The translations under genes and the position numbers were made by a program. Of a DNA stretch of 64,000 nt, positions 1 to 64,000 are shown piece after piece (position 1 is the stretch's first letter; each line of letters begins with the position of its first letter). The stretch is from Jonesia quinghaiensis DSM 15701 (GTDB taxonomy: Bacteria > Actinomycetota > Actinomycetes > Actinomycetales > Cellulomonadaceae): NCBI RefSeq assembly GCF_000423205.1, contig NZ_AUHN01000010.1, positions 186,001-250,000 of the forward strand, given 5' to 3'. Below the pieces are notes generated by a model that worked only from the letters and a program-made list of their open reading frames with translations, ran no database searches and was not told the DNA's origin.

Positions 1-97
1 GTTCGAGGACGATAATTTCGGCATTTTCGTCAAGGCGCCGAGCGCGCGCGGCAATGGATGCTCCTGCGGCGACTCCGCCAACGACAACAAGTTTCAT
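1..97 (-). CDS. Flavoprotein disulfide reductase, CoA-disulfide reductase/NADH oxidase type (5' part only)
   Basis: The 32 residues visible begin MKLVVVGGVAAGASIAARAR, the N-terminal FAD-binding Rossmann motif (GGVAAG) typical of CoA-disulfide reductases and related NAD(P)H:FAD pyridine nucleotide-disulfide oxidoreductases. In this family the GGVAAG form, rather than GGGxAG, is characteristic of the CoA-disulfide reductase branch, which reduces CoA disulfides or persulfides in the cytosol. The rest of the gene lies outside the window, so a C-terminal rhodanese domain cannot be tested. The gene reads away from a perfect CsoR/CstR-like palindrome about 80 bases upstream, which would fit control by persulfide or copper stress. 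Family call is fairly sure, exact substrate is not. Confidence 0.75.
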   Translation of the reverse strand, partial: MKLVVVGGVAAGASIAARARRLDENAEIIVLE

Positions 98-176
98 GGT
101 GTGGGCTCTTTCTGGGAAAATGATGGCACGTCTTGGCGCCTGTGGTGCGTGTGCGTACCACACCAGACTACCGTAA

Positions 177-192
177 ATACCCCTAGGGGTAT
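177..192. promoter_or_regulatory. CsoR/CstR-type operator palindrome
   Basis: ATACCCCTAGGGGTAT is a perfect 16-base palindrome. This form (ATACCC...GGGTAT) matches the operators known for CsoR/CstR-family repressors. It lies upstream of the flavoprotein reductase on the minus strand, just upstream of a possible -10 (TAGTCT on the minus strand), so binding would block that promoter. Regulator identity is inferred. Confidence 0.6.
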
Positions 193-329
193 CAGGACGT
201 TTGTCCGCAGTTCCCGCCGAGCGCATTCCACGCTTCACGCACCGCCATAATTGTGACCAGCGTTACACTAGGTTGTGGGTCGAGTAGAGAACCCTGCCCC
301 TCAAACCTCACTACACAGCTGAGGACCCC

Positions 330-848
330 ATGGTGACAATCGCGCCGAGTATTTGGTGCAATAACAACGCCGAAGAACTTGCCTCGTTTTACACATCAGC
401 CTTTTCCGATACCAAAATTCATGCCACCACGCACTACCCGCACGAAGGATTACTCGACTTCCAACAGCACTTAGCTGGGAAGGCGCTGACCATCGATCTC
501 GAGATACTCGGCACACACTTTATTGCCATCAACGCAGGACCCGAGTTTTCACTCAACCCGGCGCTGTCCTTTATGGTGCTGTTCTCCGTACACACAAGTA
601 GCGACCCGCAAGCTGAACTCGAAACATTGTGGGAACACCTCACCGCTGACGGAACAGCCCTCATGCCCCTAGCGGATTACCCATTTAGCCCGCTATACGG
701 CTGGTGCAAAGATCAATTCGGAGTGAGTTGGCAGATAGCACCCCGGAACGTCGACTCACTGATGGATAAACCTGCCGCGTACTCCGCGATGATGGGGATG
801 AAAAAGATTGATATAGCCGCTCTCCATGAAGCCGCCCAAGAGCGTTAA
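330..848 (+). CDS. VOC/PhnB-like protein (3-demethylubiquinone methyltransferase-like fold)
   Basis: 172 residues. The opening TIAPSIWCNNNAEELASFY followed by F(S/T)DTKI and later ALSFMVLF, then PLADYPFSPLYGWCKDQFGVSWQI, is the pattern of the PhnB-like VOC family, despite the historical methyltransferase name. Members are small cytosolic dimers that bind metals or small ligands; function is rarely known. Start chosen because GAGGA lies eight bases upstream of the ATG. It is convergent with another VOC gene but belongs to a different branch. No substrate can be proposed. Confidence 0.8.
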   Translation: MVTIAPSIWCNNNAEELASFYTSAFSDTKIHATTHYPHEGLLDFQQHLAGKALTIDLEILGTHFIAINAGPEFSLNPALSFMVLFSVHTSSDPQAELETLWEHLTADGTALMPLADYPFSPLYGWCKDQFGVSWQIAPRNVDSLMDKPAAYSAMMGMKKIDIAALHEAAQER

Positions 849-874
849 CCAGCAGGTGCGTCTAGCGGCAAGCT

Positions 875-1303
875 CTACTCAGCAGGTTGTGGCCCGTTTT
901 CCACAGCAGCGGGGTCCATCCAAAAGGGCTCAAAATGATTACCATCAAGGTCATCAAACTGGCGCTGGTACATGAACCCGTAGTCTTGTGTAACGCCAAT
1001 GCGCGCACCGGCAGTTTCCGCACGTGCGATAAATGCATCAACGGCCTCTCTGCTCGGCAAGGAAAAAGCAGTGAGAGCTAACGACGTAGTGCGCGGATCT
1101 CCGAGAGTTTTGCCTGTGCCTTCAAGGAACCCCTCATAGAACTCACGGCGCAAAATCATCAGCACGCTGTGTTCCGAGATGACCACCGCTGCTGCATTTT
1201 CGTCAGTGAAATGGGGGTTGAGGGTCCACCCGAGTGCTGTGTAAAACTCTTTGGATTTCTCCAAGTCGCTGACCGGTACATTGACAAACAACTGCGTTTC
1301 CAC
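875..1303 (-). CDS. VOC family protein (glyoxalase/bleomycin-resistance type)
   Basis: 142 residues with the hallmark METQLFVNVPVSDLEKSKEFYTALGW at the N terminus and QRQFDDLDGNHFEPFWMD at the C terminus; the Glu in HFEPFW corresponds to the metal-ligand position of glyoxalase-like proteins. The start is GTG preceded by GAGGGGG. Single-copy cytosolic enzyme or binding protein of unknown substrate. It sits between a convergent PhnB-like gene and the Lrp-type regulator and shows no operon linkage to either. Confidence 0.8.
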   Translation of the reverse strand: METQLFVNVPVSDLEKSKEFYTALGWTLNPHFTDENAAAVVISEHSVLMILRREFYEGFLEGTGKTLGDPRTTSLALTAFSLPSREAVDAFIARAETAGARIGVTQDYGFMYQRQFDDLDGNHFEPFWMDPAAVENGPQPAE

Positions 1304-1375
1304 GAGCCCCCTCGGGTGTGATCTATTCCACTTCTACGGACGGTCTCAGCCTAACTCTCCCCTCAAGAAAAGGCA

Positions 1376-1849
1376 TCAGCGCGCGACAACGTGGTCGAAA
1401 ACAATGGATGTTCGAGTGGATGCCACCGCAGGGTGAGTCGACAGATGCATCACCACAAAGTCGCGAACGTCATCAGAATTTCTCGCCGCAATGTGAATAA
1501 TGAAGTCTTCAGATCCACCAAGAAAAAACGTTTGGACAACCTGAGGTAGGGAGCGCATCTCTTGGGCAAAGCGCGTCACTGCAGCACGTTGACCTGACCG
1601 AATATTGACGCTAATGAGCACTTGAAGCGTCAGGCCAAGTTGGTCTGCTGATAATTCTGCCGTGAAACGCGAGATCACACCCCGCTGAACCAGGGCACGA
1701 ACTCGTTGATGACACGTTGACTGAGCGACCCCCACCCGGTCAGCCAGAGCAGCATTCGAGATTCGCGCATCAAGGCGCAGCGCACGCACGATCTCTTGAT
1801 CGATGGAATCCAATGATGCCAACTGATAATGATCCTTCGTCGACCCCAT
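1376..1849 (-). CDS. Lrp/AsnC-family transcriptional regulator, probably controlling ald
   Basis: 157 residues from the chosen ATG. The N-terminal helix-turn-helix (LDSIDQEIVRALRLDARISNAALADRVGVAQSTCHQRVRALVQRGVI) is followed by an RAM/AsnC ligand-binding domain (VVQTFFLGGSEDFIIHIAA...VASTRTSIVFDHVV). An in-frame extension to 1963 exists but has no family similarity, so the start at 1849 (MGSTKDHYQLASLDSID) is preferred. The gene is divergent from alanine dehydrogenase, the usual position of AldR, an Lrp-type activator/repressor of ald that responds to alanine. The aldR assignment is therefore by context. Confidence 0.85.
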   Translation of the reverse strand: MGSTKDHYQLASLDSIDQEIVRALRLDARISNAALADRVGVAQSTCHQRVRALVQRGVISRFTAELSADQLGLTLQVLISVNIRSGQRAAVTRFAQEMRSLPQVVQTFFLGGSEDFIIHIAARNSDDVRDFVVMHLSTHPAVASTRTSIVFDHVVAR

Positions 1850-2029
1850 CCACGAACCCCTCACTGGCTGATGATTTACATGATTTTTCTCTATTCTTCC
1901 GCATAATCCTCGATCTGTAACGCTAACGAAACAGATACTTCGGATACTGAAGCAGTCCCACATGATGTGTCATACAACACATCTTGTTAGTGAGCGGTGG
2001 TCACAAGCCACCGGAACAGGAGATCACCT

Positions 2030-3151
2030 ATGCGCATCGGCGTTCCCACCGAGATAAAGAACAATGAATATCGTGTCGCTATCACCCCGGCTGGTGTCTA
2101 CGAACTGACTCAAGCAGGACATGAAGTGTGGGTCCAAACCGGGGCCGGTGTTGGGTCAGGAATCTTGGACAGCGAATACCGCCGCCAAGGAGCACACATC
2201 ATAGGAACAGCATCGGAAGTGTGGCAAAACGCTGACACCTTACTCAAAGTGAAAGAGCCAATTCCCGAAGAGTATGGTTACCTTCGAGAAGATCTTGTGC
2301 TTTTCACCTACCTCCACCTTGCTGCTGATACGCCATTGACAACGGCTCTCCTTGCCGCAGGAACAACCGCAATCGCCTATGAGACCGTTCAACTCCCTGA
2401 TCAATCGCTGCCACTCTTGGCACCAATGAGTGAGGTCGCTGGCCGGTTAGGTACTCAAGTCGGCGCATATCACCTGATGAAACCTACCGGAGGCCGTGGC
2501 ATCCTCATGGGCGGTGTACCTGGCACCTCGCCTGCACGGGTTGTCGTCATTGGTGGTGGCGTTGCTGGAACACATGCCGCAGAGTCCGCTATAGGGATGG
2601 GCGCAAATGTCACGATCCTCGACGTATCTTTACCCCGACTACGCTCGCTCGAGGCACGTTTCCAAGGCAGGGTCCACACGGCTCTATCGTCGCAGTACGA
2701 AATTGGCGCCCACGTCGTAGACGCTGATCTTGTGATTGGGTCAGTGCTGATTCCTGGTGCTTCAGCTCCAAAACTAGTCACCGATGACATGGTATCTGCC
2801 ATGAAAAAAGGTGCAGTGCTCGTGGACATTGCCATCGACCAAGGCGGGTGCTTTGAACACTCACATCCCACCACACATGACTCACCTGTCTTTTCGGTTC
2901 ATGACACCCTCTATTACTGTGTTGCGAACATGCCAGGGGCAGTCCCCTTCACGTCGACACAAGCGTTGACGAACGCTTCACTCCCCTATGTCATGTCGAT
3001 CGCCAGCCACGGATGGGCCGCAGCGGTGAGAGAAGATTCCGCGCTGGCCGCCGGGGTAAATACCCATGGTGGCGCGGTGGTAAACCCTGGTGTGGCGCAG
3101 TCAGTGGGAAAAGATGTCACACCTCTGACAGAGCTCATAGGGCTGAGTTAA
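2030..3151 (+). CDS. ald: Alanine dehydrogenase
   Basis: 373 residues, normal length. MRIGVPTEIKNNEYRVAITPAGV is the classic N terminus; KVKEP, the NAD-binding VIGGGVAGTHAAESAIGMGA and VDIAIDQGGCFEHSHPTTH are all conserved. The enzyme interconverts L-alanine with pyruvate and ammonia using NAD(H), feeding alanine into carbon/nitrogen metabolism or recycling NAD under low oxygen. The start is the ATG with AGGAG seven bases upstream; a longer frame from 1997 adds an unrelated extension. It is divergent from an Lrp/AsnC regulator and ends at a strong hairpin shared with the opuA operon. Confidence 0.95.
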   Translation: MRIGVPTEIKNNEYRVAITPAGVYELTQAGHEVWVQTGAGVGSGILDSEYRRQGAHIIGTASEVWQNADTLLKVKEPIPEEYGYLREDLVLFTYLHLAADTPLTTALLAAGTTAIAYETVQLPDQSLPLLAPMSEVAGRLGTQVGAYHLMKPTGGRGILMGGVPGTSPARVVVIGGGVAGTHAAESAIGMGANVTILDVSLPRLRSLEARFQGRVHTALSSQYEIGAHVVDADLVIGSVLIPGASAPKLVTDDMVSAMKKGAVLVDIAIDQGGCFEHSHPTTHDSPVFSVHDTLYYCVANMPGAVPFTSTQALTNASLPYVMSIASHGWAAAVREDSALAAGVNTHGGAVVNPGVAQSVGKDVTPLTELIGLS

Positions 3152-3169
3152 TCGCTTGAGGAAAAACAA

Positions 3170-3209
3170 AATGCTGCTGGCTCTCCTATGAGGGAGGGCC
3201 AGCAGCATT
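3170..3209. terminator. Bidirectional rho-independent terminator between ald and opuAC
   Basis: A 12-base-pair stem (AATGCTGCTGGC / GCCAGCAGCATT) lies between convergent genes. On the minus strand it is followed by a T-rich tract (TTTGTTTTTC), so it is best suited to end the opuA operon, and it probably also stops ald transcripts. Confidence 0.8.
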
Positions 3210-3224
3210 GATGACGCGTTGAGA

Positions 3225-4118
3225 CTAGGAAGTCAGTGAGTCAACGTAGTCCTGGTTTTCTTCGATCCACTGACGAACGAGTGGCTCGTAGTCATCGGTG
3301 TCGTTCTCGTTGAACAGAAGGTCTTCGAGATCGTAGAGCAGTTCAGGTGTCATGGTGAAGTCACCCATCCACTGAGCTACATCGGGGTGGTCTTCACTGA
3401 AGCCACTGCGTGCGTAGGAGTGAATGAGTTCAGCTCCGCCCAAAGCACCTTCAGGGTCCTCAAGGTTACGGATGGGGAATGCTGAGTATGCCCAGTGTGG
3501 CTCCCACAACGTCACAACAACGTTCTCGCCAGCATCAGTGGCGGCCTTGAGCTCGGAGAGCATGGCAACGGTGGATGAGGTGGTGAAGTCCATCCCCTCA
3601 AGGCCATACGTGGGGATTACTTCGTTTTCGGTGGCGCTCGTCAGGCCTGCACCTGGCTCAATGCCAACAATCTGGTTACCGAACTCGTCAGCGTTGTCGG
3701 CCAAGTCAGCCAGCGACGTGATCGGTGAATCCTCGTTGACAGCAATGGTCAATTTTGCCTGGTCAAACCAGGAGCCAAGGTCTTCGATGTCGTCGCCGAA
3801 ACGGTCAACGTATTCCTTGTGGGTGCCTGGCAACCAAATGTCGGTGGTGAGGTCGTAGTCACCGGTGGACAAACCTGCGAAGAGTGGTGCTGGGTCAGCG
3901 TACTCGAGGGTTACGTCGTAGCCCTCGTCTTCGAGAATGGCCCGCCACAATTCTGACGTAGCGATTCCTTCATCCCAGCCGTTGAAGACAGCAATCGTAA
4001 TGTCCTTGGACTGCTCTTCACCTGATGTTGAGTTTTCTTCAGCATCAGAGGAGCAGCTAGCCAGCACGAGTCCGGCAGCCATGATTGTTGCGAGTGAGGC
4101 GGTTGTTTTCTTGGTCAA
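3225..4118 (-). CDS. opuAC: Glycine betaine/proline ABC transporter, substrate-binding lipoprotein
   Basis: 297 residues. A lipoprotein signal peptide ends at LASC (Cys22), so the mature protein is tethered outside the membrane. The body has the OpuAC/ProX fold signature (ITIAVFNGWDEGIATSELW, LTTDIWLPGTHKEYVDRFGDDIEDLG, VVVTLWEPHWAYS); the Trp residues in the last motif form the aromatic cage for quaternary ammonium groups. The start is TTG with AAAGGA upstream. It is the last gene of the three-gene importer operon, 165 bases after the permease, suggesting partly separate expression. Role: uptake of compatible solutes under osmotic stress. Confidence 0.92.
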   Translation of the reverse strand: MTKKTTASLATIMAAGLVLASCSSDAEENSTSGEEQSKDITIAVFNGWDEGIATSELWRAILEDEGYDVTLEYADPAPLFAGLSTGDYDLTTDIWLPGTHKEYVDRFGDDIEDLGSWFDQAKLTIAVNEDSPITSLADLADNADEFGNQIVGIEPGAGLTSATENEVIPTYGLEGMDFTTSSTVAMLSELKAATDAGENVVVTLWEPHWAYSAFPIRNLEDPEGALGGAELIHSYARSGFSEDHPDVAQWMGDFTMTPELLYDLEDLLFNENDTDDYEPLVRQWIEENQDYVDSLTS

Positions 4119-4283
4119 GGGAAGTCCTTTCTTCTCAACGCCAGGTATTTCCGGACGTTGTCGTAGCCACTTATCATCGAGATCAGTAGCCAGGGCTCAG
4201 GAGGCCCGTGGTAAGCCCGACGTTTTCTCACAGAAAACACCAGGAAGTTGTGGTCAGTAGACCGAGCGTGTTGACGCAGCGTG

Positions 4284-5159
4284 TCAGACGTTGCCGACTG
4301 CGGGGCGGCCTTTGCGTAGTGCCGCATACAGCCCTCTACGCTCACCAAATGCGCTGGTGAAACGGTCGAGAAGCATCGCCAAGATGACAACTGACAGTCC
4401 GGCTTCAACACCTAGAGCGGTATCAAGTCGGTTCAGGGACGTGATGACGTCTCCACCGAGTCCACCGGCGCCAACCAACCCAGCAATCACAACCATCGAG
4501 AGGGACAGCATGATGACCTGGTTGATGCCGGCCATGATGGAAGGAAGCGCGAGGGGAAGTTGAATTTGGCGCAAAATACGCCCTGGTGTTGCACCAAAAG
4601 CTTGCCCAGCTTCAACAGTTTCGCGGTCAACTCCGCGAATACCAAGTTCGGTGAGACGCACCCCTGGAGCCATGGCGAAAATAATCGTTGCCACGATGCC
4701 TGGGGCTACGCCGACTCGGAACAGGAGAAGCGCGGGGATGAGGTACACGAACGCAGGCATCGTTTGGAGGAAGTCCATCACAGGACGAACCACAATTGAC
4801 ACTGGACGCACCTTAGCGGCCGCGATACCCAAGGGGATCGCCAACACGATGGCGATGGTTGCAGCTACGAGAACAAGAGCCAACGTGTTCATGGCGTTGT
4901 CCCATTGGTCCATTCCTACAATGAGGAGGAGACCCAGTGCAGAGGCGACAGCGAAGGTCCAGCCACGCGCAAACAATCCGAGGACAACAATAGTGATGAT
5001 GACAACGATTGCTGGCGGCGTGGAGAGCACCCAGTTCACAGACTCGTACATGCCAACAAAAACAGAACGAAGCCAGTCGAACAGAGAGCCCAGATTTTCT
5101 ACAACCCAGTCGACCCCTTCCGAGGCGCGTTCACCCACGGGGATACGGAAGTCTTCCAT
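4284..5159 (-). CDS. opuAB: Glycine betaine/proline ABC transporter permease
   Basis: 291 residues with about seven membrane segments and the BPD-type EAA loop (GVDRETVEAGQAFGATPGRILRQIQLPLALPSIMAG near residues 180-215) that contacts the ATPase. The N terminus (RIPVGERASEGVDWVVENLGSLFDWLR) is typical of OpuAB/ProW. Its start overlaps the stop of the ATPase gene by one base (TGATG), so translation is coupled. Forms the inner-membrane channel of the importer. Confidence 0.92.
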   Translation of the reverse strand: MEDFRIPVGERASEGVDWVVENLGSLFDWLRSVFVGMYESVNWVLSTPPAIVVIITIVVLGLFARGWTFAVASALGLLLIVGMDQWDNAMNTLALVLVAATIAIVLAIPLGIAAAKVRPVSIVVRPVMDFLQTMPAFVYLIPALLLFRVGVAPGIVATIIFAMAPGVRLTELGIRGVDRETVEAGQAFGATPGRILRQIQLPLALPSIMAGINQVIMLSLSMVVIAGLVGAGGLGGDVITSLNRLDTALGVEAGLSVVILAMLLDRFTSAFGERRGLYAALRKGRPAVGNV

Positions 5160-6481
5160 CAGTTGTCCTCCTCCTGGGGTTGAACGGTTGACGCAGTTGA
5201 GACAGGTTTCACGTCAGGGCCTGAGTCTGCGCTGAGCGCATCCTCAACAACTGAAGGTGCCAGAGCCGGTGGAATGGGTTGAGCATTCACTCCAGCTTCA
5301 TGTTCTCCTCCGAGTGCTGCGAGGAGGACTACGCGAGGGACTACTCCTTGAAGCCGTCCTCGCTCATCCACAACGGCAAGAGGCAACACAGATTCCACTG
5401 CAGGGATGAAGAGTTCCGCGAGCAGAGTGTCTGGGGTTGTTTGCGCGGCCTCACTCAAGTGATCAGTAAGGCTTTCTTCTCCGCGGCGCAGGAGTGACAA
5501 TGCTTCACGGTCAGTAACAGCGCCAAGTAGTTTCCTGTGACGATCCACCACAAAACAGGCGGATGTCTGCTGTTCACGCATGATGCGCAGCGCCTTTCGC
5601 GGCCCACCAGGGAGTTGCATGAGTGCGGCTGGCGGTTGCATCACTGCTGAGGCAGTGAGGACACGAGCGCGGTCAACGTCCTGAACGAACTGTGACACGT
5701 ACTCGTTGGCAGGGTCGGTGAGGATCTCTTCGGGAGTTCCAATTTGGACTATTCGCCCATCGCGCATCACGGCGATCCGGTCACCGATGAACATTGCTTC
5801 ATTGAGGTCGTGAGTGATGAAGATGATGGTTTTGTCGAGTTCAGATTGCAACTCAATGAGTTGCTCCTGCATTTCACGACGAATCAGTGGGTCGAGCGCT
5901 GAGAACGCTTCGTCCATGAGGAGCACGTCGGTGTCTGCTGCGAGCGCACGGGCTAGCCCGACGCGTTGCTGCATTCCACCGGAAAGCTCTTTGGGGTATT
6001 TGTCTTCCCACCCATCGAGCCCAACCATGGAAATGTACTTCCGAGCGCGTTCGATGCGTTGAGCGCGTGGCATTTTGCGGATTTCGAGGCCGTAGGCCAC
6101 GTTGTCGAGAACGCTGCGGTGGGGCAGGAGGGCGAACTGTTGGAACACCATGGAAACCCGGGTTTCGCGGATGTTGCGCAGTTTGCGGGCGGAAACTCCG
6201 GTGAGGGTGTCGCCGAGAATGTCGACGGTGCCTGCTGTTGGCTCCCATAGCCCGTTGAGCATACGGATGAGGGTTGATTTCCCTGATCCTGAGAGCCCCA
6301 TCACGACGAAGATTTCGCCGCGTTGTACCTCGAAGGAGGCATCGATGACAGCTGCGGTGTTGTTTGCGCCGATTTTGTCGCGGGGCGCTCCACCTTGGAT
6401 TTTTTTGATGGCGGCGTCAGGTTTTGGCCCGAACACTTTGTAGAGTCCTTGGGCCTTCAGGACGATCTCGTTGCTGCTCAT
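5159..6481 (-). CDS. opuAA: Glycine betaine/proline ABC transporter ATP-binding protein with CBS domains
   Basis: 440 residues. Walker A is GLSGSGKST (residues 62-70), signature LSGGMQQRVGLARALA, Walker B DVLLMDEAFSALDP, then the H-loop (FITHDLNEAM). The C-terminal third carries two CBS-type segments (AVMQPPAAL... and LFIPAVESVLPLAVVDERGRLQGVV), which in OpuA sense ionic strength or c-di-AMP. This protein powers betaine import. It is the first gene of the operon, with GGAAGGA nine bases before the ATG. The tail after residue 400 is Pro/Ser rich and probably disordered. Confidence 0.93.
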   Translation of the reverse strand: MSSNEIVLKAQGLYKVFGPKPDAAIKKIQGGAPRDKIGANNTAAVIDASFEVQRGEIFVVMGLSGSGKSTLIRMLNGLWEPTAGTVDILGDTLTGVSARKLRNIRETRVSMVFQQFALLPHRSVLDNVAYGLEIRKMPRAQRIERARKYISMVGLDGWEDKYPKELSGGMQQRVGLARALAADTDVLLMDEAFSALDPLIRREMQEQLIELQSELDKTIIFITHDLNEAMFIGDRIAVMRDGRIVQIGTPEEILTDPANEYVSQFVQDVDRARVLTASAVMQPPAALMQLPGGPRKALRIMREQQTSACFVVDRHRKLLGAVTDREALSLLRRGEESLTDHLSEAAQTTPDTLLAELFIPAVESVLPLAVVDERGRLQGVVPRVVLLAALGGEHEAGVNAQPIPPALAPSVVEDALSADSGPDVKPVSTASTVQPQEEDN

Positions 6482-6865
6482 AGTCCTTCCGGGCGAGCGT
6501 TCTCACCCTGTGACCGGGTCACACTCATGCAGCTCTGGGGGTTCGGACCCAGTGGCTCAGTGCGGCGCACTTGTGGTCTGAAGAACGCCAATGCATCGTG
6601 TCACCATACATGCGTGGATGGCCTTTCCATCCCCGCCTGCGGCAAGGCTTGGCGCGTTCTTTACATACTCTTTGCGCCATGCAGTCCCTGAGCCTACCAC
6701 AGGCGATCCGGTTTATTGGACTTATACAACAGGTTGTCGTGACACACAAACGCGCAGGTCATAAACATCAAATTCACCCGTTTGTGACACTGAACACGGG
6801 GCACTTTTTTCGCGATGTCAACATGAAGTAGACACCCTGCAGTTGGGCCGCTCAAAGAGCGTGCA
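6482..6865. other. Intergenic region upstream of opuAA, no gene seen
   Basis: 384 bases between the opuA operon and the end of the ketosynthase operon, both on the minus strand. Apart from the palindrome at 6509-6523 it holds no convincing reading frame, RNA gene or hairpin terminator. The opuA promoter must lie here; a possible -10 (TAGGCT on the minus strand, around 6693-6698) was seen without a good -35. Confidence 0.5.
6509..6523. promoter_or_regulatory. Palindromic candidate operator upstream of opuAA
   Basis: TGTGACCGGGTCACA is a perfect inverted repeat around one central base, 28 bases before the opuAA start. The same half-site (TGTGACC) recurs at 24923-24936 and in part at 26232-26248. 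Position suggests a repressor site near the transcription or translation start; the binding protein is unknown. Confidence 0.4.
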
Positions 6866-7807
6866 CTACAGCCGAATGAGCATGGCATTCGCTGTGAGCC
6901 CCGCAGCCGTCCCGCACAACAGCACAAGATCTCCCGTGGTGGTGTTTCCATCTTTGAGGGACTGCGCGAGAGCAAACGGAACTGATGCAGACACCATGTT
7001 CCCGTAGTCCTGGACGTAGTCTGCGTACTTTCCGTCCGCGATACCTAGCTTCCGCATCGCCAGCGGCAATGCCCGGCTCGCTTGGTGGGGCACCACATAG
7101 TCGATGTCTGCTGGGGTGATGCCTGCTCGCGCATAGAAGCGTTCAAAGAAACCCGGCAACACCCGCAACATGCTCATCAAGACGCTGCGCCCATTCATAT
7201 CAAATTGGTAGTCAGCGGTTTCATGGCGGTCGAAGTGATGAGCGGGCATCCTGGTTGTCCCGCCGCGAATTTCGGTGTCGTGAGCAAACTGGGGCCATGT
7301 CTGTTGCATTGAGGCGACAATCCCCCGCTCTGGGTTGTCACTACGGGTAACAACCATGGCCACTGCGGCGTCAGAGAATAATTCATAACTCTCATGCTGA
7401 TTCGGATTCAGGAACTGCGAGCCGACATCACCAGAGACCACAAGGATGGTGGAGTACTCACCGTCACGGATATACCGTGATGCAATGTCTAGCGCAGTGA
7501 TGAAGCTGGTGCACGTGGAGTTCACGTCGAATGCTGCCGCGTGTCCCGTGGTGGTGAGTTGTTCAAGAATCAGTGCAGCGTTGCATGGGATAGGTTGGAT
7601 GTCTGCTGCGCTTGCCCCGATCACGCAGTCGAGGTCTTGGGCAGTAATATTTGCATCCTCCAGAGCTCGCTGTGCGGCAGTCACAAGCATGGAGAGTTGT
7701 GCGTGTGATTCTGTGACTCGGTATCGCACTGAGCCGTCAAAGACGACGGAGTTCTCGGGGAGGTAGGTTCCGATGCCACGAATAGCGAGCGGACGGGTAA
7801 CGCTCAT
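6866..7807 (-). CDS. 3-oxoacyl-ACP synthase III (FabH/OleA-like ketosynthase)
   Basis: 313 residues. The thiolase-fold catalytic triad is visible: Cys99 in NSTCTSF, His241 in VVPHQASRALP and Asn270 in DYGNMVSASVPFAL. The enzyme condenses an acyl thioester with a second acyl or malonyl unit. It is the last gene of a four-gene operon and overlaps the adenylate-forming enzyme by four bases. This context, with no ACP, malonyl transferase or elongation genes, argues against housekeeping FabH and for a dedicated acyl condensation, as in OleA. Substrate unknown. Confidence 0.85.
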   Translation of the reverse strand: MSVTRPLAIRGIGTYLPENSVVFDGSVRYRVTESHAQLSMLVTAAQRALEDANITAQDLDCVIGASAADIQPIPCNAALILEQLTTTGHAAAFDVNSTCTSFITALDIASRYIRDGEYSTILVVSGDVGSQFLNPNQHESYELFSDAAVAMVVTRSDNPERGIVASMQQTWPQFAHDTEIRGGTTRMPAHHFDRHETADYQFDMNGRSVLMSMLRVLPGFFERFYARAGITPADIDYVVPHQASRALPLAMRKLGIADGKYADYVQDYGNMVSASVPFALAQSLKDGNTTTGDLVLLCGTAAGLTANAMLIRL

Positions 7808-9144
7808 GGTGTGAAGGTTCTTTCTATGCGCCGCAGTTTCTGTGAAGTGTCACGACTATAGGGTTGGAAGTTCACGACAGGCATCACACCTTGGAAGGGT
7901 GCGATGAGAGCAGTAAGTTCCTCGATGACGCTTTCATGCGCTTGGGGGGTTGGGGTGTCGAGATAAATGGTGAATTCTGCTGGGTTGGTTTGCACGACGC
8001 GGTAGTCAGAGAAACCGGTGGCATACAGCATGGATCGCGAAACCATATCGCCATAAACGGGCTGTAGTGTTCCGGACGTTGTCGGTATCAGGAATGTGTC
8101 ACTTTCCCTGCCTTCAATGCGCTCTATTGCTGTCAATACGCTTCCGCATGGGCACGGGGCTTCGCGTTCTAACAGAATGTCGTTGAGACGGTACCGCAGG
8201 ATGGGTTGGGTTGTTCGCCGGAAGTCCGTGATGATCGGTATGAATCTGCGCCCTTCAACCACCTCACGCTCCACGAGTACTGTGTCTTCGTTCAGGTGCA
8301 GGGTGCCTTGTTCACAAGTGTGAGCGAGGAAACCTTCTGTTGCTTGGTAAATCTGGTGAATGATCGGTACGTGAAACGCTTGGGTAAGGAATTGTTCATC
8401 CGTTCGCTCAAGAACTTCAGCAACTGACATCACTTTTTGGGGAGTGACAGCCAGGTGACCTTCAGCTTGGGCGTGCGCAATGTCGCGGAGCACCGAGGGC
8501 GGGGCAACCAGAATTGTTGGTTGAAATTTCGCAAGGCGGTCAAGGTTCTTCGCCATAGGTGCGTACACGTCAAAGTATTCGAACGTTACAGCTCGTGATC
8601 CGATGGTTTGGTAGAGATCATTGTCAGCACGTAAAAATAGCGCGATGCGGTGGCCGCGCAGTTTCCCCGGGGGGAGGCTGCGGGCCAGGATCGTTCCGGC
8701 CCATTGTGCGCGCTCTTGGGGTGACACAACAAAAAGGCCTCGATGCCCACTGGTCCCGGAGGATAAGCCCACCGAGCATCCCTGCAGTTCAGTGCTGAAA
8801 TCGCGGTTGCGTTCAGCGGTAATCGCCACATCCAACGCTTCATCACGGTTAATACCAACCGTATTGAGGTCATCAAAGCGTTCCATCATGATGGTTTTAT
8901 CCATCAGTGGGATTTTGTGGAAATCCCCTCCTGCTTGTTCCAGTACCTCCCGGATGTACGGCGACATCGTTGCGAGCTTGTTCACATGGCGGGTCACGCT
9001 GCGCTGTTGTGCACGTTCAACTTGTGCACGGGTACGAAAGCGCTGTAACCATCTCGTGCGCGCAAACGACCACACGATGAGTGCAGTAAACCTCACTGGT
9101 GACAGCGAAACTGCAGGCTTGCGGCGATCATGCTGAGCTGTCAT
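7804..9144 (-). CDS. Adenylate-forming enzyme, F390 synthetase/phenylacetate-CoA ligase-like
   Basis: 446 residues. GCSVGLSSGTSGHRGLFVVS (about residues 122-141) is the P-loop-like AMP motif of the PaaK/F390 synthetase branch, and CPCGSVLTAIERIEGRESD is the conserved C-terminal hinge with its Cys pair; RYRLNDILL corresponds to the usual Y-R-x-x-D region. Such enzymes activate a carboxylate as acyl-AMP. Start and stop both overlap neighbours in ATGA form, so it is translated with the MBL hydrolase and the ketosynthase. It most likely activates a product or substrate of the ketosynthase; the acid is unknown. Confidence 0.8.
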   Translation of the reverse strand: MTAQHDRRKPAVSLSPVRFTALIVWSFARTRWLQRFRTRAQVERAQQRSVTRHVNKLATMSPYIREVLEQAGGDFHKIPLMDKTIMMERFDDLNTVGINRDEALDVAITAERNRDFSTELQGCSVGLSSGTSGHRGLFVVSPQERAQWAGTILARSLPPGKLRGHRIALFLRADNDLYQTIGSRAVTFEYFDVYAPMAKNLDRLAKFQPTILVAPPSVLRDIAHAQAEGHLAVTPQKVMSVAEVLERTDEQFLTQAFHVPIIHQIYQATEGFLAHTCEQGTLHLNEDTVLVEREVVEGRRFIPIITDFRRTTQPILRYRLNDILLEREAPCPCGSVLTAIERIEGRESDTFLIPTTSGTLQPVYGDMVSRSMLYATGFSDYRVVQTNPAEFTIYLDTPTPQAHESVIEELTALIAPFQGVMPVVNFQPYSRDTSQKLRRIERTFTP

Positions 9145-9932
9145 AGCAGCACCTTGTCGCTGTATTCATCATGAGAAAAGCACACTCTTATACCTTCGGC
9201 ACGCAGCCTTTGCAGCATGACAATCGTGGCGCGGTATTGGGCCACATCATGTTGGATCGCGGCCGGCAATCGACGCATGTGTTCGGTGGAATCCACCAGG
9301 TCACTCCCCCATGATGCATCCCCCGCCAGAAGTACTCGCCCTTCGACGAGTGCACCAACGTGCCCTTGAGCATGGCCTGGTAGCGAGGTAACAATATAGT
9401 TGCCATCCCCCAGCACATCCCAACCAGTAACTCCCGTTGCACTGGTAACACTCAACTCTTGCGGGGTCAGGACAATGCGCTGTGCATCGGCAAACCAGTC
9501 TGGGAGTAATCCGCGCAGCACACCATCTTTAAGCCGGGAATGCTGGAGGGACTCCACTAATCCACTGGACATAACAAATGTGGCCTGCGGAAAGTACCGC
9601 ACACCCCCAATATGGTCCGGGTGTAAGTGTGACAACACAACGTGAGTGACATCTTTCGGTTCCACCCCTAACGCCGCGAGTTGTTTGTCGACGGTGTCAT
9701 CTGGGCCAACTACAGGCGGTAACAACCGGGAGTAGATTTTTCCCCTCACCCCTGCACTGGAGGTATCAGGTGCATACCCGGTGTCATAGAGAATGACTGC
9801 TCCGCTGTGGTGTCGGTAGAGAAAAACCCCTGCAGGGAACACACGGCGCTCAGGAGCCGCCCCTCGGAACAATTGGGCGATGTTGTGGTGTGTACGCCCG
9901 CAAGGTGCGTAGAGCAATCGGGCATCACGCAT
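9141..9932 (-). CDS. MBL-fold metallo-hydrolase
   Basis: 263 residues from the chosen start. The metallo-beta-lactamase signature SHLHPDHIGG is followed by LPGHAQGHVG and LLAGDASWGSD, giving the full dinuclear metal site. Family members hydrolyse lactones, thioesters or phosphoesters; sequence alone does not choose. The ATG at 9932 is preferred to 9977 because GGAAGGA stands ten bases upstream, and it leaves an eight-base overlap with the reductase gene. It occupies the place of the alpha/beta hydrolase in Ole clusters, so action on an acyl thioester or a beta-lactone is possible but unproven. Confidence 0.85.
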   Translation of the reverse strand: MRDARLLYAPCGRTHHNIAQLFRGAAPERRVFPAGVFLYRHHSGAVILYDTGYAPDTSSAGVRGKIYSRLLPPVVGPDDTVDKQLAALGVEPKDVTHVVLSHLHPDHIGGVRYFPQATFVMSSGLVESLQHSRLKDGVLRGLLPDWFADAQRIVLTPQELSVTSATGVTGWDVLGDGNYIVTSLPGHAQGHVGALVEGRVLLAGDASWGSDLVDSTEHMRRLPAAIQHDVAQYRATIVMLQRLRAEGIRVCFSHDEYSDKVLL

Positions 9933-10983
9933 CGGGCTGTTCCTTCCAGTGTTGAGCGAACCGTGCCAACGAGTCATCTAGCCCGATTCGAGGCTCATAA
10001 CCGAGTTCCTTACGTGCCCGAGAAATATCAAGAGTTTGAGAATAAGCGATGGTGGTCACTGTATAGCGCGTCAACGATGGCTCCCCCAACCACGGAAATA
10101 CTTGGTAAATCCGTTCCATCACGCCTGCGAGCGCGTAAACCAGCTGTGGGTTGGCTCGCCACATCCGGGGCGTCACCCCAATATTGCCAAGGAGTTGGCG
10201 CAATAAGTCGCCCATCGGGCGAGGGTCGTCATTGGTGATGTTGTACACCTGTCCGCTAGCCCGTGGCGCGGTCATCGCTAGCCTAAGGGCGAGTGCTACA
10301 TTTTCGACGCTGGTGAGATCCACGAGGTTACGTCCGCTATTGAATAGTGGGATGCCAACTCGTCGGTGAACGTCCAGAAGGCGTGGGAGTAAACTTGGGT
10401 CCCCTACACCGATGAGACCACGAGGCCGCACAATAACGAGTTCTTCAAGTTCCCCTGACTTCAAAGCGCTCTGAAGGGTTTGTTCCGCAAGAATTTTGGA
10501 GCGGATGTAGTGGTTCAGGCGGTTTTTTGGATCAGCCTGGTCTTCGCTGATGTTATGCCGGTCACGCGGCGCAGCATATACCGACGGCGAAGAGACGAAA
10601 ACCACACGCACTGGGTGTTGTTGTCCCTCATGTGACGCCGCGTAGTGAGCGTTACGTCGTTCCGTGCATCGCTGAGCGAGGGTAACAACATGCCTGGTGC
10701 CATAAACGTTGGCCTCTTCGAAATCACGCCATCTGCCCCACGGAGAAGAAAGCGCTGCACAGTGAATGATGGCATCGACATCAAGATCCGCGGTGGCAAG
10801 TGATGCGAGGTCACCAACATAGAGGTCCGCACCTGCGCTTTTCAGCGGCTCGAGTGCACTGCTGTTACGGCCCGCTGCCGTGACACGCATACCGTGATCC
10901 AACAATTCGTGAACCACATGACGCCCCAAGAAACCGGAGGCGCCCGTCACCAGGACGTGGAGGGGTGGGGTGGTCTCAGGCAT
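9925..10983 (-). CDS. NAD(P)-dependent epimerase/3-beta-HSD-like reductase
   Basis: 352 residues from ATG 10983. The Rossmann motif VTGASGFLGRHVV is at the N terminus, the catalytic Ser lies in FVSSPSVYA and the Tyr-Lys pair in HYIRSK, so the extended SDR active site is complete. RPRGLIGVGD is typical of the 3-beta-HSD/OleD branch. First gene of the four-gene operon. The frame extends upstream to 11031 and the start is uncertain (10983 or 10992). By analogy with OleD it would reduce a beta-keto product of the ketosynthase. It is divergent from a GT4 glycosyltransferase. Confidence 0.8.
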   Translation of the reverse strand: MPETTPPLHVLVTGASGFLGRHVVHELLDHGMRVTAAGRNSSALEPLKSAGADLYVGDLASLATADLDVDAIIHCAALSSPWGRWRDFEEANVYGTRHVVTLAQRCTERRNAHYAASHEGQQHPVRVVFVSSPSVYAAPRDRHNISEDQADPKNRLNHYIRSKILAEQTLQSALKSGELEELVIVRPRGLIGVGDPSLLPRLLDVHRRVGIPLFNSGRNLVDLTSVENVALALRLAMTAPRASGQVYNITNDDPRPMGDLLRQLLGNIGVTPRMWRANPQLVYALAGVMERIYQVFPWLGEPSLTRYTVTTIAYSQTLDISRARKELGYEPRIGLDDSLARFAQHWKEQPDA

Positions 10984-11072
10984 GCCGATCATCTTACGGG
11001 GTGGGAAGAACCGCATGATCCCGCCATCCACAGCTTGTGGACGAAGCCCACAAGAGTACTCGCTGGACCCCC

Positions 11073-11078
11073 TATACT
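11073..11078 (+). promoter_or_regulatory. -10 element of a probable leaderless promoter
   Basis: TATACT ends seven bases before the GTG start of the glycosyltransferase, the distance at which transcription would begin on the start codon itself. No Shine-Dalgarno precedes that GTG, supporting a leaderless mRNA. No clear -35 was seen. Confidence 0.5.
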
Positions 11079-11084
11079 TGGCGC

Positions 11085-12413
11085 GTGCACATCGCTATGG
11101 TCACCGACTACTACCTACCTACCCTTGGCGGGGTCCAAACTGTCGTCAAGGCCCATAAAGAAGCCTTAGAACAGGCGGGACACACCGTCACGGTGTTTTG
11201 CCCTCGGCACGCCCCGAGTGAGAACACACCCACCGAAGAGAACGATCCACATGTAGTGACACTCCCTACATCACGGCGTTTTCACCCGGACAACTACCCA
11301 TTCACTTGGCCCCTTGAAGATACGAGGAAACAACTGGTAGGGGAGTTCCGTGAACGCGCGGTGGACGTTGTCCATGTCCACTCAGAGATCTTCGCAGCAA
11401 TAGCAGGCCTCACCGCCGCACGCTCACTAGCGATCCCCACAGTGCAAACAATGCATGGGCGCATCGATGTGTACACCGCTCATGTGCTACCCGTCCCCGC
11501 GGTTTCCACCTTTGTGCTCGCACAATTGCACCGGCGCCACATTCCCCACTCACTAAAAGTCCGCAGGTCTTCTGCCTACACCAGCACAATCATTGCGCGG
11601 CGCATGTGGCAGCTCATGGTGAATCAGGCGAACTACGCTGACCATGTCGTTGTTCCGTCACAACACTTTGCACGAAAACTTCTCGCCCAAGGTGTGACCC
11701 GTCCGCTAACGGTCATCTCAAACGGACTCGAAGAATCCGTCACTAAGACCATTGATGACACCAACACCCGTTCCCTTGCCCCGGGGGAACAAATCCGCAT
11801 CATGTGGTGTGGGCGAGTATCACCAGAGAAACGGCCCATCGAATTTATCTGGGCTATTGCCCAATTCCCAGCGAACGTACACGTAGACATGTACGGCAAT
11901 GGTGTGCAGTTCACAAAGGTGCGTCGCCTCATTAAGCGCCTGGGCCTCGATGACCGAGTGACCATGCATGGGGCTGTACCGCAACACGATATTCTTGCTG
12001 CAATGGCATCGAGCCACCTGTTTGTTTCGACCTCGTACGATTTTGACAACCAGCCCATGGTCATGCTGGAAGCAATCGCTACGGGTCTACCCATCCTGTA
12101 TTGCGATCCCGACCTCACCGAGATCATGCCACCAGGCAGTGCGATTCTCGCGGACTCTCCCGTTGCGGTTGACATTTCTGCAGCAGTTCGCCAGGTAGCG
12201 CACGACCCGAGCATCATTGAACACATGAGCAAAAACATGCTCAGCGAGCCTCACGTTGCTGCACAGAAAACCCACTTAGCTTCCCTCACCGCGGTCTACG
12301 CGCAACTCACTGGACTTCCGGCTAACCCTCTCGCAGAAATCACCGAGCCTGAACCTGTGCCCGAAAGCAAACCCCGACGCAAGAAGAAGAAGAAAAGGAA
12401 GAAGAAGGTATAG
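11085..12413 (+). CDS. GT4-family glycosyltransferase
   Basis: 442 residues. VHIAMVTDYYLPTLGGVQTVV is the N-terminal GT-B donor/acceptor loop; the C-terminal half has MWCGRVSPEKRPIEFIWAI and SHLFVSTSYDFDNQPMVMLEAIATGLPILY, the EX7E-type nucleotide-sugar site of GT4 enzymes. It transfers a sugar from a nucleotide or lipid donor to an envelope or glycolipid acceptor; which is unknown. The protein ends in a Lys/Arg run (about 13 of 15 residues), likely to contact the membrane or a polyanion. Start is GTG at 11085, chosen from the -10 spacing; an upstream ATG at 11037 precedes the promoter. Confidence 0.85.
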   Translation: MHIAMVTDYYLPTLGGVQTVVKAHKEALEQAGHTVTVFCPRHAPSENTPTEENDPHVVTLPTSRRFHPDNYPFTWPLEDTRKQLVGEFRERAVDVVHVHSEIFAAIAGLTAARSLAIPTVQTMHGRIDVYTAHVLPVPAVSTFVLAQLHRRHIPHSLKVRRSSAYTSTIIARRMWQLMVNQANYADHVVVPSQHFARKLLAQGVTRPLTVISNGLEESVTKTIDDTNTRSLAPGEQIRIMWCGRVSPEKRPIEFIWAIAQFPANVHVDMYGNGVQFTKVRRLIKRLGLDDRVTMHGAVPQHDILAAMASSHLFVSTSYDFDNQPMVMLEAIATGLPILYCDPDLTEIMPPGSAILADSPVAVDISAAVRQVAHDPSIIEHMSKNMLSEPHVAAQKTHLASLTAVYAQLTGLPANPLAEITEPEPVPESKPRRKKKKKRKKKV

Positions 12414-12421
12414 TAGTGACA

Positions 12422-12512
12422 TCCCACGGGAGTCCGGCGCACCGGGCTGAGAGGAAGCTATCGCGGCTTCGACCGTTACACCAGTCCGGATCATGCCGGC
12501 ACGGAAGAGAGC
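12422..12512 (+). promoter_or_regulatory. TPP (thiamine pyrophosphate) riboswitch
   Basis: The conserved core is readable: GGGCTGAGAGG (pyrimidine sensor arm), a variable P3 hairpin GAAGC-tatc-GCGGCTTC, then GACCGTTACACC and CCGGATCATGCCGGCACGGAAGAGAG, which match the THI-box consensus CTGAGA, ACCC, CTGATC-GG-AATGCCAGCG-AGGGA in order and spacing. The 3' strand GGAAGAGAG is also the likely ribosome-binding site of the following MFS gene (ATG at 12516), so ligand binding would hide it and stop translation. Confidence 0.93.
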
Positions 12513-12515
12513 GTC

Positions 12516-13805
12516 ATGCCGCACAACACACTTACTGCTGCCAGTACCCAGCCAGCCAGATCCAACCACACCTCACGGGCCGCAACCCGCGGGGCACTCG
12601 CGTCAAACTATGTTGACCAATTCGACATCTTTGTCCCAGTCATCGCGCTCGCCCCTGTCACCGCCTCCCTCTTCGGCGAAGACAACCTCGCCCGCAGTGC
12701 AGGGCTCGTATTCGTCGCAACGCTTATAGGGCGCCCCCTCGGAGCAGCCGTGTGTGGCCCACTCGCTGACCGGTTCGGGCGGACCCGCATCTCAACCCTG
12801 ACCCTTGCCGGCATATCCGCCACAACAATCATCATCGCAGCAGTTCCTAGCCACGAAAGCTGGGGGTTGTGGACACTCATGACAGTGCTCCTCATGCGAT
12901 TCCTTGGCGGAATCTTTCTTGGTGGGCAATACTCAGCAGCTATCCCCCTCGCCATGGAATGGTCGCGCCCCCACAACCGCGGCGCGCTCAGTGGGGCGAT
13001 TATGGCAATGTCACCCCTAGCAAATGCCAGCATCGCAGCACTATCTCTCGCGCTCCTCGCCACACTCCCCACCGATCAATATGCCCAGTGGGGGTGGCGC
13101 ATACCCTTTGTTCTATCAGCGCTGCTCGCGGCAGTTATGCTGCTGTTTTATCGGCGTTCCGTTTCTGACAACCTCATTCCATCCACAACCCAACGCACCG
13201 TGCAGTCCGTGGCGGTTGGTGAGCATCGCCGCGTTTTTTGGCATATTTTTGTGCTGATGTCGGGGCTATGGCTCCTCACAAACATGGCAATACCGGTGGT
13301 GACGCAACAGTTGTCAGCACATCGTGACTTCGAACCAACACAGGTCACGCTGGTCATGTTGTGCGGAACGGCAGCATCCGCGGTCACAATGTTCGCTGCC
13401 GGACATCTCTCCACATTCACTGGACGGCGACGTTTTTACACGGTCTCAGGGGTAGTAATCGCGACCTTTGCACCAGCAGCCTTCTTAGGGATTTGGCAAG
13501 CGTCTTCTATCGAACTGGTTATTGCCTGCGTTGTTGCACTCCAAGTCTGCACAGTCTCTGCATATGGACCAATCGGGGTCTACCTCTCAGAGCGCTTCCC
13601 TGCCGAAGTCCGATCAACGGGGTATGGACTGGGTTATTCGCTGTCCATTGTGATACCGGCCCTCTATCCGTACTACCTCCCGGTATTACAAGGATGGTTA
13701 GGAACGCACGCTGCGGTAGCGTGCCTCTTAGCTTTGGGAGGTTTACTTGTCGGTGTCGGCGCTACGCTGGATCGCAGCCGCGGGGATCACCTCACCGTGG
13801 GATGA
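12516..13805 (+). CDS. MFS transporter, probably thiamine or precursor uptake
   Basis: 429 residues with about twelve membrane segments. The loop 2-3 motif GPLADRFGRTRIS and the flanking LIGRPLGAAVCG place it in the metabolite:H+ symporter branch of the major facilitator superfamily. The TPP riboswitch immediately upstream makes import of thiamine or of its pyrimidine/thiazole precursor the most likely role; that substrate is inferred from regulation only. Start fixed by the riboswitch expression platform. It is convergent with a DUF808 gene. Confidence 0.9.
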   Translation: MPHNTLTAASTQPARSNHTSRAATRGALASNYVDQFDIFVPVIALAPVTASLFGEDNLARSAGLVFVATLIGRPLGAAVCGPLADRFGRTRISTLTLAGISATTIIIAAVPSHESWGLWTLMTVLLMRFLGGIFLGGQYSAAIPLAMEWSRPHNRGALSGAIMAMSPLANASIAALSLALLATLPTDQYAQWGWRIPFVLSALLAAVMLLFYRRSVSDNLIPSTTQRTVQSVAVGEHRRVFWHIFVLMSGLWLLTNMAIPVVTQQLSAHRDFEPTQVTLVMLCGTAASAVTMFAAGHLSTFTGRRRFYTVSGVVIATFAPAAFLGIWQASSIELVIACVVALQVCTVSAYGPIGVYLSERFPAEVRSTGYGLGYSLSIVIPALYPYYLPVLQGWLGTHAAVACLLALGGLLVGVGATLDRSRGDHLTVG

Positions 13806-13830
13806 TCCCCCGCGCTGTCATTGAGTGTGG

Positions 13831-14769
13831 TCAGTGCTTAGTGTTGCGTATTTTCCCAATGAGGGTCACGACACCAACAATTGCCAAGCCCAGTACGATA
13901 CCCAATACCGCTGAGTAAATCGTGTCACCAAACCATGCAGCTACCGCTCCGCCGAAGGGTTCTAGAGCGTGGGCGACATCGTGGGCGATGTTATAGAAGA
14001 AGTGTGCACCAAGGTCGGAAAGGCTTTTCGCGAAGATGTGGCCGCCAACCCACAGCATCGCTATAGTTCCAACCACACTCAATACGGTGAATACCTTGGG
14101 CATGACCTTGACGATGCCGCGTCCTGTTGCCCCAATCACTCCAGAACGCGACCCAGCAAGAACAAGTCCGATGTCGTCCATCTTTACTAAAATCGCGACC
14201 GCCCCGTACACCACAGCTGTCATAAGAACAGCAACAATGATCAAGATAATGAGCCGGTCAACAAACCCGTCAACCTCGACGTTGCTTAACGTAATGAGCA
14301 TGATCTCTGCCGACAATATAAGGTCGGTGCGCACTGCCCCAGCAACGAGTTTGTTTTCAAACTCTTCTGGGTTTTCTGCTGTTGTCAGTGATTCTTTATC
14401 ACCGTGTAGGTGAACACCAAACCAACCAAGGACCTTTTCAGCACCTTCAAAAGCAAGGTATGCGCCGCCAGCGATCAGAAAAATGGGAAGAATCCACGGA
14501 GCCCACGTGGTGAAAACCATCGCCGCAGGCAAAATAAAGAAGAACTTATTGCGCAGGGACCCCATTGTGATGCGCTTAATGACGGCAAGCTCACGTTGAG
14601 GGGATACACCCTGCACATACTGAGGGGTCACTGCCGCGTCATCAATAACAACCCCCGCGGACTTAGCTGACGCCTTTACCGCTGCAGTTGCTAGATCATC
14701 GAGTGATGCAGCAGCCGTTTTCGCGAGCACTGCGATGTCATCAAGGAGGGCCAAAAATCCTGTGGCCAT
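13831..14769 (-). CDS. DUF808 family inner-membrane protein (YedI-like)
   Basis: 312 residues. MATGFLALLDDIAVLAKTAAASLDDLATAAVKASAKSAGVVIDDAAVTPQYV is the near-invariant N terminus of DUF808. Five to six membrane helices follow, with GGAYLAFEGAEKVLGW and the C-terminal GLVLGLAIV segment. Function is unknown across the family. Single gene, convergent with the MFS gene. Confidence 0.92.
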   Translation of the reverse strand: MATGFLALLDDIAVLAKTAAASLDDLATAAVKASAKSAGVVIDDAAVTPQYVQGVSPQRELAVIKRITMGSLRNKFFFILPAAMVFTTWAPWILPIFLIAGGAYLAFEGAEKVLGWFGVHLHGDKESLTTAENPEEFENKLVAGAVRTDLILSAEIMLITLSNVEVDGFVDRLIILIIVAVLMTAVVYGAVAILVKMDDIGLVLAGSRSGVIGATGRGIVKVMPKVFTVLSVVGTIAMLWVGGHIFAKSLSDLGAHFFYNIAHDVAHALEPFGGAVAAWFGDTIYSAVLGIVLGLAIVGVVTLIGKIRNTKH

Positions 14770-14902
14770 TGCTGTTGCCTTTCACGCCGAGCCGCACATC
14801 GCAGACTCAGGGGGAGGGGGGAAACCGCTCAACTCCGAAGCCGAACAGACCTCGTGTGCGCTTTTCACCACCAGAACGAGATAACTATACGACTGTGTGT
14901 CA

Positions 14903-15340
14903 TCACCGAGTTACTTGTGCCGCGTGGGCAACCAGTTCACGCATGACATCAAGGTCAATCGTTTTGAGGTCTGTGATAGCAATGCTCGCTGTGCCAACTT
15001 TGACCCGCCCCAGCCTGTTCTCATATGCGCTAACCAAGTATTGGTTATCCTCAACTGCGTTGACGTACACACTGATGTATCGGGTTTGTTCCGCTAAGCC
15101 AAGGAGAAACCAGTCAACAGATCGGCCCCGTGGGCGTGGCTGTGTGATGACCCCATAACCCACAATCGTCTGCTGCGTCCCACCCCACATCACCCCACGC
15201 CACAACGTCCGACTAGCATCAGGTATGGAACCGGTGATGAGTTCGTCGAGTTGTAACAACTCAGTTGACCGTTTAGCTGACCGCAGGTAGGTATCAACGT
15301 CATCGCCTGTGGGACGCATCGTGTCACTGTCAGTGGTCAT
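14903..15340 (-). CDS. DUF1801-like protein
   Basis: 145 residues. DDVDTYLRS near the N terminus, LWRGVMWGGTQQTIVGYGVI in the middle and DWFLLGLAEQTRYISVYVNA then LGRVKVGTASIAITDLKTIDLDVMRELV match the layout of the DUF1801/YdhG-like fold (a small SufE-like-size alpha/beta protein of unknown function). No signal or membrane segment. It is divergent from the SPFH operon. Confidence is moderate. Confidence 0.65.
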   Translation of the reverse strand: MTTDSDTMRPTGDDVDTYLRSAKRSTELLQLDELITGSIPDASRTLWRGVMWGGTQQTIVGYGVITQPRPRGRSVDWFLLGLAEQTRYISVYVNAVEDNQYLVSAYENRLGRVKVGTASIAITDLKTIDLDVMRELVAHAAQVTR

Positions 15341-15542
15341 AAATCATTGTCTCTCTGCACGCAAACTTGCGCATGGGGAGTGCAAACTTCCCCCTCTGTA
15401 GGCCCAAAAATCTCCTATCTTAGGCCGATTTTGCTGTGGTACTAATAGAGTCACACAGGCTGGTTCACGGCCTGCACACGCTACAAGATGGGTTGGATGA
15501 GGCGATTTGGCCTGCCACCCACGTGATGTTGAGGAGTTCTCC

Positions 15543-16769
15543 ATGGGTTTCATCAAGGCATTCGCTGGCGCTATCGGAGGCGCTTTCGCAGACCAGTGGA
15601 AGGACTTCGTGACTCCACCCAGTGGCGTAGCCCCAACAGCGGCACTTTTCCCTGGTGTTGCCCAAGGCCAAAATGCGGGTAGAGGGGCAAACGTTAAGGG
15701 CTCGCAAAACATCATCACAAACGGATCAAAGTTGCTTGTCCCTGAGGGATTCGGCCTACTTACTATGCAAGACGGGCAAATCACTGGGTTCATCGCGGAA
15801 CCTGGTGGGTACGAATGGCGCTCAGACGACATCAACTCCCAATCAATTTTCGCGGGCGACGGCATCGTCAGCCCTCTCATCACAATGTCGTGGGAACGTT
15901 TCAAGTTTGGTGGCCAACCAGGCAGCCAACAACTGGTGATCTACGTCAACCTCAAAGAAATTCCGAACAACCGGTTCGGCACACAGTCAGAGATTTACTG
16001 GGATGACGCGTACCTCGGCGCGCAGGTTGGCGCAATCACACGCGGCACCTACACGCTACGCATCATTGATCCCATCTTGTTCGCGAAGCAGTTCGTTCCA
16101 CTGACCTACCTGCAAGCCGGAGCCCCAGCCTTCGACTTTTCCGATTTCGACAATGACGCGGCCTCACAACTATTCAACGAAGTTGTTTCTTCGCTGTCTG
16201 CAGCATTCTCGAACTACACCAACGACCCGTCAAAAGGGAACCGCATCACCCGGATCCAGGGCGACGCCATCGGATTCGCACAGTCAATGTCAGCTGCGGT
16301 CGAAGAAGGTTACCGTTGGTCATCAGATCGCGGCCTCACCATCGTCAAAGTTGCCCTCCAAGCCATTGAGTACGATGCCGATACCCGTGCACTACTCTCT
16401 GACGTCAAGAAGGCCGATGCTCTTAGTGGGACACGAGGCAACTCGTTCCTCCAACAATCCGTAGCTCGCGGTATGCAAGCAGCTGGCGAAAACCCCAACG
16501 GCGGGGGCGCAGGTATGGCATTCATGGGTATGGGTATGAATGCCGCCGGTCAAGCGCTAGGCGGGCTGCAACAACCAACTGGCCAACAGCAGCCCTACCA
16601 ACAAACACCTCCCCCACCCGCACCACCAGCACCAGCTTCCGCTGGGTCAGCAGCACCAGCAGGTGATGACCTTGCCACCAAGTTAGGACAGCTGAAGAAC
16701 CTCTTTGACCAAGGGCTGATTACCCAGGAAGACTACGACGCCGCGAAAGCCAAAGCGCTAGGTCTGTAA
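15543..16769 (+). CDS. SPFH-domain protein with C-terminal SHOCT motif
   Basis: 408 residues. The N-terminal MGFIKAFAGAIGGAFADQWKDF, NIITNGSKLLVPEGFGLLTMQDGQITGFIAEPGGYEW and the following beta-rich part match the SPFH/band-7 group often labelled virion core protein or YdjI-like. After a Gly/Met/Pro/Ala-rich linker (about residues 325-375) comes a SHOCT motif (LGQLKNLFDQGLITQEDYDAAKAKAL). Such proteins assemble on membranes, often with zinc-ribbon partners. The ATG at 15543 follows GAGGAG; the longer frame from 15507 is not supported. First gene of a three-gene operon. Confidence 0.85.
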   Translation: MGFIKAFAGAIGGAFADQWKDFVTPPSGVAPTAALFPGVAQGQNAGRGANVKGSQNIITNGSKLLVPEGFGLLTMQDGQITGFIAEPGGYEWRSDDINSQSIFAGDGIVSPLITMSWERFKFGGQPGSQQLVIYVNLKEIPNNRFGTQSEIYWDDAYLGAQVGAITRGTYTLRIIDPILFAKQFVPLTYLQAGAPAFDFSDFDNDAASQLFNEVVSSLSAAFSNYTNDPSKGNRITRIQGDAIGFAQSMSAAVEEGYRWSSDRGLTIVKVALQAIEYDADTRALLSDVKKADALSGTRGNSFLQQSVARGMQAAGENPNGGGAGMAFMGMGMNAAGQALGGLQQPTGQQQPYQQTPPPPAPPAPASAGSAAPAGDDLATKLGQLKNLFDQGLITQEDYDAAKAKALGL

Positions 16770-16779
16770 AGGGTAGCCA

Positions 16780-18180
16780 GTGAATAACAACAACACGGCA
16801 GGTCAAGAACCTGCCTCACCACCACCTCCTCCTGGGGAGAGCCCGTACTCGCAACCCTCGGCATATGGACATCCGGATTACCAAGCACCGCCTGTGCAAG
16901 AGACCCCCGCGGAGGAGTTCGCAGACAAAACTTGGGATGATGTTCGCGCCCAAAATACTGCGGAAAAAGAAGCTGGGTACGCTCCGGGCGAGGAACCGGC
17001 TGTCGCGTACGAGGAACATGACGGCCCGGCAGTCATCAATACTGGTACGGGTGCTGAGGACGGGCTCACCAAGTGTGAGCGGTGCGGTTCAACAGAAATA
17101 TCGTTGAATGTCGCCAAAGGAATGTTGCGGTGCCACTACTGCCGTCATGAATGGCAAGAAGCCAGTGCTGTCGAAACTTTCAACCTGAATACGCCAATTA
17201 GTGAACTAGAGGGCATCACCATTGGTTCTGGTTCTGCCGCGATAGTTCCTGGCACTGATCAAGTCATCAGTTTCAAGTGCTCAGCGTGTGGCGCTGAAGT
17301 CGTCATTGACACAGAGCACGCAATGCAAGCACGGTGCCACTGGTGCCGCAACACGTTGTCCATGAACGAACAGATGCCTAACGGGGCAGTTCCCGACGCA
17401 GTGTTGCCATTCTCGCTGCCTAAGGAAGAGGCGGTCCGGCTCATCGGGGACTTCGTGAAGAGCCGCCGGTTTTTCGCCAACCGCAAGTTCACTGAACAGT
17501 TCAACGCAGGCAACGTCATCGGTGTGTATTTGCCGTACTTGATCGTTGACGTCAACGCGAAAATGTATCTTGCCGGGCAGGGCGAGCATGAAGTTCGCCG
17601 CTACACCGTTGGCAGCGACAACAACAAGCGCACTGTGTATGACGCTGATGTCTTTCAGGTGAGTCGCCAGTTCGATTTGCATGTTGATGACCTGACTATC
17701 GAGTCATCATCTGACAAATACAACATCGACACTGGGAAAAACACGAACAACATCATCAACTCCATCATGCCGTTCGATACTAAGAACATCGTGCGCTTCG
17801 ATGCGAACTACCTCTCCGGCTTCAGTTCACAACGCCGCGACACTGATGTGGATAACGTAACGGAGCTGGTCCTGAGGCAAACACGAGACATCGGCCGCCA
17901 CAAAATGCTTCCAACCCTCCGCCACTACGACCGGGGAGTGCGTTGGGAACAAGAAGGATTCGAAGTAGTGGGCCAACGGTGGGTATCCGCCCACCTTCCC
18001 GTGTGGCTGTATAGCTACTACGAAACCAAACGTAGCGGCAAACGGCTCTTGCACTACATTGCTGTTAATGGGCGCACCGGAGAAACCATGGGGTCAATTC
18101 CCATCAATAACCGCCGTCTACTCATCGCCTCAGCGATTGCTCAGGTATTCGGAACAATCGCAGCGATTTTGCTGCTCTAA
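16780..18180 (+). CDS. Double zinc-ribbon protein with C-terminal membrane anchor
   Basis: 466 residues, GTG start ten bases after the SPFH stop. A disordered Pro-rich N terminus is followed by two Cys4 zinc ribbons (CERCG...CHYC near residue 100 and CSACG...CHWC near residue 168), then a long conserved region (FANRKFTEQFNAGNVIGVYLPYLIVDVNAKMYLAGQGE) and a single hydrophobic C-terminal helix (LLIASAIAQVFGTIAAILLL). This TFIIB-type zinc-ribbon family regularly accompanies the SPFH protein, suggesting a complex anchored to the membrane; the biochemical role is unknown. Confidence 0.8.
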   Translation: MNNNNTAGQEPASPPPPPGESPYSQPSAYGHPDYQAPPVQETPAEEFADKTWDDVRAQNTAEKEAGYAPGEEPAVAYEEHDGPAVINTGTGAEDGLTKCERCGSTEISLNVAKGMLRCHYCRHEWQEASAVETFNLNTPISELEGITIGSGSAAIVPGTDQVISFKCSACGAEVVIDTEHAMQARCHWCRNTLSMNEQMPNGAVPDAVLPFSLPKEEAVRLIGDFVKSRRFFANRKFTEQFNAGNVIGVYLPYLIVDVNAKMYLAGQGEHEVRRYTVGSDNNKRTVYDADVFQVSRQFDLHVDDLTIESSSDKYNIDTGKNTNNIINSIMPFDTKNIVRFDANYLSGFSSQRRDTDVDNVTELVLRQTRDIGRHKMLPTLRHYDRGVRWEQEGFEVVGQRWVSAHLPVWLYSYYETKRSGKRLLHYIAVNGRTGETMGSIPINNRRLLIASAIAQVFGTIAAILLL

Positions 18181-18192
18181 GGGAGGCGAAAA

Positions 18193-18486
18193 GTGAACAC
18201 CATCGTGGAATTTGCCTCCATGGCGACGGTGACCATGGACATCGGCACGGACGGCGACGGAAGCAACTGGCTTTCGATGCTTTTCCTCCTTTCCGGTCCC
18301 GCGTACTACTTCTTCATGTACTCGCGGTACCGCAATCAGAACAAGAGACACCATCATGAGGCTGAAACGCTCGCAGAGACTGCGAACCTACAAGCTTCGG
18401 ATAACCGCGTGAAGCGCGTGACTGGTGTCAGCAACTCTCGAATCCGCGGCGACAACGCCCGTGATGTTTCAGGGGCTAGAAACTAG
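18193..18486 (+). CDS. Small membrane protein, third gene of the SPFH operon
   Basis: 97 residues, GTG start with GGGAGG seven bases upstream and only 12 bases from the previous stop. One membrane helix (WLSMLFLLSGPAYYFFMYSRY, about residues 24-44) is followed by a charged His/Arg-rich cytoplasmic tail. No recognised family, but gene order places it in the same membrane complex as its two neighbours. Ended by a strong terminator. Confidence 0.7.
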   Translation: MNTIVEFASMATVTMDIGTDGDGSNWLSMLFLLSGPAYYFFMYSRYRNQNKRHHHEAETLAETANLQASDNRVKRVTGVSNSRIRGDNARDVSGARN

Positions 18487-18537
18487 CGATTCCGTCATCA
18501 CTGAGAAACCTCGGTATCAGCAATTGAGCTGACCGCA

Positions 18538-18583
18538 CGGTGCTGGTGAGGAGACACCCCTCCTCACCAGCACCGTTGTCTTT
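18538..18583 (+). terminator. Rho-independent terminator of the SPFH operon
   Basis: A 15-base-pair perfect stem (CGGTGCTGGTGAGGA / TCCTCACCAGCACCG) with an eight-base loop is followed by TTGTCTTTT. Confidence 0.92.
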
Positions 18584-18655
18584 TCGCTGAAGAAATCGGC
18601 TCGTCGGCAAGTGCACGAAAACTATGACGCGAAAAGCGGGTGAAATTTACTATCC

Positions 18656-18690
18656 GGGGAGACCTCCCCTGGGGAGGGGTTGCTCTCCCC
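18656..18690 (+). repeat. Nested inverted repeat upstream of the adhesin gene
   Basis: GGGGAGA ... TCTCCCC encloses a second inverted repeat CCTCCCC/GGGGAGG. The structure lies about 60 bases upstream of the adhesin start and could be a folded leader or a protein-binding site. It does not match a riboswitch class I know. Confidence 0.4.
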
Positions 18691-18748
18691 ACGCATTATG
18701 GCACGTGGGGGGCTGTTTTCCAGGTTGCCAGGCTCTACCGTTTAGTCT

Positions 18749-20854
18749 ATGCACACGCCAAATTCACCCGCACCCCGGCATCGCCTGGGGCACATCGCGG
18801 TTCTCTTCGCGCTTCTCGCAGCCTTCTTCTTGGCTCCAGCCACAGCGGCACAGGCCACTGGATTCCCTGACGGTTACCCAAAGATGGGCAAGAGCCAGGA
18901 GAGCCAAGCCGGTTACCTGCTGAAGGCATCCTCTCGCTCGTACTACGCCACCACACTGTTCCCCGTATACACAGAAGCTGGCAGCACCCCCAACCAGCTC
19001 GCATACTGTGTTGAACTGTCAGTTGGTGCAAAGTACAACATTGGGCTCAATGTTGGCGGCTGGGATACTTTCCCAGGTAAGAACAACTTTGCCAAGGACG
19101 AAGCTGTACGGTCCAAAATCGCTTGGATCGTCTACAACTCCTACCCCAACAAGTCACTCGACGAAGTTGCCGCCAAAGCGAACGTCAAGGGTCTGACAGA
19201 AAAGGAAGCAATCACCGCTACACAAGCAGCGATCTGGTCACTTTCTGACTCAGCCCCAGCACAAGCCGGCTACAGCTACAAAGGCTTCGCCGTTGAGAAC
19301 GGTAAGTCCCCTTCCGCCGCACAGCAGGAGCGCGTCGATGGTCTGTACGAATACCTCAGTGGTGTCAACAACACTGGACGCCCCGAGGTTCTCGAACCAT
19401 CCCTCTCCGTTGAGGTCACATCCGCTGTTGGTAAATCAGGTAGCCTCGTAGGCCCCATCACCATCAACGCATCTGAAGACACCGTTAAGGTCACCACCGA
19501 TGCTCAGTACCCACTTGTTGACGGAAACGGCAACGAAGTTGACCTCAACAACGTACCCGGCAAGTCCGCGCTGTACCTCAACGTTCCAACAGGAGCAGCA
19601 GCAGGGAAAGCAAATGTCACTGTTGACCTCACCGGTTCACGCTTCACCGGTTTGCTCATCACAAACACCGCACAACGCACCCAGTCCCTCATGATTTCAG
19701 CAAGTGACGAGGTTACTGAGTCTGCAACAGGCACCATTGAGTGGGAAGTTGGCGCTGCACTGGCTACAACCGCCCGTGACGAAGCGACCGAAGGCAAGTT
19801 CCTCACCCAGGACGGTACTTCAGCGATCATCGACTCAGTCGAATACACCGGCCTGAACGCTGGTGAAGAATACGAACTTCGCGGCGAACTCATGGTCCGT
19901 GAAGGCACCGAAGCGGTAGCAACCGGTATCACTGCTACACAAAAGTTCACACCCAAGACCGACGCTGGTCTCGTTGACCTTCGCTTCGAAGTTCCACAAG
20001 GGGAACTCACCGGCAAGGTTGTTGTTGCATTCGAACGCCTCTACAAGAACGACGTTGAGGTTGCCGTCCACACCGACATCATGGACGAAAACCAAACCGT
20101 TTACAGCCCAGCTGTTGAAACTGACGCCTACGACCTCACCGACTCCGACCAGATCCTGGGAGCAGACGGCGGCACTCTCCGCGACCGCATCACCTACTCA
20201 GGGCTACGCACCGGCGACACCTACACTGTTCGCGGCGAGGTCATGGACAAAGCAACGGGCGAAACCACTGGTATCACCGCTGAAACAACGTTCACCGCTG
20301 GTGCATCAGCTGGTGTAGTTGACGTCGACTTCGAGATCCCAGCAGAACACGCTGGTAAAACACTCGTCGTCTTCGAACGCCTCTTCACAGTTCCAGCCGC
20401 TGACAGCAACGAATCAGAACAACTCGTCGCTGAGCACACTGACATCAATGACGCTCGCCAGACCGTCACCGTGTCAGAAGAGCCAGTTGTAGAAGAACCT
20501 CAACCAGAAGAACCAGTTGACGAGGAAACCCCTGACAAGGAAATCCCCGCCGACGAGGTCGAGGTAGAACCAGGAACTGACGAAACAGACGAAACCCCGT
20601 CAGACACTCCTGAAGAAACCCCATCTGCGGAGGAAACTCCAGCAGCCGAGGAAACTCCAGCTGAAGAACCAGTCGACGAAGGTGTTCTCGGTGAAGTTGA
20701 AGACCAAGACAACACCTCAACAACAGACACCACTAGTTCCGACCTTGCTGAAACTGGTTTCAACGCAACCAGCGCCGTTGTTATCGCAGCGATCGTCTTG
20801 CTGCTCGCCGGTGGCGGCATCGTGATCTACCAGCGCAAATTCCGAAAGGAATGA
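18749..20854 (+). CDS. LPXTG-type surface adhesin with thioester (TQXA) and VaFE domains
   Basis: 701 residues. Signal peptide to about residue 37. A thioester domain follows: Cys87 in AYCVEL and Gln159 in TATQAAIW are the expected internal Cys-Gln thioester pair that lets such adhesins bond covalently to host or plant amines. Two VaFE-type repeats (VAFERL...HTDIMDENQTV near 440 and VVFERL...HTDINDARQTV near 545) are predicted to hold Thr-Gln ester cross-links. A Glu/Pro-rich wall-spanning stretch leads to LAETG, a hydrophobic helix and RKFRKE, a sortase signal. No sortase gene is in the window. No good Shine-Dalgarno precedes the ATG. Confidence 0.93.
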   Translation: MHTPNSPAPRHRLGHIAVLFALLAAFFLAPATAAQATGFPDGYPKMGKSQESQAGYLLKASSRSYYATTLFPVYTEAGSTPNQLAYCVELSVGAKYNIGLNVGGWDTFPGKNNFAKDEAVRSKIAWIVYNSYPNKSLDEVAAKANVKGLTEKEAITATQAAIWSLSDSAPAQAGYSYKGFAVENGKSPSAAQQERVDGLYEYLSGVNNTGRPEVLEPSLSVEVTSAVGKSGSLVGPITINASEDTVKVTTDAQYPLVDGNGNEVDLNNVPGKSALYLNVPTGAAAGKANVTVDLTGSRFTGLLITNTAQRTQSLMISASDEVTESATGTIEWEVGAALATTARDEATEGKFLTQDGTSAIIDSVEYTGLNAGEEYELRGELMVREGTEAVATGITATQKFTPKTDAGLVDLRFEVPQGELTGKVVVAFERLYKNDVEVAVHTDIMDENQTVYSPAVETDAYDLTDSDQILGADGGTLRDRITYSGLRTGDTYTVRGEVMDKATGETTGITAETTFTAGASAGVVDVDFEIPAEHAGKTLVVFERLFTVPAADSNESEQLVAEHTDINDARQTVTVSEEPVVEEPQPEEPVDEETPDKEIPADEVEVEPGTDETDETPSDTPEETPSAEETPAAEETPAEEPVDEGVLGEVEDQDNTSTTDTTSSDLAETGFNATSAVVIAAIVLLLAGGGIVIYQRKFRKE

Positions 20855-20965
20855 GCTGGCCACCTAGCAACATTCGTGTGAGCTAGGACAACGCATCGTA
20901 ACTTCGATGCACGCTCTCCCCCGAGCGAGTGTGCCTGTTGCAACAGCGACTGGTATGCGCCGTCT

Positions 20966-21001
20966 GAAGGCGGTCCACCCGAACCCAGGTGGGCCGCCTT
21001 C
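20966..21001 (+). terminator. Hairpin terminator after the adhesin gene
   Basis: GAAGGCGGTCCACC pairs with GGTGGGCCGCCTTC around an eight-base loop. No T-run follows, so its efficiency is uncertain, but position and stem strength fit a terminator. Confidence 0.65.
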
Positions 21002-21083
21002 GCGTGTCTCTCCCCCGTTGCCACAACATCTGTACAGTGGAATTGTCCTGTCGGAGTTTGTTGCTCAACGTAAAGGAATCCTC

Positions 21084-22016
21084 GTGGACGTTCTACGCCT
21101 TACAACGCATCGTTTAGTTCGCTTCGCCATTGCAACCGGTGTCACACTCTGCGTTGTTGCAGGGTGTTCCGTTGATCAACCAACTGTTGAAAACAACGAT
21201 CTACCCGTAACGTCACAAGCTTCAACGGACTCAGTCACACCCCCCGCCAACGAAACAGATACCGATAGTGCGCAGGAACCCTTGGCTGTTTTCCCCGTAG
21301 GCGGAGCCGTGGATTATCAATTAGGTGGAGCCTACGATCTTCCGGCTGGGACTGACATCGTTGTGCGGGACAGTTGGGACACCCCCGCTCCTGGAGCATT
21401 TTCCATTTGCTATGTCAATGGTTTCCAAACCCAGCCTGGTGAAGAGGAACGTTGGGAAGGCGTAAACTCAGACCTCCTATTGCGTGATGACTCCGGACAG
21501 CCAGTTATTGACCCTGATTGGCCAGACGAGTTTGTGCTCGACACAACGAGTGAGAGCAACCGGATTCGCATCGCGAATATCATCTCCGATGACTTAAACC
21601 GTTGCGCCAAGTCCGGATTTGACGCAGTAGAGATAGATAATCTCGATACCTATACGCGTTTTGAGGCCCTCACCCGCGACGGTTCCGTGGAACTCGCTCG
21701 TCTTTACGGTGAGGTAGCCCATGCTGCAGGAATGCTCATTGGACAAAAAAATGCTGCAGAAGATACTGAACTCTTTGAGGGACACGGCGGATTCGATTTC
21801 GCCGTCACGGAAGAGTGTTTGGGGTGGAACGAATGCGCAGCCTACACCAATGTTTATGGGCAGGCAGTGATCAGCATTGAGTACTCTGACGACGATAGAC
21901 TAACCCTCGAGGATATGTGCGCCGACTCAACGCGACCAGAGTCATTTGTGTACCGGGATCGAAACCTCACCACGCCAGATTCACCCGAGTACGTGTTTGA
22001 GCGCTGCACGGATTAA
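21084..22016 (+). CDS. GH114-like lipoprotein (endo-alpha-1,4-polygalactosaminidase type)
   Basis: 310 residues from the GTG preceded by AAAGGA. A lipoprotein signal ends at VVAGC (Cys28); a Ser/Thr/Asp linker leads to a TIM-barrel whose motifs AFSICYVNGFQTQPGEE, GFDAVEIDNLDTY, MLIGQKNA and FDFAVTEECLGWNECAAY match GH114/TM1410-like proteins. The paired acidic residues in EIDN are the presumed catalytic site. The family cleaves galactosamine-rich exopolysaccharide; here it would act at the outer face of the membrane. A longer in-frame extension from 20907 crosses the terminator and is rejected. Confidence 0.8.
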   Translation: MDVLRLTTHRLVRFAIATGVTLCVVAGCSVDQPTVENNDLPVTSQASTDSVTPPANETDTDSAQEPLAVFPVGGAVDYQLGGAYDLPAGTDIVVRDSWDTPAPGAFSICYVNGFQTQPGEEERWEGVNSDLLLRDDSGQPVIDPDWPDEFVLDTTSESNRIRIANIISDDLNRCAKSGFDAVEIDNLDTYTRFEALTRDGSVELARLYGEVAHAAGMLIGQKNAAEDTELFEGHGGFDFAVTEECLGWNECAAYTNVYGQAVISIEYSDDDRLTLEDMCADSTRPESFVYRDRNLTTPDSPEYVFERCTD

Positions 22017-22048
22017 TATCTACTCACATTTCCTTGGATTTCCGTGAA

Positions 22049-22768
22049 TTAGCCCAGTGGCACTGACTTGCGGAACTCTAAGAAAAGGGGGCTCACCGCT
22101 TTCAAAGTTTCCGCCCTCTTTGACTGTGCGACACTTTTATCAATAGCAGACTGTATTTGGGGTAGTTCCTTCGACGTCAAGAAAGCTTGATAAAGAGTCG
22201 TATAGTGAGCGGGTTGAATACCAATTGTACTCACTGCAGCCCGGATCTTCTTCTTCCAAGCCTCGGGTAGTGCTTTTTGATCAGTATTCCCAGAACCATT
22301 TGTAGCAGGCTTTTTCTTACTTCCCACTTTGAGATCAGGCTTAGGCGGAATGCTCTTCGGCTTATTTTCCGGAGAGATGTCTGATGGAGTTTGAACTCCG
22401 AATAGAGCTGGGCGCCGTTCAATTTTCACATCAGCCCGTCGAGGTTTCCAAAAGTCTATGACTGAATCGAACCCTGTATCGCGAGTGACTATCACGTAGT
22501 GGCTTTGATTATTTTTAGAACTCCCAAGTAGGTAGCCTAAATAGCTTACCAACTGAAAGTCGAGATAGTTTGGAGCAGTACCTTCGCATCTTTTCCATTT
22601 AATTTTGGCGGGGAAGCCGATATTTGTCATTTTTATGACAGCTTCCACAGGGATGGTTTTATTTTTAACACCGACGAATATCACAAGAACATCATCTGAT
22701 GTCAACCCTGCAAGCCCATCAAGACCCGCAACATGGGTGTTCTCAAAATCAACGAGGTAAGTAGTCAT
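22049..22768 (-). CDS. PIN-like/NYN-type nuclease domain protein
   Basis: 239 residues. MTTYLVDFENTHVAGLDGL gives the first PIN acidic residue (Asp7 in VDFEN); further conserved acids appear in CEGTAPNYLDFQLVSYLGYLL and VTRDTGFDSVIDFW, as in PIN/NYN ribonucleases. After a Lys/Pro-rich linker comes a helical C-terminal domain (about residues 165-235). No antitoxin gene adjoins it. Local GC is lower than in the flanks. Likely a metal-dependent RNA nuclease of unknown target. Confidence 0.75.
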   Translation of the reverse strand: MTTYLVDFENTHVAGLDGLAGLTSDDVLVIFVGVKNKTIPVEAVIKMTNIGFPAKIKWKRCEGTAPNYLDFQLVSYLGYLLGSSKNNQSHYVIVTRDTGFDSVIDFWKPRRADVKIERRPALFGVQTPSDISPENKPKSIPPKPDLKVGSKKKPATNGSGNTDQKALPEAWKKKIRAAVSTIGIQPAHYTTLYQAFLTSKELPQIQSAIDKSVAQSKRAETLKAVSPLFLEFRKSVPLG

Positions 22769-22812
22769 GTCTTCACCTTACCTACTTATGGAACTTCCCA
22801 ATGTCATTCTCT

Positions 22813-23940
22813 TCACCTTAGTGCTGCCATGTTGGGGTGGTTCTTGAGACCTTCCACCCCATGCAGACCATTGAGTGCGTGGACGGCGGCAACTGGTGAG
22901 GCATGGCCCGCCAGGAGGAGAGGTTGTGCGTTGTCAAACGAACAAACAAGCACCCATGCTCCGACCTCAGGGTAAACCATGCGCATGTCAGCATATGCGA
23001 AGCTGTGCCACCGGTCCCCAATTTTACAGAATATGCGTCGGTTCGACATTACAGCGTCCACCTTCGCGAAGTCACGCCATTGGGCAGCAGAGTCTTTATC
23101 CGCCGGAGAGCGAGAGATGACAGGCACAGTCGATGCTGCGATTATGCCGCCCACAACGTATGACGGCAAAGCCGCCAGATCACCGTTATGCCCTGCGTCT
23201 TCAACATAAGAACCAGAATATCGAGCGTAGACCAGTTGAGCTCTAGCATAGATTTCTTCAGAGTATTTTTTGAGAACATCAGGGTCATCGATTGATTGGA
23301 TCTTTTGACCAAGCATCAGCGTGGAGAAATGATGCTTGGCAATGCCCCACCAGCGCATCCGATCAGCTTCCTGAAAACTCCTTACTATTTGATTTGGTGC
23401 CACTTTACGAGAATCTCGCAAATGGACCGCAGAAATAATCGCAAGTGTTGCAAAAAGTGCAGCTAGAGGTGTGCTTATAAAGTTTACTATGGAGGTCACA
23501 AAAGCCCAAAGCAACGATTGTTCTGTTTGTGTTGAATCTATAGTAATATACAGCGTCAGAAAGTAGATCGCTATAAATATCAACGACAGCCCCGCATAGC
23601 TAATCCAACGCCAGTGCGTGATCGGTTTTTTCTTAATCTGATATTTCATTCGAGCTTTCCTGCGACGGTAACCGAACCAAAAACCGAACGCAACAATGGC
23701 ATTGACAAGCGCAACCGTGAACAAAATTATCCATGCCAATACGGCAATCACGTAGAAAAGAACCACGAGCATGTAACTACGGGTACCAACTTCATACGCA
23801 GGGAGCAATTGCGACAAATTGCTCTCCATGACGCGCGTCAGTGGGTACAGCGCAAGTGCTGGGATAAGCCACGACAGGTGTCGCCGCAAAGGAGGCTGTC
23901 GGCGATCGATTACCTCGGGCGAGGGCTCAGCTGTAGTCAC
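22813..23940 (-). CDS. Uncharacterised membrane protein with C-terminal soluble domain
   Basis: 375 residues. Membrane segments lie near residues 22-38, 55-90, 110-130 and 145-170, followed by a soluble region of about 190 residues that includes SNRRIFCKIGDRWHSFAYADMRMVYPE, a beta-rich stretch reminiscent of small PH-like folds. I do not recognise a named family. It is 44 bases upstream of the PIN gene on the same strand, so co-transcription is possible. Confidence 0.6.
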   Translation of the reverse strand: MTTAEPSPEVIDRRQPPLRRHLSWLIPALALYPLTRVMESNLSQLLPAYEVGTRSYMLVVLFYVIAVLAWIILFTVALVNAIVAFGFWFGYRRRKARMKYQIKKKPITHWRWISYAGLSLIFIAIYFLTLYITIDSTQTEQSLLWAFVTSIVNFISTPLAALFATLAIISAVHLRDSRKVAPNQIVRSFQEADRMRWWGIAKHHFSTLMLGQKIQSIDDPDVLKKYSEEIYARAQLVYARYSGSYVEDAGHNGDLAALPSYVVGGIIAASTVPVISRSPADKDSAAQWRDFAKVDAVMSNRRIFCKIGDRWHSFAYADMRMVYPEVGAWVLVCSFDNAQPLLLAGHASPVAAVHALNGLHGVEGLKNHPNMAALR

Positions 23941-24098
23941 GGTATTCCTTCGTCAGGTTGCCCGCTGGCGGGGAGTCGCGGTTCACCTATCCCACCGCAT
24001 CCGAGGCTCAAATAACAACTAGCCTTACACGCCCTGTGGATAACTTCGAAATACTTGATTCCGTCTTTTACGCCAAACACCCTGGTGGCGGCCGGTGG

Positions 24099-24818
24099 CT
24101 AACTCGGACCACTGTTGAATCGTTGCAGCGTCCACTGGGAACCGTATGGTTTCGCACCGTGGGGACTGTACCGAAGTTCCACCCAGTTGGCATGGTGCAG
24201 GTGGCCTAAGATTCGCGGCTGCTCGGGGAGCCCAAGGAGGTCTCTGACTCCCGAAGCGATCGCTGACCCATGGCTTACGAAAACTGCCGGTCGAATGTTT
24301 TCACCGAGTTCGTCGAGGAGCGTGCTGTCCCCTTCTCTCTGCAGTGAGACAGCCTTAGCGAACAAGGTATTGCACCGAACAGTAATCGCATCGGATACCC
24401 GTTTCCCTACGGTCTTTCCTACTTCCCAACCTGGGATGTCCGGGTCTCCCCCACTATCACGCACCATAAGTTCTTGCGGGTATTCTCGAGCCACTTGCTC
24501 AAATGTCATCCCTTCCCACACGCCATAGCTACGCTGCGTGATTCCATCCTCGCGTTCCCATTGTGGCCCACCGAGGTCGGTCAGCAGTTGGGCTGTTTCA
24601 CTAGCACGACGCAATGGTGAGGACCATATCGCTGACGGCAGGCCGTAACGGTCAGCAATGTTGCGAGCCGCTTCACGGCCTACTTCAAGACCCGCTTCTC
24701 CAGTCTCGGTATCGCGTCGCCCTTGCAGGCGTCCGCTGGAATTGTCAGGTGTTGGGGCGTGCCGCCACAGCAATACAGTGAGGCGGTCGAGTTGTGTGGG
24801 CTGCATGGCGGAAGTCAC
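24099..24818 (-). CDS. Histidine phosphatase (phosphoglycerate mutase-like)
   Basis: 239 residues. LWRHAPTPDN is the RHG motif (here RHA) with the phosphorylated His; SSPLRRASETAQLL, ERSYGVWEGMTFEQV-like spacing (QRSYGVWEGMTFEQVA) and VFVSHGSAIASGVRDLLGL complete the 2H-phosphatase active site. Cytosolic phosphatase of unknown substrate, similar to cobalamin-phosphatase or MSMEG-type mutases annotated in actinobacteria. Start could be 24818 or 24806. Single gene. Confidence 0.85.
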   Translation of the reverse strand: MTSAMQPTQLDRLTVLLWRHAPTPDNSSGRLQGRRDTETGEAGLEVGREAARNIADRYGLPSAIWSSPLRRASETAQLLTDLGGPQWEREDGITQRSYGVWEGMTFEQVAREYPQELMVRDSGGDPDIPGWEVGKTVGKRVSDAITVRCNTLFAKAVSLQREGDSTLLDELGENIRPAVFVSHGSAIASGVRDLLGLPEQPRILGHLHHANWVELRYSPHGAKPYGSQWTLQRFNSGPS

Positions 24819-24922
24819 GCGGCTAGTCTATCGATGCTCCGACACAGCGAGGTAGGTCTAGTTGACCTTCCACCTCCACGCCTCCTACCACGCAGCGTCA
24901 CAAGCAGGTAGACTCACAACAC

Positions 24923-24936
24923 TGTGACCGGTCACA
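24923..24936. promoter_or_regulatory. Palindromic operator upstream of the galactanase gene
   Basis: TGTGACCGGTCACA is a perfect 14-base palindrome with a central CG, typical of LacI/GalR-type operators, 36 bases before the GH53 start. Related sites lie at 6509-6523 and 26232-26248. Confidence 0.5.
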
Positions 24937-24972
24937 GGCAGTCGATTTCTCAACGGAGAGGTATCACTCACT

Positions 24973-26046
24973 ATGTCAGCACACCGCACACTCAATGGTC
25001 GCAGGCGAGTTTCGGCCATCATCGCTACATTGGCGCTTGCTCTTGCGGTCCTTAGCGGCACAACTCCAGCAACAACATCACCAGCCCATGCCGCGTCAGC
25101 ATTCGCGCAAGGGGCTGATATCTCTTGGATTCCAGGCATGGAAGCGCAGGGCTACACCTGGAAGGACCGTCACGGAGTACGCCGGGACATTCTCGACATC
25201 CTGAAGAACGACTACAACGTGAACTCGGCACGCATTCGCGTATTCGTTAATCCGTCAGGAGATTACGGGAACGGCTACATGACTACGCAGCGTGCAGCAC
25301 AACTTGCCCAGCGGGCCCAACGGTCTGGAATGCGCGTGATGTTGACGTTGCACTACAGCGACTCATGGGCGGATCCCGGAAAGCAGAACAAACCAGCAGC
25401 TTGGTCAGCATTATCTTTCCAACAACTCATGGACACGGTGTGGACTTATACGCGCGGAGTAATGACAACGATGCGCAGTTACGGCGTGACCCCGGAATGG
25501 GTGCAGGTTGGAAACGAGACTAATGACGGCATGCTGTGGAATGACGGGCGCGCCACAGTCAGCATGCGCAATTATGCATGGCTCGTCACAACTGGGCACA
25601 ACGCCGTCAAAGATGTCAGCCCCAGCACAAAAACTGTCGTCCACCTGGCAGATGGTCAAGACACATCCTTGTTCCAATGGAACATTGGTGGACTCATCAG
25701 CAACGGTGCACAGTTCGACATGATTGGAATGTCGGTGTATCCCACAGCATCAAACTGGCGATCATACTCAGCATCAGCGGCCAATACGATGAATGACATG
25801 GTTTCCAGGTATGGGAAAGAGGTCATTGTTTCTGAAATTGGTATGGACTACCGCGATGGAGCTGTCGCACAGCAGTTCGTGGCCGATTTGGTTACCCGAA
25901 CCAAAAATGTCAGCAGCGGAAAGGGAGCGGGAGTCTTTTACTGGGAACCAGCGGCATACCCTAACTATAACGCCGGATATGCGAAGGGGGCATGGTTAAG
26001 CAACGGAATGCCAAATGGCGCACTCGATGGTTTTAGAAAACCATAA
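24973..26046 (+). CDS. Secreted arabinogalactan endo-beta-1,4-galactanase, GH53
   Basis: 357 residues with a Sec signal peptide ending near AHAAS (residues 39-43). The GH53 barrel is clear: FAQGADISWIPGMEAQGYTW at the start, IRVFVNP, LTLHYSDSWADPGKQNKPAAW, the acid/base Glu182 in VQVGNETNDGMLW and the nucleophile Glu288 in VSEIGMDYRDG; FYWEPAAY closes the domain. It cleaves beta-1,4-galactan side chains of pectin outside the cell. The ATG follows GGAGAGG. It stands near GH43 arabinanases, consistent with pectin side-chain breakdown. No binding module is fused. Confidence 0.92.
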   Translation: MSAHRTLNGRRRVSAIIATLALALAVLSGTTPATTSPAHAASAFAQGADISWIPGMEAQGYTWKDRHGVRRDILDILKNDYNVNSARIRVFVNPSGDYGNGYMTTQRAAQLAQRAQRSGMRVMLTLHYSDSWADPGKQNKPAAWSALSFQQLMDTVWTYTRGVMTTMRSYGVTPEWVQVGNETNDGMLWNDGRATVSMRNYAWLVTTGHNAVKDVSPSTKTVVHLADGQDTSLFQWNIGGLISNGAQFDMIGMSVYPTASNWRSYSASAANTMNDMVSRYGKEVIVSEIGMDYRDGAVAQQFVADLVTRTKNVSSGKGAGVFYWEPAAYPNYNAGYAKGAWLSNGMPNGALDGFRKP

Positions 26047-26105
26047 AACAAAATATCGGGTGAATATCATGTGAACCGCGTGGCATTCTCCAAGGTCGCC
26101 GTCTC

Positions 26106-26138
26106 ATCACCCGTCCACCATGTGGACGGGTGATTGAT
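26106..26138 (+). terminator. Terminator of the galactanase gene
   Basis: ATCACCCGTCCAC pairs with GTGGACGGGTGAT around a three-base loop, followed by TGATTT. Confidence 0.8.
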
Positions 26139-26231
26139 TTGGGTCATATTCCACCGGACGATCCTGAATGTACACAGGCGTCACCCACGGGTTCCCCCGT
26201 CTGGACTCTTCGACAGAATCGAGTGGTCCAC

Positions 26232-26248
26232 GTGACGTCACCGGTCAC
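26232..26248. promoter_or_regulatory. Inverted repeat just upstream of the polyester hydrolase
   Basis: GTGACGTCACCGGTCAC contains the palindrome GTGACGTCAC and an outer repeat GTGAC/GTCAC. It lies 14-30 bases before the ATG, next to the ribosome-binding site, and shares its half-site with the palindrome before the GH53 gene. Confidence 0.4.
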
Positions 26249-26261
26249 ACGAAAGGACACC

Positions 26262-27122
26262 ATGCACCTCATCCGACGCACATGGGCTATCCTCACTGCT
26301 GTCACGCTACTCGTTCTCGCGGGGGCCACCGGAGCCCATGCGGCAGACAATCCCTTCGAACGCGGCCCAGACCCCACCGAATCGTCCATCGAACAAAGCC
26401 GCGGCCCCTATAACGTCTCAGAGCGCTCCATTAGCCGCTTCAGCGCCAGTGGGTTCCAAGATGGAACGATGTACTACCCCTCTAGCATCAGTGACGGAAC
26501 GTTTGGGGTGGTTGCCATTTCACCTGGATACACCGCATCAGAATCGACCATTGCTTGGCTTGGGCCACGCATCGCATCGTTTGGTTTTGTTGTTGTCACC
26601 ATCAACACAAACAGCCGCTATGACCAGCCACGACAACGCTCCACACAACTCCTCGCAGCGCTCGATCACGCCATCAACGACTCTGTGGTTGGCCCACGCA
26701 TCGCCCCTGACCGACAAGCAGTGATGGGTCACTCCATGGGAGGCGGTGGAGCTCTACAGGCCGCAGAAGACCGGGACGAAATCCTCGCTGCCGTGCCCCT
26801 AACCCCCTGGAACCTCAAGAAAACTTGGCGATCAGTCGACGCTGCCACACTCGTCATTGGTGCACAGAACGACACCACCGCGCCAGTGCGCAGCCACTCC
26901 ATTCCGTTCTACGAATCCCTCACAGGCGCTGAACGCCGCGGCTACCTAGAACTACGCGGGGCGAGCCACTTTGCACCAAACATCAGCAACACCACCATCG
27001 CGAAATACAGCATCGCGTGGTTGAAGCGGTACGTCGACAGTGACACCCGCTACGAACAGTTCATTTCCCCCGGCCCACGTGTCGGAATCACCACAGGTGT
27101 TTCAGACTACCGAATCGACTAG
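26262..27122 (+). CDS. Secreted polyester hydrolase/cutinase (TfCut2/LCC-like alpha/beta hydrolase)
   Basis: 286 residues with a signal peptide to about Ala28. From [17 protein letters not shown] onward it aligns almost gap-free, from memory, with Thermobifida cutinase TfCut2 and compost cutinase LCC. Catalytic Ser158 (GHSMGGGG), Asp204 (GAQNDTTAP) and His236 (GASHFAPN) are present, with oxyanion Tyr90 and Met159 and substrate-cleft Trp183 (PLTPWNLKK). Residue 92 is Ala where TfCut2 has Gly62. The two C-terminal Cys of these enzymes are missing; the protein has no Cys. The ATG follows GAAAGGA. Natural role is probably cutin or ester cleavage on plant material; activity on synthetic polyester is an inference. 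Confidence 0.93.
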
Positions 27123-27134
27123 AACAAACGCTGA

Positions 27135-27168
27135 TGGTGTGGTCACGCACAGTTGCGTGACCACACCA
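27135..27168. terminator. Bidirectional terminator between hydrolase and ABC genes
   Basis: TGGTGTGGTCACGCA pairs perfectly with TGCGTGACCACACCA around a four-base loop, between convergent genes. Confidence 0.85.
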
Positions 27169-27179
27169 CCCAAAAACAG

Positions 27180-27875
27180 CTAACTAAGATGCGTAACCGT
27201 ATGCGCCGCAGAAATGACACTGGAGTCGTGACTAGCCACGATTATTGCTGTGCCTTCGCGGGTAATTGTGTGCAACGCATCAATAACTGTCAGTGCAGCC
27301 TTCGCATCAAGTGAAGCAGTCGGTTCATCGAGCGCTATAGCTGTTGGTTTCACCAACAAAGCCCGCGCTATTGCTAACCGTTGCCGCTCCCCACCTGACA
27401 AAGTTTTAGCTCGTTGCTTCGCCCGGTCACCTAAACCCAATGTTGCGAGCAACGCATGTGCACGGTTGATATGCGCCTCAGCGATCTTTAACGGGATTGC
27501 TGGCAGCAACACATTATCAAGAACAGTTAATTCCTCGATCACGGTCGCTTTCTGGTCAACATAACCCATGTGTGCGCGCCGCGCGTTGGCCAATTGCTTG
27601 GGTGCCAATGTATGTATGGGCGTCCCAGCCCACTGGACGGTTCCCGCCGTTGGCGTAAGTGTCCCTACCGCCACACGCAAAACGGATGTTTTACCCGAAC
27701 CTGACCGGCCCGCTAAGCAGTGCATCGTACCGGGTGGGATTCTCAGATCGAACCCCCTCACAATGGTGAGTGGATCTTCATGATGTCGAGGGAACTCAAT
27801 AGAAACTCCAGTGAGCGCCACCGCTGGAACAGCGTCGTGAGATGCTCCTAAGGTTTGCACATGTTTAGTGGTCAC
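27180..27875 (-). CDS. ABC transporter ATP-binding protein (MacB/LolD type)
   Basis: 231 residues. Walker A AGRSGSGKTSV, signature LSGGERQRLAIARALL, Walker B AIALDEPTASLD and switch His in VASHDSS are intact. It partners the 901-residue FtsX permease whose stop overlaps its start by four bases. Such cassettes act as mechanotransmission exporters of lipids, peptides or antibiotics rather than as importers. Substrate unknown. Confidence 0.9.
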   Translation of the reverse strand: MTTKHVQTLGASHDAVPAVALTGVSIEFPRHHEDPLTIVRGFDLRIPPGTMHCLAGRSGSGKTSVLRVAVGTLTPTAGTVQWAGTPIHTLAPKQLANARRAHMGYVDQKATVIEELTVLDNVLLPAIPLKIAEAHINRAHALLATLGLGDRAKQRAKTLSGGERQRLAIARALLVKPTAIALDEPTASLDAKAALTVIDALHTITREGTAIIVASHDSSVISAAHTVTHLS

Positions 27876-30577
27876 TTGTCTGCTTTCACAGTTGAAATTT
27901 TTGACGCGAAATTACCTGCCCACAACGACGCCACACCCAAAGCAATGCCACACATCGCAAGAACAGTCACCACCATGGGCAACGGGTTCGTTGTGCTGAC
28001 AATGAATGAAGCGGAAATACCGCCAACAACCGCCATGAGACACCCCGGCGTTAATGCAGTGAAAATGTGCCCCCGCACGCAACGTGCCAGCATGTCACGG
28101 TCCCACCCACTCGTCACCAGCATGACGTACTGCCCAACACCAGACGCAAGAGCAGTCTTCAGTGCATTCACAAACATGAATATCCCTGCACCTAAGCCAA
28201 CGAGCGCAAGAATTGTCTGCGGGAGGACAAGAGCATCTTGAACAAGCACAGCTATTCGTGACGTCCCTGCAGAAACACGGGAGTTGAGGATCACTGCGAG
28301 AAATGCGACGCCAGTCAGAGTTAACACAACAAGTGATGCTCCCATCAACACAGTTGAGGCACCATGCGCTCTGGCAATCCTGCTGCCAATTCCAGATGCT
28401 GTACGGGCAGGCAACTTCGGTGGGCGGGCAACGTGGGTTCGCGTCGAGGATTGACGGGTTATTGACCATAACGCCCAACACACCACGGCCACGAAAGTTC
28501 CCACAACGGCGATGATGGTTGTGCGGGCAGCGCCAATGTGCGCAGTATTCACCGCGTAGGCCGCTGCAACAGCGACAATCGTGAGGCTCGGAAGGTCCTC
28601 CGTGAAAAACCACCGCCGTATGCGTGGCTGAGTCCATCCGAATGAGCCCAACAGTGCCGCCTCATCACGACGTTTCGCCACCCCTGCACCTTGCACAACG
28701 CTGGCCAAAAGAGCGACCCCAACTAGTGTGACGATGAGGAGGGTGAGTGTGGCGAGGTTTTGTGCCTGCTCCACTTTGAGAGCTGCCCCAAGACTCGTCC
28801 ATTCTTCGACAGTCCACCCCAGATCACCGGCTTGGTTGTACTGCGGAACATACACTGCGACTTGGTCGAGTGAGGACCCGGCAACAACACGAACATCTAG
28901 ACCAAGGGCAGTAATAGTTCCGGCAACATCACCGATTTTCTCTAACGCTTGTGGCGAGTAGTTGCCCACTCCCGCAACTCTGACTCGAACAACATCTGCA
29001 CCACTGAAACCTTGTAGTTGGTTAGCGGCGGCCATGGTCGTGATGGCGCCCGGTGTTGACAGCGCCAACCCGCGACCACTGAACGAGGGAGCTAACGTCG
29101 AACCGTCATGCTCGCCCCCAACCACGGTGATGCCTGTCGAACGGTAGGTTCCCAAGGGGACATATGACGCCTCATCAACGCCTTGCACGAGGTCATGGGG
29201 ATTAAACACACCCAGCGGCGCGTACACAGGTGCTGGGCTGAAACTAATACCGGATGACTCCTTCAACCGGTACGTCTGTTCCTGCCCACCGGCGTTCCCC
29301 ACGTTTGCTACCCCTTGGGGGTGCGCCCGTAAAGCGAGATTCACGCCTGACGGGGAGTCACCAGCGGACTGAGGTGCAGCGTCATACTCAACACGGCCAA
29401 CAAGCGATGAATCGTAGTTGGGTGTGGTGGAAACCATGGCCCCCCCTGACGCCTCGGAGGCACCAGGTAGGGAAACATGAAGTTGAGGTGCCGCGAATGC
29501 TGTGAGGCTCTCCGAGAAGTCGTACTCTGTTTCTGATCGCTCTCCTTGTGGCGCTCTGGCCATCGCCTGCCGCCACCCCTCACCAACGCTTCGCGTTTCG
29601 GCATCATAGTGATTGGTGAGAAAGTTTTGCCCAATGAGCCTCTCAGTCGCTTGGAGGCTTGCTGTTACCTGCGGGTAGGCCCCCTGTGACACGAGTAGCG
29701 GTAGAGCATCACCATCCAGTGAGGTGAGGTTGTTAAAAGCCTCAAAGTACGTTCCCACGCTTACTGCTTCTTCCCCCACTTCCCGTTGGAGGATTTTCGC
29801 GAGTTCAGCTGGTTCAGTGCCGCCAGAAAGTGCGGAGTCGAACATCCCTAACGTGGCGAACAAGTCTTGATGTGAACTCAGCAGTTGCGCTTCAGCGTGT
29901 GGGTCTACGGCAATTAACCCTGCACTCAATGGTGGTAAAGCTGGCGCCACATAGTCCACTGTCCAGGTTCCACTGCCATCCGCCATTCCTATCCCTTGAA
30001 CATCACCGTCATCCATGACACCGGTGAGCAGAGGTAGATCGTCTTCGCTTCCTGTGGCGGGCGGTGAGGTGACGACGTGCGCTTTGTGTGTCGCTAACGG
30101 GATTGAGGTGACACCATCGTGAGTATCGACGTTTATAGAGACATCAAAGCCACGTAGTTGGGAGAAGAAGGTGGACTTCGCTCCATCAGGTTCCGAAGCC
30201 CCTACGATGACATCGTAGGAAGGGGTGCTGAGCTGTCCAATAAAAGCGAGGGGTGCCGCAACCTCGACCGCAGATATGGCTGCGATATCTTCGATTTGTT
30301 GCGCTGTCACACCACCTGTGCCGGTAAGTGACGCGAAGTTTTGTTCAATGAGGCCACCTGTATTTTCCGCAGCCCGGGACAGCCCACCGTCGGCGGTGAC
30401 AAGCAGGTCATACGCGCCACGCCAGTTTTCGTTCACTGTTGTTTCAACAACTGCAGACGACCGTGTTGTCACCTGCCCCGCACACACCACGCTGACGGCC
30501 AAAAGGGCGGCCGTCAGAACGGCCACCCTCTGGCGAAACACCCGATATCCCATACGAGCCTGACCATGCCACAACAC
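27872..30577 (-). CDS. FtsX-family ABC permease, large extracellular region
   Basis: 901 residues, GTG start (an ATG eight codons in at 30553 is an alternative). One N-terminal membrane helix (residues 18-38) is followed by about 580 extracellular residues, then further helices near residues 615, 665, 690, 755 and 795-880. Long periplasm-like domains are typical of MacB/FtsX exporters that handle lipoproteins or antimicrobial peptides. Coupled to the ATPase gene by an ATGA overlap and divergent from the arabinanase gene. Confidence 0.85.
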   Translation of the reverse strand: MLWHGQARMGYRVFRQRVAVLTAALLAVSVVCAGQVTTRSSAVVETTVNENWRGAYDLLVTADGGLSRAAENTGGLIEQNFASLTGTGGVTAQQIEDIAAISAVEVAAPLAFIGQLSTPSYDVIVGASEPDGAKSTFFSQLRGFDVSINVDTHDGVTSIPLATHKAHVVTSPPATGSEDDLPLLTGVMDDGDVQGIGMADGSGTWTVDYVAPALPPLSAGLIAVDPHAEAQLLSSHQDLFATLGMFDSALSGGTEPAELAKILQREVGEEAVSVGTYFEAFNNLTSLDGDALPLLVSQGAYPQVTASLQATERLIGQNFLTNHYDAETRSVGEGWRQAMARAPQGERSETEYDFSESLTAFAAPQLHVSLPGASEASGGAMVSTTPNYDSSLVGRVEYDAAPQSAGDSPSGVNLALRAHPQGVANVGNAGGQEQTYRLKESSGISFSPAPVYAPLGVFNPHDLVQGVDEASYVPLGTYRSTGITVVGGEHDGSTLAPSFSGRGLALSTPGAITTMAAANQLQGFSGADVVRVRVAGVGNYSPQALEKIGDVAGTITALGLDVRVVAGSSLDQVAVYVPQYNQAGDLGWTVEEWTSLGAALKVEQAQNLATLTLLIVTLVGVALLASVVQGAGVAKRRDEAALLGSFGWTQPRIRRWFFTEDLPSLTIVAVAAAYAVNTAHIGAARTTIIAVVGTFVAVVCWALWSITRQSSTRTHVARPPKLPARTASGIGSRIARAHGASTVLMGASLVVLTLTGVAFLAVILNSRVSAGTSRIAVLVQDALVLPQTILALVGLGAGIFMFVNALKTALASGVGQYVMLVTSGWDRDMLARCVRGHIFTALTPGCLMAVVGGISASFIVSTTNPLPMVVTVLAMCGIALGVASLWAGNFASKISTVKADK

Positions 30578-30684
30578 GATGAATCGCCCTAACTACGTTG
30601 ACCCACAGATTACATCGCTAACTCGAAGTATCGTAGCAGCACACGGCGAAAAAGCGGGCCCATCAACCCACGGTCCACTAACCA

Positions 30685-30714
30685 TTGATGCATGTTCTTA
30701 CATCGTTGTAGAGT
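30685..30714 (+). promoter_or_regulatory. Promoter with embedded LacI-type operator, arabinanase gene 1
   Basis: A -35 TTGATG and -10 TAGAGT are 18 bases apart. Between and across the -10 lies TTACATCGTTGTAGA (30698-30712), whose arms (T)TACA/TGTA(G) flank a TCGT centre. The same site occurs twice before the second arabinanase gene in the same position relative to its -10, so a shared repressor is likely. Confidence 0.7.
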
Positions 30715-30767
30715 CGCCGAACAATGCAGGTTTTTCCTGTCCCACCCCCAACCATGCAAGGAGTGAT

Positions 30768-32891
30768 ATGAAACGCTCAACCATGCGAGGGTTCTTCGCA
30801 GCGTGCACCAGCGGGGTGATGGCAGCAGCCACCCTCACCGTCGGAGCAACTTTGCCAGCGGTTGCCGCTGACGAACCCGCGCCACGGTACACAGACGTGT
30901 CAGTCCATGACCCCTCCGTCGTCACCTCTGGAAACGACATCTGGATCTTCGGCTCACACGGCGCATCAGCAAAATCCACCGACCTGCTGAACTGGACCCA
31001 GCACACGGTCGACCTCACCCAAAACAAAAACAACAAACTCTTCACCAACATCCAAGCCGAACTCAAAGAAGCGTTCGACTGGGCCGAATCAGACACACTC
31101 TGGGCCTCCGACGTCATCCAACTCCCTAACGGCAAGTACGCGATGTACTACAACGCCTGCAAAGGCGACTCACCCCGATCAGCGCTTGGTCTAGCAACAT
31201 CAGACAAAGTTGATGGACCATTTAAAAACCAGGGAATCCTCCTAAAATCTGGACAGTGGGGGCAAGAATCAGAGAACAAAGGCGAAATTTACAACGCCCT
31301 CGTTCACCCCAACGCCGTTGACCCCGACGCTTTCTTCGACAAAGACGGCAAACTCTGGATGGTCTACGGGTCATATTCCGGTGGCATCTACATTTTGCAA
31401 ATGGACGCTAAAACCGGAAAACCCCTTCCCAACCAGGGGTACGGCAAGCACCTCATGGGAGGAAACCACTCCCGCATCGAAGCGCCAGCCATTCAGTACA
31501 ACAAAGACACCGGGTACTACTACCTCTACACATCATTCGGCGGCCTAGATGCCACCGGTGGTTACAACATGCGTGTAGCACGTTCCAAGAACCCCAACGG
31601 GCCTTACGTAGATGCCAAAGGCACTGCGATGACATCCGTGAAGTCCAATGCGTCAAAGCCAGTATTCGATGACGCAACTATCGCACCACACGGCGTGAAG
31701 CTCATGGGCTCACACGTTTTCACTCGCGAAGCCGGATCACCTGGTAGCGGATCAGGTGTCGGTTACGTTTCACCTGGTCACAACACGTGGTATGAGGACC
31801 CAAAGACCGGAAAGATGTTCCTCATCTTCCACTCACGGTTCCCAGACACAGGCGAAATGCACCAAGTACGAGTGCAACAACTGTGGTTCAACAATGACGG
31901 CTGGCCTGTTCTCTCACCCATGCGATACGCCGGCGAAACAGCGGGACGCGCCAGCGCAGAAGACGTCATCGGCCAATGGCAAGTCGTGAACCACGGCAAA
32001 GAGATCAACACCACTACCAAAAAATCAACCACCTACACATTCCGTTCAGGTGGCACCATCACCGCCGCTAACAGCACAAACAGCGTCGGTACGTGGAAGA
32101 TCTCTTCACGGAACACCGCGAACATCACCCTCAACGGCACGACATTCTCGGGTGTTTACACCCCCGTGTGGGACCCACAGTATTCTTCGTGGTCCTACGG
32201 GTTCACAGCACTATCCAAAGATGGCACTTCCCTGATGGGCCGCAACATCAGCCTCGCTGCCCGCAGCGTTGGCACACCTGATGGGTCATGGTCTTTTGAA
32301 GGACACCTCAACGACGGGTCCGGTAAATCAGCTGCCGCCACCACAACCGGTTCACGCATCGGCACAAGCGGAGGGACCGCATCGTACAACTCAGGTGTCC
32401 AAGGGAAGGCTGCCTACTTCAACGGCAGCACAGGAATCCGACTGCCTGACGGCCTCATCCAGGGCAACAGTTACACCGTGTCCATGTGGTTAAAACCAGA
32501 AGCGCTCACCGAGCACACACCCGCGTTCTTCGGGTCAGCAACCACAGAACGATGGGTCAGCATGGTTCCACAAGGGCACTCCGGTGTTAGCGGAAACGCC
32601 ATGGTGTGGGCTGGAACCACGTGGTATGACGCGGGCACTGGCAAAAAACTGCCCCTCAACCAATGGAGCCACGTCACATTCGTTGTGAAAAATGGTGCTG
32701 TTCAGGTGTACGTCAACGGTCAACGCACCCACAATGGCACAGGATTCCCCAACGTCTTCACAACTGCGAACGGCCAATTCGCACTTGGTGTCAACCACTG
32801 GGACACCCCGTTCAAGGGCAGCATCGACGAGGTAAAGGTGTGGCGTTCAGCTCTCACCGCAGCTGACGTTCAAGCGCTTGCCGTGAAGTAA
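30768..32891 (+). CDS. Secreted GH43 endo-1,5-alpha-L-arabinanase with C-terminal LamG module
   Basis: 707 residues from the ATG after AAGGAG. Signal peptide to about Ala34. The five-bladed propeller motifs of AbnB-like GH43 arabinanases are present: VSVHDPSVV (base Asp48), NAVDPDAFFDKDGKLWMVYGSYSGGI, GGNHSRIEAPAIQY (acid Glu) and SPGHNTWYEDPKTGKMFLIFHSRFP. A lipocalin-like domain (residues about 385-495) follows, then a LamG/concanavalin-like carbohydrate module (SWSFEGHLNDGSG to WRSALTAADVQAL). It degrades pectic arabinan outside the cell. Paralogous to the gene at 39013. Confidence 0.93.
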   Translation: MKRSTMRGFFAACTSGVMAAATLTVGATLPAVAADEPAPRYTDVSVHDPSVVTSGNDIWIFGSHGASAKSTDLLNWTQHTVDLTQNKNNKLFTNIQAELKEAFDWAESDTLWASDVIQLPNGKYAMYYNACKGDSPRSALGLATSDKVDGPFKNQGILLKSGQWGQESENKGEIYNALVHPNAVDPDAFFDKDGKLWMVYGSYSGGIYILQMDAKTGKPLPNQGYGKHLMGGNHSRIEAPAIQYNKDTGYYYLYTSFGGLDATGGYNMRVARSKNPNGPYVDAKGTAMTSVKSNASKPVFDDATIAPHGVKLMGSHVFTREAGSPGSGSGVGYVSPGHNTWYEDPKTGKMFLIFHSRFPDTGEMHQVRVQQLWFNNDGWPVLSPMRYAGETAGRASAEDVIGQWQVVNHGKEINTTTKKSTTYTFRSGGTITAANSTNSVGTWKISSRNTANITLNGTTFSGVYTPVWDPQYSSWSYGFTALSKDGTSLMGRNISLAARSVGTPDGSWSFEGHLNDGSGKSAAATTTGSRIGTSGGTASYNSGVQGKAAYFNGSTGIRLPDGLIQGNSYTVSMWLKPEALTEHTPAFFGSATTERWVSMVPQGHSGVSGNAMVWAGTTWYDAGTGKKLPLNQWSHVTFVVKNGAVQVYVNGQRTHNGTGFPNVFTTANGQFALGVNHWDTPFKGSIDEVKVWRSALTAADVQALAVK

Positions 32892-32910
32892 TAGCCGTAC
32901 CGCACTACCG

Positions 32911-32959
32911 ATGGGTGTTGCCCTCTCTACGGAGAGAGGGCAACACCCATTGTGTTGTT
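32911..32959 (+). terminator. Terminator of arabinanase gene 1
   Basis: An 18-base-pair perfect stem (ATGGGTGTTGCCCTCTCT / AGAGAGGGCAACACCCAT) with a four-base loop, followed by TGTGTTGTT. Confidence 0.92.
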
Positions 32960-33009
32960 ATCCACAGGGAACCTAGTCCCATGTTCCGTCAGCACCTAGC
33001 TGCGATGTG

Positions 33010-33693
33010 ATGGGACGCATGTCAACAACTCGTGGTGAACACAATTCTCAGCTAGCGTCACTCAACGCGGCAAAGCAAGGGCGGGCGCGCCTAGTGGGTG
33101 CGGCTTTGACTGCTCTCATTGTGTTCTGTGGCTTAGGAGCATGTTCAAAGGAAGAAACGAACGCCCCTCCCGCACCGCAAACAAGCAACACTGCGCCCAC
33201 AAACTCTACTGCCGACGAAACCACCGAACCAGCGCCTCAAGATGAGGTTGTCGACGAGCCTGTTGCCAGCCCTGCGCCGGAAGAACCAGAAGCTATGAAA
33301 ACCGGGGATAAAGCCGGTGCCCTCGCCGCAACTGAGTTTTTCATCAAAGTCATCGAACACGACATGGTGAATAACAGCACCGACCTCCTCGATGAGTACG
33401 CCTTTGAGGGATGCGGCCGATGTGAATATCTACGCGGCGTAGCAAAAAACCAAGAGGAAATGATGATAGACGTTTCGGAGTATACGTTTACTGAACTAGA
33501 AATATCAGCTCCAGAATTTACAGGGGACACCACCCTTCTCTGGGATGTTCCCGTCAAGGCTACGGTCAAATCTTCCACCAGTGACAGCCCGGACACGCCG
33601 CCTGTCAAACAAAACACACCAGTTGATCTCGTCTTCCTTGTTGGTTTCTCAGAAAGCAGTTGGAAACTTGTCGAAATTGAGGACCCCAAGTGA
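33010..33693 (+). CDS. DUF6318-type lipoprotein (pair with PKD protein)
   Basis: 227 residues from ATG 33010 (33007 GTG and 33019 ATG also possible). Signal peptide with lipobox LGAC, a Pro/Glu/Thr-rich linker ending PEEPEAMKTGDKAGALAATEFFIKVIEHD, then the DUF6318 domain with a CGRC pair (GCGRCEYLRG). Expected to sit on the outer face of the membrane. Its last bases overlap a PKD-type secreted protein (GTGA), the same arrangement as the 49 kb, 58 kb and 62 kb pairs. Function unknown. It starts about 60 bases after the arabinanase terminator, beside a TTATCCACAGG sequence. Confidence 0.8.
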   Translation: MGRMSTTRGEHNSQLASLNAAKQGRARLVGAALTALIVFCGLGACSKEETNAPPAPQTSNTAPTNSTADETTEPAPQDEVVDEPVASPAPEEPEAMKTGDKAGALAATEFFIKVIEHDMVNNSTDLLDEYAFEGCGRCEYLRGVAKNQEEMMIDVSEYTFTELEISAPEFTGDTTLLWDVPVKATVKSSTSDSPDTPPVKQNTPVDLVFLVGFSESSWKLVEIEDPK

Positions 33694-34571
33694 TTGGCGC
33701 CTCTTTCATTCGCATTTCATTGTCTGTGACATTTTTTGCCATTCCTAGTCTGATATTTTTCGAGACAGATTTTCTACCCGAGTGGGATCTAGAGAAAGTT
33801 AACATCCCGGCGAAAAATGAAGGCAGAAATAGATGGGAAGATGCCAACTCCGCTGAGCCTAAAACCAGTGATGCTGATCCTCAACCTCAAGCTTCTTCGG
33901 AACCTCGAGACCCACTCGCTGGCGCGGCACAAGGGGCATGCGGCCCAGATGGTGGACAGCAGGTACTCGCGGAAGTTCAGAATGGTGGACAGCAAGGGTT
34001 TGCAGAGCTTGGCGCTGGTGAGGTCAGTCCAGAACGTACGTCGCTGATCATGTATTGCTTTCCTCCGGGAGAACCTGGCGCGCAAGGTACGGAAGGCAGC
34101 GAACCCCTTCGCATTAGCTTTACCATGTCGGACTTCCAAAGCCTCCCTTTGAAGGGTTCTGGCATCAACATTGAGCCAGATCGTGATGACTACGTCATTA
34201 ACCTCCCTGTCATCACGCTAACGAACCCCGAACCGCAAATTTTGACCACAACCATATTGGGCATTCCGATCCGAGTGCGTGCCACTCCCATCGAATACGC
34301 CTGGGACTGGGGCGATGGAAGTTCGCCTCTCGTCACGACCGACCCAGGCCGCTCATACCCCGACCATACGGTTCACCACACATATACAATGCTCGACACC
34401 TTCACCATTAGCCTCACAACCCGGTGGGAAGGGGACTACAGTATCGACGGCGGTGCCACTTGGCTTCCGATCAGTGGAACAACGACGACAACAGAAAACA
34501 GTTCACCTGTGACCGTGCTCGAATACACGCCACTGCTCACGGACCCAAACAATGGGACAACTGGTGACTAG
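33690..34571 (+). CDS. Secreted PKD-domain-like protein paired with DUF6318
   Basis: 293 residues, GTG start overlapping the previous stop. Signal peptide/anchor at the N terminus (FIRISLSVTFFAIPSLIF), a low-complexity region, a segment with two Cys (GACGPDG ... IMYCFPP) likely to form a disulfide, then GSGINIEPDRDDYVINLPVITL and a PKD-like beta-sandwich with the signature WDWGDGSSPLVTTDPGRSYPDHTVHHTY and FTISLTTRWEGDYSIDGGATWLPISG. Cell-surface location is inferred. It is the only pair in this part of the window. Confidence 0.75.
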   Translation: MIGASFIRISLSVTFFAIPSLIFFETDFLPEWDLEKVNIPAKNEGRNRWEDANSAEPKTSDADPQPQASSEPRDPLAGAAQGACGPDGGQQVLAEVQNGGQQGFAELGAGEVSPERTSLIMYCFPPGEPGAQGTEGSEPLRISFTMSDFQSLPLKGSGINIEPDRDDYVINLPVITLTNPEPQILTTTILGIPIRVRATPIEYAWDWGDGSSPLVTTDPGRSYPDHTVHHTYTMLDTFTISLTTRWEGDYSIDGGATWLPISGTTTTTENSSPVTVLEYTPLLTDPNNGTTGD

Positions 34572-34588
34572 CTCACCGTCTACAACGC

Positions 34589-35311
34589 CTACATAGAAGT
34601 CGGACGTTGGCTTTGATCTTGCCGTGAAGTGCCTTGGCCTGGGGTAAGCAATCCCGTCTCGTATGCGACGATGACAAGTTGCGCCCGGTCATGGGCATGT
34701 AGTTTCGCCATGGTTCGGTTCACGTGGGTTTTTGCGGTGTGTGGTGAGATCACGAGCGCATCCGCAATGTCTTGGTTGGACAAACCCTGCGCAACAAGAA
34801 TCAGCACTTCCCGTTCACGCTCAGTGAGGTGCTTCAGCTGGTCAGGTATGTTCCCCCGCTGACCGGTCGCCACAGGGGGGCGTGGCCGCACATAACGCTC
34901 CACCAACGCGTGGGTGGCACGTGGTGATAAAAGTGTGTCCCCAGCATGCACGGCGATCACTGCATTGACAATGTCCTCAGGTTCGGCACCTTTACCAATG
35001 AACCCACTTGCTCCCGCTCGCAGAGCCGCCACCAAATTGTCGTCTTCTTCGAAAGTGGTAAGGATCAGCACGCGTGTTGTGTCATTGTCAGGGTTCCCGC
35101 AAATTTCAGCGGTCGCTTCAATACCGTCTTGGTGCGGCATGCGAATGTCCATGAGCACAACATCAGGATGTTGTTGACTCACCGCAGCAACAGCTTGCAC
35201 ACCGTCTGCGGCTTCCCCAACCACGTCAATGTCTGGGTGGCTACTCAAAATGGCGGTGACTGCTTGGCGGATCAGTGACTGGTCATCAGCCACAAGCACA
35301 GTTGTTGTCAT
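34589..35311 (-). CDS. NarL/FixJ-type response regulator
   Basis: 240 residues. Receiver domain with phospho-Asp in VVLMDIRMPHQDG and the acidic pair in VLVADDQS; C-terminal LuxR helix-turn-helix (LTEREREVLILVAQGLSNQDIADALVISPHTAKTHVNR). ATG 35311 begins at the receiver; the frame's upstream 16 residues belong inside the kinase gene. ATGA overlap with the kinase gene. Probably controls the adjacent divergent ABC cassette. Confidence 0.92.
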   Translation of the reverse strand: MTTTVLVADDQSLIRQAVTAILSSHPDIDVVGEAADGVQAVAAVSQQHPDVVLMDIRMPHQDGIEATAEICGNPDNDTTRVLILTTFEEDDNLVAALRAGASGFIGKGAEPEDIVNAVIAVHAGDTLLSPRATHALVERYVRPRPPVATGQRGNIPDQLKHLTEREREVLILVAQGLSNQDIADALVISPHTAKTHVNRTMAKLHAHDRAQLVIVAYETGLLTPGQGTSRQDQSQRPTSM

Positions 35312-36663
35312 GCTGGGTTTCCCTGCTCGAACGATGCTCGTGGCCCCCGCGAAGGGCAAGATGGAGCTGGTGAACTGGGTGTTGCGGGTAAGCGAAGCAA
35401 GCTTTGTTCCTGACCTGTTGGGGAGTCCGAATGTGTGTGGCCAGCCGTCGGGACTGTCGCGCTAAGCCGATATGTTCCACCGTGGTGCCCACTTTCGAGA
35501 TGCCCGCCGACAGCGGCGGTCCGCTCACGTAAGCCGAGAAGCCCTCGGCCACCTGCCTTCTCTGAATTGCCTTGCGGTTGAGCAGTAGACACGGCAGGGT
35601 TGGTGACGAGCACAGTTGCTGTGTCTTGATGGACACTGATCAACACATGTGCTCGATGTTCGCTACCGTGTTTGTGGGCATTTGTGAGCCCCTCTTGAAC
35701 GACCCGGTAGAGAACTTGACCGGGTATTTCTTGTATCGATGTCAAGTCGCCCTGATGCCGACTAGTGACATCAAGGCCAGCTGTCTCGAATTGTTGAATA
35801 AGGTCCTGAACATGGTCTATACCAACCTGCGGCTTCGTTGGGCCCGTATTGTCGTCGCTGTCCTCTGCTCTGAGATACCTCATCAAATCGCCGATTTCGG
35901 TGAGTACGGTTCGCGCTGCGCCTCGTACTCGCTCCAAGGATTCACGGGCGGCAGTGGGGTTTGTTTCTAGTACTGACGTGGCCACCCCGGCGTTGAGACT
36001 AATAACGGAAATTTGGTGAGCGACAGCATCATGAAGGTCACGGGCGATGCGTAGGCGTTCCTCGGTGACTCGCCGTTGCGCTTCGATTTCGCGGGTTTGT
36101 TCTGCTCGTTCGGCGCGATCGAATGCCTGACGAATAAGTTCTCGGTGCGACCGTGCTGCATCTCCAGCTGCCGCACCAAAAGCGATGAGTGCAGCGAATT
36201 GCACAATGCGAGGGTCAGACACTCCCTCGACGGGCACTAGGTTACTGGAAATCATAATTATTGCTATTGCCCCTAGGCATATCGCCACTGATACCCGCCG
36301 GGGGTAGCGGTTAGAAACAGCGAACATACCAAATGCAAGTGCCACCACAATCCCCGGGCTCAGCACTCCAAGGGAAGCTGCCACAACATAGAGTGCCACG
36401 GCGGTTGCGACAAATTCGCGGGGAAACCGCCGGCGGAGAGGAAGCACAATAATGGGGCTGAGGACAATGATGTACCCCCACGTGCTGGAGGGGACATATC
36501 CCGTTTGATGGTGAGGGGCCATCGCCGAGGCGAATATGAGCGCGGTACCTACAACATCACCGACTATGCGTTTCGCCCGTTGACGGGCGGGCGCTGCCGA
36601 TAAGTCTTTCCATTCAGGTCCCATGCTTTTAGTGTGCACTGGAAGCGACGATGTTGTCGTCAT
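35308..36663 (-). CDS. Two-component sensor histidine kinase, HisKA_3 type
   Basis: About 451 residues (start uncertain: 36693, 36663 or 36624). Four to five membrane helices in the first 190 residues form the sensor; a coiled coil (RAERAEQTREIEAQRRVTEERLRIARDLHD) leads to the phospho-His in RDLHDAVAHQISVISL, and the ATPase domain ends with GRGLLGLRERTAAVGG. Partner of the downstream regulator. The neighbouring divergent ABC/FtsX cassette suggests a cell-envelope or antimicrobial-peptide stress sensor. Confidence 0.9.
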   Translation of the reverse strand: MTTTSSLPVHTKSMGPEWKDLSAAPARQRAKRIVGDVVGTALIFASAMAPHHQTGYVPSSTWGYIIVLSPIIVLPLRRRFPREFVATAVALYVVAASLGVLSPGIVVALAFGMFAVSNRYPRRVSVAICLGAIAIIMISSNLVPVEGVSDPRIVQFAALIAFGAAAGDAARSHRELIRQAFDRAERAEQTREIEAQRRVTEERLRIARDLHDAVAHQISVISLNAGVATSVLETNPTAARESLERVRGAARTVLTEIGDLMRYLRAEDSDDNTGPTKPQVGIDHVQDLIQQFETAGLDVTSRHQGDLTSIQEIPGQVLYRVVQEGLTNAHKHGSEHRAHVLISVHQDTATVLVTNPAVSTAQPQGNSEKAGGRGLLGLRERTAAVGGHLESGHHGGTYRLSATVPTAGHTHSDSPTGQEQSLLRLPATPSSPAPSCPSRGPRASFEQGNPA

Positions 36664-36794
36664 CCTCGCGCAGCAGCCCTGTACTGCGCTCATAGTACGA
36701 GGCAGTGTCTGCGGTGGGTGGACGCGGTGAAAGCAAACTTCACGGATGCTGGGTTGAGTGCAGCAACCGCCGCACCAAGCACGTGAGGAGCATC

Positions 36795-37493
36795 ATGACT
36801 CAACAAATTTTTACTGTCCATGACCTTCGGAAAACGTACGGTCACGGACAAAATGCTTTTGAAGCGTTGAAAGGTGTCAGTTTCACCATTGATCGCGGTG
36901 AAAGTATCGCGATCTTAGGGAAGAGTGGTTCTGGGAAGTCAACCCTCATGCACGTTCTCGCGCTTCTTGATGCGCCGACGTCAGGCAAACTGTCACTTGA
37001 CGGAGTTGACACGACATCGTTGCGTGGCAAGAACCTCAACGCTGTGCGGAACAAAACGTTTGGTTTTGTCTTCCAACAGTTTTTTCTCACCCCCAATGCC
37101 ACTGTCTTAGAAAATGTCACATTGCCTCTGAAAATTGCCGGAGTTAGTGCCTCTGAGCGTCGCCGTCGCGGCATGGAAGCTCTTCGCCAGCTTGAACTAG
37201 ATGACAAAGCAAAAAATAAGGCAGTGAATCTTTCTGGTGGGCAGAAGCAGCGTGTTGTTATTGCTCGGGCTTTGGTGAACAACCCAAGCATCATTTTTGC
37301 TGATGAGCCGACAGGAAACCTTGATTCAGCCACAGGGGCAGTTGTCGAGGACATTTTGTTTGATTTGAACGCACAGAACGGAATCACATTGATTGTGGTG
37401 ACCCATGACGAGGAACTTGCAGCGCGGTGCGATCGACAGCTTCGGATTCGCGATGGCCTACTTGTTGATGAAACACTAGAGGTGGCAGCATGA
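36795..37493 (+). CDS. ABC transporter ATP-binding protein (MacB type)
   Basis: 232 residues from the ATG preceded by GAGGAG; a 30-codon upstream extension has no family match. Walker A LGKSGSGKSTL, signature LSGGQKQRVVIARAL, Walker B IIFADEPTGNLDS and VVTHDEE. Translationally coupled (ATGA) to the permease. Divergent from the histidine kinase. Confidence 0.92.
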   Translation: MTQQIFTVHDLRKTYGHGQNAFEALKGVSFTIDRGESIAILGKSGSGKSTLMHVLALLDAPTSGKLSLDGVDTTSLRGKNLNAVRNKTFGFVFQQFFLTPNATVLENVTLPLKIAGVSASERRRRGMEALRQLELDDKAKNKAVNLSGGQKQRVVIARALVNNPSIIFADEPTGNLDSATGAVVEDILFDLNAQNGITLIVVTHDEELAARCDRQLRIRDGLLVDETLEVAA

Positions 37494-38800
37494 AAACTCG
37501 TGACCTTGTTTCCTCAGCTATTTCAAACACCTTCAGGTCAAAAACTAGAACAGTTTTAACCGCTCTAGCAATTTTCATAGGTGCTTTCACCTTGACTCTT
37601 ACCAACGGTTTGGGAACCGGAATAAATGCATACATCGATGACACTCTCGAAGGGATTGGGGTTTCTGATGTATTGACGGTGACTAAACCTGACCCATCAA
37701 GTGTGGGGTTTGGTGCGTCTTCAACGGAACCTCAACTGTATGACCCAGACTCCATTGATGTAGATCAAGGAGGCGCTCCGGGGAGTTCAGTTATCGCATT
37801 AACTCCTGAGGATCTTGATGAATTGTCAAGCATTAACGGTGTTCTTGATGTTCAGGCCGTACGGCAGGTCACGGTAGATTTTGTTCAAACCGCTGATAGC
37901 GAACTCTACGTCGCTCAACTAGCTGGAATTCTTGAAGGTCAATCTCTGAACATCACTGCCGGGCGAGAGCCAGACACTGATGCAACCACACATGAGGTTG
38001 TCATCCCTGCCTCTTACGTAGAGAGTCTTGGTTTCACTGATGCCTCAGCAATAATCGGTGAAACGTTAACCTTACAGGTCAGTGATGCCACAAGAACGTC
38101 ACACAGTGTTGACGCGGAAATCGTGGGGACGTCCGAGCCTACTCTCGCTTCTCCTCTCGGAGAGAGCATCGTTGCTAATACGTCACTGACCGACGCGTTG
38201 GTTGAAGCGCAAAACACTGGGATTCCGGCGGAACAAGCAGAACGCTACCCTCAGGCAAGCGTATGGTTCGCCGCTGATGCCTCACCAGAGGACATCACAG
38301 CTTTGAAAGACCGTCTCAGTGACGCCGGCTACTCGGGCCTAACTGTTGAAGACCAATTAGGCACTTTCACCACGGTGATTGATGGCATTGTTTTGGTACT
38401 AAATGGCTTTGCTGTTATCGCATTGATTGCCGCTAGCTTTGGAATCGTAAATACCCTACTCATGTCCGTTCAGGAACGAACCCGAGAAATTGGGTTGATG
38501 AAGGCAATGGGCATGGGGAGTGGAAAGGTTTTTGGGTTGTTCAGCCTGGAAGCCACATTCATCGGTTTCCTGGGAAGCGCAGTGGGTGTTTTTGCAGCAA
38601 TCATCTCAGGAACTGCTATCAGTGCAGCATTGTCGGAATCGCTGCTTGCCGATCTGCCCGGTTTGCAACTCATCGCTTTTGATCCGGCCACAACTGCGGT
38701 CATTATTCTCGTGATCATGGGCATTGCGTTCCTCGCAGGAACACTCCCCGCCGCACGTGCAGCGAAAGCGGATCCAGTGACGTCGCTACGGTACGAGTGA
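37490..38800 (+). CDS. MacB/FtsX-type ABC permease
   Basis: 436 residues. N-terminal helix (ALAIFIGAFTLTLTNGLGTGI), about 240 extracellular residues of the MacB_PCD type, then three helices near residues 300-320, 350-380 and 405-425, with ERTREIGLMKAMGMG as the coupling motif and the ending LPAARAAKADPVTSLRYE typical of the family. Codon use is somewhat more AT-rich at third positions than in the flanking glycosidase genes, hinting at a different history. Confidence 0.9.
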   Translation: MKTRDLVSSAISNTFRSKTRTVLTALAIFIGAFTLTLTNGLGTGINAYIDDTLEGIGVSDVLTVTKPDPSSVGFGASSTEPQLYDPDSIDVDQGGAPGSSVIALTPEDLDELSSINGVLDVQAVRQVTVDFVQTADSELYVAQLAGILEGQSLNITAGREPDTDATTHEVVIPASYVESLGFTDASAIIGETLTLQVSDATRTSHSVDAEIVGTSEPTLASPLGESIVANTSLTDALVEAQNTGIPAEQAERYPQASVWFAADASPEDITALKDRLSDAGYSGLTVEDQLGTFTTVIDGIVLVLNGFAVIALIAASFGIVNTLLMSVQERTREIGLMKAMGMGSGKVFGLFSLEATFIGFLGSAVGVFAAIISGTAISAALSESLLADLPGLQLIAFDPATTAVIILVIMGIAFLAGTLPAARAAKADPVTSLRYE

Positions 38801-38863
38801 TCCACTCTGAAGGCATCTCACCGTGGGGCGCCCTTCACACGACAAATAGTGCAATGACAGAGT

Positions 38864-38898
38864 GATGTGGGGTGGAGAGTTTCTCTCCACCCCACATC
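38864..38898 (+). terminator. Terminator of the ABC cassette
   Basis: GATGTGGGGTGGAGAG pairs perfectly with CTCTCCACCCCACATC around a three-base loop; no T-run follows. Confidence 0.75.
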
Positions 38899-38910
38899 AC
38901 ACGTAAGCTT

Positions 38911-38948
38911 TTACATCGTTGCAGAAGCCTTCTACATCGTTGTAGAGT
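38911..38948 (+). promoter_or_regulatory. Promoter with two LacI-type operators, arabinanase gene 2
   Basis: A -35 TTGCAG (38919-38924) and -10 TAGAGT (38943-38948) are 18 bases apart. Operator one is TTACATCGTTGCAG (38911-38924), operator two the perfect CTACATCGTTGTAG (38932-38945). The operator-to-minus-10 spacing is identical to that before arabinanase gene 1. Confidence 0.75.
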
Positions 38949-39012
38949 CAGCCTGGGTGCATGTCATTGGAGATCCGCACCCGTGTACTGTCCAACGACG
39001 AACAGGACCACC

Positions 39013-41430
39013 ATGCAGCGAACACGTATAACCGCTGGTATAGCCGCATCCATGGCAGGAATTCTCACCGCCACCGCTTTAGCGGTTGGGGCTGCCCTAC
39101 CAGCTCAAGCAAAAAAGGGACCGAAAGCGCCGTCCTTCACCGACGTCACCGTCCATGACCCCTCCGTTGTCACCAGTGGTGACGACATCTGGGTTTTTGG
39201 CTCACATGGCGCCTCCGCACACACCACTGACCTGCTGAACTGGACACAACACACCGTTGACCTAGCGCAGGACCGCGACAACAAACTATTTGACGATATT
39301 TACACCGAACTTAAAGAGACTTTCGAGTGGGCAGAGTCGGACACCCTCTGGGCATCCGATGCCATCCAACTTCCGAACGGGAAGTTCGCCCTCTACTACA
39401 ACGCCTGCAAGGGAGACGCGCCTCGCTCAGCCCTCGGCCTCGCAATCGCTGACAAGGTTGACGGCCCCTACAAAGACCAAGGCATTCTTCTGAAGTCAGG
39501 AATGTGGGACGAAGAATCAGAAAACCCCGGCGAGATCTATGACGCCTTGATTCACCCCAACGCTGTTGACCCCGACGCATTCTATGATGCTGACGGCCGC
39601 CTATGGATGGTGTACGGGTCATACTCCGGCGGTATTTTCATCCTCGAAATGGATGCCGACACTGGGCTTCCCCTCCCCGATCAGGGATACGGCACACACC
39701 TGATCGGCGGAAACCACTCACGCATCGAAGCTCCAACAATTCAATACAACAAAGACACCGGCTACTACTACATGTACCTGTCCTTTGGCGGATTGGACGC
39801 AACCGGTGGGTACAACATGCGTGTTGTGCGTTCAAAAAACCCTGACGGCCCTTACGTGGACGCTCGAGGCAACACTATGACGGACGTGAAATCCGACCCC
39901 AGCAAACCTCTGTTTGATGATGCCTCCATCGAGCCCTACGGTGTCAAGCTCATGGGCTCGCACGTCTTCACCAGAGAACTCGGAGACCCCGGCACAGGAA
40001 CCGGAGTGGGCTACGTTTCACCAGGCCACAACACCTGGTACGAAGACCCTGACACTGGGCAGATGTACCTCATCTTCCACTCACGGTTCCCAGACAGTGG
40101 CGAAATGCACCAAGTCCGGGTACAACAATTCTGGTTCAACAACGATGGTTGGCCGGTAGTCTCCCCCATGCGTTACGCAGGCGAAAAACTGACCGCCGTG
40201 AAGAAAAAAGACATAGCCGGTGACTGGCAAATCGTTGACATGGGTCAAGATATCAACACCACCGCAGTGGAATCACAAACAGTGACCCTCGATAAAAAAG
40301 GCCATGTCACCACCACGTCAGTGAACGGCAAAAAGCCAACCACACAACGCATCGGCTCATGGAAACTCACCAGCAAAAACACCGCGACGCTGACACTCAA
40401 CGGAACGACCCACACGGGTGTATTCACACCAATGTGGGACCCACAGTATGAAGAATGGTCACTAGGGTTGAGTGTCCTATCGAAGGATGGGCGCGCTGTC
40501 ACCGGCAGGCAGGTTGACGTCCTCACAGGTAATGCCGCAGTGAAAGCTGTGGCGAAAGCAATTGACCTTGGTGACACCAAAAACGTCACCGCGAACTTGA
40601 CGCTACCAACCAAGGGCACGGGTGGGACCAGCATCGTCTGGTCGTCATCCAACGATGCTGTTGTGACGAGCACAGGCACAATTACACGCCCCGCAGTAGG
40701 CGAACAACCCTCCACCGCAAAACTGTACGCACGCGTCACCAATGGCAAGAAAACAAAGAAAATGACGTACACCATTGTGGTTCAACCACGCACGGCAGCT
40801 TCACTAGCCGCGCAATGGTCCTTCGACGACAACCTGGCTGACACCACTGGAACCCATGCCGACGCCACAACAACCGGCGCAAAGATTGACATCACTGGCG
40901 GTGACGCTACCTACGTTGCTGACGGAGTTTCCGGTAAGGCACTCACCCTCGATGGAAACAGTGGGGTTCGCCTACCCGATGGGCTCATCGACTCGCGGTC
41001 ATACTCAGTGAGCCTGTGGTTGCGCCCCGAAGAACTCACCCAGTTCACATCAGCATTCTTTGGTGCAGCATCAACTGAGTCGTGGGTGTCACTTGTCCCC
41101 AAGGGGCATGACGGCGCCGGTGGTAACACCATGGTGTGGTCAGGCAGCACGCAGTGGTACGACGCCTCGACAGGCACCACACTCCCCATCGGTCAGTGGA
41201 GTCACGTCACCATCGTGGCCGATGGTGGAAGCCTGGAAATCTACATCGACGGCGAACGAACCTTCGAAGGCACAGGATTCCCCGACATCTTCACCGGTAA
41301 ATCAGGAACGTTCGGTCTTGGTGTGAACTGGTGGGACACACCGTTCCACGGTGACATTGATGAACTGACGGTATGGTCATCCGCGCTCTCGCCCGAGGAC
41401 ATCCTGGAGCTCACCGCAGCAGGTCAGTAA
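39013..41430 (+). CDS. Secreted GH43 endo-arabinanase with Ig-like and LamG modules
   Basis: 805 residues from the ATG after AGGACCACC. Signal peptide ends near PAQA. The catalytic GH43 propeller (VTVHDPSVV, NAVDPDAFYDADGRLWMVYGSYSGGI, GGNHSRIEAPTIQYN, SPGHNTWYEDPDTGQMYLIFHSRFP) closely follows the gene at 30768. After the lipocalin-like domain it gains an atrophied Ig-like module (AIDLGDTKNVTANLTLPTKG to MTYTIVVQPR, about residues 510-595) absent from the paralogue, then a LamG-like C terminus. Extracellular arabinan hydrolysis; the extra module may lengthen reach or bind polymer. Confidence 0.93.
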   Translation: MQRTRITAGIAASMAGILTATALAVGAALPAQAKKGPKAPSFTDVTVHDPSVVTSGDDIWVFGSHGASAHTTDLLNWTQHTVDLAQDRDNKLFDDIYTELKETFEWAESDTLWASDAIQLPNGKFALYYNACKGDAPRSALGLAIADKVDGPYKDQGILLKSGMWDEESENPGEIYDALIHPNAVDPDAFYDADGRLWMVYGSYSGGIFILEMDADTGLPLPDQGYGTHLIGGNHSRIEAPTIQYNKDTGYYYMYLSFGGLDATGGYNMRVVRSKNPDGPYVDARGNTMTDVKSDPSKPLFDDASIEPYGVKLMGSHVFTRELGDPGTGTGVGYVSPGHNTWYEDPDTGQMYLIFHSRFPDSGEMHQVRVQQFWFNNDGWPVVSPMRYAGEKLTAVKKKDIAGDWQIVDMGQDINTTAVESQTVTLDKKGHVTTTSVNGKKPTTQRIGSWKLTSKNTATLTLNGTTHTGVFTPMWDPQYEEWSLGLSVLSKDGRAVTGRQVDVLTGNAAVKAVAKAIDLGDTKNVTANLTLPTKGTGGTSIVWSSSNDAVVTSTGTITRPAVGEQPSTAKLYARVTNGKKTKKMTYTIVVQPRTAASLAAQWSFDDNLADTTGTHADATTTGAKIDITGGDATYVADGVSGKALTLDGNSGVRLPDGLIDSRSYSVSLWLRPEELTQFTSAFFGAASTESWVSLVPKGHDGAGGNTMVWSGSTQWYDASTGTTLPIGQWSHVTIVADGGSLEIYIDGERTFEGTGFPDIFTGKSGTFGLGVNWWDTPFHGDIDELTVWSSALSPEDILELTAAGQ

Positions 41431-41461
41431 CACCACAGACCATCCTCATAACTCACTGACC

Positions 41462-41496
41462 GTCAGGCCGATGCCCACCACAGGCATCGGCCTGAC
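41462..41496. terminator. Terminator between arabinanase 2 and the exonuclease gene
   Basis: GTCAGGCCGATGCC pairs perfectly with GGCATCGGCCTGAC around a seven-base loop between convergent genes. Confidence 0.8.
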
Positions 41497-41519
41497 GCAC
41501 GATGATCCAGTGGTCATTC

Positions 41520-42407
41520 TCAGGAAGAAGTAAGCGCTAGCAACCACGTAAGCGAATGTGCACCAAGAGGTTGATCCGCTACGTGCTGGTCGTAGAAGTG
41601 ACGGTGCAGATCCTGGGCAGTGTCGCGTCCCATTCCAAGGTTTCGTGCAAGATCTGCGAGCGCGTAAGCATCGTGGTCGCTCAAATGGCCAGATGACAGT
41701 GCTTGTTCCAGGGCTGTGAGATAGGTGTTGTGGTCCTCGGTAGTGGTGAGATCGAAAACATCTGAATCGAGGCGGTCGAGGATGATCGCTACTGTGTTCT
41801 CCGTGGTGCTTTGGTTGCGTGGGTACCATCGCGTGTGGAGGTCATCGGGAAGAGGTTTTTGTGGGAGATGGGAGGCTGCTGTGAGGTGCGGTTCCCAGTC
41901 GTGGGGTGGACTGTTCGCGAGGTAGGTTGCGAGAAGTTGAGCGGTTGCGGTTGCGTCTGCCAACGCAGTGTGGGCGTTATTGATGGTGATTCCGCAGGCA
42001 GCGCAGCAGTCAGCTAGTGGTTTGCCGACACCGGGTAGGTAGCGTTGGGATAGTTGCATGGTGCACAGGAAATCGTGTTGACGGTGGAATGGTATTGAGG
42101 TGCGCTGGAATTCTGCGGTGATGAACCGGGCGTCGAAGGGTGCGTTGTGCGCTACGGGTACGCGCCCTGAGAGCAGCGCTTCTAGGTCTTGGGCGATAGC
42201 GGTGAAGCGGGGCGCGTGAAGGACCTGGTGGGCGTGAATGTGGTGAATGTGTTGAGCGGCCAGATTACGTTCGGGGTTGATGAGTGTTTCCCAGTTGCCT
42301 GTGATGGTTCCGTTGGTGTCAACGTGGACAACGGCAATTTCGATGATGCGATCGTTTCGGGCGCTCAGTCCTGTTGTTTCAACGTCTATGACTGCAAAGC
42401 CTGTCAC
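41520..42407 (-). CDS. DEDDh 3'-5' exonuclease (DNA polymerase III epsilon-like)
   Basis: 295 residues. Exo I is AVIDVETTG (Asp8, Glu10), Exo II HNAPFDARFITAEF and Exo III NAHTALADATAT with the His-x4-Asp of the DEDDh class. The C-terminal 110 residues are a helical domain of unknown role. Acts on DNA or RNA 3' ends in the cytosol; it is one of the accessory epsilon-like exonucleases of actinobacteria rather than a proven replicase subunit. Stand-alone. Confidence 0.88.
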   Translation of the reverse strand: MTGFAVIDVETTGLSARNDRIIEIAVVHVDTNGTITGNWETLINPERNLAAQHIHHIHAHQVLHAPRFTAIAQDLEALLSGRVPVAHNAPFDARFITAEFQRTSIPFHRQHDFLCTMQLSQRYLPGVGKPLADCCAACGITINNAHTALADATATAQLLATYLANSPPHDWEPHLTAASHLPQKPLPDDLHTRWYPRNQSTTENTVAIILDRLDSDVFDLTTTEDHNTYLTALEQALSSGHLSDHDAYALADLARNLGMGRDTAQDLHRHFYDQHVADQPLGAHSLTWLLALTSS

Positions 42408-42666
42408 CAGTTGCTCTCCTGTTCGTCAGGCCCTCTGTGGGCTCACCCTACTCCCCTCGTTGCGAGAACAAAGTGGGCCATTTGACCTAGTGCGCTGGTG
42501 GGCTGCGCGGAGTTACGGGGGCAGGCGCGAGTTATCCACAGGTTCGCTCGTGGTCCAAGCGCCGCAGTCAAACACGCCGCTAGGGTCAGTGGTTGTGGGG
42601 CGAGCATCGTGCAGCACGAGACGCCAGGTTATTCTCACGCAGGTCACGGGCGAAAAAGAGGTCAAC

Positions 42667-43056
42667 ATGAACGGTTGGGCAACAAACATTGAGGGGACTC
42701 AACGCGTCCTCGAGGACACAAGCACACGCATTGAGGAACTTGCTGGCATGTTCGCTCTGCTCACAGAAAAAGTTGTGGAACCAGTCATTGAAGCTGGAGG
42801 GTTAACAGGGGCAGTCGGGCACGCCACAGCCGGATTCTTTGACGACCAAGTCCGCCACCGCCTTACTCCCGCTTTCCAGCAGTGCGGAGCCGCTCTCAAT
42901 GCGACGTCCGAGATTCTTCACGCTGTGAACAGTGCTGACGAGCAGATGATGGAGCAACTCAGTGCAGGAGTCACACAGTCTTTCGCCACTGACACGTCGG
43001 CTTTTGACGCAACCCGTCGCCTTGGCGGCATCCACGCAGGGAGCACACCACGATGA
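42667..43056 (+). CDS. Small helical ESX/DUF6507-like protein
   Basis: 129 residues from the ATG after AAAGAGG; the longer frame from 42277 has no coding character. All-helical, with NGWATNIEGTQRVLEDTSTRIEELAGMF at the start and GRxRLTPAF-like mid part (DQVRHRLTPAFQQCGAALNATSEIL), a pattern of WXG100-related or DUF6507 proteins exported by type VII secretion. No signal peptide. Coupled by ATGA overlap to a 567-residue partner, as usual for such pairs. Export by ESX is inferred; no ESX machinery is in the window. Confidence 0.6.
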   Translation: MNGWATNIEGTQRVLEDTSTRIEELAGMFALLTEKVVEPVIEAGGLTGAVGHATAGFFDDQVRHRLTPAFQQCGAALNATSEILHAVNSADEQMMEQLSAGVTQSFATDTSAFDATRRLGGIHAGSTPR

Positions 43057-44756
43057 CCAATCAGTGGTTTTCCACGACAGGGCGCGAAGGCCTGATTGTC
43101 CCAAAGGAAATCCCCGGTGCTGAGATTAACCCTGACCGCATTTACGATGCCGCCCGCCAGCTTGGAATGGTTGCGATCCAACTGCCCGTAGGGTCAAAAA
43201 GAGTCACAACAGCGTGGACCAGCCTCAGCAATGTCATGCGGGTCAGCGGAACTGAACCCCTCCACAGCGCATTAACCCCACCTATGCAAGACGTCATAGG
43301 AGTTGCGGAAAACTTCGATAAAGCCGCGACAGCGCTGCGTGTATTCGCCGGAACCTGCGAGCGCATACTCCCCCAACTCACGGGAATTCGCCAAGAAGCG
43401 AGGGAATTTGTTTCAGGCATCACATGGGACGGTATGGCGTGGATGCCACACTACACCTCAGTTTCTTGGCAAAACTACTCGGGGACGACCATGACTCCAC
43501 CTCATGGAAAGTTCTCTGCTCCAGGTACGTTGCCGCGCACTGAGTGGCCACAAGACATTAAAAACAGGGGAACTGATGCGCGGCTTGCTCTTGATAACTA
43601 CACCTTGGAGGTATTGGTTCATTGGCGGGAGAGCAAAGAACTCGTCGAGCGCAACAACGATCTTGTTGATCGGGTGGCGCACCTTGTTGCTGACTTTGTG
43701 GATGCTGAGCGCAGGTGTGCCACGACGATCAACCTGTTGCGTTCTGCACCTGCCGTTCCTATAGATGCGACATTCGCTCGGCCGACGGATGGTGGTGTTA
43801 CTGCATACCCTTGGGGGCACAAAGTCGAGAAGGTTACAACCCGTGGAGAACGGCAAGCAGACGGGGTTGTCCAGTCATTGACTGATACAGCAAACTTTTA
43901 CGGCCTCTTCGTTGGGTATAACCCCTCAACTGGCGGGTTTTGGGATTATGACTATGCGGAAACTGTTGCTAAGGAGGCGGCTGTTTCCACAGCTGCGGGT
44001 GTGGGGGCATTGAGTTTGCCGGTTGTGGCAGGAACGTACCTAGTTAATCCTGCGGCTGGACGTAAACTCACTGACCGCGGCATCCAGCACTGGGAAGGAG
44101 TACTGAATGTTCAGGGTTGGAAGACTAATCCTGACCAGGCTGCAGGTGCGTTGGGTACAGACATTATTGTTGGTGCGGTGAGTGGTGTCCTGACAGCTGG
44201 TGTTGGCACAGCGGGAACTATTGTGAGCAAAACTGTTCGAAGTTCTGCAGCATCGTCGGCGACTAGAGTCAGTAAGCGTTTGAGTGGGGTGAGTACGCGT
44301 GCTGGTGCGTTTGTTGATGCGCGGATCGCCGGGCCATTGCGGGGGCCAGGGCAGGTGAGTTTTGCGCCGGATACTTTTGTGAAACCCCCTGGGGTGGATA
44401 AGCAGTTGGGGTTGGCTTTTGAGAAGGAATTTCCCTCAAGTGTGTTGACGGATAAACCTGAGCCTGCGCCACTGACGTGGGATGAGAAAGTTTTGGAGAA
44501 AGGTAAGGAGGAGGCTCCCGGTGTCATTGGAACGGGCGCGGAACCTGTCGAGGATTCCACCCCGCTTGATGGAAGTGTCCCCTCACACCCTGACCCGGCT
44601 TTGATGCAACACTCCCATGACGCCCCTGAACCTCCTGCGAGCCTCACCCTTGGTTTGGATGAGGCTCGCAGCAAGTGGCGTGATGAGTTACGTGAATCGC
44701 TGCGCGCAGCCGCGGGGAACCCGCCTGTCCCTAGCAGCGTCACAGCGGACCGCTAG
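43053..44756 (+). CDS. Large partner protein, putative type VII secreted effector or scaffold
   Basis: 567 residues. Helical N-terminal domain (residues 20-120) comparable in size with the WXG/LXG region, a middle domain, then Gly/Ala-rich hydrophobic stretches (EAAVSTAAGVGALSLPVVAGTYLVNP and DIIVGAVSGVLTAGVGTAGTIV near residues 305-395) often seen before toxin tips, and a Pro/Glu-rich C terminus. I find no recognisable toxin or nuclease domain and no immunity gene behind it, so it may be a structural effector or a toxin of unknown fold. Confidence 0.6.
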   Translation: MTNQWFSTTGREGLIVPKEIPGAEINPDRIYDAARQLGMVAIQLPVGSKRVTTAWTSLSNVMRVSGTEPLHSALTPPMQDVIGVAENFDKAATALRVFAGTCERILPQLTGIRQEAREFVSGITWDGMAWMPHYTSVSWQNYSGTTMTPPHGKFSAPGTLPRTEWPQDIKNRGTDARLALDNYTLEVLVHWRESKELVERNNDLVDRVAHLVADFVDAERRCATTINLLRSAPAVPIDATFARPTDGGVTAYPWGHKVEKVTTRGERQADGVVQSLTDTANFYGLFVGYNPSTGGFWDYDYAETVAKEAAVSTAAGVGALSLPVVAGTYLVNPAAGRKLTDRGIQHWEGVLNVQGWKTNPDQAAGALGTDIIVGAVSGVLTAGVGTAGTIVSKTVRSSAASSATRVSKRLSGVSTRAGAFVDARIAGPLRGPGQVSFAPDTFVKPPGVDKQLGLAFEKEFPSSVLTDKPEPAPLTWDEKVLEKGKEEAPGVIGTGAEPVEDSTPLDGSVPSHPDPALMQHSHDAPEPPASLTLGLDEARSKWRDELRESLRAAAGNPPVPSSVTADR

Positions 44757-44794
44757 GCGATCACCGTGTTGGCCGTTAGCCTACTGCCCTTGTG

Positions 44795-47401
44795 TCAGTG
44801 CCGCGTCGTGGCAGTCTCACCGTCGCAGGTTTGGGCTTGTGTGGCCCGATGCGCGTGGTCGCGTTGCTCCATGACGAGCCGTCGCAGTGCGGCGGGAGCC
44901 TCAGGGTGGGCGGTTAACCAGTCACCTGCGCGGTCACCTTCCGTGTTGGTGGGGAAAAGTCCCGTCACCAGGCGGCGCGCTATTTCGATGCTTCGGGTGT
45001 TCCACACGGGGAGAATCCGGTCGAAGTATTCGGGTTCCACGGTGTGGGTTAGGTCAGGTCGGTCACCGGCGGTGAATCCGGCGATTTTCGCGTCAACGTG
45101 GTCATTGCTCAGTGTGGTGTCTTCCCACGCTGCTTGCCATGCAGATTCCCGTACCGCCGCATCGGGCTGTGATGCGAGCGCACGCAGGTGTGCGGTGCGC
45201 CCACTGCCGGTGTTGTCTCGTTGCGCTTCTGCTGTCAGGGTTTCCTCATTGACGTGACCAATGGTGGCAAGTGCGGTGAGCCACGCCCAGCGCAGGTCAG
45301 CGTCGAGGGGCAACCCGGTGGGGGTATCGGTGGTTCCGTTGAGCAGTGACAACACTGCGGGTGCGTGAGTGGAGTGTGGGACGTTCGCGATGGCTGGGGC
45401 GAGTGCACGGGCCCAGGCGAGTTGCGCATCTGAGGCGGGGGCAGCGTTGTGTAGCCCCTGCCACACGGTGTCACCCCACGCGGCGCGGGTTTGTTGCCGG
45501 GCATCGGGGTGAACGTAGTGGTCCAATGCGTAGGCGGTGTTCGCTAACGCCGCACCTAGTAGGGCACTGTTTGGTTCGTTGCTGGCGTGGCTTGCCACAA
45601 TGTCAATGTAGTGGCGGGCAGGGAGTTGTGCGTCACGCACAGAGTTCCACAGAGATGACCACACAAGGGCGCGAGTCAGCGGGTCGCTGATCGAACTCAA
45701 GTGATCAGTGACAGTTACTAGTGACTGCTGGTCTAGGCGGGTTTTTGCATACGTCCAGTCACCGTGGTTGAGGATCCGCAGTGGAGCGTCATCCCACCCC
45801 GGAATGGCGACAGTTGTGGTCTCTTGGGTGAGGGTGATGTCTTGGGTGTGCGTGCAGACAAGCGCGCCGGCTTCCCACGTGAACAAACCAACGCTGAACT
45901 GGTGTGGGCGGGCAGGTGTTTGCGTGATGACGACGGTGTCTGGTGTGTTCGCTTGAGGTACCGCACCAGCAATCCCGGTTATCGCATCGACGACAAGGGC
46001 ACTTGCGGTTGTGGTGACACTGTCTGCGGTGATGGTGGTGACGCCGCTGGTTGTTAACCACGCATCGGCCCAGGTATTCAGGTCACGGCCTGACACGTCG
46101 TTGAGGATGCTCAACAGGTCTTGCAACGTGGTGTTTCCGTATGCGTGACGGCCAAAGTAGGTGCGGGCGGCAGCGAAAAATGCGTCCTCTCCCACGTAGG
46201 CGACCAGTTGTTTCAACACGGCGGCACCTTTGGCGTAGGTGATGCCGTCAAAGTTGAGTTTCGCTGCTTCGAGGTCGGTGATGTCCGCAACGATGGGGTG
46301 AGTGGTGGGTAGTTGGTCTTGCTGGTAGGCCCACGCTTTGCGGCGGTTCGCGAACGTCACCCACGCATCAGTGTGACGGGTTGCGGCAGCTGCGGCGTGC
46401 GCACCCATGTAATCCGCGAAGGACTCTTTCAACCACAGGTCGTCCCACCAGCGCATTGTGACCAGGTCACCAAACCACATGTGCGCCATTTCGTGGAGGA
46501 TCGTGTTTGCGCGCCCCTCATATTGGGCGGCTGTCGCGGCGCCACGGAACACGTAACTTTCGGTGAACGTCACCAGGCCGGGGTTTTCCATTGCTCCCAG
46601 GTTGTATTCGGGAACAAAAATTTGGTCGTACTTACCCCACGGGTATGGGGACGCGAACTGGGTGGTGAAAAAGTCGAGCCCTTGGCGGGTGATGGTGATG
46701 ATCTCGTCGGCGTCCAAGTGTTCCGCTAACGACGCCCGGCACAGCACACCCAAGTCAACGCGCTGGTCCGCGGACTCCCACACGGAATCCACCCGGTGGT
46801 AAGGCCCGGCCGCAATGCACGTAATGTAACTGGAGATACGCCCCGTTGGCGCGAACACCACAGTTTGGGTGTCACCGTGGGTGGTGACCTCGGTGGGGGC
46901 GGTGTTGTTTAACACCTGCCAACCTGCCGGGGCTGTCACGGTGAACCGGTAACTCGCTTTGAGGTCTGGTTGCTCAAAACACGCCATGACACGGCGCGAA
47001 TCGGCAGGCTCATACTGGGTGTACAGGTAGGTGGCACCATCTGCGGGGTCCACGTAACGGTGCAGTCCCTCCCCCGAGCGCGAATACGCGCCCTCGGCAA
47101 CAACCTGCACCACGTTGACAGCACCCGGGGCGGTGTCCAGGTTCTCCACGCCGATGCGCGCCTCATCCCACTGCACCGGTTGTGGTTGGTTATTGACGGT
47201 GACCCCATGGACGGCGTTACCCAAGAAATCGATCCACGTAGCTGACGTGGCGGAGGTGAACGTTAGCGTCGTAGTCACCGGGAAACCCGGTGCGGCAGGA
47301 TCAGTGGCGGAAGTCAGATCAAGAACAACATCAATGGTGTCAACCGTGATGTGCGCGGAACGGTGAGCGGTCTCTTCCCGAGTGAGGTTCGCAGAGGTCA
47401 T
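44795..47401 (-). CDS. pepN: Aminopeptidase N, M1 family
   Basis: 868 residues. The exopeptidase motif GAMENPGLVTF and the zinc site HEMAHMWFGDLVTMRWWDDLWLKESFADYM are complete. N-terminal TREETAHRSAHI and the C-terminal ERAP1-like half fit actinobacterial PepN. Cytosolic zinc enzyme that removes N-terminal residues from peptides. Long GC-rich stretch with typical host codon use. Single gene. Confidence 0.95.
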   Translation of the reverse strand: MTSANLTREETAHRSAHITVDTIDVVLDLTSATDPAAPGFPVTTTLTFTSATSATWIDFLGNAVHGVTVNNQPQPVQWDEARIGVENLDTAPGAVNVVQVVAEGAYSRSGEGLHRYVDPADGATYLYTQYEPADSRRVMACFEQPDLKASYRFTVTAPAGWQVLNNTAPTEVTTHGDTQTVVFAPTGRISSYITCIAAGPYHRVDSVWESADQRVDLGVLCRASLAEHLDADEIITITRQGLDFFTTQFASPYPWGKYDQIFVPEYNLGAMENPGLVTFTESYVFRGAATAAQYEGRANTILHEMAHMWFGDLVTMRWWDDLWLKESFADYMGAHAAAAATRHTDAWVTFANRRKAWAYQQDQLPTTHPIVADITDLEAAKLNFDGITYAKGAAVLKQLVAYVGEDAFFAAARTYFGRHAYGNTTLQDLLSILNDVSGRDLNTWADAWLTTSGVTTITADSVTTTASALVVDAITGIAGAVPQANTPDTVVITQTPARPHQFSVGLFTWEAGALVCTHTQDITLTQETTTVAIPGWDDAPLRILNHGDWTYAKTRLDQQSLVTVTDHLSSISDPLTRALVWSSLWNSVRDAQLPARHYIDIVASHASNEPNSALLGAALANTAYALDHYVHPDARQQTRAAWGDTVWQGLHNAAPASDAQLAWARALAPAIANVPHSTHAPAVLSLLNGTTDTPTGLPLDADLRWAWLTALATIGHVNEETLTAEAQRDNTGSGRTAHLRALASQPDAAVRESAWQAAWEDTTLSNDHVDAKIAGFTAGDRPDLTHTVEPEYFDRILPVWNTRSIEIARRLVTGLFPTNTEGDRAGDWLTAHPEAPAALRRLVMEQRDHAHRATQAQTCDGETATTRH

Positions 47402-47443
47402 GACACTATCCTGTCACCTCGCAGACCAGTGGGGTGACGCCAA

Positions 47444-47509
47444 CTTTATAATTCACAATTCACCCCCTGCTGCGCTTTCTTTTTACACCCTGGGTGAAAA
47501 ATTATAAAG
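47444..47509. repeat. AT-rich imperfect inverted repeat upstream of pepN
   Basis: CTTTATAATT...TTCACCC (47444-47465) is mirrored by GGGTGAA...AATTATAAAG (47492-47509). It lies between divergent genes where base composition switches from GC-rich to AT-rich. It may be a regulatory site or a relic of an insertion. Confidence 0.4.
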
Positions 47510-47635
47510 AATGCACAGAACTCCTTGTTTCTCAACATAGAAGTTATAAGATCTGAAACGTGAGCAAATGACCGTGGAGATGACTGTAGACCACAGAAGA
47601 GAATCTCCGCTACCTAGAATAGAAGGATTACAACA

Positions 47636-48103
47636 ATGATGGATTTTTTGAGCAGCCTCTCCCAGGTCCTAACTTTCATCGTAGCTGCCGTGGCTGCATA
47701 TGCAGCATGGAAGCAATGGAGCGGTCAAAAGGAAGATAAAGAACTCCGAAACGCAGCTGGTCTATCAGCATGGTGGGCCCATGACGAAAGTCGGAGAGAG
47801 TGGGGAGTGCAAGTGGCTAATTCTTCGGACTCGCCATTCATGAACGTTGAGATAAATGCAGCAGCCAATGGGAAACCTAAAGACAGTTTTACCGTGAAAC
47901 TCATCCCACCTGGAGTAATTTTCATTCCTTCAGAACCATCTACCACCTGGAAACAGCCTAGGCGCGCCACTGAAGAACAACTGACCCCCATTACAAATTC
48001 AAGCAAACATGATATCACAAAAATTAATTTCGCCGACTATAGAGGTAAACTATGGCAGTGGACACAGGAGAAAGGCACGCAGCCCGTCAAGGCGAGTAAA
48101 TAA
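47636..48103 (+). CDS. Small single-pass membrane protein, unknown
   Basis: 155 residues (ATG at 47636 or 47639). One N-terminal helix (VLTFIVAAVAAYAAWKQW) is followed by a soluble beta-rich domain (WGVQVANSSDSPFMNVEINAAANGKP), resembling small membrane proteins found in AT-rich islands. No named family recognised. The local DNA is AT-richer than pepN. Confidence 0.6.
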   Translation: MMDFLSSLSQVLTFIVAAVAAYAAWKQWSGQKEDKELRNAAGLSAWWAHDESRREWGVQVANSSDSPFMNVEINAAANGKPKDSFTVKLIPPGVIFIPSEPSTTWKQPRRATEEQLTPITNSSKHDITKINFADYRGKLWQWTQEKGTQPVKASK

Positions 48104-48436
48104 CAAATATGACATCTACAGAACGTCGCTTGAGCTCTCCTTAAAATCTAGCAACCAGAGTTTTTCATAGTTTTCTACCATCTGTTCTATCAGAGTTAAA
48201 AATAGGGCTGTCAAAATCTTTTCCGTGTCGAAGCCATGGTTTATATGTAGAAAAACCGAGAAAATCCATGGCTGCAGTTGAATGGTCGACTAATAGGGAG
48301 CGTTTGCTTCGATGATGGTCACCATTTTCCGGACCTACACAATACTCATATCCGGGAGCAACTGCACTTTCGGCAGCGGCGCCAAAACAAGCAAAATCTT
48401 ACGATTTTCTGAGTTCTTTGCCAGCATTCTCATGTT
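48104..48436. other. Gap downstream of the nucleotidyltransferase gene, possible decayed frame
   Basis: 333 bases. On the minus strand an ATG overlaps the nucleotidyltransferase stop (ATGA) but reads only 13 codons to TAA; the same frame then stays open for about 80 codons (containing LLVDHSTAAMDFLGFSTYKP). This could be a broken second gene of the operon or chance; no family was recognised. Confidence 0.3.
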
Positions 48437-48715
48437 TCATAGTGGTATCGCTTCCTTACGGATGTGGTCCATCAGTGGACCGGTACCGCAATCAGACACG
48501 ACGTCCACTGGGGCATCAACGATTTGCTGCACGTCAGCCATGAAAGCTGCGAGGTCGAAGATCGAGGCGGTTGGCGCCGGGTGAACAAGGATGTCGATGT
48601 CTGAACCGTTGCCTGCTTGACCTCGAGCTACGGAACCAAACAGCCTGACGTTGCTGAGCTGGTGGGTCTTCGCGGACTCCATCACATGCAGGCGGTGTTG
48701 CCTGATTTTCTCCAT
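48437..48715 (-). CDS. MNT-type minimal nucleotidyltransferase
   Basis: 92 residues from the ATG at 48715; the frame is open to 48865 but the extra N terminus is low-complexity. The signature VRLFGSVARGQAGNGSDIDILV is the GS-x10-DxD active site of minimal nucleotidyltransferases, and a third Asp lies in DAPVDVVSD. In MNT/HEPN toxin-antitoxin systems such proteins AMPylate the HEPN toxin. No HEPN gene is seen on either side, so it is orphan or its partner is lost. Confidence 0.8.
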   Translation of the reverse strand: MEKIRQHRLHVMESAKTHQLSNVRLFGSVARGQAGNGSDIDILVHPAPTASIFDLAAFMADVQQIVDAPVDVVSDCGTGPLMDHIRKEAIPL

Positions 48716-48827
48716 ACTGGGGGCATCTAGCGCTGATACTGGGTTTTCTGTTGGCGATGGCGTGGGAACTATATGGTCTTTCCCGCTTGCTCTGTTGTGC
48801 TGACGGGTGTTGATAGATGATGGGGTC

Positions 48828-49034
48828 ATGGAGACGCGGTCAGTACCTATTGATGTGAGTGACACGGCAGTGCCTGGTTGGCAGGATCCACGCGAGGTTA
48901 CCCGGTTTGGCGTGTTGATGGCTAACGGTCGCCTCGCTCCAAGGAACTTTACAACGCGTGAAGAAGCTGAGGAGTGTGCTCAACCTGGTGAACGCGTTGT
49001 TGAATGGAACCTTGTTTGCGAGTGCGACCGTTAG
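48828..49034 (+). CDS. Small hypothetical protein
   Basis: 68 residues: METRSVPIDVSDTAVPGWQD at the start and REEAEECAQPGERVVEWNLVCECDR at the end, with codon use like the host. It looks like a real small cytosolic protein in the size range of antitoxin-like or regulatory peptides, but no family is recognised. Its start codon overlaps, on the opposite strand, one of the possible starts of the nucleotidyltransferase. Confidence 0.5.
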   Translation: METRSVPIDVSDTAVPGWQDPREVTRFGVLMANGRLAPRNFTTREEAEECAQPGERVVEWNLVCECDR

Positions 49035-49077
49035 GGGCGCGCGTGGTGAGCGCGACTGTTGGTTGTGTGGGGCGAGG

Positions 49078-50001
49078 TTAGTTGTCCGGTACGAGGAGTG
49101 GGACTTTCTCGACGATGGGTAGCTGGGCGCTTGTCCCTGTGGTTTCGAGGAACCCCGGAACACGAACCCACGAAGTTCCATCCAACGACCAGGACGCAGA
49201 CCACTGAGTCGTCACAGAAATCCTCACCGGATCAAGAGTGGTGTACGTATGCTGATACCCAGTTTCCACATCAGCACTACCCGGCGACGCAACAGGACCC
49301 AAAACAGTGCCATCACCCCAATCAAACGTGAACGACACTGGAGCAACACGCACCGAAACAGTTTGCCCCAGCAACGTTGGCGTAAACATCTGCACAGCAG
49401 AATCCGTATACACCACCACAGGCAGATTAATCACCCGCGGATTATCCGCACCAATCTTTGGATACGTGTGAACAGGCGAAGGCTTGATCTTCAACACCGC
49501 CAAATCTTCCAACGTAATGTTCAATGGAGTGTCACCTTCTAGGGCTTGACTTGGACATCTACCCAAACGAAATCTTGTCTCAGTCACCTGACCTGATGAG
49601 ACATCGATTTTGTCCTCAAAAAATAAACCCCATTCAAGTTCGGTGGCAATATCACATTTCGGCTCTTCGAACTTATCGATAGCCTCACTTAAACAATCCA
49701 TCATCGATCCGATAACAGAATTAACAGTAAATCCTGCACATAATTTGTCTCGCTGTTTCCAGAGGTGAGTTAGCACGACAACCCCAGCAGCTTTGCCTTG
49801 TTGAGTTTCCGTTTCAAGTCCCTTCACAGCCACTTCATCGCCTTCGTCAGCCGCAGTTCCAACGAAGCTAGTCCCGGCTCCCTCACGATCCCTGTAGAGG
49901 TCGACTAGATGTGATTCAAAATTTTTGGGAGTCGGTACAAAATTGACAGAACTGCCAAATACTAGACTCGACGCTACACCAACGCTTAGTAATTTTTTCA
50001 C
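49078..50001 (-). CDS. Secreted PKD-like protein paired with DUF6318
   Basis: 307 residues. Signal peptide (LLSVGVASSLVFGSSVNFV), a long N-terminal part rich in Asp/Glu with four Cys (LCAGF, DCLSE, KCDIA, RCPSQ), then KIGADNPRVINLPVVVYTDSAVQMFTPTLLGQTVSVRVAPVSFTFDWGDGTVLGPVASPGSADVETGYQHTY, the PKD-like signature, and FSWSLDGTSW-type strand. The most divergent member in the window. Overlaps the upstream DUF6318 gene (ATGA). Confidence 0.75.
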   Translation of the reverse strand: MKKLLSVGVASSLVFGSSVNFVPTPKNFESHLVDLYRDREGAGTSFVGTAADEGDEVAVKGLETETQQGKAAGVVVLTHLWKQRDKLCAGFTVNSVIGSMMDCLSEAIDKFEEPKCDIATELEWGLFFEDKIDVSSGQVTETRFRLGRCPSQALEGDTPLNITLEDLAVLKIKPSPVHTYPKIGADNPRVINLPVVVYTDSAVQMFTPTLLGQTVSVRVAPVSFTFDWGDGTVLGPVASPGSADVETGYQHTYTTLDPVRISVTTQWSASWSLDGTSWVRVPGFLETTGTSAQLPIVEKVPLLVPDN

Positions 50002-50696
50002 TCAAAAGCCACCTCTCCAAAAGCCCGTAAAAACCATCCACCTTCTTTATCACTTATGACCATTTGCCTAGCGAAGGATCCGCTCTTTTCAAAGAAACCC
50101 AAGACCTCTCGCTTTTCATTCACAACAGGCGTTTCATAATAGTGAACCGTAAGATCTAATATCCAACCGTCGTAGCCTTTGCTATAAATTGCAATATCTT
50201 CAGTCTTATATACTGGACCGACAGGGGGAGTTTCCTCTTCATAAAAATCATTAATTATTTTGAGGGTACTTGCACACATTCCACAAGTTGGATCACTCAA
50301 TTTTTCGAAATCACTGATATCACCCGTTGCATAGGAATAGTTCAAGACGTCAATCATGTACTGGGCAGCAGCCTCAGCACCAGCTTCGTCGTTATTAGCC
50401 ATCTCTGGGTATTCCACAGGTTTAACAATCTCAACCTCAGGGACAACATCCCCCACCTCATACTCCGAGGGATCGAACTCATCAAAGGGAATCGGCGCAT
50501 CCTCACCCGCCGCTGCTTCACTACCAGCAGCGTCACCATCAGCATCGGCTGGGACTTCAACAGTCTTACTCACCTCAACCGGTTCCTCACCACCGTCACT
50601 ACACCCACCCAACACAACAGCACTAACCACAAGCGCAACAAGTGAACGGCGGAAAGGGAAAGACTCAAGACCACGTGAAAAAGACATAGATCCCAT
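49998..50696 (-). CDS. DUF6318 lipoprotein (pair with PKD protein)
   Basis: 232 residues (ATG 50696 or 50687). Lipobox LGGC, acidic linker, then the DUF6318 domain NNDEAGAEAAAQYMIDVLNYSYATGDISDFEKLSDPTCGMCASTLKII, with the CxxC-type CGMC pair. It matches the standard DUF6318 consensus better than the copies at 58-63 kb. ATGA overlap with the PKD gene. Upstream lies a CCACAGGGGAGG stretch like the leader blocks of the 58-63 kb copies. Confidence 0.85.
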   Translation of the reverse strand: MGSMSFSRGLESFPFRRSLVALVVSAVVLGGCSDGGEEPVEVSKTVEVPADADGDAAGSEAAAGEDAPIPFDEFDPSEYEVGDVVPEVEIVKPVEYPEMANNDEAGAEAAAQYMIDVLNYSYATGDISDFEKLSDPTCGMCASTLKIINDFYEEETPPVGPVYKTEDIAIYSKGYDGWILDLTVHYYETPVVNEKREVLGFFEKSGSFARQMVISDKEGGWFLRAFGEVAFE

Positions 50697-50985
50697 GATC
50701 TAGCAGCCCAACCCACCACACGATAGGCACCCCTCCCCTGTGGAAAAAGCGTCACGCCTCGTGGGTAAAAAGCCCGACAAAGCTCGACTCATGGCATCTG
50801 TATTCATCCAATCAGGCGAGAAGACCTTAACCAGTTGAGCAGCGCAAATATCGGGATTTTGAAAATGCTCACAACCATATGGTTGCCACATTGCGCGCTA
50901 CCCATCGGGTCAGCATTTTTGGCTCACTAGGCTTCGTGGCGAAGCGCACAGTTGCGCCTAGTCGGCTGTACCTCCGGTCAGTGTT

Positions 50986-51860
50986 TTACAAGTCCGCGTT
51001 ATCTGCAACAACCAGCAGTGGTGTCAGAGGTATGCGTGTGCGCCACCGTTCGGGGAGTTGTGTGTAGTGGTCGAGGAACAGGGTGACGATGTCTTCACCC
51101 GTGAGGAGACGTAAACCTGACCGTTGGCGTTCGATGGATTTAGCGTCCCTGCTGTAGTTCCCTAACGTCACAAAGACTACGTAGTCCCCGGGCCCTTGGG
51201 TGCCAATGAGTTGTTGGACATCCGGCGCACCGATGGTGCTGGTGAGGTGTTTGCATTGCACTTTGATTTGCGGGGGCTCTACACCGAGTGGGTCGCGGTG
51301 GGCGATAACGTCGACTCCCCCGTCTTGGTTGTATTGGGTGACGCGTGCTTGGTATCCGAGGGCCCGTAAGAGGTCGGCTGTGAATTCTTCGAATTCTTGG
51401 TGGGTGAGGTTTTTGTGGAGCGCCTCGAGAATGTGGTCGCGGGTGTGGCGTTCGATGCGTGACGCACGTGGTTCGTCTGTGTTTTCTTCGTCGTTTTCTT
51501 GGTTCGCAACGGATTCGACGACGCTCGTCATGGCGTCCACTGCGTTTTCGGTTGCGTGGAGGGCTGCGAGAAATTCGTCGGCGTGTTTTCTGATTCGGAA
51601 AATGGTGAGGAAGGAACCAACTTCGTAGAGCGCTGGTTGGGTGAATACGGTTCTGGAAAGTCCGATTTTTTCCCAGCGTACGGGGCGCCGGTGGCGGTGG
51701 GTCGGTTCTGTAGCGGCGTAGTAGTAGTCACCGGTGATGATGCCGATGTTTATTGTGCTGTCGGGTATGTTTCCCACCCGGCGCTGATGAATCCTCCTGA
51801 TATGACTTCTTCAGTGAGCGTGTCGTTGTGGACGCCCCAGATCGTGGGTTCAGTAGTCAT
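50986..51860 (-). pseudogene. Mrr-type restriction endonuclease with disrupted 5' part
   Basis: The open C-terminal part (residues from 51777 downward) has the Mrr_cat core: FEEFTADLLRALGYQARVTQ then DGGVDVIAHRD and IKVQCKHL, the D-x-QxK PD-(D/E)XK site, for methylated-DNA cleavage. The family N terminus is found just upstream in another frame: from ATG 51860 it reads MTTEPTIWGVHNDTL...SGGFISAGWE, then stops. The two parts join with a shift and the expected 30-50 residues between GWE and PDSTINIGIITGDYYY are missing, so an internal deletion has broken the gene. A shortened protein could still start at GTG 51777. Confidence 0.75.
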
Positions 51861-51865
51861 GATGG

Positions 51866-52234
51866 TCAGCCGCCCAGGACGCAGGTTGCGATGATGTGAT
51901 CTATTTTGCGGACGTCCATGCCTTTACCGAGTTTAATTTTGATGCGCCCTGCACGGGTCCAGAGCTCAACCTCGGCAGACAGGTCGAAGGTGCCCGCGTT
52001 TTCGGTAGACCACATGTTGATGGAGCTATAGGGCAGCGAGTAAATTTCGACCTTTTTACCGCGGATCCCTTGCGCGTCACGCACGATAAGCCGCTTCGAC
52101 GTGAAGATCGCGGAATCTCGGAATGTTTTGAACGCCGCGTAGGGTTGCTCCCCAGGCGCAAGCAAACCCGCCACATCGTTAGGGATCGGGATTTCTTGAA
52201 CAAACATCCATTCAGTTATCGCTGCTGTTTCCAC
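51866..52234 (-). CDS. Bacterial PH-domain protein
   Basis: 122 residues (start 52234 or 52207). PNDVAGLLAPGEQPYAAFKTFRDSAIFTSKRLIVRDAQGIRGKKVEIYSLPYSSINMWSTENAGTFDLSAEVELW is the bPH_1 (YvbH-like) pattern, a small PH fold of unknown ligand. It ends six bases upstream of the broken Mrr gene, so the two may be co-transcribed. Confidence 0.85.
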   Translation of the reverse strand: METAAITEWMFVQEIPIPNDVAGLLAPGEQPYAAFKTFRDSAIFTSKRLIVRDAQGIRGKKVEIYSLPYSSINMWSTENAGTFDLSAEVELWTRAGRIKIKLGKGMDVRKIDHIIATCVLGG

Positions 52235-52291
52235 TGCTATTCCTGACTTTCGCGCGTAGTAGAGGCATTACCAGTCACTCAGTTCCACAGC

Positions 52292-52711
52292 CTACCCATC
52301 ACTGTGCGGTTGCTCGTCGTGTTCACGTTTGCTGTGCTCCTGTCGCACATCCCGTGAATCTAGTTTGGTGTTGTCCGCTTTAGTGTCAAGTGCGGCCGCG
52401 ATGCGTTCTAAATAGCGCAATTGCTCCGCCGCGATGTGCAGATCAACGCTTCTACGATGTCCAACTCCTTTTAAGCCGTAGATCAAGTTGATGACTGCGA
52501 ATGCGAGCCCGAAAAATGCGAGAAAAGCCCACAGAACGGGTTTCATGAACGGTTCCTCTTCCCCAAATTGAGAAGTCTGTTCCTGCAGCGCGCCGTAGAT
52601 CAGGAAGCCTGTAGCCAGTTCGGCGACAGCCGCAAATATTACTGCCCAGATGAAACTATTAAACCCTGCATGCCGTGTTTCCTCTGATTCTAGTTCCTTG
52701 TCGAGTTGCAC
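52292..52711 (-). CDS. Small two-helix membrane protein, unknown
   Basis: 139 residues from GTG 52711 with AAAGGTAGGG upstream. Two membrane helices (FIWAVIFAAVAELATGFLIYGAL and VLWAFLAFFGLAFAVINLIYG) are followed by a basic/acidic helical tail with a probable coiled coil (IAAEQLRYLERIAAALDTKADNTK). No named family. Confidence 0.6.
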   Translation of the reverse strand: MQLDKELESEETRHAGFNSFIWAVIFAAVAELATGFLIYGALQEQTSQFGEEEPFMKPVLWAFLAFFGLAFAVINLIYGLKGVGHRRSVDLHIAAEQLRYLERIAAALDTKADNTKLDSRDVRQEHSKREHDEQPHSDG

Positions 52712-53429
52712 GGTCCCTACCTTTCTTGGTTTCAGAATTCTTCTCGAAGAAGGTATCAACAGCCTACACATGTCCGTCGACTAGCTGGTCCATTTCGTAG
52801 TCCAAAATATCCGACAGAAAGAACAACGCCGTTTTCTATGCATCTTGGATCAGGAGCATCCAGTGGGGTCACCATACCCTCAACTCTTCACGCACCTAAT
52901 TTTGTCGGAGAAGCAAGGGTCTGGCAATCTGTACGTCATGTAGGCAAAAGCACAGCGGGATCTATAGTTGAATCATTGTGCACATCACCAGCGATGTAGG
53001 AGAAGTCATCTCGGTCTTTGCCACTCGGTGACACTCTGGGGTGTGGCGTCGTGTGCGCATTAGCAGTGACCGTGAGGTTATGATAATTGTCTTTCGGCAT
53101 CGCTCACAGTACTGTCTGAGATCAGCATGATGGGGTTCGGGTTGAGGCAGTGCAGCGCAAACAAGAAACGCTTTTCGCCGTCTCGAAATTGGCTCATTTC
53201 ATCGTGATTACAAGACACAACTTAGACCCCAACGAAGCACCGCTCGTCTCGAAGATGAACTGAAAATATTGCCTCTCAGCAACATGAGTGCCGACAATTT
53301 AGTAAGATGTGGCTATCTAGTTTTACTGCATAGTGTCTGTAAATTTTACATTAATCTACTGCTCCACGAGCAGACCTCGAAGGTACATGGTAACTTGACC
53401 AGTATCCAACATGCTTGAAGGGCTACGAA
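52712..53429. other. Gene-poor gap
   Basis: About 700 bases with no convincing gene on either strand; GC falls toward the right. Short frames have no Shine-Dalgarno or family pattern. The terminator or promoter of neighbours was not evident. Looks like decayed island DNA. Confidence 0.5.
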
Positions 53430-53837
53430 ATGAAAACGTTTCTACCAATGAGCGCCCTGGTTTTTTTACTGGCGTCTGCGTGCACGGCAACAGATGGAAG
53501 CACCCACCAATCCTCAACTCCACCTCCATCTCAATCGCCAATTCCATCACCGACAGTTTCGGAGTCAGCTGCATCCGACTTTCAAGACTTCGACGTGGCG
53601 GATGAAATAAGTATTGACAGTTTATTCTCGCCATCAGTGGTGGGAATCCTTAACAAGTTCGACCTATCCGACCACGTCGGCAAACTTGAGGTTTGCAGGG
53701 ATACTAGCGCCGTTTTGACAACCCTCACTGAGAGTCAGCTGAATGATTACATATATTCGATGTCATCTTACGATTATTCTATACTTGAAGACTTGGTAAA
53801 TGAATGCAATAATATCGCAGCGAACTTAACAAAGTGA
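53430..53837 (+). CDS. Small lipoprotein, unknown
   Basis: 135 residues from the ATG preceded by GAAGGG. Signal peptide with lipobox LASAC, a Ser/Pro/Thr linker (TPPPSQSPIPSPTVSES), then an acidic helical domain with two Cys (LEVCRDTSAV and LVNECNNIA) that could form a disulfide. AT-rich gene flanked by gaps on both sides. No family recognised. Confidence 0.65.
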   Translation: MKTFLPMSALVFLLASACTATDGSTHQSSTPPPSQSPIPSPTVSESAASDFQDFDVADEISIDSLFSPSVVGILNKFDLSDHVGKLEVCRDTSAVLTTLTESQLNDYIYSMSSYDYSILEDLVNECNNIAANLTK

Positions 53838-54496
53838 GGCCATATTTTCATTCAGCCGCTCGAAACAACAAAGCAGTCAATAGTTACTAACTACACATGG
53901 CGCGTCGCAGAAACCCGACAGAGATGCATCAGCTTGGTAATTGCTAATTTTCATTTTCACCATGAATACCTAATGCAGCAAATAATGAAACCAGCGGAAG
54001 CGAGTCAAAAAAGGACTCAACACCAGTGTTACTTAATCCTTCCGTTACCAAATACACTGGATGCCGATCGATGAAAACGAATATGTGCCGCAAATCCATT
54101 CATCCCTATTCAGCGAATTCAATATTCATTCTAGCATTCTGTTTTACTCAGCACTAACTTCTATAAATAGAGTTTCAGATATTTGCGTCCATGTGAAAGT
54201 AATTGTTCAATTGGATTCTGCTAGAAGTAGGTGTTGTCTATTGAATAAAGATCGAATCATGTGAGGATACCATCTACAGAAAATTCGCACCCTGCACTTG
54301 GGGCGTCACGAAGGATACCTGCTGTTCAGGTATTCTCTTCTCGGCCATCAACACGACATCTCGAATCTGACGAATAGGTCGGCATCGATATTTTGAAAGC
54401 CTTTGAAGCGCCATGGATGAGGCTTAAATTGATCCTCATTCAAGACAGCAACCATTTGTCCATCAATGATCGTTGTTCGGATATCGGAGTCAATAC
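53838..54496. other. AT-rich gene-poor gap
   Basis: About 660 bases, clearly AT-richer than the host average. A 67-codon plus-strand frame (54061-54264) and a minus-strand frame ending at 54348 (with EDQFKPHPWRFKGFQNID) have no start signals; the latter runs into the HAD gene and may be the tail of a lost gene. Confidence 0.45.
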
Positions 54497-55288
54497 ATGA
54501 CGCACCGCGCCCAAGTACTACTGCTCGATCTTGAGGGCACAATCTACACCCGCGACGGGCTCATCACGGGGGCAAGCGAAGCCATCGCGCAACTACGCAC
54601 GGACGGGCACACATTACGGTTTCTCACGAACACGGATTCCGCTGCCACCGCAGATCTTCTCATCAAAGTTCGCACGATGGGCATCGACATCGCTGATGGT
54701 GAGTTGTTCACCCCTGTCGGAGCGGTCCGAGCGCTCGTGGACAGCGAGGCCAGCATCAGACTGCTTACCCTTACAACGCCAGCAGTACGGACCGAGCTTG
54801 CCGAGGGGTTCGAACTCGCTGAGACAAGCGAATCAGCCACACATGTAATTGTCGGCGATGTGCGCACAACCCTCGACTATGCACTACTGGACGCGGCATT
54901 CGCCGCCTTACACGATGGCGCCACCTTGGTCGCTCTGCAGCGTGGCAGATTCTTCCTCTCTGGTGGGCAACCTCACCTAGACACCGGTGCGGTCGTCGCA
55001 GCCCTGGAGTATGCAGCCGGGGTCAAAGCCCAAGTTGTCGGGAAGCCGAGCCCACGCTTCCTGGAACTCGCACTATCGACCATCAAAGGCAACCCTTCGC
55101 GGGAAGACATCTGGGTAGTCGGCGACGACCGTACCACCGATATCCCGATGGCACTCGCCGCAGGTGCACACGCCGTGCAGGTACGCACGGGAAAATTCGC
55201 CCTCCAAGACGACGAATCGGCGAAGGCGTCATTCGTCGTCGACTCAATTGCGGACGTGCCAAGGCTTATCCGAACACAGCCTCGCTGA
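54497..55288 (+). CDS. HAD-IIA (NagD-like) hydrolase
   Basis: 263 residues from the ATG after CGGAG. Motif I LLLDLEGTIYTRDG, motif II FLTNTDS, a long C2-type cap, motif III Lys in VVGKPSPRFLELAL and motif IV WVVGDDRTTDIPMALAAG. The nucleophile Asp is present, but the usual second Asp of motif I (DxD) is Glu, so phosphatase activity may be altered. Cytosolic phosphatase with a LHPP/NagD-like fold; substrate unknown. Confidence 0.85.
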   Translation: MTHRAQVLLLDLEGTIYTRDGLITGASEAIAQLRTDGHTLRFLTNTDSAATADLLIKVRTMGIDIADGELFTPVGAVRALVDSEASIRLLTLTTPAVRTELAEGFELAETSESATHVIVGDVRTTLDYALLDAAFAALHDGATLVALQRGRFFLSGGQPHLDTGAVVAALEYAAGVKAQVVGKPSPRFLELALSTIKGNPSREDIWVVGDDRTTDIPMALAAGAHAVQVRTGKFALQDDESAKASFVVDSIADVPRLIRTQPR

Positions 55289-55361
55289 ATGTCAGAGTGG
55301 CGCGATAAGTTCAACAAGCTCAACGAGGAGCAAGCAACACACCACTCTCACGGAGGCAAAG

Positions 55362-55514
55362 ATGCTCACCAGTGCGTACCACTCATCCAACAAAACAGAC
55401 CCTGACGTGCACCACGTACACGACAACTGTCCAAGCGGCCAGCAAATCCCCCTCGCAAACCGCAGACATGGCACCAACGGTTACCCGATGTGCGGACATT
55501 GCAAGAACATGTAG
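55362..55514 (+). CDS. Small Cys/His-rich protein
   Basis: 50 residues with GGAGG six bases before the ATG. VHHVHDNCPSGQQIPLANRR and GYPMCGHCKNM give two His/Cys clusters spaced as in a small zinc-binding fold seen in many short bacterial proteins annotated only as hypothetical. Too short for usual gene finders but start signal and conserved pattern make it convincing. Confidence 0.7.
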   Translation: MLTSAYHSSNKTDPDVHHVHDNCPSGQQIPLANRRHGTNGYPMCGHCKNM

Positions 55515-55568
55515 TTGAGACCAGCAGCCAGCTGGTAATGCACAACTCAACAGACAGTTGTTGACAAA

Positions 55569-55607
55569 AACGTGTGGCCCGCAAGCATTGCTTGCGGGCC
55601 ACACGTT
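55569..55607 (-). terminator. Terminator after tRNA-Ala
   Basis: A 19-base-pair perfect stem (AACGTGTGGCCCGCAAGCA / TGCTTGCGGGCCACACGTT) with a one-base centre is followed on the minus strand by TTTTTGT, downstream of the tRNA. Confidence 0.85.
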
Positions 55608-55635
55608 AACGAGTAATGTCTCAACCATTCCCGAG

Positions 55636-55708
55636 TGGAGCTAAGGGGACTCGAACCCCTGACCCCCTGCATGCCATGCAGGTGCGCTACCAGCTGCGCC
55701 ATAGCCCC
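55636..55708 (-). tRNA. tRNA-Ala (GGC anticodon)
   Basis: Read on the minus strand it starts GGGGCTATGGCGCAGCTGG, has an anticodon stem-loop CCTGC-ATGGCAT-GCAGG with anticodon GGC, a T arm with GGTTCGAGTCC, and an acceptor stem GGGGCTA/TAGCTCC with discriminator A. The CCA end is not encoded. 73 bases. Confidence 0.95.
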
Positions 55709-55909
55709 GTGTTCACGTGGCGGGAGTGTTCCCGTTCGGTGAAGCACTGTAATCCTAAACCACAACGTGCGGTGAATGCCAATCCGTTGGGGCGCATCGG
55801 GAGTGACGCTGGCTACAGCGGTTGGTGGGCGCGTTGGCTGGTCACCGGCTCATGCTATTGGGGCCACACTGCATCATTGAGTGCACACAACCTCACCGCG
55901 TGCACTGAT

Positions 55910-56440
55910 TTACTGGCTGCGTACTGCGTTGGCGTGGTAACTGCGCATGAGGGTGGCGAGTTCTTCGTGGTTCATGCCTTTGGCTTGGCGGGTCACAATG
56001 TTGATGGGCGCTGTGCCGAGGCGTAGGTTCGCTTTGACTGCTTGGCGGCTCATGGCGGGCAGGGTTGCGAGGTAGGTGTCACGGTCGTGGACGTCAACGC
56101 TGACGTGTGGTTGTCCCCCGAAGATGATGGGGTTGATGCTGGAAACGTCCTGCCATTTGACTAACCGTCCACGGGTGGCAATGGCGGAGGTGTAGTCGTA
56201 GAACCCGTCGCGGGTGAGGCGCACACCAACGCGGCTCCCGAATACGAGGCGCAACCACAGTACTGTGCACAACCCGAAGAACACTGCACCAATGATTCCG
56301 ATTAACCCCATGATGGGGTTTTCGTCGATCAGCAGGATCAGAAACCCGGACACTACTGTCATGAGCAGAGCACTGATCACCATGACAATCTGTTTGCCGG
56401 CGCTTTGGTGAAGTTCGAAGTCTGCGTACATGTCCTGCAT
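55910..56440 (-). CDS. STM3941-like membrane protein with PH-like domain
   Basis: 176 residues. Two membrane helices (IVMVISALLMTVVSGFLILLI and IGIIGAVFFGLCTVLWLRLVF, residues 18-62) precede GVRLTRDGFYDYTSAIATRGRLVKWQDVSSINPIIFGGQPHVSVDVHD, the pattern of the STM3941 family, in which a small PH-like domain follows the helices. Function unknown. Single gene. Confidence 0.8.
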   Translation of the reverse strand: MQDMYADFELHQSAGKQIVMVISALLMTVVSGFLILLIDENPIMGLIGIIGAVFFGLCTVLWLRLVFGSRVGVRLTRDGFYDYTSAIATRGRLVKWQDVSSINPIIFGGQPHVSVDVHDRDTYLATLPAMSRQAVKANLRLGTAPINIVTRQAKGMNHEELATLMRSYHANAVRSQ

Positions 56441-56633
56441 GGGGTGGTGCCTCCAGTGTCATACATATGTGCTGGGACCGATGACAGTCATCGGGTGGGG
56501 GTGACATAACCGCGGGGTGCCGGTATCACGGCACCTGAACCTAGCACATTGCCCCCTGCGTGCAGCAGGTTCACTTCTCCCCACGTGCGTTGTCCCACAT
56601 AGGCGGGTGGGCATCGGCCGTAGGATGTTGGTT

Positions 56634-57899
56634 ATGGATACTGCCGAGTACATGTCAGGTTTTGCCCAATTCATTACAGCGTCACCGTCGTCTTATCACG
56701 CCGCTCACGAGGTGGCCCGGCAGCTGAGTGACGCCGGTTTCACGCAACTCCACGAGCATGAGCCGTGGGTCGCCCCGAAGCGTGCGTTTGTGATCCGTGA
56801 TGGTGCGATCATTGCGTGGATCACCCCGGATAACGTGTCCACCACAGCGCCGGTGCGGGTGTTGGGGTCTCACACGGACTCCCCCGGTTTTAAACTCAAA
56901 CCCCAATCCACGACGGGCAGCGCGGGTTGGTTGCAGGTGGGTGTGGAGGTCTATGGTGGGCCGTTGTTGAATTCGTGGTTGGACCGCGAGTTGGAGCTTG
57001 CTGGGCGTCTTGTATTGAAGGACGGCAGTGAACACCTGGTGCGCACGGGGCCGTTTATGCGGGTGCCCCAGTTGGCTATTCACTTGGACCGTGAGGCGAA
57101 CAACGGGTTGAAGTTGGATAAGCAACGGCACACTGCCCCCGTATATGGGGTGGGGGCTGTGGGTGATGCTGATGTTCTTGGGTATTTGGCGGAGCTTGCG
57201 GGTGTTGAGCCTGGTGAGGTCGCCGGGTATGACGTGATTTCGGTGGACACTCAGGAGCCTCGCCGTTTTGGGCGCGGTGATGAACTGTTCGCTGCTGGGC
57301 GGATGGATAATTTGTCGTCAGTGTATGCGGGGCTTGTTGCGTTATTGAACGCCCCTGATGACGCGAAACATATTAGCGTGTTGGCGGCTTTTGATCATGA
57401 GGAGATTGGTTCGGAAACCCGTTCGGGTGCGAGTGGGCCGTTCCTTGCCGATGTTATTGACCGTATTTATGAGGGGCTTGGTTCCACCCGTGAGGAGCGG
57501 CACCGCGCTATCGCACAGTCGTGGTGTCTTTCTTCGGATGCTGGGCATTCTGTTCACCCGAATTATGCGGAGCGTCATGACCCTGCGGTGCAGCCGTTGG
57601 CTGGGTCGGGCCCGCTGTTGAAGATTAACGCTAACCAGCGGTATGCCACTGATGGGCAGGGTGCTGCAATGTGGGTGCGCGCGTGTGAGGCGGCGGGTAT
57701 TGAGTACCAGGATTTTGTGTCGAACAATAATTCGCCGTGTGGTTCAACGATTGGGCCATTGACTGCCACCCGTTTGGGTATTCGCACTGTCGATGTTGGG
57801 ATCCCGTTGTTGTCGATGCACTCGGCCCGCGAGTTATGCCACGTTGCTGACGCTCACGCACTGACCCGTGCGATTAGCGCGTTTTACGCTGGCGCGTAA
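56634..57899 (+). CDS. M18 family aminopeptidase (aspartyl aminopeptidase type)
   Basis: 421 residues. FITASPSSYHAAHEVARQL, VLGSHTDSPGFKLKPQS (metal His and Asp), LLNSWLDRELELAGRL, GRMDNLSSVYAGL, FDHEEIGSETRSGASGPFL (Glu-Glu pair), LSSDAGHSVHPNY and PLLSMHSARELCHVAD (metal His) cover the full dinuclear zinc site of M18. Cytosolic peptidase for acidic N-terminal residues. ATG 56634 is chosen; TAGGAT at 56621-56626 lies seven bases upstream, so the mRNA is probably leaderless. The longer frame from 56517 is not supported. Confidence 0.92.
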   Translation: MDTAEYMSGFAQFITASPSSYHAAHEVARQLSDAGFTQLHEHEPWVAPKRAFVIRDGAIIAWITPDNVSTTAPVRVLGSHTDSPGFKLKPQSTTGSAGWLQVGVEVYGGPLLNSWLDRELELAGRLVLKDGSEHLVRTGPFMRVPQLAIHLDREANNGLKLDKQRHTAPVYGVGAVGDADVLGYLAELAGVEPGEVAGYDVISVDTQEPRRFGRGDELFAAGRMDNLSSVYAGLVALLNAPDDAKHISVLAAFDHEEIGSETRSGASGPFLADVIDRIYEGLGSTREERHRAIAQSWCLSSDAGHSVHPNYAERHDPAVQPLAGSGPLLKINANQRYATDGQGAAMWVRACEAAGIEYQDFVSNNNSPCGSTIGPLTATRLGIRTVDVGIPLLSMHSARELCHVADAHALTRAISAFYAGA

Positions 57900-57913
57900 G
57901 CCCACTGCTTAGC

Positions 57914-57955
57914 CGCCGATGCCCACCCTGGTTGGGTGGGCATCGGCGTTTGTGT
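57914..57955. terminator. Terminator of the M18 gene, shared with the DUF6318/PKD array
   Basis: CGCCGATGCCCACCC pairs with GGGTGGGCATCGGCG around a five-base loop, followed by TTTGTGTTGT. A closely related hairpin (GATGCCCACCCTG core) ends copy E at 63366. Confidence 0.85.
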
Positions 57956-58028
57956 TGTGCGTGTTGTTGGGCGCGGTGAGGTTGTTGGGCGGGTCACCGT
58001 TGTGGCGCGTTTTGTGTGGTGCTGGGGT

Positions 58029-58877
58029 TTAGGTATTGTCGCCGTTGACGAGGAGGGGAACGCGTTCTTCGACACGGATGGGAGCAGCGGTGTCTGTTGT
58101 TGTGGTTGTCCCGTTGATGGGAAGCCAGGTCGCACCACCATCGATAGAGAATTCGCCTTCCCACGTGGTGGTAAGGCTAATAGTGAAGTCACCGAGCTCG
58201 GTGTAGAGGTGTCCAACAGTTTGGTCAGGGTATGAACGCCCCGGATCTGTGGTGACCAATGGTTGACTCCCATCCCCAAAATCCCACGAATATTCGACGG
58301 GCGTTGCCCGCACTGCAACGTTGATTCCAACAATCGTTGTGGTCAGCACTTGCGCAGACGGATCCGTTAACCCAATAACAGGCAACCGAATAATGTAATC
58401 ATCCCGATCAGGCTCTATCACAATCCCCGAACCAGCTAGTGGCAGGCGACGAAACTCCTCAACCGACACCGAAATCACAATCGGCTCACCGCTTACTTCT
58501 TCCACGTCTGGGAAACAGTAGAAAATGTAAGCGCCTACCCCCTCAGATGCACCAGCAATATTATTCCCGCCCTGCTCAGCAACATGATCAACCCACACAA
58601 GAACATCCTGCCCATCCGAACCCTCAGGACACCGACCCCGAACAGCACCTGACGGTATTTTATTCTGTTGCTTTTCAGACTTTTTGGATGGTTCCGCATT
58701 GTAGTTTTCTACATTTGCGGTTTCGTTTTCCGTCGATCTTTCGTAAGCGTCCTTACCTCCCAAATTAAACCCATCTGAGGATGGAGTGACTTCAATTCCA
58801 CCAAGCGGATTCTGCGTCGTCGTCGGGCTGAAAGAGTAGAGTGCAGCCAAAATGAAGATTGTTAGACTACTCGACAA
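58029..58877 (-). CDS. PKD-like secreted protein, copy A
   Basis: 282 residues. N-terminal signal peptide (LTIFILAALYSFSP), disordered middle, a Cys-containing segment (RGRCPEGSDGQ ... YIFYCFPDVEE), then SVEEFRRLPLAGSGIVIEPDRDDYIIRLPV and the PKD signature YSWDFGDGSQPLVTTDPGRSYPDQTVGHLY with DFTISLTTTWEGEFSIDGGATWLPING. Overlaps the DUF6318 gene by 11 bases. Nearly identical DNA over the 3' half to copy E at the window edge, indicating very recent duplication or gene conversion. Confidence 0.8.
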   Translation of the reverse strand: MSSSLTIFILAALYSFSPTTTQNPLGGIEVTPSSDGFNLGGKDAYERSTENETANVENYNAEPSKKSEKQQNKIPSGAVRGRCPEGSDGQDVLVWVDHVAEQGGNNIAGASEGVGAYIFYCFPDVEEVSGEPIVISVSVEEFRRLPLAGSGIVIEPDRDDYIIRLPVIGLTDPSAQVLTTTIVGINVAVRATPVEYSWDFGDGSQPLVTTDPGRSYPDQTVGHLYTELGDFTISLTTTWEGEFSIDGGATWLPINGTTTTTDTAAPIRVEERVPLLVNGDNT

Positions 58878-59508
58878 GAAAATCTCCTTCGACTAACAAC
58901 CATCCATCATCGTTGAAACCTACATACATATCACCGGTTAGTTTTTGATCTGTCTTGATCAATTCACCATCTGTGGTGGATGTGTACTCGGAGGATATAT
59001 TTGCCCTGATTGGGATAGACCACATAACTGAATTTTCACCAACGAAAGACGCATCGACTATTTCTTCAGCATCAAAGACGTACCTGGTGAGACTGAAATC
59101 ACTTTCCGACCTTTTTTGGTGATTCTTTTTATACTCATTGCACCAGGTGCACTCTCCAAATGCATACTTTGAGAAAAAACTTGAGTCTTTTTGCACAGCA
59201 TCATATTCAATGACTTCGACGAAGAACTCTGCTGCTGCGATAGCACCGGCCTTGTCTCCTATTTTCATCGCATCTGGCTCTTCAGGAACGGGGCGTTCCT
59301 CAGGCTCAACCGTCTCCGGGGCACTCGTCTCGGTCGTTTCAGTGTCAGCGGGTTCCTGCTCAGCCTGTGTTGTCGGCGCAGGCACTGAAGGCTCCTCCCC
59401 ACCACTACACCCAGCAAGCAACAAACCACCAACAACCACAGCAGCAACAAGCCGCACAGAACCTACACCGAAGCCATTACGCCACATAGAAGAGAACATA
59501 CCCAACAT
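58867..59508 (-). CDS. DUF6318-type lipoprotein, copy A
   Basis: 213 residues from the ATG at 59508. Signal peptide with lipobox LAGC, Glu/Pro/Thr linker (ETVEPEERPVPEEPDAMK), conserved GDKAGAIAAAEFFVEVIEYD and a Cys pair CTWC. The C terminus has the short hydrophobic strand MYVGFNDDGWLLVEGDF. Upstream frame to 59640 is the leader block, not protein. First gene of pair A. Confidence 0.8.
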   Translation of the reverse strand: MLGMFSSMWRNGFGVGSVRLVAAVVVGGLLLAGCSGGEEPSVPAPTTQAEQEPADTETTETSAPETVEPEERPVPEEPDAMKIGDKAGAIAAAEFFVEVIEYDAVQKDSSFFSKYAFGECTWCNEYKKNHQKRSESDFSLTRYVFDAEEIVDASFVGENSVMWSIPIRANISSEYTSTTDGELIKTDQKLTGDMYVGFNDDGWLLVEGDFLVE

Positions 59509-59592
59509 CTTCTCTGACCAACCCAACCAACAACCATCGGCACACCTCCCCTGTGAACAACCCCACCACCCACACACCACCGTGATACCGCA
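59509..59592 (-). promoter_or_regulatory. Conserved leader block with mini-ORF, copy A
   Basis: On the minus strand GTTGTTCACAGGGGAGG is followed seven bases later by ATG. That ATG (59537) opens a 24-codon mini-ORF starting MVVGWVG that runs across the true lipoprotein start in another frame. The same block precedes copies B, C and D. Confidence 0.55.
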
Positions 59593-60074
59593 GCAGCACA
59601 GATTCGAAGCAACTTCCTTACACCTCGGCCATCCACTCATGATCGAATATGTCTACGATGGGGTCACCATTGACCTCAGGTGCGAAGCTACTTGCTATGA
59701 ACAGCATGAAGAAGCGGTGATAGTCCTATCAAGCGACAGAGAGCTAGGTGATGCGCCATCCCAACCCACTACCAGCAAGTGACTTGAATTCAGACAAGCA
59801 GTACGTAACATAGCCCCCAAGCATTCTCAAACCGTATCTTCAGTAGGCAAAATCAAGAATTCGGATTTAAGTTCGGTTCAGTAGTAGGTTCCGCATCAAG
59901 GCTCTTACCTTTATTTCAACCACGATGCCCGTTTAGCGCATTACCCTAGACGCCCACCCGTGCTGGAGCATCAACGCGCCGATCACCGGACCACCTGTAT
60001 CCGAGCCCTATTCACGAAAGCTTGAATCGGATAGTCAAGTATTACCAGCAAAAATAGTGTTACACTTCCACAGA
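59593..60074. other. Gap in the array between copies A and B
   Basis: About 480 bases where a PKD partner for copy B would be expected. No PKD motif is left. A plus-strand frame of about 47 codons from the ATG at 59639 (MIEYVYDGVTIDL) lacks a Shine-Dalgarno and is not called. Confidence 0.45.
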
Positions 60075-60704
60075 TCACGAGCCCGTTTCTATTTCGACTA
60101 ATATCCATCGCGAATCAATAAACTGAACAACAAAGTCAAGAGAGGGATTTTGAATCACGACATCTGTGGAATTTTCGAGGTTCTCTTCTATGGAAAGCTC
60201 AACCGGAACAAGCCACATTAGAACACCTTCACCAACGAAATCAGGTTCGTTGAGTTCTTCTATTGTGTAAAAAGAACCTAAAGACTTTTGATGGGTCGAA
60301 ACTCTTTCTTCAACAAGATCGATGAGGTGATTACATCTGCCACAATTTTCGTATGAGTACTCTTCAAGAAGGTCGGTATTGCTTGTGTGCATAGAGTATT
60401 CAATAACCCCGACGAAGAATTTTGCTGCCGCGATAGCACCAGCCTTGTCACCCGTTTTCATCGCTTCAGGCTCTTCAGGCACCTGGCGTTCTTCAGGCTC
60501 AACTACTTCAAGGGCATCAGTTTCCGCTGGTTCAGTAGGGGCAGGCTCCTCCTCAACCTGGGTCGTTGGCGCAGGCACTGAAGACCCCTCGGCACCTACG
60601 CACCCAACAAGCAACAAAATACTTGCCAACGCGGTGGCAACAACTCGACCAACAGTTACAGGAGCACCATTAAGAGCCAAAGAAAAGAACATACCAACCA
60701 TCAT
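60075..60704 (-). CDS. DUF6318-type lipoprotein, copy B (no PKD partner)
   Basis: 209 residues from ATG 60704 (60701 also possible). Lipobox LVGC, linker ETDALEVVEPEERQVPEEPEA, conserved MKTGDKAGAIAAAKFFVGVIEYS and Cys pair NCGRCNHL. The start overlaps the stop of the leader mini-ORF (TGATG). Stands alone: no PKD gene follows. Confidence 0.8.
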   Translation of the reverse strand: MMVGMFFSLALNGAPVTVGRVVATALASILLLVGCVGAEGSSVPAPTTQVEEEPAPTEPAETDALEVVEPEERQVPEEPEAMKTGDKAGAIAAAKFFVGVIEYSMHTSNTDLLEEYSYENCGRCNHLIDLVEERVSTHQKSLGSFYTIEELNEPDFVGEGVLMWLVPVELSIEENLENSTDVVIQNPSLDFVVQFIDSRWILVEIETGS

Positions 60705-60785
60705 CACCGCCCCACCCAACCAACAACCATCGGCACACCTCCCCTGTGAACAACCCCACCACCCACACACCACCGTGATACCGCA
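60705..60785 (-). promoter_or_regulatory. Conserved leader block with mini-ORF, copy B
   Basis: Same block as copy A. The mini-ORF MVVGWVGR starts at 60730 and its TGA overlaps the lipoprotein ATG by one base, ideal for translational coupling. Confidence 0.6.
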
Positions 60786-60894
60786 CCGTGACCCCCAACA
60801 TAACCAAGGTCGAGGCAATTCATGTCAGGAATGGGCGGAGGTCGCTCACTCACATCCGCACAAGCAACCGTAGATCATAGATAATAGATCTCGA

Positions 60895-61542
60895 TCACTT
60901 TCCTCGCCCTTCAAGATCAGGCTCAACCTCAGTAAGCTCCCACACATCTGCCTCGAAACTTACAAAAACATTTAGCGTAACTTCAGTAACTCGCGACTCT
61001 TCCTCCCCAGTCAGCATTTCCTCGATTTTTAAGTCAATTGGAACTCGCCAAATTATCACACCTTTGCCAACGAACTCTGGTTCGCCTACGGACACGATCT
61101 TATAATCCGTTATTATTGAACTGAAATTCGTCCCAATCCTCTGGTCAATTAGATCGAGCATGTGATTGCAATTAGTGCACCTTTCATATGAGTATTCTGA
61201 AAGAAAGGCTCTTGAGTTTGTCCCAAGGCTATATTCGATGACTTCGACGAAGAATTCCGCTGCTGCGATAGCGCCAGCTTTGTCACCCGTTTTCATCGCT
61301 TCAGGCTCCTCAGGAACTGGGCGCTCCTCTGGCAATGATGTTTCGAGAGGTAGCGATTCTGTTATGTCCGAGGAAGCGAGTTCCTTCTCAACCTGGGTTG
61401 TTGGCGTAGGTAGTGGAAGCCCCTCCGCCTCTCCACACCCAGCAAGCAACAACATACTGGCCAACATGGTGGCAACAACACGCCCCGCGCCAGTATTTAC
61501 CAGGGAACGATCACTACGCGTAGAAGAGAACATGCCCACCAT
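60895..61542 (-). CDS. DUF6318-type lipoprotein, copy C (no PKD partner)
   Basis: 215 residues. Lipobox LAGC, linker ETSLPEERPVPEEPEAMK, GDKAGAIAAAEFFVEVIEYS and Cys pair RCTNCNHM. Like copy B it lacks a PKD gene. Start 61542 is two bases after the leader mini-ORF stop. Confidence 0.8.
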   Translation of the reverse strand: MVGMFSSTRSDRSLVNTGAGRVVATMLASMLLLAGCGEAEGLPLPTPTTQVEKELASSDITESLPLETSLPEERPVPEEPEAMKTGDKAGAIAAAEFFVEVIEYSLGTNSRAFLSEYSYERCTNCNHMLDLIDQRIGTNFSSIITDYKIVSVGEPEFVGKGVIIWRVPIDLKIEEMLTGEEESRVTEVTLNVFVSFEADVWELTEVEPDLEGRGK

Positions 61543-61626
61543 CTTCACCGCCACACCCAACTAACAACCATCGGTACACCTCCCCTGTGAACAACCCCAA
61601 CACCCACACACCACCGTGATACCGCA
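61543..61626 (-). promoter_or_regulatory. Conserved leader block with mini-ORF, copy C
   Basis: GGGGAGG, seven bases, then the mini-ORF MVVSWVWR (start 61571) ending two bases before the lipoprotein ATG. Confidence 0.55.
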
Positions 61627-61706
61627 CCGCGACCGCGACGCTATTGAGAACTCGGAAGTAACACGCTTTGCCTAGCGCCTTATAGAGGGCGTCGTGTTGT
61701 TGGGGT

Positions 61707-62609
61707 TTAGGTGTTGTCGCCGTTGACGAGGAGGGGTACGTGTTCTTCGACGCGGATAGGCGCAGCGGTGTCAGTGGTTGTGGTTGTGGTTGTTCCGTTG
61801 ATGGGCAGCCAGGTCGCTCCCCCGTCAATGGAGAATTCACCTTCCCACGTGGTGGTGAGGCTAATCGTGAAGTCACCAAGCTCGGTGTAGGGGTGCTCAA
61901 TGGTTTGGTCTGGGTATGAACGCCCCGGATCTGTGGTGACCAATGGTTGAGTGCCATCCCCAAAATCCCACGCATACTCAATGGGGGTTGCCCGAATAGC
62001 GACACCAATACCAAGGATCGTGGTGGTCAGGATCTGCGGCGAAGGATCAGTCTTCCCAATGACCGGCAAATGAATAACATAATCATCCCGATCAGGCTCA
62101 ATCACAATCCCCGAACCCACAAGAGGTAAACGCCGAAACTCCTCAACCGACACCGAAATCACAATCGGCTCACCACCACCAAGCTCACCGCCCTCAGGCA
62201 TACAGTAATACACGTAAGACCCAGGCCCACTCCCCCCTTCTCCAGCAGGCAAATTATTACCGAGCCTTCGAGCGGAAGTATTCTCCACATACAACGAATA
62301 ATTCTGTCCCTCAACATCTGCAGGGCACGTTCCTAGCAAAGCACCCGCAGGCAAACCATAAGGATTCGGATTCACACGCTGTTCAGCATCAGGCTTCGGA
62401 TCGGTTGTATTTTGAGAACCGTTGTCTCCAGAGGATGTTTTCGCTCCATTTCCATTCGGTGTTTTATTTACCTTGTCCACCCCATCAATGTCAACCGATC
62501 CAGGCTCATTCCATTTAGGAACAATTACGCTTCCCCGGTCGCTGGGCTCAGAAAATATAGGAAATCCGAGTGCTAAGTGTGCTGTAACGTAAAGGAATGC
62601 GCCCATCAT
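61707..62609 (-). CDS. PKD-like secreted protein, copy D
   Basis: 300 residues. Signal peptide (FLYVTAHLALGFPIF), Asn/Asp-rich middle, Cys pair region (LLGTCPADVEGQ ... YVYYCMPEGGE), SVEEFRRLPLVGSGIVIEPDRDDYVIHLPV, and PKD signature YAWDFGDGTQPLVTTDPGRSYPDQTIEHPY. The C terminus TTTTTTDTAAPIRVEEHVPLLVNGDNT differs from copy A by a few residues. ATGA overlap with its DUF6318 partner. Confidence 0.8.
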   Translation of the reverse strand: MMGAFLYVTAHLALGFPIFSEPSDRGSVIVPKWNEPGSVDIDGVDKVNKTPNGNGAKTSSGDNGSQNTTDPKPDAEQRVNPNPYGLPAGALLGTCPADVEGQNYSLYVENTSARRLGNNLPAGEGGSGPGSYVYYCMPEGGELGGGEPIVISVSVEEFRRLPLVGSGIVIEPDRDDYVIHLPVIGKTDPSPQILTTTILGIGVAIRATPIEYAWDFGDGTQPLVTTDPGRSYPDQTIEHPYTELGDFTISLTTTWEGEFSIDGGATWLPINGTTTTTTTDTAAPIRVEEHVPLLVNGDNT

Positions 62610-63241
62610 AGGTGGACATTCTCCAACTCAACGAGAGTCCATTTGCCTTCATCGAACATTACCGCTACACCAAGGTTGACTTCTTCCTTGTATTCTTCTA
62701 GTTCCTCTCCGAACTTTTCGTGTATAGAAATATTCACGGGAACCAGCCACATGATAACTCCTTGGCCTACGAACTCAGGCTCACCAGTTTCGGTGACGGA
62801 ATAGCTGGAACTAACAGACTTTTTACCTTGGTCCACACGCTCCTCGATCAAACTGACTAAGTAGTTGCACCTACCGCATTCTTCAAATGAATATTTTTCT
62901 AGAAGCTCGGTTGTGTTGGTGTGCATGTCATATTCAATAACTTCGACGAAGAACTTTGCTGCGGCGATAGCACCAGCTTTGTCCCCCGTTTTCATCGCTT
63001 CAGGCTCTTCAGGAACAGGGCGCTCCTCGGGCTCTACCGTTTCGGGAACTGCCGTTTCCGTCGTTTCAGTAGGGGTAGGCTCCTGCTCAACCTGGGTTGA
63101 CGGTGCAGGCGCTGGAGGCTCCTCCGCACCTCCACACCCAGCAAGCAACAAACCGCCGACCAAGACGGTGGCAACAACTCGACCAACACCAGCAGTAACT
63201 ACGGAACCATCACGACGCGAAGAAAAGAACATGCCCACCAT
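62606..63241 (-). CDS. DUF6318-type lipoprotein, copy D
   Basis: 211 residues from ATG 63241. Lipobox LAGC, linker ETVEPEERPVPEEPEAMK, GDKAGAIAAAKFFVEVIEYD, Cys pair ECGRCNYL. The upstream frame extends to 63682 through the C-terminal region of copy E in another frame and is not protein. Paired with PKD copy D. Confidence 0.8.
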   Translation of the reverse strand: MVGMFFSSRRDGSVVTAGVGRVVATVLVGGLLLAGCGGAEEPPAPAPSTQVEQEPTPTETTETAVPETVEPEERPVPEEPEAMKTGDKAGAIAAAKFFVEVIEYDMHTNTTELLEKYSFEECGRCNYLVSLIEERVDQGKKSVSSSYSVTETGEPEFVGQGVIMWLVPVNISIHEKFGEELEEYKEEVNLGVAVMFDEGKWTLVELENVHL

Positions 63242-63320
63242 ATTCTCCGACCCACTCAACGAGCCACCATCGGCACACCTCCCCTGTGAACAACCCCACC
63301 CCCCACACGCAGCCGTGATA
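63242..63320 (-). promoter_or_regulatory. Conserved leader block with short mini-ORF, copy D
   Basis: Same CACAGGGGAGG block; here the mini-ORF is only MVAR (start 63270), ending about 14 bases before the lipoprotein ATG. Confidence 0.5.
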
Positions 63321-63365
63321 AGACCATCGTCCCCAATGCACCACCGTGATATCACCACAAACACA

Positions 63366-63399
63366 ACGATGCCCACCCTGTTACCAGGGAGGGCATCGT
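63366..63399 (-). terminator. Hairpin terminator of copy E
   Basis: ACGATGCCCACCCTG pairs with CAGGGAGGGCATCGT around a four-base loop, about 10 bases after the copy E stop codon. Confidence 0.75.
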
Positions 63400-63410
63400 G
63401 GTGCTGGGGT

Positions 63411-64000
63411 TTAGGTATTGTCGCCGTTGACGAGGAGGGGAACGCGTTCTTCGACACGGATGGGAGCAGCGGTGTCTGTTGTTGTGGTTGTCCCGTTGAT
63501 GGGAAGCCAGGTCGCACCACCGTCGATGGAGAATTCGCCTTCCCACGTGGTGGTGAGGCTAATGGTGAAGTCACCGAGCTCGGTGTAGAGGTGTTCGACG
63601 GTTTGGTCAGGGTATGAACGCCCTCACACATAAAACGAATATTCGACGGGCGTTGCCCGCACTGCAACGTTGATTCCAACAATCGTTGTGGTCAGCACTT
63701 GCGCGGACGGGTCTGTTAACCCAATGACGGGTAACCGAATGATGTAATCATCCCGATCAGGCTCTATCACAATCCCCGAACCAGCTAGTGGCAGGCGACG
63801 AAACTCCTCAACCGACACCGAAATCACAATCGGCTCACCGCTTACTTCTTCCACGTCTGGGAAACAGTAGAAAATGTAAGCGCCTACCCCCTCAGATGCA
63901 CCAGCAATATTATTCCCGCCCTGCTCAGCAACATGATCAACCCACACAAGAACATCCTGCCCATCCGAACCCTCAGGACACCTACCCCGAACAGCACCAG
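63411..64000 (-). pseudogene. PKD-like protein, copy E, internally deleted and truncated (continues past window)
   Basis: From the window edge the frame matches copy A (WVDHVAEQGGNNIAGASEG...DRDDYIIRLPVIGL...VRATPVEYS) and then reads FYV and TGA at 63624. The frame reopens as GRSYPDQTVEHLYTELGDFTISL to the normal stop at 63411. Compared with copy A, 15 codons (the WDFGDG PKD signature) are replaced by four, one a stop, so the net 33-base loss keeps frame. The deleted part is exactly the PKD core. Either a dead gene or a truncated secreted product. Confidence 0.8.

Follow-up and report, generated by a model that had tools for sequence, protein, structure and literature searches.

Why does a single stretch of DNA hold so many copies of one gene pair, a DUF6318 lipoprotein gene (D) followed by a gene for a PKD partner (P), and what might the two proteins do? 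In the 64,000-nt stretch analysed here, referred to as the window, the open reading frames and Pfam scores confirm the predicted array of DUF6318/PKD pairs, solo D genes and a broken P, with a total of six D, four intact P and one broken P. The genome to which the window belongs contains eight D and six P.

An array of DUF6318 and PKD genes

All six D of the window pass the Pfam gathering cut-off for PF19843 (23.8 bits), with scores of 28.9-53.5 bits. The cut-off for the PKD family PF00801 (23.5 bits) is exceeded by the P at 58 kb (29.6 bits) and at 61.7 kb (28.7 bits), while the P at 33.7 kb falls slightly below it (22.6 bits). IEPDRDDY and a PKD core, which the original prediction ascribed to the partners, are present in most copies, but the P at 49.1 kb has neither this motif nor a Pfam PKD match; it was recognised as a homologue by profile, itself being among the seeds of one of the profiles used.

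Pair 1 is encoded on the forward strand, with D at 33007..33693 (PF19843 28.9 bits), P at 33690..34571, which is matched by profile, and a box, TTATCCACAG, upstream of D at 32958..32967. On the reverse strand, pair 2 comprises a divergent P at 49078..50001 and D at 49998..50696 (PF19843 53.5 bits), with the box TTTTCCACAG upstream of D at 50738..50747. Pair 3, also on the reverse strand, has its P at 58029..58877 and a D reading frame at 58867..59640, the true start of which is probably at about 59,510, and is preceded by the box TTGTTCACAG at 59551..59560. The same box precedes, on the same strand, both solo D, the first in a reading frame at 60075..60818 (box at 60744..60753, true start probably about 60,700) and the second at 60895..61560 (box at 61585..61594). 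It also precedes, at 63284..63293, the reverse-strand pair 4, in which P occupies 61707..62609 and D reaches from 62606 to about 63346, in a reading frame that extends further upstream and probably has its true start at about 63,240. The broken P of pair 5 enters the window at 64000 on the reverse strand, and its remnant continues down to 63398, with a short filler in place of the PKD core and an early stop at 63624. The 5' end of this gene and its D lie beyond the window edge (L015:6625-7973), the D just outside at L015:7206-7973. The array hence extends beyond the window, and it ends ahead of conserved housekeeping genes, which from their sequences were named as histidine-phosphatase-, RsfS- and NadD-like.

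Overlaps of stop and start codons, predicted for most pairs, were found in all four intact ones, with a length of 4 nt in three, including pair 1, and 11 nt in one. All D of the window contain the predicted CxxC, and C87, C90 and W166 are invariant across 57 relatives; the string quoted as a second DUF6318 signature does not hold throughout, as the D at 50.0 kb carries PVEYPEMANNDEAGA and that at 58.9 kb PEEPDAMKIGDKAGA in its place. The near-identity of the copies at the DNA level is likewise limited to certain parts: the P at 58 kb and the broken P are 97-98% identical, whereas the C-terminal halves of D within the array share 19-47% identity.

The pairing was evaluated in 99 genomes of the order. 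D is present in 74 of them, usually in 1-3 copies, while the two genomes of the window's genus contain 8 and 10, compared with about 1.2 per genome elsewhere, in agreement with the proposed expansion. Given that relatives mostly have 1-3, the eight D of the window's 3 Mb genome far exceed what chance would produce. P lies directly downstream of D in 106 of 136 cases, and 106 of 116 P are preceded by D. From these counts and the distribution it follows that D-P is an established two-gene unit, which has been expanded in the window's genus. The two genes are thus linked nearly everywhere, but a large expansion is mostly a trait of this genus, with at least two D within 10 kb also seen in six other genera. 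A PKD-based scan of genome contigs returned only generic PKD proteins from distant organisms. Since no P homologue was found in plasmid or phage records, an origin from mobile elements is unsupported.

The central cassette

Copies of the unit consist of conserved outer parts, namely the promoter with the D N-terminus on one side and the P C-terminus on the other, around a replaced core of about 550-800 bp that covers the C-terminal domain of D and the N-terminus of P. In the window the core lies approximately at 58657..59200 in pair 3 and at 62354..62920 in pair 4, both on the reverse strand. Compared in 100-nt steps, two units of the congener (G001) are 94-97% identical in the first outer part, 53-67% in the core and 95-99% in the second outer part, and the same high-low-high profile is observed in G034 and in G061, a member of another family.

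The contrast extends to synonymous sites. For D, pS is 0.16-0.24 in the N-part and 0.57-0.75 in the C-part (G034, G061, G024); for P, it is 0.05-0.12 in the C-terminal part and 0.55-0.82 in residues 1-75 (G001, G034, G061). G030 and G009 show a less marked difference, and most flanks in G000 are of greater age, with a pS of 0.36-0.53 in the D N-part. For two D pairs of G001 the automatic boundary was set too early, at the lipobox, so that their values understate the contrast; with a proper split, the G001 copies 937 and 936 differ by a dS of 0.17 in the N-part and 2.7 in the C-part. As protein constraint cannot make synonymous sites alike, the combination of similar ends and dissimilar cores is attributed to recombination.

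The trees of the two D parts are in conflict. N-parts share 78% identity within and 49% between species, and the nearest neighbour belongs to the same species in 11 of 11 cases. C-parts are 31% identical both within and between species and do not cluster by species; two C-part types recur across species, at 74% and 55% identity. AU tests rejected a one-species grouping of the C-part as well as a shared-type grouping of the N-part, with p below 1e-22. Judged from the sequences, the synonymous contrast, the conflicting trees and the recurrence in two families indicate that the cassette pattern reflects recombination and not constraint. Tandem paralogues, conserved blocks around variable regions and conflicting trees are all found in this array, and the duplication and conversion suggested in the original prediction are backed by copy comparisons, synonymous sites and identity profiles. 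D-P is a clear-cut example, found in at least two families, of a cassette that extends over two genes and is swapped between ends that are conserved.

In the shared C-types, pN is low (0.16 and 0.28) and pS saturated (0.86 and 0.97), hence these types have been kept by purifying selection. For a pair of solo D, dN/dS is about 0.35. P has decayed repeatedly, by filler replacement and an early stop in the window and by internal deletions and a frameshift in G001. Inheritance of the P N-terminus together with the D type is clear in one trans-species pair (z 6.9) and weak in the other (3.7).

The upstream box and its occurrence at tad and com genes

The boxes upstream of D follow the pattern TTRTCCACAG on the coding strand, present with at least 8/9 matches in 42 of 58 distinct upstream regions; the opposite strand gives 4 and shuffled sequences give 0.56. 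Within 15-45 nt downstream of the box, a TANNNT element is confined to distances of 27-30 and 37-41 nt, the two spacing phases being about one helical turn apart. The arrangement looks like a putative activator site ahead of a -10 element; in the D copies of the window's genus no clear -10 element was seen. A role of the box as a -35 element was discarded, as it ends 27-41 nt from the -10, and the idea, taken from the G000 and G001 sequences, that a hairpin or leader peptide follows the box agrees less well with the two-phase TANNNT spacing in other genera than a promoter does. Since TTRTCCACA coincides with the DnaA box of actinobacteria, either DnaA or a different factor may act as the regulator.

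We searched for the composite of box and TANNNT with a spacing of 27-41 nt and found 42 sites in 12 genomes, versus 0 for a reversed control; the search samples the membership of a regulon, and matches at D are expected in it because the spacing range was taken from D genes. The downstream genes comprise D, TadA/CpaF ATPases, DUF222 genes (several called by profile positions, the rest judged only by how they look), a DEAD-box helicase and others, so that some members of the set, DUF222-type genes among them, have no tie to competence.

A nearly independent comparison, with only one of 18 genomes (G003) in common with the composite search, came from the tad operons, for which TadA genes were located by a conserved-core pattern. 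The box precedes the tad operon in 16 of 18 genomes, including the window's genome and its congener, compared with one on the reverse strand and 0.43 by chance, and TANNNT follows at 27-29 and 36-40 nt, about the same spacings as for D. In the window's genome the operon encodes a TadA-type ATPase, two T2SSF proteins and a TadE/G-like protein, and adjoins a peptide release factor gene. Upstream of comEA the sites are weaker, matching at 9/9 positions in G001, at 8/9 in G000, G034 and G061 and at 7/9 with the right spacing in G009, while none was found near comEA in G017; a site of at least 8/9 is hence present in four of the six genomes examined. Comparing ComEC coordinates with strict motif matches gave no link, and sites appear only at the start of the comEA-comEC operon. 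The promoter element is thus shared by D-P with both tad and com genes. The genes are also neighbours in places: D-P and tad are divergently arranged in G071, and the tad cluster of G001 is followed, after a few genes, by a D-P array. As CpaF-type ATPases occur in all 99 genomes, their co-occurrence with D-P tests nothing.

From these upstream sequences, the assignment of the promoter type as a competence promoter is moderately supported. Its presence at the genes of DNA-uptake pili points to D-P as a component of natural transformation that has gone unrecognised in this group. The functions first suggested for the array, adhesion, competition or immune evasion, are conjectural; what varies is one particular cassette in the middle of the unit, and the promoter evidence favours the Tad-pilus/competence programme. 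The signature common to tad, comEA and D-P defines a candidate competence regulon that can be tested at once, with D-P, an unstudied but widespread protein pair, as a named candidate member.

Predicted folds, function and comparison with known systems

D carries an N-terminal lipoprotein signal, and the model of the pair 4 protein shows an NTF2-like fold of helices and a strongly curved sheet (pLDDT 88.9), with many NTF2-like matches at Z 9-12. The closest structures are the ARC6/PARC6 domain and VirB8-type proteins (Z 10-12; for 5d9r Z 12.4, rmsd 2.5, 122 aligned residues); D had no match among solved structures when searched by sequence. In the model of the P copy at 61.7 kb, the C-terminal domain is confidently PKD-like, matching PKD structures with a Z of about 10, and confidence is low over the roughly 130 residues of the N-terminal region. 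It is plausible that the D domain would bind the variable P segment.

With a probability of roughly 0.6, we interpret D-P as a surface pair that is coregulated with competence and the Tad pilus and diversified by cassette exchange. This interpretation draws on observed adjacency, cassette structure, tree conflict and promoter sharing, and on the predicted folds; there is good support for a two-gene surface unit that is widespread, recombines in its central cassette and has a promoter type in common with tad genes. The two genes would form a translationally coupled unit encoding a cell-surface pair, with D as a membrane-anchored NTF2-like lipoprotein and P as a secreted protein with a conserved PKD domain and a variable, probably disordered N-terminus. 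Their expression, from a common promoter type, would accompany that of the Tad/Flp pilus and ComEA-ComEC and so coincide with natural competence, and this promoter may be competence-induced. Tandem and dispersed copies would recombine via their conserved ends, so that the central cassette is exchanged as a block, with repeated loss of P and continued purifying selection on D copies. We infer that the co-varying parts mediate binding between D and P, and that the pair may act in or alongside DNA uptake, either as an accessory factor or in competence-linked competition with D as the protecting component. In a further-reaching version, which we consider unlikely, an effector/protector or self-recognition pair, induced with competence and diversified by its cassette, would select the neighbours or the sources of DNA that are engaged during Tad-pilus transformation in Actinomycetota, the cell's own uptake machinery supplying the DNA for core exchange.

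Among the alternatives, competence-linked antagonism or kin discrimination survives best, although it also appears rather unlikely. P would then be a secreted effector on a PKD domain, D the lipoprotein immunity protein and a solo D an orphan immunity gene. The purifying selection on solo D, the repeated decay of P and the variable core would suit this role, and a WXG100-like gene in the window's genome bears the same composite promoter. Predatory competence programmes exist in other bacteria, and competence control of D-P would resemble them. The EsaG/TipC arrays of type VII systems offer a model, as tipC lipoprotein genes form arrays with conserved ends (PMC9484751). However, domain searches found no toxin-like domain in P, the modelled P N-terminus resembles a disordered linker, single-copy pairs are common, and no link to a dedicated secretion system was found.

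A diversifying surface complex, serving as an adhesin or as a receptor or decoy, e.g. against pilus-targeting phages, with core changes selected by outside partners, is improbable. Both proteins are predicted to be at the surface, the core is highly diverse and the pair would be co-regulated with the pilus, but the trans-species C-domains are under strong purifying selection, and neither a match to the PADLOC anti-phage defence models (E 0.01) nor a link to phage or plasmid records was obtained. Just as doubtful is ordinary gene-family turnover, in which functionless conversion homogenises the ends and the box is a general DnaA box: tandem repeats convert readily and the box fits the DnaA consensus, but its fixed strand, its two-phase TANNNT spacing, its position before tad in 16 of 18 genomes and the retention of old core types across species all speak against it.

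The proposed coregulated, cassette-diversified surface pair can be compared with several known systems. DUF6318 (PF19843) has no described function, and no paper naming the family was found in the literature searched; the D of the window are members above the curated cut-off, with an N-terminal lipoprotein signal and CxxC. The D-P pairing, the cassette exchange and the promoter sharing were likewise not found there. In its predicted fold D resembles the ARC6/PARC6 intermembrane-space domain and VirB8/TraM, at a sequence identity of 8-9%, and a shared fold shows no function.

The esaG/tipC arrays are similar in their tandem paralogues, conserved blocks around variable regions, recombination, pseudogenes and orphan copies, and TipC also has a lipoprotein signal (PMC9484751). 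They differ in that the variable core of D-P reaches from the 3' half of the first gene into the 5' part of the second, and in that D-P belongs to another phylum, has no recognised toxin and shares its promoter with pilus and com genes.

Micrococcus luteus serves as the model for transformation in actinobacteria, a process that there runs via Tad pili and ComEA/ComEC. In M. luteus, Tad/Flp pili are required for transformation and comEA-comEC is present (PMC4322843); PMC12849477 states that the competence regulon of this species is not known. Unlike the D-P case, the M. luteus papers searched name no PKD proteins or lipoproteins, and in the literature searched no connection of the box to competence or to Tad pili was found for this group. 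The likeness is that, in related genomes, the same tad and comEA-comEC genes carry or adjoin the promoter signature of D-P.

Decay of partner copies and their counting

The broken PKD partner gene of pair 5 (63398-64000, minus strand) is damaged at 63590-63650: a filler of about 10 bp stands in place of about 45 bp from the PKD core and brings in the early stop. Outside the replaced stretch, it is 97-98% identical to the partner of pair 3 (58029-58877, minus strand). Two partner copies in the congener (G001, L066:4905-5354 and 7336-7707) carry internal deletions that removed the PKD core, with the N-terminus also disrupted in one of them, while the DUF6318 gene upstream of each is intact.

Many DUF6318 or PKD partner fragments lie flush with contig ends in G041, G046, G020, G036, G052, G018, G058 and G026, all genomes of the same order; hence, short-read assemblies probably break at these repeats and count too few copies.

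Promoter elements outside the array

Upstream of a WXG100-like gene in the window's genome (L087:1501-1933, about 545,006-545,440 of G000:C1; weak PF06013 match), the same composite promoter is found as ahead of DUF6318 genes (TTATCCACAG, 38 nt, TANNNT). At a second locus, L080, encoding a small helical-looking protein, the box is present and the -10 element absent. The box also often occurs within a few hundred bases 5' of DUF222 genes in G034:C1 and G061:C1; one regulator may be common to this multi-copy family.

Neighbouring genes

The same aminopeptidase gene adjoins the array in both species (56517-57899 in the window; L069:8643-12614), with the orientation opposite in the two. Elsewhere in the window, 48437-48865 encodes a small nucleotidyltransferase-like protein (GSVARGQAGNGSDIDILV), of a kind known from toxin-antitoxin pairs.
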